IMG/VR virus record: IMGVR_UViG_3300009684_000093
Coordinates: 1-33,991 of that record
Reading direction: 5' to 3' (one strand)
DNA: 33,991 nt
Source: a virus
The position numbers were made by a program, and so were the translations under genes. This document shows, one piece after another, positions 1-33,991 of this stretch. The notes beneath the pieces are model-generated. The model did not search any database and was not told where the DNA came from. It was given only the letters and a program-made list of their open reading frames with translations. Positions within the stretch are counted from its first letter, which is position 1. Every line of letters starts with the position of its first letter.

Positions 1-1332
1 CGCCACGAGGTGGACAAGAAGGGCGAGGGCTGGGGCAAGGATTCTGCCGGGTATATCGCTTGGCTCCTGTGGGGTGGCGATGCCGGCAAGGCCTGGGCCG
101 ACCGCAAGAGCAAGGAACTTGACCGCAAGGAGGACAAGACCGTGAATAGCAAGGCATCGCACAGCGTGCAGGATGACGGCGAGAAGATCAAGATTGAGCG
201 CGTGGAGTTGTTCATGGCGTTCGACCCGGCCATTGACGATGGTGAGGCCGACCCGGAGCTGAAGCGGTTCAACAACGAGCGCCTGAAGTCCATCGTCCGC
301 GCCACCCGCGCCCACATGGCGCGTGGCTCCTTCCCCCAGGTCGTAGTCATGCACGAGAAGAACGGGGACGAGCCGAAGAGCGCCGTTGGCAGAATTCCTT
401 CGATCAATTACGAAGAACGCAATGGCATCGGTTACATTGTGGGAGACATGGAGGTGAACAAGCCCATCTTCGACAGCCTCATTGCAACCAACGCGTTCCC
501 GCGTCGGTCGGCAGAGATTTGGGCTGAATCGAACCACCTGTCGGAAGTGGCCCTGCTGGGCCGCGAGACCCCGCGCCGGCCGCTGCCTGATACCCACTTC
601 GCCCGCGAGGGGAAGAAGATCACTTGTTCCAAGTCAAACTTCGACCTCGCCGGGGTCGGAGGCGGACTCAACACCTTTGTCCCGGCGACCACCAAGGAGG
701 AAGCCTCAATGGCATCCAACGATTACCGCGAAGAGCTTGAGGCGATGAAGTGCGCCATCGGCGAACTCGCTGACATGATGAAGAAGAAGTTCGGTGAGGA
801 CGAGTCCGAGGACGAGAAGGACGAGATGTCCGCCGAGACCATGGAAGACATGGACTATAAGGACGAGAACGCCGAGGACGGCGTCCACATCGACATCGGT
901 TCGCACGAGGGTGCGCCGGATTCGGTGGACATCGAAGAGGAAGAGGCCATGCCCGTGGTCGCTGCCCGTTCGACCTACTCGCTGCGTTCGGAGAACGCCC
1001 GCCTGAAGTCCCGCATGGAACGCCTCGAGGCCGAGATTCGCCGCGAGAAGTTCTCCCGCGAGATCGACATCCTCGAGCAGGACGGCTACCGCATCCCCGA
1101 GTCGCAGCGCGACAACCTGATGACCCAGCTCCAGGCCAGCCGCGACCCGGTTGCCCTGCTTGAGTCGTGGCGTTCCCTGTTCTCCCGTGATCCCATCGGT
1201 GCGAAGATTGACATGAGCCGTGCGGCCATGCCGAAGACCGTCAGCGGTGGCGACATCTCCCAGTTGGTCAAGGAATTCGCCGGCAAGCCGGAAGAGTTCG
1301 CCAAGGCCATCAACTCCCGCATCAAGCGTTAA
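1..1332 (+). CDS. Head maturation protease fused to scaffold domain (C-terminal part; gene continues from the right end of the window)
   Basis: The frame is open from base 1 (Arg-His-Glu-Val-Asp-Lys), so the start lies outside; a GTG at base 10 is not the real start. Numbering from that GTG, residues 1-32 carry a conserved phage segment ending in WLLWGGDAGKAWA. Residues 60-205 look like a prohead protease of the Mu gpI/S78 type: a candidate catalytic His in VVMHEK (H115), followed by GRI, a candidate Ser in RRSAEI (S167), then EVALLG. Residues 255-315 are strongly acidic and 325-352 form a likely coiled coil, as in scaffolds. The protein should cleave and shape the procapsid. The peptide VGGGLNTFVP (216-225), between the protease and scaffold parts, recurs at the capsid N-terminus. 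The gene lies just upstream of cement and capsid genes, as expected. The catalytic residues are inferred from family pattern. Confidence 0.8.
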   Translation, partial: RHEVDKKGEGWGKDSAGYIAWLLWGGDAGKAWADRKSKELDRKEDKTVNSKASHSVQDDGEKIKIERVELFMAFDPAIDDGEADPELKRFNNERLKSIVRATRAHMARGSFPQVVVMHEKNGDEPKSAVGRIPSINYEERNGIGYIVGDMEVNKPIFDSLIATNAFPRRSAEIWAESNHLSEVALLGRETPRRPLPDTHFAREGKKITCSKSNFDLAGVGGGLNTFVPATTKEEASMASNDYREELEAMKCAIGELADMMKKKFGEDESEDEKDEMSAETMEDMDYKDENAEDGVHIDIGSHEGAPDSVDIEEEEAMPVVAARSTYSLRSENARLKSRMERLEAEIRREKFSREIDILEQDGYRIPESQRDNLMTQLQASRDPVALLESWRSLFSRDPIGAKIDMSRAAMPKTVSGGDISQLVKEFAGKPEEFAKAINSRIKR

Positions 1333-1353
1333 TCGCAGAAGGACATTACAGAA

Positions 1354-1743
1354 ATGCTTCAGTTCTCCCCCAATCTCGTTGCCAGCGGCGACATCAACCC
1401 CTACGCCATCGTGAAGATGTCCACCACGGCATTCACGGGTTCGGCCTCCACCGCGGCTGCTGATTACGTTGTCGGCGCTGCTGACGGTTCGACTCGTCGT
1501 TTCGACTCCGCGCTCCACGCGGCTGCCGGCGACCCGATCAGCCTCCAGCCGTCCAACTGCGTGCAGCTCAAGTGCAACGGCTCCACCGCCATTGCCGCTG
1601 GTGATGCCGTCAAGGCAACCACCGCTGGCGCTGCCGTGGCAACCACCACTTCGGGTGATGTTCCCTTGTTCGTTGCTCTTGAGGCCGCGTCGGTTGGCGC
1701 GATCTTCTGGGCTTACCGTCTCCCCGCCACCAAGGCGATCTGA
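1354..1743 (+). CDS. Capsid cement/decoration protein (DUF2190-like)
   Basis: A 129-residue Ala/Gly/Thr-rich protein between protease/scaffold and major capsid, the usual place for a head decoration protein. It has the pattern VVGAADGSTRRFDS, VQL, an Ile-x-Ala-Gly-Asp stretch and a C-terminal IFWAYR. The same pattern occurs in the genes at 31764 and at the N-terminus of the gene at 32154, so this is one of three paralogous domains. It probably binds the outside of the capsid shell and stabilises it. The family assignment (cement, DUF2190-like) is from composition, the AGD motif and gene position. Confidence 0.7.
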   Translation: MLQFSPNLVASGDINPYAIVKMSTTAFTGSASTAAADYVVGAADGSTRRFDSALHAAAGDPISLQPSNCVQLKCNGSTAIAAGDAVKATTAGAAVATTTSGDVPLFVALEAASVGAIFWAYRLPATKAI

Positions 1744-1768
1744 TCCCTGACCCTAAGGAGGTCTTACC

Positions 1769-2818
1769 ATGAGTTATGTCGCAGTCGGTGGCGGACTGAA
1801 TACGTTCGTCCCCTCCACCAATGCCCTTGCAACGGGCGCTCTCCAGGTTGAATTCACCCGTGCGGTGAACACCTTCCCCATCACAAAGTACGCGCAGATC
1901 GTTCCCACGCAGCAGATGACGGGCTACTACCTCCGTCTTGACTCGGACGACAACGTCCGCGTGACTGATGTGAACGAGTTCGCTTGGCCCCTGGGCAACG
2001 ACCGCCCGGTCGGCAAGATGAACCAGCACGACTTCGTGTCGTTCACCGCTGCCCGCTACGCCTACCCGTTCTACATCCCGAACGAGACCGTGAAGCAGGC
2101 CGCGTGGGACGTTGTCGCCCAGCACGCTCGTGCGAAGGCGCAGCTCGCCATGACGGCGCGCTCGATGCGTACCGCGACCGCCCTGACCAATACGGCGGCC
2201 GTCAATGCGTTCACCGCAGTCGGCAACTACTTTGCAACGGGTACGGCTTCGGCTGCTGGTGGCCCGTGGACGAGTGCTGGTAGCCCGGACAACCGCATTC
2301 AGAAGGGCATTCAGCAGGCTCTCCAGCGCATTTCGCTTGCCACGGGCGGCGCGGTGCGTGGTGAGACTGACATCATGATGGTCATTTCCCCGACCATTGC
2401 GAATGCTCTTTCGCAGACTTCGGAAGTTCGTGACTACGTCAAGAACTACCCGGCTGCTCTGCCCTTCCTCCAGGGTGCGGACACGTTCGCCAAGTACGGC
2501 CTCCCTCCGAACCTCTTCGGCGTGCAGGTCGTGGTCGATGACAGCGTGAAGGTCACCACCCGCAAGGGTGCTTCCAGCACCACTCGTTCGTTCGTCTACG
2601 GCAACTCGGCGATCTTCGTGAGCCGTCCGGGTGGCCTGGTGGGCGTGGAAGGTTCCACTTCGTTCTCTACCTGTCAGATTTTCGCCTTTGAGGACATGAC
2701 GGTTGAGAACTGGGACGATCCGCGTGATCGTCGCATTGAAGGCCGCGTGATTGACAACAGCACCTCGGAACTGGTTGCTCCGGTGTCCGGCTTCCTGGTT
2801 GCTGATATCACGAGCTGA
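1769..2818 (+). CDS. Major capsid protein
   Basis: 349 residues, directly after the protease/scaffold and cement genes, with a near-perfect Shine-Dalgarno (AAGGAGGTC) about 7 bases before the ATG, consistent with very high expression. The body has the mixed pattern of HK97-type capsids: a conserved stretch around residues 85-105 (HDFVSFTAARYAYPFYIP), a long helix at about 108-135 and a central beta-rich domain. No catalytic motif is present. Residues 6-15 (VGGGLNTFVP) are identical to a peptide in the protease/scaffold gene. The HK97 fold is inferred from context and size. Confidence 0.85.
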   Translation: MSYVAVGGGLNTFVPSTNALATGALQVEFTRAVNTFPITKYAQIVPTQQMTGYYLRLDSDDNVRVTDVNEFAWPLGNDRPVGKMNQHDFVSFTAARYAYPFYIPNETVKQAAWDVVAQHARAKAQLAMTARSMRTATALTNTAAVNAFTAVGNYFATGTASAAGGPWTSAGSPDNRIQKGIQQALQRISLATGGAVRGETDIMMVISPTIANALSQTSEVRDYVKNYPAALPFLQGADTFAKYGLPPNLFGVQVVVDDSVKVTTRKGASSTTRSFVYGNSAIFVSRPGGLVGVEGSTSFSTCQIFAFEDMTVENWDDPRDRRIEGRVIDNSTSELVAPVSGFLVADITS

Positions 2819-2838
2819 CGTTCGTTCGCCACAGTCAT

Positions 2839-2870
2839 GGGGGGGCAGGAGTTTCGATTCCTGCCCCCCC
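2839..2870 (+). terminator. Strong stem-loop after the capsid gene
   Basis: A perfect 12-bp stem (2839-2850 with 2859-2870) and an 8-base loop, just after the capsid stop codon. No T-run follows, so it may act as an mRNA 3' stabiliser or processing site that favours capsid mRNA over downstream genes, rather than a full terminator. The GTTTCGATTCC string resembles a tRNA T-arm, but no other tRNA part is present. Confidence 0.7.
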
Positions 2871-2891
2871 GTGTTCGCATAAGGGGACACC

Positions 2892-3386
2892 ATGCCACAG
2901 TACGCCGGCTATGCGGAACTTGAGTCATCGCTTGATGCCAACATCATCGCGCAGCTCTCAAGCGATACGGGCAGCAACAACCCCGGCGCGAACTGCCTCG
3001 TGGACACCATCCTGCAACGCGCCAGCAGCGTGGTGCAAGCGTATGCCCGCGTAGGGAACATCTACACGGACACCGACCTGAACGCGCTGGCGACCGCCAA
3101 TGACGGCCTCCTCGTGATGCTGACGGTGGACCTAGCAACTGAGATGCTGTTCCAGCGCCGCGCCATGAAGATAACCCCGGCCGTGGAGGCGCGGGTGACC
3201 CAGGCCCGTGCCATGCTCGAGGCGCTGCGGGACGGCAAGATGATCTTCGGAGCGGTGGCCAAGGCCGCCGATGCCGGCGTGGGTGAGGTGGCCGTTGTGC
3301 CGATCAACAATCTCGCCTGGTACAACAACGTGAGCAGCAGCGCGTTCTTCCGTCCTCGCGCCACCAGCATCTACCGGGGCGGCTAA
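2892..3386 (+). CDS. Head-tail connector protein
   Basis: 164 residues, first gene after the capsid. A helical N-terminal half (about residues 8-105) and a short C-terminal tail match the general look of gp6/DUF1320-type adaptor proteins that sit below the portal. It is preceded by GGGGAC and overlaps the next gene by one base (TAATG). I recognise it by position and helix pattern rather than by a diagnostic motif, so the exact family is open. Confidence 0.55.
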   Translation: MPQYAGYAELESSLDANIIAQLSSDTGSNNPGANCLVDTILQRASSVVQAYARVGNIYTDTDLNALATANDGLLVMLTVDLATEMLFQRRAMKITPAVEARVTQARAMLEALRDGKMIFGAVAKAADAGVGEVAVVPINNLAWYNNVSSSAFFRPRATSIYRGG

Positions 3387-4072
3387 TGGCATCCGACTGG
3401 GGCAAGCGCGTTGCCAAGGCGCTGCGCGACCCCGCGGTGGTCAACGGTATCGCCACGCTTGTAGGCCGCTACGCGAAGCAGCACATTGCAACGAGCCGCG
3501 GCCGGGACGAAAACGGCGGGGAAACGGCCTTGCAGCCCTTGGCGGCCGTGAAGGGCGAATACTGGACTACGAGCAAGCCGAAGGACTCCGCGGCCATCAA
3601 GGCCACGCGGGAAACGGTCGTGGTTCGACAGCGCAAGATGAAGAACGGCAAGACCGTGGCGAAGCCCACGACGGTCAAGGAATACCTCGTCACAGGCGAG
3701 TCGTACCGCGCCGGCGGGAAGCCCCTGCGCGACACCGGGCAGATGATGCGGGAGATGAACGCAAAGGGGCAGACAGGCGGCAACGGCGTTTCGATCATCC
3801 TGTACGGCCCGCTGCACGCCATCTTCCACGAGCTTGGGTTTGAGACCAGCGGCCCCAACTACATCCCGCTGACGCGCAAGGGCAAGCGGTCGCACGCTAC
3901 AGGCCGAAACCCGACCAAGGAGGGCTTGGTGCGCGGCAAGGACTTCGTGATGGCTTGGCAGGGCGTGACCGTCCCCAAGCGACCGTTTATGATTCCTACC
4001 AACGATGAATGGGAAGAGATCGGAAAGTCGATTAGACTAGGCCTCGCCCGAATCCTGAAAGGAAGAAGCTGA
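3386..4072 (+). CDS. Virion morphogenesis / tail completion protein (Mu gpG-like)
   Basis: 228 residues with the features of the phage virion morphogenesis family: LRDTGQMMREM near residues 112-122, a central HAIFHELGFE near 142-151, and a late PKRPFMIPTNDE (about 198-209) before a C-terminal amphipathic helix. Members join head and tail or finish the tail end. It is basic, sits between the connector and the tail tube, and overlaps both neighbours by one base, implying translational coupling. Confidence 0.65.
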   Translation: MASDWGKRVAKALRDPAVVNGIATLVGRYAKQHIATSRGRDENGGETALQPLAAVKGEYWTTSKPKDSAAIKATRETVVVRQRKMKNGKTVAKPTTVKEYLVTGESYRAGGKPLRDTGQMMREMNAKGQTGGNGVSIILYGPLHAIFHELGFETSGPNYIPLTRKGKRSHATGRNPTKEGLVRGKDFVMAWQGVTVPKRPFMIPTNDEWEEIGKSIRLGLARILKGRS

Positions 4073-4563
4073 TGGCTACCGCAATTTTCGTCGCAGGCCC
4101 AACCAAGATCCAGGTGAACCTCGGATCTGGCTACGTTGACCTCGGGTATACCGACAACGACAGCCTCCCGCAGATTACCTACACCGACAACGTCCACGAG
4201 ATCAAGACCGTGGCCTCGGGCGCTGTCCCGGAAGAAATGGTTCTTCAGAACACCACCGCGGTCATCTCCTGCACCCTGGTCAAGTGGGACGCGGCCAACC
4301 TGACGGCCTTGGCCGTGCGGGAGCGCGGCGCGGAATACACCACTACGGTGGGCCGCCTGCTCATCAACGGCAGCGGCACGTTCGGGGTGAAGATCCTGCC
4401 CCTGACGGCTGGCAAGACCTCGTACACGTTCGCAACGTGCATGATCATGGGTGATGCCATCAACCACAGCAACTTCGGCAACGTGGAGCAGCGTCTTGGG
4501 CTGACCTTCAAGGCGATCCCGACCCCGTCCACCAACATTCTTGCCACCTCGGCTACCACATGA
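4072..4563 (+). CDS. Major tail tube protein
   Basis: 163 residues, mostly beta strand with regular hydroxyl residues, starting MATAIFVAGPTKIQV. It lies between the tail completion gene and the paired tail assembly chaperones, the canonical position of the tail tube gene. GGAAGAAG precedes the ATG. It overlaps the next gene by four bases (ATGA). The identification rests on gene order, size and beta pattern. Confidence 0.65.
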   Translation: MATAIFVAGPTKIQVNLGSGYVDLGYTDNDSLPQITYTDNVHEIKTVASGAVPEEMVLQNTTAVISCTLVKWDAANLTALAVRERGAEYTTTVGRLLINGSGTFGVKILPLTAGKTSYTFATCMIMGDAINHSNFGNVEQRLGLTFKAIPTPSTNILATSATT

Positions 4564-4823
4564 TCGACCTGAACGAAGAAAATGACCCGATGCTGTTTCG
4601 CGTCACCATCCCCACGGGCGCGCTCGTGATCCAATGGAACGAGCTGGTGGCCTCCGTGCAGAAGCGCAGCATTGCTGGCGGCGAACAGCCGACCGTGGCC
4701 GACATTGCCAACGCGATCCGGGCCGTGGCGCGCACCCCTGAGGTGGCCCAGCAGGCTGCCGACGAAGTGCTGTTCGCGGTCTTTGCCCGATTGGGCAAGG
4801 CGGTACAGAACGCGGGAAACTGA
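4560..4823 (+). CDS. Tail assembly chaperone, short (G-like) form
   Basis: 87 residues, starting in an ATGA overlap with the tail tube gene. The first 30 residues look like a small beta unit (LFRVTIPTGALVIQW) and the rest is helical (ADIANAIRAVARTPEVAQQAADEVLFAVFARLG). The stop codon TGA at 4821 directly follows the slippery heptamer GGGAAAC, whose codon phase (G GGA AAC) is right for -1 slippage. The chaperone keeps the tape measure soluble during tail assembly. The arrangement matches lambda G/GT. Confidence 0.75.
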   Translation: MIDLNEENDPMLFRVTIPTGALVIQWNELVASVQKRSIAGGEQPTVADIANAIRAVARTPEVAQQAADEVLFAVFARLGKAVQNAGN

Positions 4824-4867
4824 CACGGGAGGCCGCCGTGTTCTTGGCGACCTATGGGCGGCCTCCC
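4814..4867 (+). promoter_or_regulatory. Programmed -1 ribosomal frameshift signal
   Basis: The slippery heptamer GGGAAAC at 4814-4820 is in the zero-frame phase G GGA AAC and is followed immediately by the zero-frame stop TGA. After a 6-base spacer comes a perfect 11-bp stem: 4827-4837 pairs with 4857-4867 around a 19-base loop. A -1 slip continues from 4820 as Leu-Thr-Arg-Glu-Ala-Ala and runs without a stop to 5074. Heptamer, spacer and stem are all read directly; function is inferred from the lambda G/GT system. Confidence 0.85.
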
Positions 4868-5074
4868 ACCGACTTTGACCCGGAGACTGCTATGGGCCTC
4901 GCGCAAAACATTCCCATGATTGAGGCGAGGCAGAGCATCGTTCAGGCACGGGCCATCGCTATGGCGTTGGGATCGGCAGAGGTGGCGCAGCAGACGGTGG
5001 CGCTGGCTACCGGGGATGCCGACCTCGCTTTCCGTATCCGCATGAATCTCGAGCATCAGAAGGCGGTGGGCTGA
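4838..5074 (+). CDS. Tail assembly chaperone, frameshifted (T-like) extension
   Basis: This frame is -1 relative to the gene at 4560 and is open back through the slippery site, so the likely product is a fusion of about 171 residues spanning 4560-5074. The GTG at 4838 lies inside the frameshift stem-loop and has no convincing ribosome site, so independent translation is unlikely. The extension adds VFLATYGRPPTDFDPETA and a helical tail. In lambda the T part contacts the tail tube while the G part holds the tape measure. Confidence 0.75.
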   Translation: MFLATYGRPPTDFDPETAMGLAQNIPMIEARQSIVQARAIAMALGSAEVAQQTVALATGDADLAFRIRMNLEHQKAVG

Positions 5075-5526
5075 TGGCTACGCAGAACGCAGCGGTGTGG
5101 AACGCGCTCCTGACCGAGATTGCCAACTGGATGGTGACCGAGGGCTACGGCAGCGCCGTGTACCTGTCTGAGCGGCCGAGTGATGAGACCATTTCGCAGT
5201 ACGCGGTACAGGTGATCCCAGGCGGTGACACCGCGCTGCATTGGCGGTCGGGCGTGGGCTTGCAGGAAGCCAAGATTGACATCATTGTGTGGTGGCGCGG
5301 CCTTCTTGACCCAGTCAACCGGGCCACGGAGCGCATCTCCGGTTCCAACGGCATTGAGCAATTCATCGACGGGCTGCGGACGTTGCTCAATCAGAACGAC
5401 CTCAACGGCATCCTCACCATCGCGCTGACCTGGCGCAACGGCGGTCAGGTTGAGCCGGCCGAGGACTTGGTTGGCTGGATGCGCGGCACGGAGACCTTCG
5501 TATGCGCCTTTGAGAACGGACTGTAA
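5074..5526 (+). CDS. Minor tail protein, possible tail terminator
   Basis: 150 residues, overlapping the previous stop by one base (TGATG). It alternates helix and strand (AVWNALLTEIANWMVTEGYG, then IDIIVWWRGLL) and ends with a beta-rich segment. Size and style are compatible with a tail terminator (gpU-like), but that gene usually lies before the tube gene, so the location after the chaperones is unusual. The product is placed in the tail module with confidence; its exact role is not settled. Confidence 0.45.
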   Translation: MATQNAAVWNALLTEIANWMVTEGYGSAVYLSERPSDETISQYAVQVIPGGDTALHWRSGVGLQEAKIDIIVWWRGLLDPVNRATERISGSNGIEQFIDGLRTLLNQNDLNGILTIALTWRNGGQVEPAEDLVGWMRGTETFVCAFENGL

Positions 5527-5528
5527 CC

Positions 5529-6335
5529 ATGCAAGACCTTGGACGCATCGTCATCGACATCAACGAGAAGGGCAGCGGTGGCGAAACCGAAGGCATTAGC
5601 GGTATGGCAAAGGCTGGCGGTACTGCTACTGCTGCGGCTGAAGAGCTTGGCATGGCGGCAAACACGGTTGCCATGATTGGGGAATTGTCGGTTGTAGCCG
5701 CAGGAATCGGCGCTGCATTCGGGGCGCTTTACAAGGCTTCGGTGGAAGTTGGAAAGGCTCTTCTCGCTCTCAATCGGTTTGTTCTTGAGGTAGCAAATGA
5801 TCTGCGCGACTACAGCCCAGGCATCCAGCTTGCCGAGATGCAGAATCAGATTGCGATGGTGGCAACACGTTTCCGAAATGGAATGCAATACGGTGGCGCT
5901 ATCGGAGCGCAGATGATGGAAGTGGGTCGCATTGAGCGTGCTTTCGTAGAATTGAAATCGGCGCTTGGCGCTATTGGTGCAATTTTCCTCCGTCCCATCA
6001 CCAAGATGGTGGCTGACATGGCGGAAGTAATGCGCGATTACATTCCCAAGCTCTTTGATTTGGCCGCCAACATCGCCATGATTATTTCAACGGTGCTAAA
6101 CAGCATCGCGCAAGATTTGACAAAACTGTATTCCTTCCTTCCCGGAGTTAGCCCTGGGTTGTTTGGATCTGCGGTTGGCGGGAATCTTGTTCTGTCCGTT
6201 TGGGCGCAGAAATTTGCCGATATGGCAACTTCTCTTCGCGCTATCAAGCGCAACACCGATCCCAAGATTGACTACGGCGCGTTGAATCAGCCGTTCCTTG
6301 CCGATCTCAAGCTCATGGGCATGAAAGGAATCTGA
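5529..6335 (+). CDS. Short tape measure protein candidate
   Basis: 268 residues in the tape-measure position, directly before the distal tail genes. It is almost all helix, with hydrophobic stretches at about 45-80, 140-160 and 165-190 as in the membrane-active part of tape measures, and many Ala, Met and Gly residues. No peptidase or lysozyme domain is visible. At about 0.15 nm per residue a ruler this long would give a tail near 40 nm, very short for a siphovirus. The gene is visibly richer in A and T at third positions than its neighbours. Another minor tail role is possible. Confidence 0.5.
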   Translation: MQDLGRIVIDINEKGSGGETEGISGMAKAGGTATAAAEELGMAANTVAMIGELSVVAAGIGAAFGALYKASVEVGKALLALNRFVLEVANDLRDYSPGIQLAEMQNQIAMVATRFRNGMQYGGAIGAQMMEVGRIERAFVELKSALGAIGAIFLRPITKMVADMAEVMRDYIPKLFDLAANIAMIISTVLNSIAQDLTKLYSFLPGVSPGLFGSAVGGNLVLSVWAQKFADMATSLRAIKRNTDPKIDYGALNQPFLADLKLMGMKGI

Positions 6336-8167
6336 TGTCTACCAACGGCAATACATGGGTGGCGTTCAAGCTGGGCGACAACACGTTCACGCTTCCGTAT
6401 GCCAACATCACCTCGTGGGATGCGCGTGCGATCTACGCGGAGGACGGCTACACGCAGATCCGATACGAGACCACCATCTCAGGGTCCGCGCTTGTGTCCT
6501 ACGGAACTTCGACCTACACCACGCTTGCCAACCTCACCAAGAAGGAGCCGGGGCGCGTTGACGAGGTCAAGATTTGGGTGACGGCAGACGGCGCAACCGA
6601 AGCGGTCTACGAGTCCTCCGGGCCGGATGCGCTGCGCGGCCCCCTGATGTCCATGACCGTCACGGAAATCAGCGGCCGGCAGGCGGCGATGATCACGTTC
6701 ACCATCGTAGGAAATGCGATGGCCGAGCCGGACGATTGCCCGATTGTGTCCCATCGGTGGGTGCAGTCGTTCACGCTTGATGCCGCAGGACACATGACGC
6801 GCACGGTCACGGGCAGCATCGTGCTTGACCTATCCAACGGGAACACCGATACCGCCTACGCTCAAAACAACACAAGCGGTCAGGTCAACGGCAAAGCGCC
6901 TTGGGCCGACCTGTTCCGCAAGGCCATCCTGCCGACCCGTCCGCCGGACAGCAGCATTTGGCGGCGCGAGTCGCAGACGTTTGCCTACAACGAAAGCGGC
7001 AACTCGCTCATCTATACCATTGTTGATACCCAGGCGCGCATCAAGCTGCCCGACAGCGCGCTCACGGGAAACTGCGATTTCACCTACGAGCGTTCCCGTA
7101 CCGACCTGACCTTTGCCACCCTGCGGTTCAACTGCGACCTCGAGGGGCCAATCAATGGCGATGTCCGTCACATGATGTGGGCAGCCGTGGTGCTGGCGCA
7201 AACCCGCATTCCGTTCCGCTCGTCGCAGCTTGACCGCATTGTGTTCTCTGAGCAGGAGATGATGACGCGTGCCAAGGTGCGCGTGGAGATTCAGGCGCGG
7301 TGCTACGCCTTTGCCGGCGATCCAACGCCCTCCACCACGCTCCCGCCCGTTCCGCTTGCCAACCTCATCGGCCAATTCTTCACGGTCACGCGGACATGCC
7401 CTGAATACCCGGATTCCTATGGTGGAACTACGGGTATTGCGTCTGTCCCGCATTGGTACAACAACAGCCTGTCGGCCAAGACTCCGGGTGTTGCAAGCAC
7501 TCTTCCCGTGGCCGAAGTCATCACGGCGATCACCGCCTATTGCACTCCTGGCACTCCGACCACCTCAATGGTGGCCCCGGATACCAACTTTGACGATGCC
7601 AATACGGCGATGAATCAGGGGCCGTTTGCCACGCTGCCGCGCATGACCAACAACGCGGCCAACCAGCCCGCTGGCGTGGAGCGGTCGCAGACGGTCACGA
7701 GCGTCTATACCGAAACGAAGATGCACCGCCTTCAAACCCTCTACACGCAGGGTTCGGACTTCGTGTTCCAGGCGGGCAAGGCAAGCACGGTCCTTGAGGA
7801 AGTCACCACGGTCAAGGGGGTCAACACCCCGCCGCAGCGCATCTTCCGACCGATTCCATCGGGCTTCGTGGTAGTCAAGGACGATTGGAAGGTCAACTTC
7901 GGCGATGTCGATACGGGTGGCCAGCGCACGTTCATCGGGGTGTATACCCGCACCCTGAAGTCCTATGACGGCGGTGGCGCAACGAGCAACGGGTACAGCA
8001 CCGTGTCCGGCCGCCGGCAATGGTGGTCACCCACGCAGACGGTCATTGCCCCGGCATCGCTCGGGTTCAACACCGATGTGGACGGGCAGAACACCGCCGT
8101 GTCCGTGTTTAACGCCGACACCAACGCGGCCGCGTACAACGTCGGCACGCCCCAGGACTACGCATGA
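6335..8167 (+). CDS. Large tail / baseplate protein A
   Basis: 610 residues, beta-rich throughout, with many Thr, Ser and Asn and no transmembrane segment. It begins with a strand-rich domain (STNGNTWVAFKLGDNTFTL) typical of tail-tip proteins that bind below the tape measure. It starts on the stop of the previous gene and overlaps the next by four bases. I do not recognise a catalytic motif. Position suggests a distal tail or baseplate-hub component. Confidence 0.5.
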   Translation: MSTNGNTWVAFKLGDNTFTLPYANITSWDARAIYAEDGYTQIRYETTISGSALVSYGTSTYTTLANLTKKEPGRVDEVKIWVTADGATEAVYESSGPDALRGPLMSMTVTEISGRQAAMITFTIVGNAMAEPDDCPIVSHRWVQSFTLDAAGHMTRTVTGSIVLDLSNGNTDTAYAQNNTSGQVNGKAPWADLFRKAILPTRPPDSSIWRRESQTFAYNESGNSLIYTIVDTQARIKLPDSALTGNCDFTYERSRTDLTFATLRFNCDLEGPINGDVRHMMWAAVVLAQTRIPFRSSQLDRIVFSEQEMMTRAKVRVEIQARCYAFAGDPTPSTTLPPVPLANLIGQFFTVTRTCPEYPDSYGGTTGIASVPHWYNNSLSAKTPGVASTLPVAEVITAITAYCTPGTPTTSMVAPDTNFDDANTAMNQGPFATLPRMTNNAANQPAGVERSQTVTSVYTETKMHRLQTLYTQGSDFVFQAGKASTVLEEVTTVKGVNTPPQRIFRPIPSGFVVVKDDWKVNFGDVDTGGQRTFIGVYTRTLKSYDGGGATSNGYSTVSGRRQWWSPTQTVIAPASLGFNTDVDGQNTAVSVFNADTNAAAYNVGTPQDYA

Positions 8168-9945
8168 GCGTAAGCGCGTACATCACCGCAGGCGCGAACG
8201 TCATCCCCACGCTTCTGCCCACGCAGGAGATGCGAAGCACGGCGCGGCAGATCGGCATCGCGGAGGAGGATCTGTTCCGCGTCGATGTCCCGGTGGGCAT
8301 GACGCAGCACACGCGGGCAAGCGTCCTCGTTGCCTCCACGCAGATTGCAACCCTGTACGGGTCTACCACCGTCAGCCTTACCCTTGAGGACTCAAGTGGA
8401 CGGTCGGTCGTGCTGTCGGGCCTGTATGCCCGTCCGCAGCAGCCGTTCTTTTGGCGCGAGTCGGGCGGCGTGGTCATGGTTGAGCTGGTGGACGAGCGGT
8501 GGTACTGGAAGTTCTCCAGCGCGGCCATTCTGAACACCAACCTGTCCCCCACTTGGTCAAGCGATGGGCGCTGGCGGGTTGACTCTACCCGCACCTATTC
8601 GGATCTCATCACGGACATCGGTACGGTGGCATCGGGCGACAATCTGACGATGCCTACGGGCTTCACCACGCAAAGCCCGGAATACATCCGCCGGCTTGGC
8701 GACCTGTGCGGCTCACCCAACGTCAGCCTCTCCATCCTGCTTGATGCCATCGCATCGGCCAATCAGCAGATCGTGGTATCGACAGGCAGCGCCACGCGGT
8801 TCATCAGCCGGACGGGCCTCAAAGCGCAATACAACACCGCAATGAACACTTATCAGGCGGCCATGCGCGGAGGTATGCAGCCCGTCAATGGCGCGGCGTT
8901 GTCCACGGATGCGCTGGTGAGCCTGTGGAACGCGACCGGATATCAGGCGCGCGCCCCGCGCATTGCCTCCGTAGTTATGCCTCGGCGCAGCGTGGAGGCG
9001 CGGACGGTGTTCAACAATGTCACGATCGCCAATACCCCGGCGGCGGACATCAACTTCAGCCAGCAGGCGGTAAGCACACAAGGCGCTACGCCTAGTTGGG
9101 TGCGCGCTCCTAATGACATTGGATCGGCCTACCTCACGGATGCTTCCATCGTGGTGAACGATTCATCCGGCGCGGAACTGACAACCTCGCCGGGATGGCC
9201 GCCGGCTTTGACGCGCACCAAGATTCGAGACGATTATGTCTCTCGGAATAGCGTCATCCCGTTCGGCCGCACGGTGTGGGCTGGGTGGATTCCTTGGTAC
9301 ACGGATGCGTCCACGACCATTGGTCAGATCGGCAACGTTTCCTACCGGATGGCCGAGATCGACGGCGAGCTTGCCCCGTACACGATTAGCGAGGCACGCG
9401 AGGACGATTGGCGGTTTGGTCTGCAAGGTGCTTCGGAGGTCAACCCGTCCGACCTTGTGACGGCCAAGGGCAACGCTCAGGCGTACCGAAACCTCGTGGG
9501 CGCAACCATCATTGACGTTCCACCGCCGATGTGCCGGGTGTTCCCCGCCAAGATCACGGGTTCGGAGCTGTATACCAACTGGCGGTGGCGGTATTCGTTT
9601 GAGGAAGTCGAACCAAATCCGGCCGCTGGCGCAGGCGGAACTCCTAGCGTTGCCATTGGCGCGTATGGGCGCAGCGGGTCGATTTTGGCCCGCAACATGG
9701 CAGAGAACGCCAATCTGAACTATGGCACGGGCGACACGCGCAACTTCATTGCGCCAGGTGTCGCGCAAAGCGACTACACCAATGCGACCATCCGAGCGGT
9801 TCCCATTGCCAACGACACCATTGTGATGATGGTGGAGCAATTTCCGACTTCGTACACGACCGGATCGCCGCCGTTTGCACCGCAATATTGGTTCTCAATG
9901 CCGAATGCCGTGGTCGTATCATGCACTACAGGTGGAGGTGGATAA
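8164..9945 (+). CDS. Large tail / baseplate protein B
   Basis: 593 residues, starting in an ATGA overlap with the previous large tail gene. It is rich in beta strands and aromatic residues. Near residues 458-485 it has a region CRVFPAKITGSELYTNWRWR, reading like the structural domain that often precedes a fibre attachment site, and it ends in a Gly-rich tail. It probably forms, with the preceding protein, the tail tip that carries the fibre encoded two genes downstream. No enzymatic motif is seen. Confidence 0.5.
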   Translation: MSVSAYITAGANVIPTLLPTQEMRSTARQIGIAEEDLFRVDVPVGMTQHTRASVLVASTQIATLYGSTTVSLTLEDSSGRSVVLSGLYARPQQPFFWRESGGVVMVELVDERWYWKFSSAAILNTNLSPTWSSDGRWRVDSTRTYSDLITDIGTVASGDNLTMPTGFTTQSPEYIRRLGDLCGSPNVSLSILLDAIASANQQIVVSTGSATRFISRTGLKAQYNTAMNTYQAAMRGGMQPVNGAALSTDALVSLWNATGYQARAPRIASVVMPRRSVEARTVFNNVTIANTPAADINFSQQAVSTQGATPSWVRAPNDIGSAYLTDASIVVNDSSGAELTTSPGWPPALTRTKIRDDYVSRNSVIPFGRTVWAGWIPWYTDASTTIGQIGNVSYRMAEIDGELAPYTISEAREDDWRFGLQGASEVNPSDLVTAKGNAQAYRNLVGATIIDVPPPMCRVFPAKITGSELYTNWRWRYSFEEVEPNPAAGAGGTPSVAIGAYGRSGSILARNMAENANLNYGTGDTRNFIAPGVAQSDYTNATIRAVPIANDTIVMMVEQFPTSYTTGSPPFAPQYWFSMPNAVVVSCTTGGGG

Positions 9946-9948
9946 ACC

Positions 9949-10296
9949 ATGACAACTACTTGGAACATCATCTTTGAGCAGGGCGCGGAATTTCAGGCGG
10001 TGGTAACGGTCAGCGATTGGCCTGCGACCTACCCCGCGCTATCAACGGCAAGCGATTGGCGGCTCCGCGTGGCTCGAGCGGGCGAAACGGCCTTTTTGAC
10101 CGCCAATACGTCCAACTACATCACGCTGAACGGCGCAAAGACCGTAGGGACTATCAAGATTCCTTCGACCATCACCAGCGCATTTCCGTGCGGCAACGCA
10201 TTGTACGACCTTGACATCCTGTTTCCTAGCAGCGTGGTCAAGCGGTTGATCTCGCTTGGTTCTGCACAGGTCAACATCTACGCGGGGTCCGTCTAA
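9949..10296 (+). CDS. Small beta-structured tail accessory protein
   Basis: 115 residues. The opening (TTWNIIFEQGAEFQAVVTV) and following strands (ASDWRLRVARAGET, then YITLNGAKTVGTIKIPSTITSAF, then ALYDLDILFPSSVVKRLI) match small immunoglobulin-like or collar-type phage proteins commonly found just before fibre genes. It overlaps the fibre start by one base (TAATG), suggesting coupled translation and a role at the fibre base. The function is inferred from shape and position. Confidence 0.45.
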   Translation: MTTTWNIIFEQGAEFQAVVTVSDWPATYPALSTASDWRLRVARAGETAFLTANTSNYITLNGAKTVGTIKIPSTITSAFPCGNALYDLDILFPSSVVKRLISLGSAQVNIYAGSV

Positions 10297-11936
10297 TGGC
10301 CGACCAAGTATCCATCTCGGTGGTTGCTTCCGGCGTGACTGTTTCCGCCGGCGCGGTCGTGAGCATCACGGCTGGCACGGGACTGACGGGCGGGACTATC
10401 ACCGCTACCGGAACCATCGCCGCAGACTTTGCAGCCAGCGGCGCGGCTACGGCGGGCAAGATCGTGGAGGCTACGGATAGCCGCCTGTCAAACACCCGCA
10501 CGCCAACTGCACACGCGGCAAGTCATTACGCGACAAGCAGCGATCCGGTGACAATCACAATCAGTCAGGTGGAGGACTTGAGCTCAACTTTGGTAGGTCT
10601 TGTTCCTACCACTCGGCAAGTAATTGCGGGGACGGGATTGTCCGGCGGTGGTGACCTGTCTACGAATCGCACTATTTCTGCAGACATTGCTACGTCGGGT
10701 GGGGGAACATCTACGCAGCTTGTTGGTGCAACGGACAGCAGGCTTTCAAACGCCCGCACCCCGACTTCCCACGGCAGCAGTCACGGCAGCGCTGGCAGCG
10801 ACCCAATTCCTGCCGCTGGTCTTGCGCAGTCCCAGGTTGCCAACCTGACCACCGACCTCGCGGCCAAGGCGGCAAATAGCATCGTCCTGACCGCAGGCAC
10901 GGGCCTGACGGGTGGCGGCGATCTGACTGCTAGCCGGACGTTTGCGGTGTCGTTTGGCACGGCATCGACCACGGCGTGCGTTGGCAACGATGCGCGCCTG
11001 TCGGATTCTCGAGCGCCTAGCGGGGCGGCATCGGGCGACCTGTCAAGCACCTACCCATCCCCGACCGTCGCCAAGATTCGCAGCACGTCCGTTTCGTCAT
11101 CGGCTCCGTCCAACGGCGACTTGCTGCGCTACGTTTCCGGCACGACTCAATGGGAGCCTGGGGCGGGTGTCGATGTGCAGCTCTTTACGACCTCCGGGAC
11201 ATGGACGAAGCCGAGCGGCTGCCGCACGGTGCAGATTGTGTGCATCGGCGCGGGTGGTGGCGGCGGCAGCGGCCATGCCCACGCATCAGCCAATAAGGGC
11301 GGCGGCGGAGGTGGTGGCGGCGGCGGGATCACGGAGCTGACGTATCGCGCTGTGGCACTTCCTGGATCTTTTACCGTTACGGTCGGTACGGGTGGCACGG
11401 GTGGAGCGGGTGTATCTGCAAGCACTAACGGCAACCCAGGCACGGCTGGCGGAACATCTTCGCTGTCTGCTTCAGGCATAACCTACGCATCGGCGGTTGG
11501 CGGCAACTTTGGCGCAGGCGGCACAAATTCGGGCGGCGCTGGCGGTGCGGCTCTCACGACCAACGCATTGTGGCTTGGTGGTGCTGGTGGCACGGGCGGC
11601 ACGGCTGCGATTGGAACGACTGCTAGCACTTCGCAGGGCGCACCAGGCGGCGGTGGTGGGGGCGGGATGTCATCGGGCGGCACGACTTACGCCGGCGGAT
11701 CAGGAGCTACGCGGGTTGGCATTGGCACGGGCGGCGCGGGTACAGGCGGCGCAGGCAGCAACGTGGGCTTCTACGGTTCGGGTGGCGGTGGTAGCACCTC
11801 GTCAAGCGGCACAAGCGCCGCTGGCGGCGTTGGTGGCTATGGCGCGGGCGGCGGCGGATCGGGCGCATCGTCTAGTGCTACGGGCGCTGGCGGCAACGGT
11901 GGCGGTGGCCTCATCTGCATCATTTCATCGTGGTGA
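10296..11936 (+). CDS. Tail fibre with polyglycine-rich receptor-binding tip
   Basis: 546 residues. The N-terminal 240 residues contain three imperfect repeats, at about 26-71, 111-158 and 200-241, each built on TAGTGLTGG, then a strand, then DSRLS and RTPT or a variant, typical of fibre shaft modules. Residues 295-315 (FTTSGTWTKPSGCRTVQIVCIG) start the glycine-rich domain, followed by long Gly runs from 318 to about 540. Such tips can pack as polyglycine-II helices, as in the gp38 adhesin of T4-like phage S16. The protein probably binds the host receptor. A Cys pair lies at the start of the tip. Confidence 0.75.
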   Translation: MADQVSISVVASGVTVSAGAVVSITAGTGLTGGTITATGTIAADFAASGAATAGKIVEATDSRLSNTRTPTAHAASHYATSSDPVTITISQVEDLSSTLVGLVPTTRQVIAGTGLSGGGDLSTNRTISADIATSGGGTSTQLVGATDSRLSNARTPTSHGSSHGSAGSDPIPAAGLAQSQVANLTTDLAAKAANSIVLTAGTGLTGGGDLTASRTFAVSFGTASTTACVGNDARLSDSRAPSGAASGDLSSTYPSPTVAKIRSTSVSSSAPSNGDLLRYVSGTTQWEPGAGVDVQLFTTSGTWTKPSGCRTVQIVCIGAGGGGGSGHAHASANKGGGGGGGGGGITELTYRAVALPGSFTVTVGTGGTGGAGVSASTNGNPGTAGGTSSLSASGITYASAVGGNFGAGGTNSGGAGGAALTTNALWLGGAGGTGGTAAIGTTASTSQGAPGGGGGGGMSSGGTTYAGGSGATRVGIGTGGAGTGGAGSNVGFYGSGGGGSTSSSGTSAAGGVGGYGAGGGGSGASSSATGAGGNGGGGLICIISSW

Positions 11937-11939
11937 GCC

Positions 11940-12203
11940 ATGACCATCGAAACCAAGAATGCCGTCGAATTTTGGATGAAGCCCGCGCAGCTTGCGGTGG
12001 CGATCATTGCCATTGCCGGGGCGTTCGTCTACGCGGGACAGCGCAGCGAACGGGACGAGCAGCAGACGCGCGCCTTGGACAAGATGGCATCGGAGATGGA
12101 AAAGATCCAGCAGGCGACCGGGGAGGGAAATGCACAGATCCGAGTTATCAATGTCCGTATCGGGGCGCTCGAGGAGCGCGTGGGGAAGATCGAAAAGCGA
12201 TGA
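11940..12203 (+). CDS. Small membrane protein with coiled coil (holin-like candidate)
   Basis: 87 residues. One hydrophobic segment at about 15-34 (PAQLAVAIIAIAGAFVYAG) is followed by a charged helix of about 45 residues with heptad-like spacing (ALDKMASEMEKIQQAT, then VRIGALEERVGKIEKR). This is the layout of several one-span phage holins and of holin-associated proteins. It lies just after the fibre, a common lysis site, and overlaps the next gene by four bases (ATGA). Without an endolysin nearby the holin call stays tentative. Confidence 0.4.
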   Translation: MTIETKNAVEFWMKPAQLAVAIIAIAGAFVYAGQRSERDEQQTRALDKMASEMEKIQQATGEGNAQIRVINVRIGALEERVGKIEKR

Positions 12204-12691
12204 GCCGGGTATGGCTTGCCCTTGCGGCGGTGGCCCTGCTGGCAGTTGCGTGCAGTCCGGTGGAACGTATCGCGGGTGATACGAACGCCATCCGCACGGA
12301 TGCCCAAGCGCTCATTGACCACGGCCACGCCATCAAGGACGCGGAGGTGGTGGAGCGCGCCACTCGCATTGACACCACGGCGGCGGATATCCACGTTCAG
12401 CTCACCCAGGTGCAGGACATCACCCCGACATGGCTTTCGACCCTGCGCTGGTGGGGCATTGGCGTGGCGGTGGCAGGCATCGCCTTCCTCGTATGGCAAT
12501 CGGGCATTGGCACGGCCATGCGCGTTGCAATCGGATGGCTGCCTCGTAAAAAGGTAGCCGCGGCGGAACTCGCCGTGGATATGCTAGACCCCAACCGACC
12601 CGAAGGGGATCGGGAATTCATCGCGGCAATGCGGTCAGATCCTGAATTTGATGCGGCATATCGCAAAGCAAAGACTCGAAGAAAGGCTTGA
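12200..12691 (+). CDS. Lipoprotein with internal membrane span (spanin-like candidate)
   Basis: 163 residues. The N-terminus is a signal peptide with lipobox LAVAC (Cys at about 19). A helical segment of about 60 residues follows, then a transmembrane stretch near 80-103 (RWWGIGVAVAGIAFLVW), then a basic, helical C-terminal 60 residues. A lipid anchor plus a later inner-membrane span resembles the topology of unimolecular spanins, which link the two membranes of Gram-negative hosts at lysis, but the C-terminal domain is longer than usual. It is sandwiched between two other small membrane-protein genes. Confidence 0.4.
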   Translation: MSRVWLALAAVALLAVACSPVERIAGDTNAIRTDAQALIDHGHAIKDAEVVERATRIDTTAADIHVQLTQVQDITPTWLSTLRWWGIGVAVAGIAFLVWQSGIGTAMRVAIGWLPRKKVAAAELAVDMLDPNRPEGDREFIAAMRSDPEFDAAYRKAKTRRKA

Positions 12692-12807
12692 TGATGCTTC
12701 TCGCAGACCTCTCCAGTTTCGTTGGCTCGGTGTGGGCGGCCGCCCTTTGCTTCTGCCTCGGCGTTGCTGGCGGCATCTACCTTTGCAAGCGCGGAATCAT
12801 CAAGTGA
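12691..12807 (+). CDS. 38-residue single-span membrane protein
   Basis: A short frame starting one base inside the preceding stop (TGATG), with GAAAGG 4-8 bases upstream; the ATG three bases further on has the better spacing. It encodes a hydrophobic segment with three Cys (about residues 13-31) and a basic end (CKRGIIK). It continues the run of small membrane proteins. It overlaps an alternative TTG start of the next gene in another frame. No function can be assigned. Confidence 0.45.
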   Translation: MMLLADLSSFVGSVWAAALCFCLGVAGGIYLCKRGIIK

Positions 12808-12847
12808 CGCACCTGCTCATCTTCATCGCTGCGCTCGTCATCGTGGC

Positions 12848-13768
12848 ATGAGCGGCATCCTGAACGCTTCGTGTTGCTGTGGCGGTGGGACAATCCCGCC
12901 GGGTAACACCGTCTGCGTTCCGGTTGTCGGTACGTCTACGCCAACCTTCACCATTACGGCCTCTCAGGCTGGATGGGTACGCGGTGAACCCAAGGGCTTG
13001 AGCGACACCACCGCATCATGCGGATGCGATTCTTGTCAAACCAAATTCAAAATTTGGGCGGGATGGAATAACGCCATCGGTGCATTTCAAGGCAAGATGT
13101 GGCGCGATGGATGGAATGGGTGGGTTGCTCCCGCTGGTTGCGAATGCTGCGATATCACCTCGGACACGATCACCTACTCGGGCGGAAGCTGGACGGCAAC
13201 GATGCAGTTCGGTGGGGGCGCGACCACGGTCAACGTGCTTTCGGAGTCCAGCACGTTCACGGAATTCGGAACAGTCACGGGTGTCAAATATCTCTGTTCC
13301 GGTATTTCACCAGGGGCAGCACCGACTTGCCCATCATGCGGCACTTGTTGCGCTGGCGCATCAGGTCTTTATGACGTTGTCAGGGTCACGTTCTCCGGGC
13401 AGAACAAGAGCGCACCCTACTACGACACCCAGGCTCAGAATGAAGATGGGTTCTATGTTTGCGATCCCCCGTATGACCCAGCCTACGAGCGCAACTACTA
13501 TTACCAATACAACGCCACGGTCTACTACGCGAAGCCCGTTCCGTTCACGGCCACGCGCACGCTCACCGGGGTCTATACGAGGTACGCGGCGGTGGTGAAT
13601 GTGCCATTGAACTTCTATCAGACATCCGCATCGGGTCCGGCTGAATCGTTGAGCTACACGGGATGCACCGCCGTGATCGGCCCCTATCCCACGAATCCCG
13701 ACGAGTGCTTGTGCGGCTCAGCAAACGGTTACGGGTTCACCTTGCCCTCAACCATCACGCTCGCATGA
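12848..13768 (+). CDS. Cysteine-rich protein of unknown function
   Basis: 306 residues with 19 Cys in clusters: CCC at 9-11, CGCDSC at 58-63, CECC at 98-101, CPSCGTCC at 161-168 and CLC at 287-289. Between them are Trp-, Tyr- and Thr-rich beta-like regions. The clusters could bind metal or form disulfides on the virion surface. The ATG at 12848 has no good ribosome site; an in-frame TTG at 12722 would add a leader that looks faintly like a signal peptide but overlaps the small membrane gene. It ends in an ATGA overlap with the next gene. The family is not recognised. Confidence 0.55.
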   Translation: MSGILNASCCCGGGTIPPGNTVCVPVVGTSTPTFTITASQAGWVRGEPKGLSDTTASCGCDSCQTKFKIWAGWNNAIGAFQGKMWRDGWNGWVAPAGCECCDITSDTITYSGGSWTATMQFGGGATTVNVLSESSTFTEFGTVTGVKYLCSGISPGAAPTCPSCGTCCAGASGLYDVVRVTFSGQNKSAPYYDTQAQNEDGFYVCDPPYDPAYERNYYYQYNATVYYAKPVPFTATRTLTGVYTRYAAVVNVPLNFYQTSASGPAESLSYTGCTAVIGPYPTNPDECLCGSANGYGFTLPSTITLA

Positions 13769-14052
13769 TTATCTTGGTAGGCAATCGCAGCATTGAAGTC
13801 CCCGATTCCGTGCCGGCCGCGGAGCGCGAGGCGTGGGCGCTGGCGCAGCTTGACCACACGCGCAAGCATGAAGGATGGCGCGGTCTGGGGGACGTTGTGG
13901 CCGCCGCAACGAAGGCGGTAGGCATTCGTCAATGCGGCCCGTGCCGCAAGCGGCAGGAGGCGTTGAACCGCCTCGTCCCGTTCGCAAACGAAAACCCCCC
14001 GCCTGCTGGCCAACTTCCTGCGGCCGCAGACGGGGGGGAGAAGAACGACTAG
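13765..14052 (+). CDS. Small phage protein with CxxC motif
   Basis: 95 residues, starting in an ATGA overlap with the Cys-rich gene. An acidic N-terminal half is followed by IRQCGPCRKRQEALNRLVPF (about 53-72), a pattern I know from many small phage proteins of unknown role. The last 20 codons are Pro-, Ala- and Gly-rich because the DNA there also forms the terminator of the opposing leftward operon. It is the last gene of the rightward late block. Confidence 0.6.
   Translation: MIILVGNRSIEVPDSVPAAEREAWALAQLDHTRKHEGWRGLGDVVAAATKAVGIRQCGPCRKRQEALNRLVPFANENPPPAGQLPAAADGGEKND
13991..14037 (-). terminator. Terminator of the leftward operon, inside the opposing gene
   Basis: 12 positions at 13995-14006 pair with 14026-14037 with one mismatch, and an inner 4-bp GGCC stem (14008-14011 with 14022-14025) extends the hairpin. 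On the minus strand it ends in TTTT (13994-13991), so it fits an intrinsic terminator for the recombinase operon only; on the plus strand it is followed by purines. It lies within the last codons of the gene at 13765. Confidence 0.7.
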
Positions 14053-14059
14053 CCTACGG

Positions 14060-15004
14060 TCAGAAGGGTACGTCCGCCGGGTCAACCTTGGCCGGGGCGA
14101 TCGGCCCGATGACGCGCATGACCTGTAGCGTCTGCCCGATCCGGGCGACCTCAAGGCGCATCTCCTTGTCCACGTTCGCGTCCGCCAGGTGGCCATACTC
14201 AAGAATTGAGGTGGCAATCCATGCCGCGCCGTGTTCGCCCACGGCGTTGATTGCAATGGGCTTGCCGGGGCGGCGCACCACGCGCAGGATCTTGAACTCG
14301 CCCTCGTACTCGTCGGGGTAGCCGTCAGCCGCCTTGGGGGTTTCCGGGGCCGGATTGGCCTCCTGCTTGGCCGTGCGCTTGCGGACGGGCTTTGGGGCAT
14401 CCTCGACCACCGATGCCTCTGCGTCAATCGTAGGGGCTGCGGGGGCAGCAAGGGCGGCGCGGGCCTTGGGAGCCTCGTAGCCGCGGGACGGAACTTCCTC
14501 GGTGATCTCGGTCTCGCCGTGGGCTTCAACGTACACCGGGGCCGCGCCAAGCGCATCCGGGCAATGCTGCTTGTACCCGCTCGAGATGCAGCGGGCGAAG
14601 AGCATGGCCTTCGGCCACTTGCGCCAATTGTCCCCGCCGAGCTGCGCCCGCTTCGCATCGTCCATTGAGAAGGTCGTGGTCCCGATCTCCTCCCACTTGT
14701 TCTCCGGGCTGCGACTGAAGAACACGATGCTGCACTCCGTGTCCGTGCAGGTGGCACGGTAGTCATACTTGTGATTTCTTTTTATCGCCGCAGCCATGAG
14801 ATTGGCGGCCAGCACAGCCTTGCCTTTGATAATGTGCAGGCCCGTCATCGCGTCATAGTCCGAAAGGCCCAGGCCGCGCCCGATGATGATCTTCGCGCAC
14901 GCTGCGGCCTCCGACTGAATGTCGGGGAACATTCCCGAAGCCTTGAACACCTGGGCGACTGACATGGGGTCAAGCTGCGCTTGCCCGATCCTTGCGAGTT
15001 CCAT
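14060..15004 (-). CDS. RecT-family single-strand annealing protein
   Basis: 314 residues. The N-terminal 190 residues follow the phage RecT pattern: CAKIIIGRGLGLSDYDAMTG, then IIKGKAVLAANLMAAAIKRN, a central EIGTTTFSMDDAKRAQLG, and KWPKAMLFARCISSGYKQHC followed by APVYVEAHGE. The Ala-, Pro- and Lys-rich middle is probably a flexible linker, and the C-terminus adds about 80 residues unlike classic RecT. The protein should anneal single strands during recombination-dependent replication. The second ATG is chosen as start because GAGGAG stands 6 bases before it. The gene has its own promoter and 5' hairpin and is last in the leftward block. Confidence 0.8.
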   Translation of the reverse strand: MELARIGQAQLDPMSVAQVFKASGMFPDIQSEAAACAKIIIGRGLGLSDYDAMTGLHIIKGKAVLAANLMAAAIKRNHKYDYRATCTDTECSIVFFSRSPENKWEEIGTTTFSMDDAKRAQLGGDNWRKWPKAMLFARCISSGYKQHCPDALGAAPVYVEAHGETEITEEVPSRGYEAPKARAALAAPAAPTIDAEASVVEDAPKPVRKRTAKQEANPAPETPKAADGYPDEYEGEFKILRVVRRPGKPIAINAVGEHGAAWIATSILEYGHLADANVDKEMRLEVARIGQTLQVMRVIGPIAPAKVDPADVPF

Positions 15005-15033
15005 ATGCATCTCCTCGTGTACGCGGATCGCCG

Positions 15034-15061
15034 CGCCCGTCCCGCGCAACGTGCGAGGGCG
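15034..15061 (-). ncRNA. 5'-leader hairpin element, copy 2 (recT leader)
   Basis: On the minus strand an outer stem (15057-15061 with 15034-15038) encloses the core CGCACGTTGCG at 15055-15045, which itself folds as CGCA, loop CGT, TGCG. The predicted transcript start (about 15060) is at the first base of the outer stem. The same core sits in the leaders at 17730-17756 and 21635-21665 with different but pairing outer stems. Confidence 0.6.
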
Positions 15062-15066
15062 TAATC

Positions 15067-15094
15067 AGTATACGGCCCGGTAGCCGAAAGTCAA
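15067..15094 (-). promoter_or_regulatory. Sigma-70-type promoter of the recT gene
   Basis: On the minus strand TTGACT (15094-15089) and TATACT (15072-15067), each 5 of 6 to consensus, are separated by 16 bases. The predicted start is near 15060. The -35 box overlaps the stop codon of the RusA gene, so recT has its own promoter inside the leftward operon. Confidence 0.65.
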
Positions 15095-15489
15095 GCGGCC
15101 GAAATAGCAATGACCGTCTGCGCGGTCGGCCCGTATGCCTTGGTGGCCCAAATCTCCACGACTTGGGCATCGTCGCGGTAGGCAATGCCCGTGAGCGCGT
15201 CCAGCGTGGCGCGCACGAGCTTGTCGGTATCGGGCTTGCCGGGGAACGTGCGTGCGGCCGTCCGCAGCCCACGCGCCCCGAAATGGCTGGCAGGGCGGAC
15301 GAACGAGAACGCCACGCGCACGCTCACCGGGCCGTCCACCACAACCGCGCCGGCGGCGTAGGCCGCTGCCGCCACGGCGGCGCGGTAGGGCTTGACCTTG
15401 GCGCTTGACTCCACGAGGACGATGCGGCCACCCGTGCGAAAGGCGCGCTTGCTTCCCTGCGGCGCGGCTGCGCCGGGGACGGTAAACAT
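15091..15489 (-). CDS. rusA: RusA-family Holliday junction resolvase
   Basis: 132 residues. The opening FTVPGAAAPQGSKRAF, the middle VRVAFSFVRPASHFG and the diagnostic stretch KPDTDKLVRATLDALTG followed by YRDDAQVVEIWATK match RusA endonucleases, in which the Asp residues bind metal (here the acids in KPDTDK and DDAQ). RusA cuts four-way junctions, resolving recombination intermediates before packaging. The ATG at 15489 is chosen because it overlaps the previous stop (TGATG) and leaves the conserved N-terminus in place; a longer frame to 15522 exists. It is followed by recT. Confidence 0.85.
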   Translation of the reverse strand: MFTVPGAAAPQGSKRAFRTGGRIVLVESSAKVKPYRAAVAAAAYAAGAVVVDGPVSVRVAFSFVRPASHFGARGLRTAARTFPGKPDTDKLVRATLDALTGIAYRDDAQVVEIWATKAYGPTAQTVIAISAA

Positions 15490-15683
15490 CAACGCGCTTG
15501 CTTGGCCTGCTGGCTCTTGCAAAGTTCCAACTCCTGCTGTAGTTGATTCCCGGTACGCATGATCCGCGCCATCTCCCGGCGGATGCGAATTACCTCGTGC
15601 ATCGCCTCAATGGTGAGGGGATCGGTTGTCGCGCTGCCCTTGATACGGTCCACGATGTCCTCGTCCTCCTCCTGGCGCGGCAT
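15489..15683 (-). CDS. Small helical protein
   Basis: 64 residues, strongly charged and likely all helix (acidic start, then HEVIRIRREMARIMRTGN, then a QLQQELELCKSQQ coiled-coil-like tail). GAGGGG stands 6 bases before the ATG. It overlaps RusA by one base, so the two are probably translated together. The function is unknown. Confidence 0.6.
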   Translation of the reverse strand: MPRQEEDEDIVDRIKGSATTDPLTIEAMHEVIRIRREMARIMRTGNQLQQELELCKSQQAKQAR

Positions 15684-15686
15684 TGG

Positions 15687-15905
15687 TTACCCCTCACCCG
15701 CATACAGGATGCGCTCAATATGCGTGGGCAGGACGTTGCGGCACTTCTGCGCTTCCTCCTCGGCTCTGATGGCGCGGTCGCGCCAGGTCGTGCCGTTGGG
15801 ATTCTGCACCGTGGGGCGGTCGCTGTAGACCAGCAGCTCCATGCGTGCAAGCATGGCCTCTGCAGCAACCGCCCGCGCTCTCCAATCCACACACGGATCT
15901 TCCAT
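15687..15905 (-). CDS. Small helical protein
   Basis: 72 residues starting MEDPCVDWRARAVAAEAM; the ATG at 15905 is chosen because AAAGGAGG lies 8 bases upstream, whereas longer frames up to 15986 lack one and overlap the preceding gene. It has repeated helix motifs (WRARAVAAEAMLARMELL and WRDRAIRAEEEAQKC), typical of small phage proteins of unknown role. Three bases separate it from the next gene. Confidence 0.55.
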   Translation of the reverse strand: MEDPCVDWRARAVAAEAMLARMELLVYSDRPTVQNPNGTTWRDRAIRAEEEAQKCRNVLPTHIERILYAGEG

Positions 15906-15948
15906 CGCGCCGTCCTCCTTTCGGAGCAAACGTACACGGGCCGGGATA

Positions 15949-16245
15949 TTAATCATGCAAATCCCCTGTCGCTTTTCGTGCAGCAATGGTATTTCCCTTG
16001 AGGATGCGACGGATGGCGCTGACGGACACCCCCATCTCCGCGGCGATGGTGGCCTTGCTGACCCCCCGGCGGTGCGCCGACAGGACGGACGCGGCCTGTT
16101 GCAATGTCACCTTGCGCTTCGTCCCCACAAGGCGGCTGACCGTGGAGGGATGCACGCCCCACTTGAGGGCAATGAGCTTGGGCTGCATCCCGGCAGCCTG
16201 ATCGGCGGCAATGCCGGCGCGGACGGATTCTGCGGTATGCCTCAT
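15949..16245 (-). CDS. DNA-binding protein with two helix-turn-helix units
   Basis: 98 residues with two HTH-like segments: about 23-40 (LIALKWGVHPSTVSRLVG) and 61-83 (GVSKATIAAEMGVSVSAIRRILK). Each has the small-residue turn and the Ser-(Thr/Ala)-(Val/Ile)-xx-(Leu/Ile) recognition helix pattern of resolvase or transposase-type HTHs. It overlaps the preceding gene by four bases (ATGA) and sits mid-operon, so it may regulate the early genes. The target is unknown. Confidence 0.6.
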   Translation of the reverse strand: MRHTAESVRAGIAADQAAGMQPKLIALKWGVHPSTVSRLVGTKRKVTLQQAASVLSAHRRGVSKATIAAEMGVSVSAIRRILKGNTIAARKATGDLHD

Positions 16246-16427
16246 TCTGCGGCCTCCCTTCGGATCTTGATGTCTGCCGATACCTTGAATACCAGCCGCG
16301 CAATGTGCGGGTGCTTGTCGTTGATGACGATGGCGGCAATGTCGCGCCCGGTCGCATCGCTAAACACCACCTGTGTGGATGGCCTCACCGTGATCGCCAG
16401 CAGCTTCTGATGGGCGATGTCAACCAT
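16242..16427 (-). CDS. Small protein, possibly CsrA-like RNA-binding protein
   Basis: 61 residues. The C-terminal half reads ARLVFKVSADIKIRREAA, which keeps the spacing of CsrA (VRIGVNAPKEVAVHREEI): the Arg of ARL and the Arg of the RRE lie 13 residues apart, with the alternating hydrophobics and final Arg-Glu that in CsrA touch RNA. The N-terminal half is strand-like but has a longer loop (SDATGRD) than CsrA. If real, it would bind GGA motifs in mRNA leaders. It overlaps both neighbours. Chance similarity in a short beta protein cannot be excluded. Confidence 0.4.
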   Translation of the reverse strand: MVDIAHQKLLAITVRPSTQVVFSDATGRDIAAIVINDKHPHIARLVFKVSADIKIRREAAE

Positions 16428-16824
16428 CGGCCACCTCCATCGCCTTGAGGCTGTCGGCCACAAACGACACCACGCGACCGAGGTATTCCGTGCGAACGCC
16501 ATCGGCGGTGTCGCCTTGCTCCCACATCGCCACGCTCGAGATGCGCGTGGCAATCACGGCATCCCGGCGCTTGCTCTCTCCGATGTCCACAAGCAGCGCA
16601 TGGACAAGCCAATACCGCACCGGGAAATAGTCCTCTTGAGTGCTGGTGAGATTGTCCAGCGGAGCGCACCCGATGGCAGCAATGGCGGGAACGCCATCCT
16701 TGTTGGTCGCTGGCATGGCAAGGGTGGCCGCGATGGCATCCTCATCAACGTAGTTCGGCAGTCCGTCCAAACGCCATTGCACTTCCAAGATGGTGGGCGT
16801 AGCCCAACGGTTTTCGGTAGTCAT
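16420..16824 (-). CDS. Hypothetical early protein
   Basis: 134 residues, mixed helix and strand, without a motif I recognise (TILEVQWRLDGLPNYVDE at the start; a hydrophobic but not membrane-type RYWLVHALLVDIG in the middle). It overlaps the gene before by four bases (ATGA) and the one after by eight, a sign of a co-translated operon gene. Confidence 0.6.
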   Translation of the reverse strand: MTTENRWATPTILEVQWRLDGLPNYVDEDAIAATLAMPATNKDGVPAIAAIGCAPLDNLTSTQEDYFPVRYWLVHALLVDIGESKRRDAVIATRISSVAMWEQGDTADGVRTEYLGRVVSFVADSLKAMEVADG

Positions 16825-17150
16825 GCGATCACCCCCGGCCCGTTGCCTTCAAGGATGCGCCGCATCTTGCTCGAGACCGTGGCGGCATTCACAAGCTGCT
16901 GCATGGGGAAGTCGGACGGGATGCCGACCTCCTCGGACAGCGCCACGCCGTCAAGCGACATGGCAATCAGGCTCCAATCCAACAGGCGCGGATTGGTAGG
17001 CGTGCGCTGCCAGCGCGCCAGGATCGTGACCTCCACGGTCTTGGAGGCAACGTACTCCCCCGCAGAATCGCCGGCGGAAAACAGGTCAGCGGACATGGTC
17101 ACGGCCTGAATGCGGGTAAAGATCCCGCGGCTATCTTCGTTGCTCACCAT
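16821..17150 (-). CDS. Hypothetical early protein
   Basis: 109 residues from the ATG at 17150. A strand-rich centre (VEVTILARWQRTPTNPRLLDWSLIAMSLDGVAL) precedes a helical end (MQQLVNAATVSSKMRRILEG). It overlaps the preceding gene by seven bases. The final segment could be a small DNA-binding helix pair, but I recognise no family. A longer frame upstream lies inside the preceding gene and was rejected. Confidence 0.55.
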   Translation of the reverse strand: MVSNEDSRGIFTRIQAVTMSADLFSAGDSAGEYVASKTVEVTILARWQRTPTNPRLLDWSLIAMSLDGVALSEEVGIPSDFPMQQLVNAATVSSKMRRILEGNGPGVIA

Positions 17151-17461
17151 CGGTATTCCTCGGGCATGGGGAAGAGGGTTGTGGGGTTGGGCCGCGACAG
17201 GACGCACACCTGTGCATGGCGACCACTCGAGGCTACGCGGGTAGCCCCGGTCCAAGTGATCAGACCCTTGGTACGCAGCTCGCTACATCGCTTCCACGCA
17301 CCGATTGGGAGTCCTGCGACTGCCGCCGCCTCCTCATCGGTCAGGCCGTTCGGGCTAGCGCGGTACGCCTCAAGCAGCTTGGCCTGCATCCCCTTGGCGG
17401 GGACCACCATGCTGTCAGCGGCGGCGTGCGAAGTCCACGGGTCGGTTCGTCGTGCGCTCAC
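17144..17461 (-). CDS. Winged-helix DNA-binding protein
   Basis: 105 residues from a GTG start. It begins ARRTDPWTSHAAADS, the opening of a widespread phage and prophage family, followed by a winged helix: LLEAYRASPNGLTDEEAAAVAGL, then AWKRCSELRTKGLITWTGATRVASSGRHAQVCVL, where the last part is the wing. It probably controls early transcription or takes part in replication. The stop of the upstream gene overlaps the GTG. Confidence 0.65.
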   Translation of the reverse strand: MSARRTDPWTSHAAADSMVVPAKGMQAKLLEAYRASPNGLTDEEAAAVAGLPIGAWKRCSELRTKGLITWTGATRVASSGRHAQVCVLSRPNPTTLFPMPEEYRW

Positions 17462-17709
17462 AGGATCACCTCCGTCTTGGCATGGACCGTTAAGAACATC
17501 CGGTCGGCGGTGTCGCGGCGGTCAAGCGCATCCTGCCACGCGGCCTCGTTGTCGGGGTCAATGTGATGGAAGTCGGCGTGGGTACGGAGGACTTCCTGGC
17601 TAACGGCATCGGACAATTCCCGAGCGCAGGCGAGCAGCACATCCCCGTAGATCCGGCCAAGGGTGAGGTGGTTGTTCAGGGCATCTTCAACGGTGATCTT
17701 GATCTTCAT
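17458..17709 (-). CDS. Small early protein, first gene of the leftward operon
   Basis: 83 residues starting MKIKITVEDALNNHLTLGRIYGD; the ATG at 17709 has GAGGAG 6 bases upstream. It is mainly helical with clusters of His and Asp (THADFHHIDPDNEAAW). Being first after the promoter and leader hairpin, it should be the most strongly expressed early gene. The function is unknown. Confidence 0.65.
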   Translation of the reverse strand: MKIKITVEDALNNHLTLGRIYGDVLLACARELSDAVSQEVLRTHADFHHIDPDNEAAWQDALDRRDTADRMFLTVHAKTEVIL

Positions 17710-17729
17710 TGCAATCTCCTCGTGATTTC

Positions 17730-17756
17730 GCGGTTTCCGCAACGTGCGTCCACCGC
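17730..17756 (-). ncRNA. 5'-leader hairpin element, copy 1 (leftward operon leader)
   Basis: On the minus strand an outer 5-bp stem (17756-17752 with 17734-17730) encloses the core CGCACGTTGCG at 17748-17738, with GGA and GAA facing each other as an internal loop. It begins about 2-3 bases after the predicted transcript start (about 17758) and ends 8 bases before the Shine-Dalgarno. Confidence 0.6.
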
Positions 17757-17764
17757 TTGGTGGT

Positions 17765-17793
17765 GTTATACGCATCGGTATCGGCAGGCGCAA
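17765..17793 (-). promoter_or_regulatory. Promoter of the leftward early operon
   Basis: On the minus strand TTGCGC (17793-17788), 17 bases, then TATAAC (17770-17765). The -10 is 5 of 6 to consensus, the -35 only 3 of 6, which is compatible with an activated promoter. An A-rich tract (minus strand, 17834-17820) lies further upstream. The shared leader hairpin directly downstream supports the call. Confidence 0.5.
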
Positions 17794-17831
17794 GCCCCCG
17801 GCTGTAAGAAATCCGACCACTTTTTTCTTTT

Positions 17832-17860
17832 TTGCGGCGAGGCAATCAGACCCCTATAGC
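17832..17860 (+). promoter_or_regulatory. Weak divergent promoter for the phosphoesterase gene
   Basis: TTGCGG (17832-17837), 17 bases, then TATAGC (17855-17860). Both boxes are partial. The predicted start (about 17867) would leave only a few bases before the ATG at 17871. It lies back-to-back with the leftward early promoter. Confidence 0.35.
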
Positions 17861-17870
17861 GTGGTGAGGC

Positions 17871-18803
17871 ATGGCGAAACGACCAGCCGCGCCCCCGTTT
17901 CAAGTCACGCACCACGGGAAGAACATCCACATCGTGGACTGCACCGGGACTTCGTTCCGCGAGTGGGAGCAATGGATTCTGCTTCGCTCGGATGTACACG
18001 GCGACAACATCAAGTGCAATCGGTTGCTCGAGGAGAAGCACCTTCGCCAAGCAAAGGAGCGCAACGCCATCATCTGCGACCTTGGCGACTGCTTGGACTT
18101 AATGCAAGGGGCTAGCGACCGCCGGCAATGCAAGGCGCAGCTCCGCAGTTCGCACGCAGCCGCGGCGTACTTCGACAGCGTGATTGAAGAAGCAGCGGAA
18201 CGCTACGCACCCTACGCGCAGAACTGGGCTTTCTTGGGTGCCGGCAATCATGAGACCGCGTGGCTCAAGCACCACGAAGTATGCCCAACGGCAAATCTTG
18301 TCCGCGCCATCAAGTCGATCAATCCGAAATCGCAGATGGGCGCAGGCGGCTACGGCGGATGGATGAAGGTGCGCGTAAAGATCAACAACACGAACCTTAC
18401 TTGGACCATGCGCTATCACCACGGCAGCGGCGGCGGCGCGCCCATGTCGATGGGCGTACTTGACAGCCGGCGAATGCTCTCGTGGCTTGAGGGCGTGGAC
18501 TGCATCGCCGTTGGACACAACCACCATTCCAACATCGTGGGCATTGCCCGCGAGTACCTCGAGACCCGCAACGGCGTCTACGAGGTGCGGCATCGCCATT
18601 GCGACTTCGTGCGGTGCGGGACGTACAAGCAGGACTGGGGGGACGGCTCGGGCGGATGGATTGTGGAGAAAGGCCCAGGCCCAACGCCGCTTCGCGCCAA
18701 GTGGGTGCGCCTGTTCATCCGGTGGGACACGCAGGATGACAAGGACGGCGGCAAGGCACGCGGTCATCCTCGTATGGCCTGGGACGTAATGGACGCGCAA
18801 TAG
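17871..18803 (+). CDS. Calcineurin-like metallophosphoesterase
   Basis: 310 residues carrying the five metal-binding motifs in order: SDVHGDN (40-46), DLGDCLD (70-76), GNHE (125-128), YHHG (182-185) and VGHNHH (214-219). This is the signature of two-metal phosphodiesterases or nucleases such as SbcD/Mre11 and many phage enzymes. No second domain is visible. The phage encodes an annealase but no recognisable exonuclease, so a nuclease role in recombination is attractive but unproven. It is first in the rightward early block, followed 10 bases later by the HExxH gene. Confidence 0.8.
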   Translation: MAKRPAAPPFQVTHHGKNIHIVDCTGTSFREWEQWILLRSDVHGDNIKCNRLLEEKHLRQAKERNAIICDLGDCLDLMQGASDRRQCKAQLRSSHAAAAYFDSVIEEAAERYAPYAQNWAFLGAGNHETAWLKHHEVCPTANLVRAIKSINPKSQMGAGGYGGWMKVRVKINNTNLTWTMRYHHGSGGGAPMSMGVLDSRRMLSWLEGVDCIAVGHNHHSNIVGIAREYLETRNGVYEVRHRHCDFVRCGTYKQDWGDGSGGWIVEKGPGPTPLRAKWVRLFIRWDTQDDKDGGKARGHPRMAWDVMDAQ

Positions 18804-18813
18804 GAGGCATCCC

Positions 18814-19095
18814 ATGCGAGTTCGACTTGGTGGCAAATACTGGACGCTGCGCTTCGCGTCGAACATGAGGGACTTCGGGGACATGATCGACCCCGGCAAG
18901 GCCGCGGGCCGCCTCATTCGCGTGGCAACCTGGCCGTGTGAGAAGGACAGGATGGACACCACCATCCACGAGGCCATCCACGCGATCCGCCCGGAGCTAG
19001 ACGAGGAGGCCGTGGCATCGACCGCGACCGATATCGCGCATCTGTTGTGGAGGCTTGGGTATCGCCGAATCGTTGACGGCAAGCCCGTTGAGTAG
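18814..19095 (+). CDS. Small HExxH metallopeptidase-like protein
   Basis: 93 residues with the zinc-binding motif HEAIH at 52-56, followed by a Leu-Asp-Glu-Glu stretch (62-65) that could supply the third ligand, then HLLWRLGYRRI. Similar small phage proteins with this motif are common, but their substrate is unknown. AGGAGG overlaps the previous stop and precedes the ATG. Too small for a complete classical peptidase; it may be a minimal ImmA/IrrE- or SprT-like fold. Confidence 0.6.
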   Translation: MRVRLGGKYWTLRFASNMRDFGDMIDPGKAAGRLIRVATWPCEKDRMDTTIHEAIHAIRPELDEEAVASTATDIAHLLWRLGYRRIVDGKPVE

Positions 19096-19098
19096 GGG

Positions 19099-19480
19099 TA
19101 TACTTGAGCTGCGGTGATGTGGGTGTAGTAGGCCGAAGGCCAAGGCGCGATTCCCACTTGTGCCAGCGCACAAGGCCGAGAGGTACGACCGCTGGCGTAT
19201 ACAGCAATGGGGTAATGAAACCTACCGCCAGGGCAGGGCGCGATGCTGAAAGCACGCGCTGCTGTCCGCTGGATCGAACGCGGTACAGATGTTCAAATAT
19301 GTCGCACTTTCGTACACGTTATGTGGATGTGTCGATTCCGCGTACACGTGGCTTTCCGGGGCCGGAAAAGAACACGGCGCGGATCTTGCGATCAACGCGC
19401 CGTGCTTCCGGGGGCTAAATTGTCGGGCATAGGCTGCACGCGCAGACTATCGCAAAAACCATCGCCCGACGAGCGCAGGA
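19099..19480 (+). other. Hairpin-rich non-coding region upstream of the HNH gene
   Basis: The stretch 19096-19614 (519 bases) has no convincing gene. It holds a -10-like TATACT at 19099 (the best -35 TTGACG is 20 bases away, too far) and a series of strong hairpins: GTGGG/CCCAC (19119-19123 with 19153-19157) around a GGCC-GAA-GGCC hairpin (19131-19141); a perfect 7-bp stem at 19157-19174; a 9-bp bulged stem at 19238-19259 closed by loop GAA; a perfect 7-bp stem at 19353-19368; a perfect 9-bp stem (19373-19381 with 19396-19404) with an inner GATC/GATC pair; and GTCGGGC/GCCCGAC (19422-19428 with 19464-19470). A second TATACT lies at 19486. This could be one or more structured RNAs. Confidence 0.45.
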
Positions 19481-19614
19481 TAGTGTATACTCCGATCCAA
19501 CGCAACCCATCGTGGGTAGCGAGAGCGGGTGGAATCGCTCTACAACCAAACAACCGTGGGCGGGCTAGGTTGCTTCCACCCGCTCCCAGCTCGCCCCGGC
19601 CTTTGGAATTCTCA

Positions 19615-20178
19615 ATGGTGCGAACCAAACTTACGCCCAAAACGCGATTTGAGGTGTTCAAGCGCGATCACTTCAAGTGCTTTTATTGCGGTCGGACACC
19701 GCCGGCTGTGGTGCTGCACGTTGATCACGTTATTGCTGTTGCCAATGGTGGGACGAACGCCCAGGAAAACCTTGTTTCGGCTTGCATCGAATGCAATATC
19801 GGGAAGGGCGCTAGACCGCTGACGGCAGTTCCTGACGCTTTGAGCAGTCACATTGTTCGGATGCAAGAAGCGCGGGAGCAGCTTCAGGCCTACAGCGAAT
19901 TGATGCGCGAAATGCAGCAGCAAACAGACGATGCTGCGTGGGAAGTGTTGCACACGCTGGGACTAGAAGAATTGGAACGCGAAGGGACGATTCGCCAGGA
20001 TTGGCACAACGGCACTAAAGTGCTACTTCGCCATACAAGCAAAGAGCAATTGATGGAGTTTGCTGTTTGGGTCAACTCAAATTTGTGGCGTAAACGCGAC
20101 CGATCAAAGTTCTTGTGTTTCGCCAAGATGGCTTGGAATCACATCAAGGGGATTACGCCGCTTTTGGAACCGCGATAG
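19615..20178 (+). CDS. HNH endonuclease
   Basis: 187 residues. The N-terminal 65 residues are a McrA-type HNH unit: FKRDHFKCFYCGR (C22, C25), VLHVDHVIAVANGG (H35, D37, H38), NAQENLVSACIECN (N52, C57, C60). The remaining 120 residues are helical and unlike a known domain. The gene stands alone between two non-coding hairpin-rich stretches, has more A and T than its surroundings and no clear ribosome site, all typical of mobile free-standing HNH genes. It could instead aid terminase at packaging, but terminase lies 3.3 kb away. Confidence 0.8.
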   Translation: MVRTKLTPKTRFEVFKRDHFKCFYCGRTPPAVVLHVDHVIAVANGGTNAQENLVSACIECNIGKGARPLTAVPDALSSHIVRMQEAREQLQAYSELMREMQQQTDDAAWEVLHTLGLEELEREGTIRQDWHNGTKVLLRHTSKEQLMEFAVWVNSNLWRKRDRSKFLCFAKMAWNHIKGITPLLEPR

Positions 20179-20188
20179 GTTCCAAATG

Positions 20189-20222
20189 GAAACGGCGTGG
20201 GCCGAAACCCACGCCGTTTCTT
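20189..20222 (+). terminator. Terminator after the HNH gene
   Basis: A perfect 13-bp stem (20189-20201 with 20208-20220), a six-base loop CCGAAA and only a short T-rich end (TTTCTT across the stem foot), ten bases after the HNH stop codon. Confidence 0.75.
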
Positions 20223-20273
20223 GCGCTTGCAATCTTGCCCGAGGGTGGTAGACTGCCGGCTGCTGAAATCCTG

Positions 20274-20612
20274 CGCGCTCGCATTCTAGCGCGAATGGCC
20301 TGCGGGTCAAGAATGCCGCAACACGTTCCCGGCGCGGTAGGGGAGCATGGAAGTAGTCGCGGGTGTCTGACCCTACCCCGCGCCACCGAAAGGTGCGCTC
20401 CCCCACGAAGGTAGCGGCTGGCAATCCTCCAGCGAAATGGTGAAATTCGTGGCTTCGACCGATGCGCGGCTCCGTGCGGGCTGGTTGAATGTGGCCCCCT
20501 TTGTGGGGTCATGCTTCCCTCGCGCTCACCATGCGAACTGATACAGCCCGAACGGCCCCTGCGATCAGCCGCCGCGGAGCGGAGCAACTGCGGAGCGCAG
20601 CAGAGCGGCGGC
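20274..20612 (+). other. Hairpin-rich non-coding region before the early promoter
   Basis: The 20223-20684 stretch holds no convincing gene. It contains a perfect 6-bp stem at 20274-20293; a long stem 20331-20342 with 20371-20384 (two-base bulge); and an alternative, mutually exclusive stem GGGGAGC/GCTCCCC (20340-20346 with 20397-20403) that would enclose a 6-bp stem (20358-20363 with 20377-20382) and a CACC-GAAA-GGTG tetraloop hairpin (20384-20395). Further on, an 8-bp stem (20568-20575 with 20605-20612) encloses CTGCG-GAG-CGCAG (20588-20600). The two competing folds would suit a regulatory RNA; a replication origin is also possible. Confidence 0.45.
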
Positions 20613-20684
20613 GCGAAAGGCCGGATCGGATTCACTTCCTTGTAGATACATCCGCTCGTTCTCTTCCGAACGTCCTTCCCCACG

Positions 20685-20714
20685 TTGACAATTGAGAGTG
20701 CCTGTCCGTATACT
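20685..20714 (+). promoter_or_regulatory. Consensus promoter giving a probably leaderless mRNA
   Basis: TTGACA (20685-20690, perfect), 18 bases, TATACT (20709-20714, 5 of 6). The expected start is about 20721 and the ATG of the next gene is at 20722, with no Shine-Dalgarno, so the transcript would have essentially no leader. Confidence 0.75.
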
Positions 20715-20721
20715 CCCGCGT

Positions 20722-21174
20722 ATGCAAACGATCACGTGGATGGACAATCGGAATCTGATGGGGGAACTGTGGCCGAAGTGGACGCTTGAGCCTGAATTGT
20801 CGCGGCTCTTGAACGAGCGGTGGGGGTCGCTTCACCAGGACAAGCTGCGCGATTGCATTCGCCAGCACCGCCTTGAGCGCGATACAAAGCCGGACATCGC
20901 TTCGATCCACAAGGCATACTGCGCGATTGTGCCGCAGGCCGATGTCCTTGCGCGAGGGGAAGTCGTGCAGACTCGCCGCGATGCCAGCGCCGTGCAAGGC
21001 CCGTCCCCGGCGGACTACGCGGATTGGGATGCGTGGGCGAAGGAGGTGCTAAAGACCGCAACCGCTGCGGAGATTGATGCGGCGAAAGAGCGCTTGGGCA
21101 TCAGCCCGGACACGCACCGCGTACTGGCGGTCGCGCTGGACTATTGCCGCAAGAACCCCGCACCACGGAGGTAG
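20722..21174 (+). CDS. Hypothetical early protein
   Basis: 150 residues, helical, with a Trp-rich start (TITWMDNRNLMGELWPKWTLEPE) and a segment HQDKLRDCIRQHRLERDTKPDIASIHKAYC that could be a small nucleic-acid-binding helix bundle. It is driven by the best sigma-70 promoter in the window and has no ribosome site, so it is probably read from a leaderless transcript. The role is unknown; the position suggests early expression. Confidence 0.65.
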   Translation: MQTITWMDNRNLMGELWPKWTLEPELSRLLNERWGSLHQDKLRDCIRQHRLERDTKPDIASIHKAYCAIVPQADVLARGEVVQTRRDASAVQGPSPADYADWDAWAKEVLKTATAAEIDAAKERLGISPDTHRVLAVALDYCRKNPAPRR

Positions 21175-21178
21175 ACTC

Positions 21179-21484
21179 ATGCACATGGGCAAGCGCCGGC
21201 GCGTCGCCGCCATCCTCCTGTCGGGCTTCGATGACTGCCTCCTCGGGGTGTCCTACCCCCGCAGCGGGGAGCGCGGCATCCCGGTCGCCGTCTACTCGGC
21301 GGACATGATTGCAGCTCGCCTGCGGGACAACGACGGGATGAGCCACCGCGATGCGAAGGCGTTCGTGGCCGATCAGATTGAGCAGGAGTGGCTTGGGGCC
21401 GGCACGCCCCGGATCGTGTGGGCGGCCACGGCCAACGACTTCGGGGTGGCCGAAGATCCACCAGCACCCCCGCAGACGGCCTAG
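21179..21484 (+). CDS. Small conserved phage protein
   Basis: 101 residues from the ATG at 21179, chosen because GGAGGT stands 6 bases upstream. The pattern DDCLLGVSYPR, then VAVYSADMIAARLRDNDGMSHRDAKAFVADQIEQEWLG, then TPRIVWA is one I know from small phage proteins of unknown function present in many early regions. It lies 4 bases after the previous gene, so it probably shares its promoter. Confidence 0.65.
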   Translation: MHMGKRRRVAAILLSGFDDCLLGVSYPRSGERGIPVAVYSADMIAARLRDNDGMSHRDAKAFVADQIEQEWLGAGTPRIVWAATANDFGVAEDPPAPPQTA

Positions 21485-21522
21485 GTTGCCCCAGGACGCG
21501 CCCGCGCCGTTCGAATGGCTCT

Positions 21523-21541
21523 AGGGGCATCCCTTGCCCCT
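21523..21541 (+). terminator. Stem-loop after the small early gene
   Basis: A perfect 7-bp stem (AGGGGCA with TGCCCCT) and a 5-base loop, 39 bases after the stop. No T-run follows, so termination is uncertain. Confidence 0.4.
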
Positions 21542-21569
21542 GCCCCGTAGAAGCCATCCTACGGCCTCA

Positions 21570-21588
21570 AATAATTCTTGGAATTATT
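21570..21588 (+). promoter_or_regulatory. AT-rich palindrome, candidate operator
   Basis: A perfect 8-bp inverted repeat, AATAATTC and GAATTATT, around TTG. It is an AT island in GC-rich DNA, 13 bases before the -35 of the promoter at 21601, which fits a dimeric activator or repressor site. Confidence 0.55.
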
Positions 21589-21600
21589 GATGTTACCCCC

Positions 21601-21628
21601 TGGACAAATGTATATGGAGGGGTATCAT
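21601..21628 (+). promoter_or_regulatory. Promoter of the gene at 21698
   Basis: TGGACA (5 of 6), 16 bases, TATCAT (5 of 6). The predicted start is near 21635, exactly at the first base of the third copy of the leader hairpin. Confidence 0.55.
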
Positions 21629-21634
21629 CCTTGT

Positions 21635-21665
21635 GCCGTATGGATGCACGTTGCGGAAGTACGGC
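21635..21665 (+). ncRNA. 5'-leader hairpin element, copy 3
   Basis: An outer perfect 6-bp stem GCCGTA/TACGGC (21635-21640 with 21660-21665) encloses GCACGTTGCG (21646-21655), preceded by T instead of C, which keeps the inner stem as a U-G pair. It shares the core and position at the transcript start with the two leftward copies. Confidence 0.6.
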
Positions 21666-21697
21666 AATGCCACCAAGTGGCAGAGAGGAACGTGTCC

Positions 21698-21946
21698 ATG
21701 AGAAAGGCACACGCAGTCATCGTCGCGCAGCCCGAAGCTGCAACCGTTGTTTCAAACGCCATCGCTACCTTGCATTGCATGGCGGAGTACGGGAAAACGA
21801 TGGTCTCGGAGCAGTTTGAACTGGCCGCACGGCTGGCAGACCTTCGCAAGACCGAAACCGTTCTCCAGGCTCTGCTTGCAGAAATCAGCAAGAGGCGCGT
21901 GGAACTCGAAACACGGCAGCGCAGCATGGCAAACCCGCGATGGTGA
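21698..21946 (+). CDS. Small coiled-coil early protein
   Basis: 82 residues from the ATG at 21698 (GAGAGGAA upstream). The first third is hydrophobic and helical (AVIVAQPEAATVVSNAIATL), the rest a likely coiled coil (AARLADLRKTETVLQALLAEISKRRVELETRQ). It is the only gene between the promoter with the leader hairpin and a strong terminator, so it is a single-gene transcription unit. The function is unknown. Confidence 0.6.
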   Translation: MRKAHAVIVAQPEAATVVSNAIATLHCMAEYGKTMVSEQFELAARLADLRKTETVLQALLAEISKRRVELETRQRSMANPRW

Positions 21947-21950
21947 ACAG

Positions 21951-21983
21951 GGCCGGCCCCCTTTGGGGGTCGGCCTTCCTGTT
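21951..21983 (+). terminator. Rho-independent terminator
   Basis: An 11-bp stem (21951-21961 with 21965-21975, one G-T pair) with a three-base loop, followed by TTCCTGTTT, four bases after the stop codon of the small coiled-coil gene. Confidence 0.8.
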
Positions 21984-22014
21984 TCCAAGACCCTCGTTTC
22001 AATTTTCATCACCC

Positions 22015-22374
22015 ATGATCACAGCACAAACACCTATCGACTCCGACCCCGTGCATCAGATGCTCTCCACCCGCGCCCTGCACGTTCTCATGATTGGGCA
22101 GGCCATCCCGACCGTGGGCGACCTTGCCGCCGTTGACCGCGCCACCGCGGCCAGGTGGCGGCAATGCGGCGCGGTCACCCTGGCCGAATTTGACCGCCTC
22201 CTGCGCTCCGCAGGACTGTGGTGGGGTGGGCAGCACTCGGGCGACATCGAAGCCGTCCGCGCCCGCCTCAAGGAACTCGAGGAGGCCAACGCCGTCCTGC
22301 GCGCCATGCTTGCCCCCAACACGCTGGCAGCCTTCGACCGCTATACGCAGCTCGTAAAGGAGTACGCGCAATGA
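22015..22374 (+). CDS. RNA polymerase alpha-CTD-like protein with coiled-coil tail
   Basis: 119 residues. Residues 17-69 follow the bacterial alpha C-terminal domain: LSTRALHVLMIGQAIPTVGDL, then WRQCGAVTLAEFDRLLRSAGL. The Arg in LSTR (R20) matches R265 of E. coli alpha (UP-element binding), G52 matches G296 and the Glu in TLAEF matches E302, while N268 and K298 are replaced by His and Val. A coiled coil follows (about 78-98). No alpha N-terminal domain is present. It could bind promoter DNA or sigma and redirect host transcription. No good ribosome site precedes the ATG. Confidence 0.6.
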   Translation: MITAQTPIDSDPVHQMLSTRALHVLMIGQAIPTVGDLAAVDRATAARWRQCGAVTLAEFDRLLRSAGLWWGGQHSGDIEAVRARLKELEEANAVLRAMLAPNTLAAFDRYTQLVKEYAQ

Positions 22375-22643
22375 AGCACAAGCGCACAGGCCGCCGGCGC
22401 GGCTACGCCGACCTCTTTGATCGCGTCATCTACTTAGTGGTGCAGACCGACAAGGGCATCTATCCCACGCGTCTCGCGCTTGCCACGGTGTGGGGGTGCA
22501 GCCCCAGGGCCGTCTCCTACATCGTGGATCACGCCAAGCACACCTACGGAGTGCGCGTGCGCTCTGTCACCGAACGCAACCGCGGCTACGAACTCCTCAG
22601 CCCCGGTGTCCTCAACCTCACCGCCCTCAAGGAGCGCGCATGA
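22371..22643 (+). CDS. Small DNA-binding protein (HTH)
   Basis: 90 residues, basic. After RRGYADLFDRVIYLVVQTDKG comes an HTH-like stretch PTRLALATVWGCSPRAVSYIVDHAKHTYG (about 32-60) and a strand pair VRVRSVTERNRGYELL like a wing. AAGGAG lies 8 bases upstream and the start overlaps the alpha-CTD-like gene (ATGA), so the two are coupled and may act together in transcription control. Confidence 0.6.
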   Translation: MKHKRTGRRRGYADLFDRVIYLVVQTDKGIYPTRLALATVWGCSPRAVSYIVDHAKHTYGVRVRSVTERNRGYELLSPGVLNLTALKERA

Positions 22644-22939
22644 TCGAACTACCGGAAAACCTCTTGCCATTTGAGCGCAGCCGAATCAATGACCTACGCA
22701 AGCTTGCCGACAAGGCCGGACCAACGACCGCGTTCGCGGCGGAACAGGTGGTGTCCATGCTCGTGAGCGCGTTGCAATACAACTGGGAATCCGCCGACAA
22801 GCACCGCGCCGAGCGCGACCGCCTGGAATCCATCATCGTTCGCCTAGGCGGCGGGTTTGACCGCCGCGGCCTCGAGGGCGAACCTCGCGGGCTGATGGTG
22901 CAGTACGGCATTCACACCGTGGTGGAGGACTCCCGATGA
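22640..22939 (+). CDS. Small helical early protein
   Basis: 99 residues, starting in an ATGA overlap. Mostly helix (FERSRINDLRKLADKAGP, then SADKHRAERDRLESIIVRL) with a Gly- and Arg-rich end. It resembles small accessory proteins common in phage early blocks. The function is unknown. Confidence 0.55.
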   Translation: MIELPENLLPFERSRINDLRKLADKAGPTTAFAAEQVVSMLVSALQYNWESADKHRAERDRLESIIVRLGGGFDRRGLEGEPRGLMVQYGIHTVVEDSR

Positions 22940-23106
22940 AGGACATTGTCACGCAGCTCCGCGCCAACAGCGAGTGCCTTGCGCCGTCGATCATGCTTGA
23001 GGCCGCTGACACCATCGAACGCCTCCGCGCCGAGCTGAAGGAAGCAAAGGCCCGCAACACCCTGTACCTTTCCCGACTCCAGGAGCATGAAGCCCGTGAA
23101 CAATGA
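22936..23106 (+). CDS. Small helical early protein
   Basis: 56 residues, KDIVTQLRANSECLAPSI at the start, then AADTIERLRAELKEAKARN, the common layout of very small phage proteins that pair a short helix with a heptad-repeat coil. It starts in an ATGA overlap and overlaps the next gene by 20 bases. Confidence 0.55.
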   Translation: MKDIVTQLRANSECLAPSIMLEAADTIERLRAELKEAKARNTLYLSRLQEHEAREQ

Positions 23107-23242
23107 CCGCTGCGAGTGCGAAATCTGCCGCCAGTACCGATCCCAGGACCGCATCATCAATGCCGTGGTCATCTGCATCGGTTTCGTTGCCGCCGCCATC
23201 ATGGGCTACGTTGGCGTGATATGCTTCCGCGTATGGCAGTAA
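23087..23242 (+). CDS. 51-residue membrane protein with Cys motif
   Basis: A short frame with an N-terminal CECEIC cluster followed by one transmembrane segment (RIINAVVICIGFVAAAIMGYVGVICF). The start is uncertain: ATG at 23087 (AGGAG one base upstream, too close) or GTG at 23096 (AGGAG 10 bases upstream). It overlaps both neighbours, as expected in this packed block. The Cys cluster could hold a metal at the membrane face. Confidence 0.5.
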   Translation: MKPVNNDRCECEICRQYRSQDRIINAVVICIGFVAAAIMGYVGVICFRVWQ

Positions 23243-23484
23243 TCACCACCTACGACCAATTCAAGGCCACCATCACCGAAGCCGTGGCCGCCGCTGGCGG
23301 CACGCGATCCGGCCTCGCACGCGAGATGGAAGCCAACGGCATCCTGCGCGCCCATACCGTCCGATGCCTCCTCGGCACACCCGGCACGGTCATCGGGAAG
23401 CGCAAGCCCACCTTCGACTCCATCCTGAAGGTGGCCAACGCCGCCGGGTTCGACCTCGTGTTGCAAAACCGAAAGGCACGGTAA
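23233..23484 (+). CDS. XRE-like helix-turn-helix protein
   Basis: 83 residues. GGTRSGLAREMEANGILRAHTVRCLLG and RKPTFDSILKVANAAGFDLVLQ follow the XRE/HigA-type antitoxin pattern, with the late LKVANAAGF helix. No toxin gene is next to it, so a regulator is more likely than an antitoxin. It overlaps the membrane-protein gene by ten bases and precedes terminase. Confidence 0.6.
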   Translation: MAVITTYDQFKATITEAVAAAGGTRSGLAREMEANGILRAHTVRCLLGTPGTVIGKRKPTFDSILKVANAAGFDLVLQNRKAR

Positions 23485-23506
23485 GATGCAGTCGGAAGGG
23501 GGCATT

Positions 23507-23929
23507 ATGCCCGACGAAACGCCCGACCCCCGCAGGGGGAAGGGGGATACTCGTGACCTGGTTTCCCGGCGCGAGAAAACCCTACACCTGTCATGCCTTG
23601 AGCGCGCCGTGTATGGCGGGTGGGACATTCCCGCCCCTGCCGCGCAGGCCGCTCCCGCGTTCCTCATGGATGTGATGAACGACCCCAACATGGACACCCG
23701 CACTCGCGTGCGCGCCGTGGAGGTCATGGCCGCCCTGTCGCGTGATCGGGTCGATGCCACCGTCCAACTGGATCGCATCTACCGCCTTGAGGACGGAACC
23801 GCCACCGAGCGCGTGGAAATCACCGCCGATATGCCGGACGGGGCGCTTGAGGCCGTGGCCCGCTCCATCGCCGGCGTGGCCCCGGCAGAACCCCCCAAGC
23901 CGTGCCGAAAGCCCAAGCGCAAGTTCTGA
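23507..23929 (+). CDS. Candidate small terminase subunit
   Basis: 140 residues from the ATG at 23507, chosen because GGAAGGGGG stands 5 bases upstream; an ATG at 23486 would add seven residues. The protein has an acidic, flexible N-terminus, a helical middle (FLMDVMNDPNMDTRTRVRAVEVMAALSRDRVD) and a basic C-terminus (KPCRKPKRKF). It overlaps the large terminase by 28 bases. The position fits a small terminase, but no clear N-terminal HTH is visible, so this stays a positional call. Confidence 0.5.
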   Translation: MPDETPDPRRGKGDTRDLVSRREKTLHLSCLERAVYGGWDIPAPAAQAAPAFLMDVMNDPNMDTRTRVRAVEVMAALSRDRVDATVQLDRIYRLEDGTATERVEITADMPDGALEAVARSIAGVAPAEPPKPCRKPKRKF

Positions 23930-25347
23930 CCGCGACCCAGGCCGTGGAGGCCGCACGGGAGAACCCGGCGGCCTTTATCGCATTGCTCATTGGCAAGCCC
24001 ATCAGCAAACTGCAACGCGAACTGCTGATTCACGCGGCCACCCACCACCGCTGGTACGCCGAGCTGCCCCGCGGCCACGGCAAGACCTCGAGCCTGACCT
24101 ACCTTGCCGCGTGGTGGCTTGGCCGCCGCCCTGCGACCCGGTTCAAGCTCATCGGGTCCAACGACGAGGCCGCTAGCGCCACGAGCCGCTTCCTGCGCGA
24201 CATCATCCGCAGCCCCCTGTACCGGGCCGTGTTCCCCCACGTTGCCCTCAAGCCCGGTGAGGACACCGTGACCGCCTGGAGCGTGACCGCCCCCGGTCTG
24301 CCCGCACGCCGCGACCCGTCCGTGCAGGCCTCCGGCATCTTCGGCCGCACGGGCGGCCGCGCCGACATCCTGTGGCCCGATGACATCTGCGACCTCCGCA
24401 ACGCGGTACTGCAACCCGCACTCCGCGAACAGGTCAAGGAGGCGATGGCGAACATTTGGCTGCCCATGCTTGACCCGTCCGCCAAGCACCCGGCGCGCAT
24501 TTGGCGCACGGCAACGCCCTTCCATACGGATGACATCACGGCCCAATGGCGTCGCGAGTGCGAGGAGAACGGAACGCTCCTGCGGAAGCCGTGCCGGGGC
24601 TTGGAAAGCCCGTGGCCCGAAGTCTTTACGTCCGAACTGCTCAACCGCAACCGCCGCGAGATGGGGCCGATGGCCTACGCCCGCGCCTACGAGCTTGTGC
24701 CGCTGTCCTCTGACCTTCTCGTGTTCCGGCCCGAGTGGGTGCGCTATCACGATGGCAACCACACGGGGTCGCGCACCATCGCCGCCATCGACTGGGGGTA
24801 CGGCCGCAAGCGCCAGGAGCGCGACGATCCCGACTACTCCGTCTGCATCGTGGGCGAGGTGGACTACAACCGCAACCTGTACCTGACCGACATCCTGCGC
24901 GTGCGCGAGTCCTTCCCGGACTTCGCCCGCATGGCGAAGGAACTGGTGGAGCGCCGGGGCTGTCAACTAGTTCTCGCGGAGGCCAACGGGCCGCAGAAGG
25001 GCGTGTTCGACCAATTCCGCATGGGCTGCCGTCAGCCCGTCATCCCGGTTGAGCGCGGGGCGGACAAGCACCTACGCGCCGCCGGGGCGCAGCCCTTCGT
25101 GGAGCAGGGCCGCCTCCACTTCCCCCAGGCCGCGAACGGCCAAGCCGCGCCCGACTTCCGCGTGGTGCTGGACGAGCTGCTGTCGTTCCCAGCCGGGTCG
25201 CACGATGACACCGTGGACGTTGTGGTGGACCTCTGCAACGCGGCCGCCAGCGGCACGGTGGTGAGCCAAGGCGGCGTGGTCACCGTCAACACCACGCCTA
25301 CGCGGATGTTTGAATCGCGTGGTCCGAAGCGAAGGATGTTCGGGTGA
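23902..25347 (+). CDS. terL: Terminase large subunit
   Basis: 481 residues. ATPase: Walker A LPRGHGKTS (55-63), Walker B ILWPDD (156-161) with the adjoining Asp as a likely catalytic acid, and a TATPFH coupling motif near 203-208. Nuclease: Asp in AAIDWGYG (D297), Glu in LVLAEANG (E360) and the late SHDDTVD (D435, D436), the RNase H-like triad. The enzyme cuts and pumps DNA into the capsid through the portal encoded next. The start overlaps the small subunit candidate. Confidence 0.92.
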   Translation: MPKAQAQVLTATQAVEAARENPAAFIALLIGKPISKLQRELLIHAATHHRWYAELPRGHGKTSSLTYLAAWWLGRRPATRFKLIGSNDEAASATSRFLRDIIRSPLYRAVFPHVALKPGEDTVTAWSVTAPGLPARRDPSVQASGIFGRTGGRADILWPDDICDLRNAVLQPALREQVKEAMANIWLPMLDPSAKHPARIWRTATPFHTDDITAQWRRECEENGTLLRKPCRGLESPWPEVFTSELLNRNRREMGPMAYARAYELVPLSSDLLVFRPEWVRYHDGNHTGSRTIAAIDWGYGRKRQERDDPDYSVCIVGEVDYNRNLYLTDILRVRESFPDFARMAKELVERRGCQLVLAEANGPQKGVFDQFRMGCRQPVIPVERGADKHLRAAGAQPFVEQGRLHFPQAANGQAAPDFRVVLDELLSFPAGSHDDTVDVVVDLCNAAASGTVVSQGGVVTVNTTPTRMFESRGPKRRMFG

Positions 25348-25359
25348 GTCGTTAGACTG

Positions 25360-26856
25360 ATGCGAATGGCCGACCCGCAGCACAGCAATCCTTTGATGCC
25401 GAACGCCGTTCCGGGAACGGGCCTCCCGCCCGCACGCCGACCGCGCAAGCCCCTGCCACCGCCCACGAGCCGCGGACCCACCGGGCCGCTTGCCCTGCCC
25501 GTGGAAGTGCAGCGGTCGTACTTCCGTACCGCGTCCCTGATGCTGCGAAACAGCAGCCTCGCGTACCGCCTGGATGTGAACTACCAGGCCATGATGCGGA
25601 TGGACGCGGACATCGAAGGTGTCCTGCGCTCCCTCCTCGTCACCCTCGCTGGCCTTGAATGGTCCGTGACCGCGGACGATGATGACAACCCCCGCACGCA
25701 GCAACTCGCCGCCCGCATCGCTGACATCGTCAACGCCATCCCCCGGCGCAGCGATCTGTTCCGCGCCATGCACGAAGCCGTATGGTACGGAGTGTCCGCT
25801 ACCAACATCGTCTACGAGAAGGACGCGAAGCTCGGCGTGCGCGTGGCCGAATGGATTCCGTTCGCCTCCGACACCTTGGCATTCGACCAGCGCGGCAACC
25901 TTGCCATGCGCGTTGGCTCGGCGTACATCAACGAGTCGTCGGTAACCGACCTTGGCTTTGACTCGCTCGTCCACCTGTTCGATGACAACGAGCGCCGCGC
26001 CGTGGTCCTGCATCGCGTATTCACGACCGCCCCGAACTTCATCGACCCGAACAGCGCCGACCAGGTCTACCGCGGCGTGGGCGCACGCGATGTGTGCTGG
26101 TACATTTGGCTGTTGAAGCAGGAGATCCTTCAGAACGCCGCCGCCTACGCGGAGCGATACGCGCTCGGCATCCGCGTGGGCTACTACCCCGCTGGCAACG
26201 ATGCGGCCAAGAACGAGATGCTGACGGTTCTTCAGAACCTCGTCAACGACAATTCCGTGGTGCTGCCGCGTATCGGCCCAAACGAGTCGATGTACGACAT
26301 CGACATCAAGGACGCGAACGCGGGCCGCGCACAAATCTTCATGGAGATGGTCGATTGGTGCAGCAGCAAGCTCAAGGAGGCCATCCTTGGGCAGTCGCTC
26401 TCGAGCGAGGCGGGCGGCACGGGCATGGGGTCCGGCGTTGCCGACCTCCACGCTGACACCCTCTCTCGCGTCATCCGCTACCACGCGGACGCGCTGGCGG
26501 AATCCATCACCACCGACCTCGTGCGCGTGGTCGCCAAGATGCTCGGCGCGTCCGATGACGAAGCCCGCGCCATCCGTTTCAACTTTGCCCCGGAGCGCCC
26601 GGACACCAAGGAGCGCCTGGAGGCCGTGGAGAAGTTCGTGGCTTTGGGCGGCCGCGTCAGCGAACGCGAGGTGCGCGACCTCCTCGGCCTTGCCGAACCG
26701 ATGGACGGCGAACCCGTCCTCGGCGGCAAGTCGGCCGGCGGAGACAACCCCATTGCAGCCATGCTGGGTTTGGGCAACGATGCCCCGGAGGGTGAGGAAC
26801 CCGCCCCGCAGGCTCCCAAGGTCGTGGCCGTCCGCAAGCGCAAGCGCAAGGCATGA
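25360..26856 (+). CDS. Portal protein (DUF935 / Mu gp29-like)
   Basis: 498 residues. A Pro-rich N-terminus precedes the conserved core: MRMDADIEGVLRSLLVTLAG, then LFRAMHEAVWYGVSATNIVYE, then VCWYIWLLKQEILQNAAAYAER, and the helical stem that lines the channel. An Asp/Glu and Pro-rich tail ends in a basic run. It lies 12 bases after terminase and before the MuF gene, the normal order. ATG at 25360 or 25366; neither has a strong ribosome site. Confidence 0.85.
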   Translation: MRMADPQHSNPLMPNAVPGTGLPPARRPRKPLPPPTSRGPTGPLALPVEVQRSYFRTASLMLRNSSLAYRLDVNYQAMMRMDADIEGVLRSLLVTLAGLEWSVTADDDDNPRTQQLAARIADIVNAIPRRSDLFRAMHEAVWYGVSATNIVYEKDAKLGVRVAEWIPFASDTLAFDQRGNLAMRVGSAYINESSVTDLGFDSLVHLFDDNERRAVVLHRVFTTAPNFIDPNSADQVYRGVGARDVCWYIWLLKQEILQNAAAYAERYALGIRVGYYPAGNDAAKNEMLTVLQNLVNDNSVVLPRIGPNESMYDIDIKDANAGRAQIFMEMVDWCSSKLKEAILGQSLSSEAGGTGMGSGVADLHADTLSRVIRYHADALAESITTDLVRVVAKMLGASDDEARAIRFNFAPERPDTKERLEAVEKFVALGGRVSEREVRDLLGLAEPMDGEPVLGGKSAGGDNPIAAMLGLGNDAPEGEEPAPQAPKVVAVRKRKRKA

Positions 26857-27941
26857 ACCGCGCCGCGCTAGACAAGCACCTCCGCAGCGTCCTCAAGGAG
26901 GCGCAGCAGGCGTACCGCAAGGGCATCGCAGCCCAGGTACTGGGGGAAACGGGCGCGGAACATTGGCGGACGTTCCACGAGGCAACGTCGGCCCTTCTGA
27001 TGGCATCGTGGCTCTTCGGCGCACGGGAGGCCATCGACAAGGCCAAGATCCCCGACGAGGCCGTGGCGGGGATGCTTGAGGACAACACGGCCCTGACCTT
27101 TGACCGCCTTGAAACGGGCATTTCGCTAGAGGGCTTTGGTCTTGACTTCCTCGCGCCTATTGCCAACTGGTTTCGCACCCGCGTGCCGATCTCGCGCACG
27201 GATTGGGATGTGCTGATTGAGGCCGCCCAGCGCAGCGGCGGCGAGGTGGCCGACCACGAGCGCGACAACGCCCTGCCCGATATGCGCGCCCGTAACCCGG
27301 TACTTGATTCGCTCCTGCGCGGCATCACGGTCAATCCACAGGGTGGGCAAATCTCCACGGCCAAGCGGATCACGGACGGCACGTTCTTCGTGACCGCCAT
27401 GAACCCCAAGCAGACACGGGAGACGCAGGAGCTGATTGCCCGCGTCATCGAAGAGAAACCCGGCAAGTCCGTGGTGGGCAAGTGGATACGCAAGATGAAC
27501 CTCGGGGACTTCGTGACCACCACGCAGATGGTCACGGGGACGCACCTAACCACGGCGCGGCTCGAGACCGTGCTACGCACGAACACCAACCGGGCGGCCA
27601 CGGAAGGGCTTGCGGAGACCCTGCGGGAACCGAAGGTGCAGGCGTTCGTGCCGCTGGTGGAATACAGCGCGACCGGGGACAACCGGACGCGGCCCACGCA
27701 TCAGGGCTTGGACGGCTACATCGGCACGATGGAGATGTTCGACCGCCAGGGGATCGCACCGCCGTGCGGATTCAACTGCCGCTGCGCGCTGATACCCGTG
27801 CCGGCGGCGCGCGCCCTCGAGCGCGGGTGGACGGATGTGAATGGCAACGTGAACTACGCCGCGCTAAAGCGGCACAACGGGAAGCGCCAGCAGCTCATCG
27901 ACACGCGGCAGATTCCCGATCCCGGATTTGTGAATGCGTAA
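26853..27941 (+). CDS. Head morphogenesis protein (SPP1 gp7 / MuF-like)
   Basis: 362 residues, overlapping the portal by four bases (ATGA). A helical N-terminal half precedes the MuF core: NRTRPTHQGLDGYIG (277-291) and PPCGFNCRCALIPV (303-316), the diagnostic Cys-rich end. MuF-type proteins bind the portal, enter the procapsid and may be ejected with the DNA. No toxin domain is visible after the core. Confidence 0.85.
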   Translation: MNRAALDKHLRSVLKEAQQAYRKGIAAQVLGETGAEHWRTFHEATSALLMASWLFGAREAIDKAKIPDEAVAGMLEDNTALTFDRLETGISLEGFGLDFLAPIANWFRTRVPISRTDWDVLIEAAQRSGGEVADHERDNALPDMRARNPVLDSLLRGITVNPQGGQISTAKRITDGTFFVTAMNPKQTRETQELIARVIEEKPGKSVVGKWIRKMNLGDFVTTTQMVTGTHLTTARLETVLRTNTNRAATEGLAETLREPKVQAFVPLVEYSATGDNRTRPTHQGLDGYIGTMEMFDRQGIAPPCGFNCRCALIPVPAARALERGWTDVNGNVNYAALKRHNGKRQQLIDTRQIPDPGFVNA

Positions 27942-27962
27942 ATCGCAGAGGAGGACGCTACG

Positions 27963-29957
27963 ATGGAAGGCATGAGCGACAATCGCAACGAAATTCAACA
28001 GCGGCTCGGGGTGTTTGCGCGCCCCGGCGCGAAGGTGAAGTTTGGCAACAATGATCGCCTCGGTGCGCTTTTGGAGGCCGCGTATCAGGCTTCAAGGCAC
28101 AACAATAGAAGCGAAGTAAGGCGGCTGCTGAATGAAGCGAAGAAGGAGATTGATTCAAGCACTCCGGGATACTTGATCCGCGATTACCGGGATTTGAAGG
28201 AAGGTCTGAAGGAAGGAATGTCCCGCCCCGGCGCGAAGGCGAAGATGGGCATCCTGGATCGCATCAGTCGCGGTTTGAGTGCTGCCACGGCGAAGCCTGT
28301 TGATCCCACCACGCCGCAGTATGCCTCTGGCCTGAACGCCGCGAAGAAGGCCGCGGAAGATGCCAAGAGCAACTACGACTACATGGCCGATCTGAACAAT
28401 GCTCGGTTCAAGCAGCTTGATAATTACGTCAAGGTGACGAGCAGCATGATTGCTAAGATGACTTCCACGGCCGATATCCAGCGGCTCATCGCTGGCCTGA
28501 AGGCCGCGGTGGCTGCGCGTGTGTTCGTGCAGTCCTCCATGAAGACCCCGTTCTCTCGCTTCGGCAGTAAAGCGATGTTTGACGAGGGATGCGGTACTGG
28601 CGCTGGTGGCTTCAAGCCTGGAAACACTTGCGGCAAGGAAGATGGCAAGGCTGGCGGTGGCAGCGATGCCAAGAAGAAGAAGCCCGGAGAAGGCAAGCCG
28701 AAGAAGGAACGCCGAGAACCCAAGGCTAAAAAGCCGTCGCGTCAAATCATGAAGGGATGGGAAAAAAACGGAGTAGACTCGCTCAATCAGGCTCAAGAAA
28801 TTGGCGAGGTTTGGGGCGATGTGTACGACAGGCTCGAAACCAGGACAGACTCAACGGCAATGGCGTTGAAGTCAGAACTGGATATGGTCAAAGATCAATT
28901 TGACGATCTTGAGTCGAATCTGACAGAGGCAGTTTCTGACGTTGATTCAGATTTCGGCACGGATAGTGTGGAAGACATTATTGCCGCTGGCGAAATCATC
29001 AAGAATGCGCCTGCTCAACTGCGACAGATTGAAGGAAAAATTCGTCGTATTCAGCAGGAGGGAAAGAAGTCTCGCAGGAAGGCAGAAATGCCCGCTGCCG
29101 ACAAGGTGGCATCGAATATCAACAACAATCAAGAAGCAGCAAATCGGGTTAGCCAGCAAATTAGAACTGCACTTGAGGGAATCCAAGGCCGTCGTGGTCG
29201 AGGGGTTGATGCTGCGCGCCGCGAACTGAAGCAACTTGCGCAAGACCTTGTTTCGTCCAGGCAGAGACAGATTTCCGATGTCGATACGGATGAAGTGGTT
29301 CAGAAGGCTGGCGCAACCGCCAATGAGAACCGACAGCGCATCAAGCAGATCGGAAAGCAGGTTGCTGACGCAGCTCGTCGCGCTACGGAATCCGCATCGG
29401 CTCCGAAGGCCAAGCGCGCACCCAAGGCAAAGGCTCCAAAGGCTGCCAAGGATCTCGAAACTCCGAAGGCCGATGATGCCGATATTGATTCCTACTGGGG
29501 TCCGTCTTCAGATCAGTTGAGGGAATACATCCAAAAGGCATCCGCACAATTGGATGATGCCATCAATAAAGGTGACATTGATCGACAGCAATATCTGCAA
29601 GACCGTGTGTCTTCGTTGGAAGCTGAATTGGAAGAATCAACCAGGAATCGCGGAGATGATGGGTATGAGTATTACTCCCGATCTTCCCGCCGTTCGATGA
29701 TGTCTCGGCTTGACGTTATCGCCAATCGATACTCTGCCCGAACCCGCAAGGTCAAGAACTGCACCGTGGACAGCAAGCCGCTGGCCTACGGAAAGGATGA
29801 CGCAGGCGAGACCGAGCAGGACAAGGCCGGCCTCAAGCTCATGGAGAAGGCCGACAAGGCCGTCAGCGACAAGATCCGCACACTCATCAAGGAAGGCAAG
29901 CCGCAGGACCAGGCGGTTGCCATTGCGCTCGACATGAAGCGCCGAGGAGAACTCTGA
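27963..29957 (+). CDS. Large head-associated protein with repeated short motifs
   Basis: 664 residues, preceded by GAGGAGG 8 bases upstream. The short motif (A/S)R(P/F)G(A/S)K occurs at 19-24, 87-92 and 198-203. Residues 210-224 (CGTGAGGFKPGNTCG) are a motif I know from many phage structural proteins. Then comes a Lys-rich linker (about 225-260), long coiled-coil stretches (270-620) and a C-terminus (DKIRTLIKEGKPQDQAVAIAL) shared with many phage head-associated proteins. It may be internal to the capsid, ejected, or processed by the protease. The central part is richer in A and T than neighbours. Confidence 0.6.
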   Translation: MEGMSDNRNEIQQRLGVFARPGAKVKFGNNDRLGALLEAAYQASRHNNRSEVRRLLNEAKKEIDSSTPGYLIRDYRDLKEGLKEGMSRPGAKAKMGILDRISRGLSAATAKPVDPTTPQYASGLNAAKKAAEDAKSNYDYMADLNNARFKQLDNYVKVTSSMIAKMTSTADIQRLIAGLKAAVAARVFVQSSMKTPFSRFGSKAMFDEGCGTGAGGFKPGNTCGKEDGKAGGGSDAKKKKPGEGKPKKERREPKAKKPSRQIMKGWEKNGVDSLNQAQEIGEVWGDVYDRLETRTDSTAMALKSELDMVKDQFDDLESNLTEAVSDVDSDFGTDSVEDIIAAGEIIKNAPAQLRQIEGKIRRIQQEGKKSRRKAEMPAADKVASNINNNQEAANRVSQQIRTALEGIQGRRGRGVDAARRELKQLAQDLVSSRQRQISDVDTDEVVQKAGATANENRQRIKQIGKQVADAARRATESASAPKAKRAPKAKAPKAAKDLETPKADDADIDSYWGPSSDQLREYIQKASAQLDDAINKGDIDRQQYLQDRVSSLEAELEESTRNRGDDGYEYYSRSSRRSMMSRLDVIANRYSARTRKVKNCTVDSKPLAYGKDDAGETEQDKAGLKLMEKADKAVSDKIRTLIKEGKPQDQAVAIALDMKRRGEL

Positions 29958-30526
29958 TGCCCCCGATTACGACCCCGCAGGAAAACTTCCGCAAGGTGAC
30001 GGCAGCGTCCGTCCCGGCCACCTACAACGCGGCATCCGCCGTCCTGACCACAACCGTGCCGTCTAGCGGCACTTCGGGAAGCGGGAACGTGCTGCTGTTT
30101 GACATCACCAGCGCATCGGTGAGCGGTCAGAACGCCTCCTTGCTGTATGTCACCCCGTTCTTGGTGTCGGCCACCACGGCGCAGACCACTATCGGTATGC
30201 GGATCATCGGATGGCGCAAGTACCTTGAGGCCGCTGGCACAACCTTTTGGTACATCCCCACGGTGCTGGCGGATTTGACGCTGACCTTCACGACCGGCAC
30301 GGTCCCGAACTACACCATTGACAGCGTTGCGAATACGCGCACGTTCAGCGGCATCACGCAGGTCTCGGGAACCCCGGCGGCGAACCTCTATTCCCCGGCC
30401 ACGTCTGCTGCAACAAACGTGGCACCCGCCTATGCGATGATCGACCTGGCAGGCGCGCAGTACGTCACCGCTCAGTTCAAGTCCAGCGACACGCCCGACA
30501 TGGGCGCGTTCTGGTCCACCCTCTGA
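29957..30526 (+). CDS. Beta-rich head structural protein
   Basis: 189 residues rich in Thr, Ser, Ala and Val, with regular strands (SVPATYNAASAVLTTTVPSS, GNVLLFDITSASV, TFWYIPTVLADLTLTF). It overlaps both neighbours by one base. It resembles a surface-exposed head or head-fibre protein and sits just before the lectin-like gene. No enzymatic motif is seen. Confidence 0.5.
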   Translation: MPPITTPQENFRKVTAASVPATYNAASAVLTTTVPSSGTSGSGNVLLFDITSASVSGQNASLLYVTPFLVSATTAQTTIGMRIIGWRKYLEAAGTTFWYIPTVLADLTLTFTTGTVPNYTIDSVANTRTFSGITQVSGTPAANLYSPATSAATNVAPAYAMIDLAGAQYVTAQFKSSDTPDMGAFWSTL

Positions 30527-31767
30527 TGAATCGCGCCAACCGCCCAAGGATGTCACGCGTCAGCGGCTCGTCCTACGCGAGCAAGCTGATAGGTCGCGCA
30601 GGCGACGGCTCCACGCTGTCGATTGACTTTACCACGGGTGTCCTTGACCCGCGGATTACGTTCAGCCGCGCAGACGCTACGGCGCGAGCTACCTTTATCA
30701 ACAACCTTGGCTACGTCACAACCGTTTCATCAGCTCAAGATCCTCGCTTTGATTATGACCCGACAACGCTTGTGGCAAAGGGATTGCTGCTAGAAGCGCC
30801 AGCGACCAATCTGCTTAAATTTTCCGCGTATCCCGATTCGGGTTGGCTTCCATATGGTGGATTTACTAGACCATCTCCGTATGTACTAGTTACAAGCCCT
30901 GCGAATGATTCAACGGCAACTAAGTTGAATTTTACAGCGGTTGGAAATGGTATGTACGTGACCGCCGGGACGATGGGGTACACAAATTCAATTGGAAGCA
31001 CTTACACGTTTAGCATTTGGCTTCGCGCAACCACCGGAACAACAAATGCATCGCTGCGCTTTAGTGATTCGGCTGTGGGTTCTTTTACAACCGTTTCTTT
31101 TACAACCACATGGACGAGATATCAATTTCAATACACGGCACTTTCCAATAGTGGTCCCGCAATGCAAAGTGCATCTGGAACTGCAACTGGAGAGTTTGAG
31201 TGTTGGGGTTGCCAACTAGAACTTGGAGCGCAATGCTCTAGTTATATCCCGACCACAAGCGCAGCAGTCACTCGCGCCGTAGATACCGCCATCATTGCCG
31301 CCGGCTCAAACTTCAGCTCTTGGTACACGGGTGGGACAACTGGTACGTTTGTGGCTAATTGGTATGGCAACGCGTCAAGCTCAACCGCTCGCTCGGTCAT
31401 TGCAACCAACGATCAAACGACTAAGCATTTGCACATGTACCAAACCGCCTCGGCGCTCACGCTGCGCCTGGCAGACTTTGGAGCAGCGGCGACGGTCACA
31501 ACGAGCAACAGCCTGACCGCCGGCGCGTTGACGAAAGGCGCATTCAGTTATAACGGCACGGCTACTAGTTTGTGCCTAAACGGTGGCACGGTTGCTACCG
31601 GAACGCTGGCATTCAGCGCCGCCCCAACGTGGTTGAGTATTGGCGGCCCGTCCACAAACGGGACAAGCATCACCGACACGACCGTCATGCTCAACAACAG
31701 CATTCGGTCGCTCAAGTATTTCCCCGCTCGCCTGAGTGATGGTCAAATTCAAGGACTAACCACATGA
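30526..31767 (+). CDS. Lectin-like (concanavalin A-type) surface protein
   Basis: 413 residues. Residues 28-80 carry a widespread phage pattern: STLSIDFTTGVLDP, then RFDYDPTTLVAKGLLLEAPA and TNLLKFS, normally followed by carbohydrate-binding modules. The middle (about 100-245) reads like a beta-sandwich carbohydrate-binding module, the C-terminal third (265-413) like a LamG/concanavalin-type sandwich. Such proteins are usually tail-associated; here it lies in the head block before two cement-type genes. It may bind host or environmental glycans. It overlaps the next gene by four bases (ATGA). Confidence 0.65.
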   Translation: MNRANRPRMSRVSGSSYASKLIGRAGDGSTLSIDFTTGVLDPRITFSRADATARATFINNLGYVTTVSSAQDPRFDYDPTTLVAKGLLLEAPATNLLKFSAYPDSGWLPYGGFTRPSPYVLVTSPANDSTATKLNFTAVGNGMYVTAGTMGYTNSIGSTYTFSIWLRATTGTTNASLRFSDSAVGSFTTVSFTTTWTRYQFQYTALSNSGPAMQSASGTATGEFECWGCQLELGAQCSSYIPTTSAAVTRAVDTAIIAAGSNFSSWYTGGTTGTFVANWYGNASSSTARSVIATNDQTTKHLHMYQTASALTLRLADFGAAATVTTSNSLTAGALTKGAFSYNGTATSLCLNGGTVATGTLAFSAAPTWLSIGGPSTNGTSITDTTVMLNNSIRSLKYFPARLSDGQIQGLTT

Positions 31768-32150
31768 GCAGCGCCGGAAATGTCCCCAATTTTATAGCCG
31801 CATCTGGGCAAACAATTTACCCTTTTCGCATCTGCAAGATGGGTGGTCAGAATTTCACGCTACAGGCGGCGAACACGTCAAATGACATTGTCCTTGGCGT
31901 AGCCGACGGCAGTACCTACCGTTTTGACTCAACCGCACATGCCATTGCTGGCAGAGTGGTGAATGTACAGAATGGCAAATTTGTGCAATTACAGGCTGGT
32001 AGTGCAATCACAGCGGGCGACCTTTTGGCCGTCAGTACGGCGGGCGTGGTCATCCCTGCGGCTGGTACACGCGCCTACTACCAGGCGTGTGAAAGCGCCG
32101 TGGCTAGCGAAATTCTTTGGGCCGCCCGAATCCAAACTTGGGAATACTGA
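31764..32150 (+). CDS. Capsid cement-like protein, second paralog
   Basis: 128 residues starting SSAGNVPNFIAASG. It shares VLGVADGSTYRFDSTAHAIAG, VQL, ITAGD and a final EILWAAR with the cement protein at 1354, and its first 14 residues match the start of the next gene (SNAGNTPNFTAAS). So this pair arose by tandem duplication. It probably decorates the capsid. Confidence 0.65.
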   Translation: MSSAGNVPNFIAASGQTIYPFRICKMGGQNFTLQAANTSNDIVLGVADGSTYRFDSTAHAIAGRVVNVQNGKFVQLQAGSAITAGDLLAVSTAGVVIPAAGTRAYYQACESAVASEILWAARIQTWEY

Positions 32151-32153
32151 TCT

Positions 32154-33845
32154 ATGAGCAACGCAGGAAATACCCCAAATTTCACAGCCGCCAGCACGGT
32201 TCAGCCTTTCTCGTGTGTAAAGGTCAACACGACCAGCGCCTTTCAGGCGAATCCCGCAACGGCTGAAACTGATGTGGTGGTGGGCATCACAGACGGCTCT
32301 AGCCGCCTGTTCAACACATCAGCGGCAGCAATTTCCGGCGGCGTTCTTAGTCTTCAAAATGGTGAATTCGTGCAGCTTACCGCTGGCGGAACAATCACGG
32401 TTGGCGACGGCTTGCGTCCAAGCAGTACCGGGACAGTAGTGACCGCAAATAATCGCGCCCAGTTTGTGGCCTGTGAAAGCGCGGCAAGTGGTGAAGTATT
32501 TTGGGGAAAGAAGATTGGAGCGGTAGAGTCGGTTGTGGTTCCTGGTGTTTATGGATCAAGCCGCGTTGGACGATTCTTGCTTGATGCAACAACGCAAGCC
32601 GATTCCGTTGACATCATCATTGCTGGAGATTCAAACACCAACTACAGCGGTTGGGGTTGGGCGGACGGATTCAACTTTGCTTTGCAAACAAACACTTCTG
32701 CCCTTGAATACGCCACACCAATTACGCCAACCACTTCATGGGATGACACGTTCTACTACGGCGTGTATCAAACCAATGGCGCGTATTCAAAAATCAATGC
32801 TTCCGGTACTGTTGTAAATCCGGCTGGATCTCCTTCGCTTGGCGGAACACTTGCCAAGGGCATCACATCAGGGCCAGCGGCGTTAACTACCTTGATGAAT
32901 CGAGGTAGCGGAAATTTGCAACCAAATATAAGTCCATTTGACTATGGTTGGATTGCCAGCGGAGATTGGGCAGATCCATTTGGAGGTGTGTTGTCTTATG
33001 AAAGCACCACCCGAATGTCGTGGACTCAATTGCAAATCTTGTATCGCGTAGTTCACGGCAAGGGTCCGTCTATGGGAACCCTTCGTCTTGCCAATCGTCT
33101 AGATGTCGCTCCGTATACTGTCTATGGAACTACGTCAATTGATTGCAACCAGGCAAGCTATGAGTGGGTTACCTCAACTCTTACTATTGCTGCTGACAGC
33201 GCAAGAACAAACATCCAATGCCAATACGCTTTTGCAGCAAACAGCATTTCAACTAGCCGAATTACAGGCCCGATGGCGGTTGCTTTGAACTCTATTTGCA
33301 CTCCGCGAAAGGGATACGCGGTTACCTGCATAAGCCATCACGGTGGCGCAAGCATGGATACGGTTGCAAGCAACGTAGTGCAGGCAGCGCCAATCGTTCG
33401 ACAGTACCTCAAAGAAGCACGATCAAGGCAAATTGTTTGTGGTGGATCTGGTCGCGTTATTGTTTGCATTCAAGGCGGAGCAAATACTGGCGTAAATCCT
33501 TGGAGTCAAAGCGCCACTACATTCTTTGAACAATGTGCAACAGAATGGACAGCACTTGGATATCCAAGTTCTGATCTCGCTTTCTTGGGATTTGTGTCAC
33601 ATCAAAACGAAGCTGTAGACACCATGACAGCTTATAGAGCTTCGGCTATAGCCCTTGCAAGTTCTTCGCCTCAGTACACAATTGTGAATCTTCCAACGCT
33701 GGTTTCTTACAGCGATATGATTTACGGAGGCGGATCAAATGTCACATGGTTTGCCAATGCCAGCACGGAACGCATCCATTTGTCGGAAAGCGGCTACAAG
33801 ACAATTTCTGGACGAATTATTGCAGCACTTCTTGCGAGCGCATAA
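32154..33845 (+). CDS. Capsid cement domain fused to SGNH hydrolase
   Basis: 563 residues. Residues 1-122 are a third cement-type domain (VVVGITDGSSRLFN, VQL, ITVGD, EVFWGKK). From about 150 an SGNH/GDSL hydrolase follows: block I IIIAGDSN (S160 nucleophile), block III QGGAN (N444), and a C-terminal TERIHLSESGY with Glu (E539) and His (H542) in place of the usual Asp-xx-His, typical of esterases and deacetylases that act on acylated sugars. A virion-displayed enzyme is the natural reading. The hydrolase part has clearly more A and T than the cement part of the genome. Confidence 0.75.
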   Translation: MSNAGNTPNFTAASTVQPFSCVKVNTTSAFQANPATAETDVVVGITDGSSRLFNTSAAAISGGVLSLQNGEFVQLTAGGTITVGDGLRPSSTGTVVTANNRAQFVACESAASGEVFWGKKIGAVESVVVPGVYGSSRVGRFLLDATTQADSVDIIIAGDSNTNYSGWGWADGFNFALQTNTSALEYATPITPTTSWDDTFYYGVYQTNGAYSKINASGTVVNPAGSPSLGGTLAKGITSGPAALTTLMNRGSGNLQPNISPFDYGWIASGDWADPFGGVLSYESTTRMSWTQLQILYRVVHGKGPSMGTLRLANRLDVAPYTVYGTTSIDCNQASYEWVTSTLTIAADSARTNIQCQYAFAANSISTSRITGPMAVALNSICTPRKGYAVTCISHHGGASMDTVASNVVQAAPIVRQYLKEARSRQIVCGGSGRVIVCIQGGANTGVNPWSQSATTFFEQCATEWTALGYPSSDLAFLGFVSHQNEAVDTMTAYRASAIALASSSPQYTIVNLPTLVSYSDMIYGGGSNVTWFANASTERIHLSESGYKTISGRIIAALLASA

Positions 33846-33848
33846 ACA

Positions 33849-33991
33849 ATGATCGACCTCAAGCCAACCGAAGAGATGGCCGCCAACGCCGAGCGTGGAC
33901 TAGCGCTGCGCGACAAGCACGGCCGCGGTGGCACGGAGGTCGGCGTGGCACGGGCGCGGGACATCAAGAACCGCGTCAACCTGTCCCCGGA
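33849..33991 (+). CDS. N-terminal part of the maturation protease/scaffold gene (continues at base 1)
   Basis: 47 codons plus two bases, running off the right end. It reads MIDLKPTEEMAANAERGLAL, then RDKHGRGGTEVG and ARARDIKNRVNLSP. From memory of the family, this is the first half of a conserved phage segment whose second half (RHEVDKK, then AGYIAWLLWGGDAGKAWA) opens the left end of the window. In such proteins about 11 residues separate LSP from RHEVDKK. Joining the ends directly puts the frame out of register. Confidence 0.8.
   Translation, partial: MIDLKPTEEMAANAERGLALRDKHGRGGTEVGVARARDIKNRVNLSP

Follow-up and report, generated by a model that had tools for sequence, protein, structure and literature searches.

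A cement-type capsid domain fused to an Ape1-like SGNH hydrolase in an uncultivated virus: a probable capsid-displayed, exchangeable O-acetylesterase

The window analysed here, 33,991 nt of an uncultivated virus (IMG/VR record IMGVR_UViG_3300009684_000093, positions 1-33,991), carries on its plus strand an ORF at 32154-33845 that is open across 563 aa and holds a cement-type N-terminus and an SGNH hydrolase in one frame. Host-glycan catalysis is usually assigned to tailspikes, and the question raised by this gene is whether the hydrolase is borne on the capsid instead. An enzyme-bearing cement, if present on the virion, would distribute many catalytic sites over the head. It would have a bearing on head-first adsorption and on the movement of particles through capsule, biofilm or mucus, and would represent a natural counterpart of engineered capsid display. 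The features considered are collected in Table 1.

Table 1 Features of the window at and around the fused gene
Feature	Position	Strand	Basis
189-aa protein, first gene of variable payload locus	29957..30526	+	homologs upstream of short-leader SGNH genes
LamG/ConA-like lectin-type protein with short basic N-terminal leader	30526..31767	+	phrog_5939; PF13385
Cement B, plain cement paralog, 128 aa	31764..32150	+	46% to fusion anchor; clade with fused copies 100/99
Cement anchor domain of fusion, aa 1-128	32154..32537	+	AlphaFold2 model matches capsid decoration proteins
Ape1-like SGNH hydrolase payload of fusion, aa 129-563	32538..33845	+	Ape1 match; invariant residues; L001 DNA homology from 32538
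Catalytic-block codons S160, G168, N444 and H542	32631, 32655, 33483 and 33777	+	
CBM-like beta-sandwich inserted in SGNH fold, aa ~185-390	32706..33323	+	structure matches
Gene between fusion and cement A, first part	33849..33991, continues 1-1332	+	conserved; bridged by L005
Cement A, plain cement/decoration protein, 129 aa	1354..1743	+	phrog_673 E 3e-7; PF09956 17.2 bits; paralog of fusion anchor
Major capsid protein (MCP)	1769..2818	+	phrog_29 major head protein E 7e-5; conserved across relatives

Cement paralogs and the fold of the anchor

The fused gene lies at one end of the window and the MCP gene near the other, and contig L005 spans both ends (32932-33991 at 100% and 1-3432 at 99.8%, with 31 bases between). 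The comparison reveals that the 3' and 5' ends of the window are parts of one gene, a 501-aa ORF in L005. As L005 joins the ends inside one gene, the order of genes is 189-aa protein, LamG protein, cement B, cement-SGNH fusion, conserved head-region gene, cement A and MCP, and the window is probably a nearly complete, circularly permuted genome of about 34 kb, with 31 bases absent. HMM searches assigned no function to the split gene; by its position, it would be a head-maturation or scaffold gene.

The sequence-only reading had grouped three cement-type domains (1354, 31764 and the N-terminus of 32154), and these are true paralogs with E values of 1e-21 to 6e-31. The fusion anchor aligns with cement B at 46% over 124 aa (E 6e-31) and with cement A at 36% (E 1e-21), while cement A and cement B align with each other at 42% (E 6e-23). 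The two motifs on which the grouping had been based needed correction in detail. The pattern given as DGS-x-x-F is indeed common to the three domains but is one residue longer, DGS-x(3)-F (DGSTRRF, DGSTYRF and DGSSRLF), and D48, G49 and S50 are invariant in 15 relatives. The ends described as E-x(2)-FWA-type are FWAYR, LWAAR and FWGKK, the fused copy having FWG and not FWA. Cement A directly precedes the major capsid gene (1769) and occurs as one copy per related phage. In the cement tree, all the fused anchors and cement B fall in one group (100/99), and cement A forms a clade apart from the fused copies, outside this group. The best explanation is that the fusion anchor (~125 N-terminal residues) is a duplicated and diverged copy of the phage's cement protein. 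One weak cement homolog was also recorded in Curvibacter phage TJ1, among unnamed genes upstream of tail genes.

At the sequence level, the cement matches (PF09956, phrog_673 and phrog_122) are weak. The score of cement A with PF09956 (Phage_cement_2/DUF2190) is under the cut-off of 24 bits, and the fusion gives no match to this family at E 1. The similarity was checked by structure prediction, using an AlphaFold2 model of the fusion built from a 54-row alignment (mean pLDDT 89, pTM 0.80), and was upheld, as residues 3-128 match solved capsid decoration proteins. The base of the phi29 head-fibre protein gp8.5 (6QYY) is matched with Z 14.7 and 2.2 Å over 111 aa, and the HFTV1 capsid stabilising protein (CSP) with Z 14.1, followed by the decoration proteins of Sf11 (Z 12.5), BB1 (11.6), FCWL1 (10.3), T1 (10.0), Pam3 (9.7) and TW1 (9.7). 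The PDB matches listed for the anchor (6QYY, 8QSY with Z 14.1, 9OCB, 8PKH, 9KZJ, 8HDT and 5WK1) are all capsid proteins of the decoration or cement kind. The decoration-protein fold of DUF2190-type cement is present in these residues (Z 9.7-14.1 versus TW1, T1, Pam3, HFTV1 and Sf11), and DUF2190 proteins of BFVD match the anchor with a TM of 0.73-0.74 by target length. The N-terminal two-barrel base fold of gp8.5 type is also present (Z 14.7); the C-terminal supercoiled fibre of that protein is absent from the fusion model, and the SGNH hydrolase stands in its place. Support independent of the model is provided by the cement profile, which among PDB sequences matches the phi29 capsid fibre protein best (E 0.016), the two being in register. 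The cement identity, weak by sequence, is strong by predicted structure.

The SGNH hydrolase and its catalytic residues

The hydrolase had been described as complete, and this description stands: GDSN (S160) and GGAN (N444) are present, and the alpha/beta/alpha SGNH fold is unmistakable by structure, with many SGNH enzymes matching at Z 12-23. The enzyme part matches Ape1 of C. jejuni (8GKD, Z 23.1 over 325 aa) and of N. meningitidis (4K3U, Z 22.8), in alignments of 319-328 aa that lie within residues 127-563 and include the inserted domain. The insert itself (185-390) matches a porphyran-binding CBM (8XMZ, Z 8.4) as well as meprin MAM and Fbs1 regions, and CBM4/CBM6 in Foldseek. An SGNH fold with an inserted CBM35-like domain is the known architecture of Ape1 (PMC6174289), and it is this combination that the fusion shares with Ape1, at Z 23 over 325 aa. 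The two differ in that the Ape1 proteins are cellular periplasmic enzymes with Asp at -3 of the His, where the fusion has a Glu that is not conserved in its family, and in that the identity is 8-14%; kinship with Ape1 is not recognisable by sequence. The enzyme part is likewise undetected by Pfam in the fusion, no hydrolase being called in any of the 27 rows scanned, and the enzyme profiles have no match at E 10 among PDB sequences. A viral structure library contains an uncharacterised uncultured-phage protein of 532 aa (A0A6J5RY71) whose alignment covers most of the fusion model. The model points to an O-acetylesterase fold of Ape1/CE type, which is narrower than the 'deacetylase or esterase' proposed earlier.

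The conservation of catalytic residues was recorded in 49 homologs, filtered at 80% identity and with a median pairwise identity of 28%. S160, G168, N444 and H542, belonging to SGNH blocks I, II, III and V, are invariant in 49/49. The earlier reading of an E-xx-H motif holds only in part: E539-R-I-H542 is present in the fusion, but no conserved acid three residues before the His is found in the family, the residue being Glu in just 7 of the 49 homologs. The catalytic acid is uncertain, and a dyad or another acid is possible.

Exchange of payloads and location of the enzyme

When the fusion was sought in other phages, the same architecture was found in at least seven contigs (L006, L016, L017, L018, L019, L025 and L124). 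A chance fusion or assembly chimera was dropped as an explanation on account of this recurrence. Searches of 50,697 phage records with the fusion, with the window MCP and with a short-leader relative of the enzyme gave no relative of any of the three; in genome_contigs, there is likewise no relative of the MCP or the enzyme. No report of a cement-SGNH fusion was found in the open-access papers to which the literature search was confined. Most relatives of the enzyme possess just a short leader (~20 aa), which is often basic (MRAIRTR...), and some sit in tail or lysis surroundings (L098, L102 and L118). Hence the enzyme family is not capsid-bound as such.

The exchange of the enzyme between anchors is evident from contig L001, a phage that differs from the window in its major head protein (phrog_9953) and has an enzyme 74% identical to that of the window; the L001 protein also matches Ape1 (Z 23.4). 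Its enzyme is fused to a 165-aa domain, a paralog of two genes after the L001 MCP (40%, E 1e-34; 41%, E 4e-25). In this region, only the LamG part and the enzyme have DNA homology between the window and L001; that of the enzyme sets in at 32538, the exact cement/enzyme border. Between L018 and L019, the cement anchor is 97% identical and the flanking DNA 94-96%, and the enzymes are 35% identical. When anchor labels (cement, L001-type or short leader) are mapped on a tree of 55 enzymes, 11 changes are needed as compared to 11.5 when the labels are shuffled; the payload has been swapped so often that anchor type is without phylogenetic signal on the enzyme tree. This modularity, as read from the sequences, is the strongest evidence for a putative exchangeable capsid-mounted enzyme. 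The fast exchange between anchors further suggests a host-range-type selection acting on the head, which is directly testable with recombinant anchor and enzyme domains.

The model of the L001 anchor is poor (pLDDT about 30-60) and profile comparison detected no kinship between it and the window cement; homology of the two anchors is therefore not claimed. The position of its gene, together with a weak match of its paralog to PF09956, hints that the L001 anchor may be a capsid protein. Other payloads were also observed on both anchors. In L008 (1688-3724), the same cement anchor is followed by 550 aa that match the tail spike family phrog_4636 (E 4e-31) and the virion structural family phrog_6002, and in L170, L172, L173 and L180 the L001-type anchor bears long payloads of other kinds (570-740 aa), none of them matching SGNH. 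A spanin-like lysis gene in the 12216-12691 region of the window resembles, by eye, that of L001 (7616-8101); this likeness between two otherwise unrelated phages sharing LamG and the enzyme is a hint of a common host.

We consider it probable that the fusion is a capsid-displayed, exchangeable O-acetylesterase of phi29-head-fibre design. The earlier proposal of a cement-type anchor bearing an esterase for the capsid, not the tail, is well supported by the decoration-protein matches, by cement A preceding the MCP and by the MCP-neighbour mount of L001. The anchor would bind the outside of the capsid at cement-type sites (quasi-threefold or MCP-trimer), and the C-terminal 435 residues, Ape1-like with a CBM-like insert, would project outward where gp8.5 carries its fibre. 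As an extra copy of the cement is joined to the enzyme, the shell is probably studded with enzymes, and we infer a mixed shell in virions, with outward display on the head and esterase activity. Each head would bear many copies, which on contact would bind glycans of the host surface (or matrix) and remove their O-acetyl groups; the outcome, at a guess, may be that the particle is held or walked through the glycan layer, or that a receptor is exposed before the tail engages.

In phi29, the base of gp8.5 (6QYY/6QVK) is placed on the capsid surface at quasi-threefold positions and the C-terminal part protrudes (PMC6542822). The N-terminal base of the fusion is predicted to have the same fold, whereas gp8.5 bears a supercoiled fibre with no enzyme, and here an SGNH esterase is attached and two plain copies of the base are kept. 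The closest functional precedent, though built differently, is the turret head protein of HFTV1. The HFTV1 turrets have a capsid-mounted carbohydrate-binding and deacetylase-like enzyme, for which head-first binding and modification of host glycans has been proposed; in the same study, no other haloarchaeal virus was found to have a homolog of the turret head (PMC12494034). HFTV1 resembles the present phage in the cement fold of its capsid stabilising protein (Z 14.1), but it has a separate turret base on MCP hexamers, and its enzyme is polysaccharide-deacetylase-like, not SGNH, and unfused to cement. T4 Hoc, T5 pb10 and Sf14 gp20 also combine capsid-binding domains with display domains thought to touch cells or glycans (PMC7602432, PMC11821841); their displayed domains are Ig-like adhesins and not enzymes.

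SGNH enzymes on tailspikes are well known, which lends some weight to an ordinary tailspike esterase bound to the tail or neck of the virion, the cement-like domain being re-used as a non-capsid mount. Esterase or SGNH tailspikes and fibres have been described in phages Possum (PMC9569702), Aristophanes (PMC8471582) and Moo19/B2 (PMC11654681) and in the Pan3 tailspike (9VYH); the fusion would resemble them as a virion-borne enzyme for surface polysaccharide, unlike them in that theirs are tail-mounted via tail-attachment domains. Such a location would also agree with the enzyme homologs near tail genes (L098 and L118), with the match of the cyanopodophage Pan3 tailspike to the enzyme fold (Z 11.9) and with a LamG neighbour from a tail protein family. 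It is nevertheless unlikely, since the anchor is matched, among solved structures, by capsid decoration proteins, the gene is placed among head genes and away from the tail-fibre-like gene at 10296, and in a second phage type the enzyme is attached to an MCP-neighbour protein.

Action in the infected cell or at lysis, where an Ape1-like peptidoglycan O-acetylesterase would unblock the endolysin by taking off acetyl groups and the cement domain would be incidental, appears quite improbable. The best fold match is indeed a peptidoglycan O-acetylesterase, and the gene adjoins a spanin-like lysis gene in some phages (L001, L098 and L117), but in the window it belongs to the head module and not to the lysis module, and a capsid-type anchor that is kept while its payload is often swapped fits better with a surface-exposed host-range function. 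A capsid-displayed adhesin that binds glycans and no longer cuts would suit the non-conserved triad acid, the carbohydrate-binding-like insert and the lectin-like neighbour, but is very improbable, as the invariance of Ser, Gly, Asn and His at 28% median identity would be unnecessary in a pure adhesin and a 'diluted triad' deacetylase (9H4U) is among the fold matches.

Beyond this one phage, the capsid-displayed esterase may be part of a wider pattern, to which we give an even chance: several unrelated uncultivated phage types would run a natural 'capsid display', in which recombination at a fixed domain border moves members of a shared pool of glycan esterases (and the lectin-like payloads next to them) onto any capsid decoration protein or short docking leader, host-surface specificity being set on the head as well as the tail.

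The payload locus upstream of the fusion

The LamG protein, which the sequence-only reading had joined to the enzyme in a putative bind-and-modify module on the capsid, is without a cement anchor. It matches the C-terminal part of the 'tail protein' family phrog_5939 (E 8e-45), its PF13385 match (E 0.002) is below the cut-off, and its 80% DNA identity to L001 is limited to the LamG part. Of 57 short-leader enzymes, 23 have a homolog of the 189-aa protein immediately upstream, as against 0 of 20 anchor-fused enzymes (counted as loci, some in near-identical contigs), and close relatives of the window phage have short-leader enzymes in the same position, upstream of cement A and MCP. Tentatively, the 189-aa protein could be where payloads with short leaders (such as MRAIRTR and MNRANRPR) attach, which in the window would apply to the LamG protein; the cement fusion would be a second slot with its own anchor.

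The 29957-32150 region of the window and the same region of L028-L093 constitute a variable locus between MuF-side genes and the block ended by cement A/MCP. Its content differs among close relatives, being LamG, Gly-rich, GDSL or enzyme genes, or a 101-aa gene. An SGNH-type short-leader protein occupies the LamG slot in L006 (4953-5996) and L093 (2441-3469), that of L006 being a canonical GDSL lipase (PF13472, E 7e-14). The same enzyme with a short leader was also observed in T7-like and HK97-like phages (L106 4295-5644, L108 2811-4175, L113 5605-7026 and L130 5947-7362), where its gene follows the major capsid gene region and precedes the tail tubular or head-tail adaptor gene.
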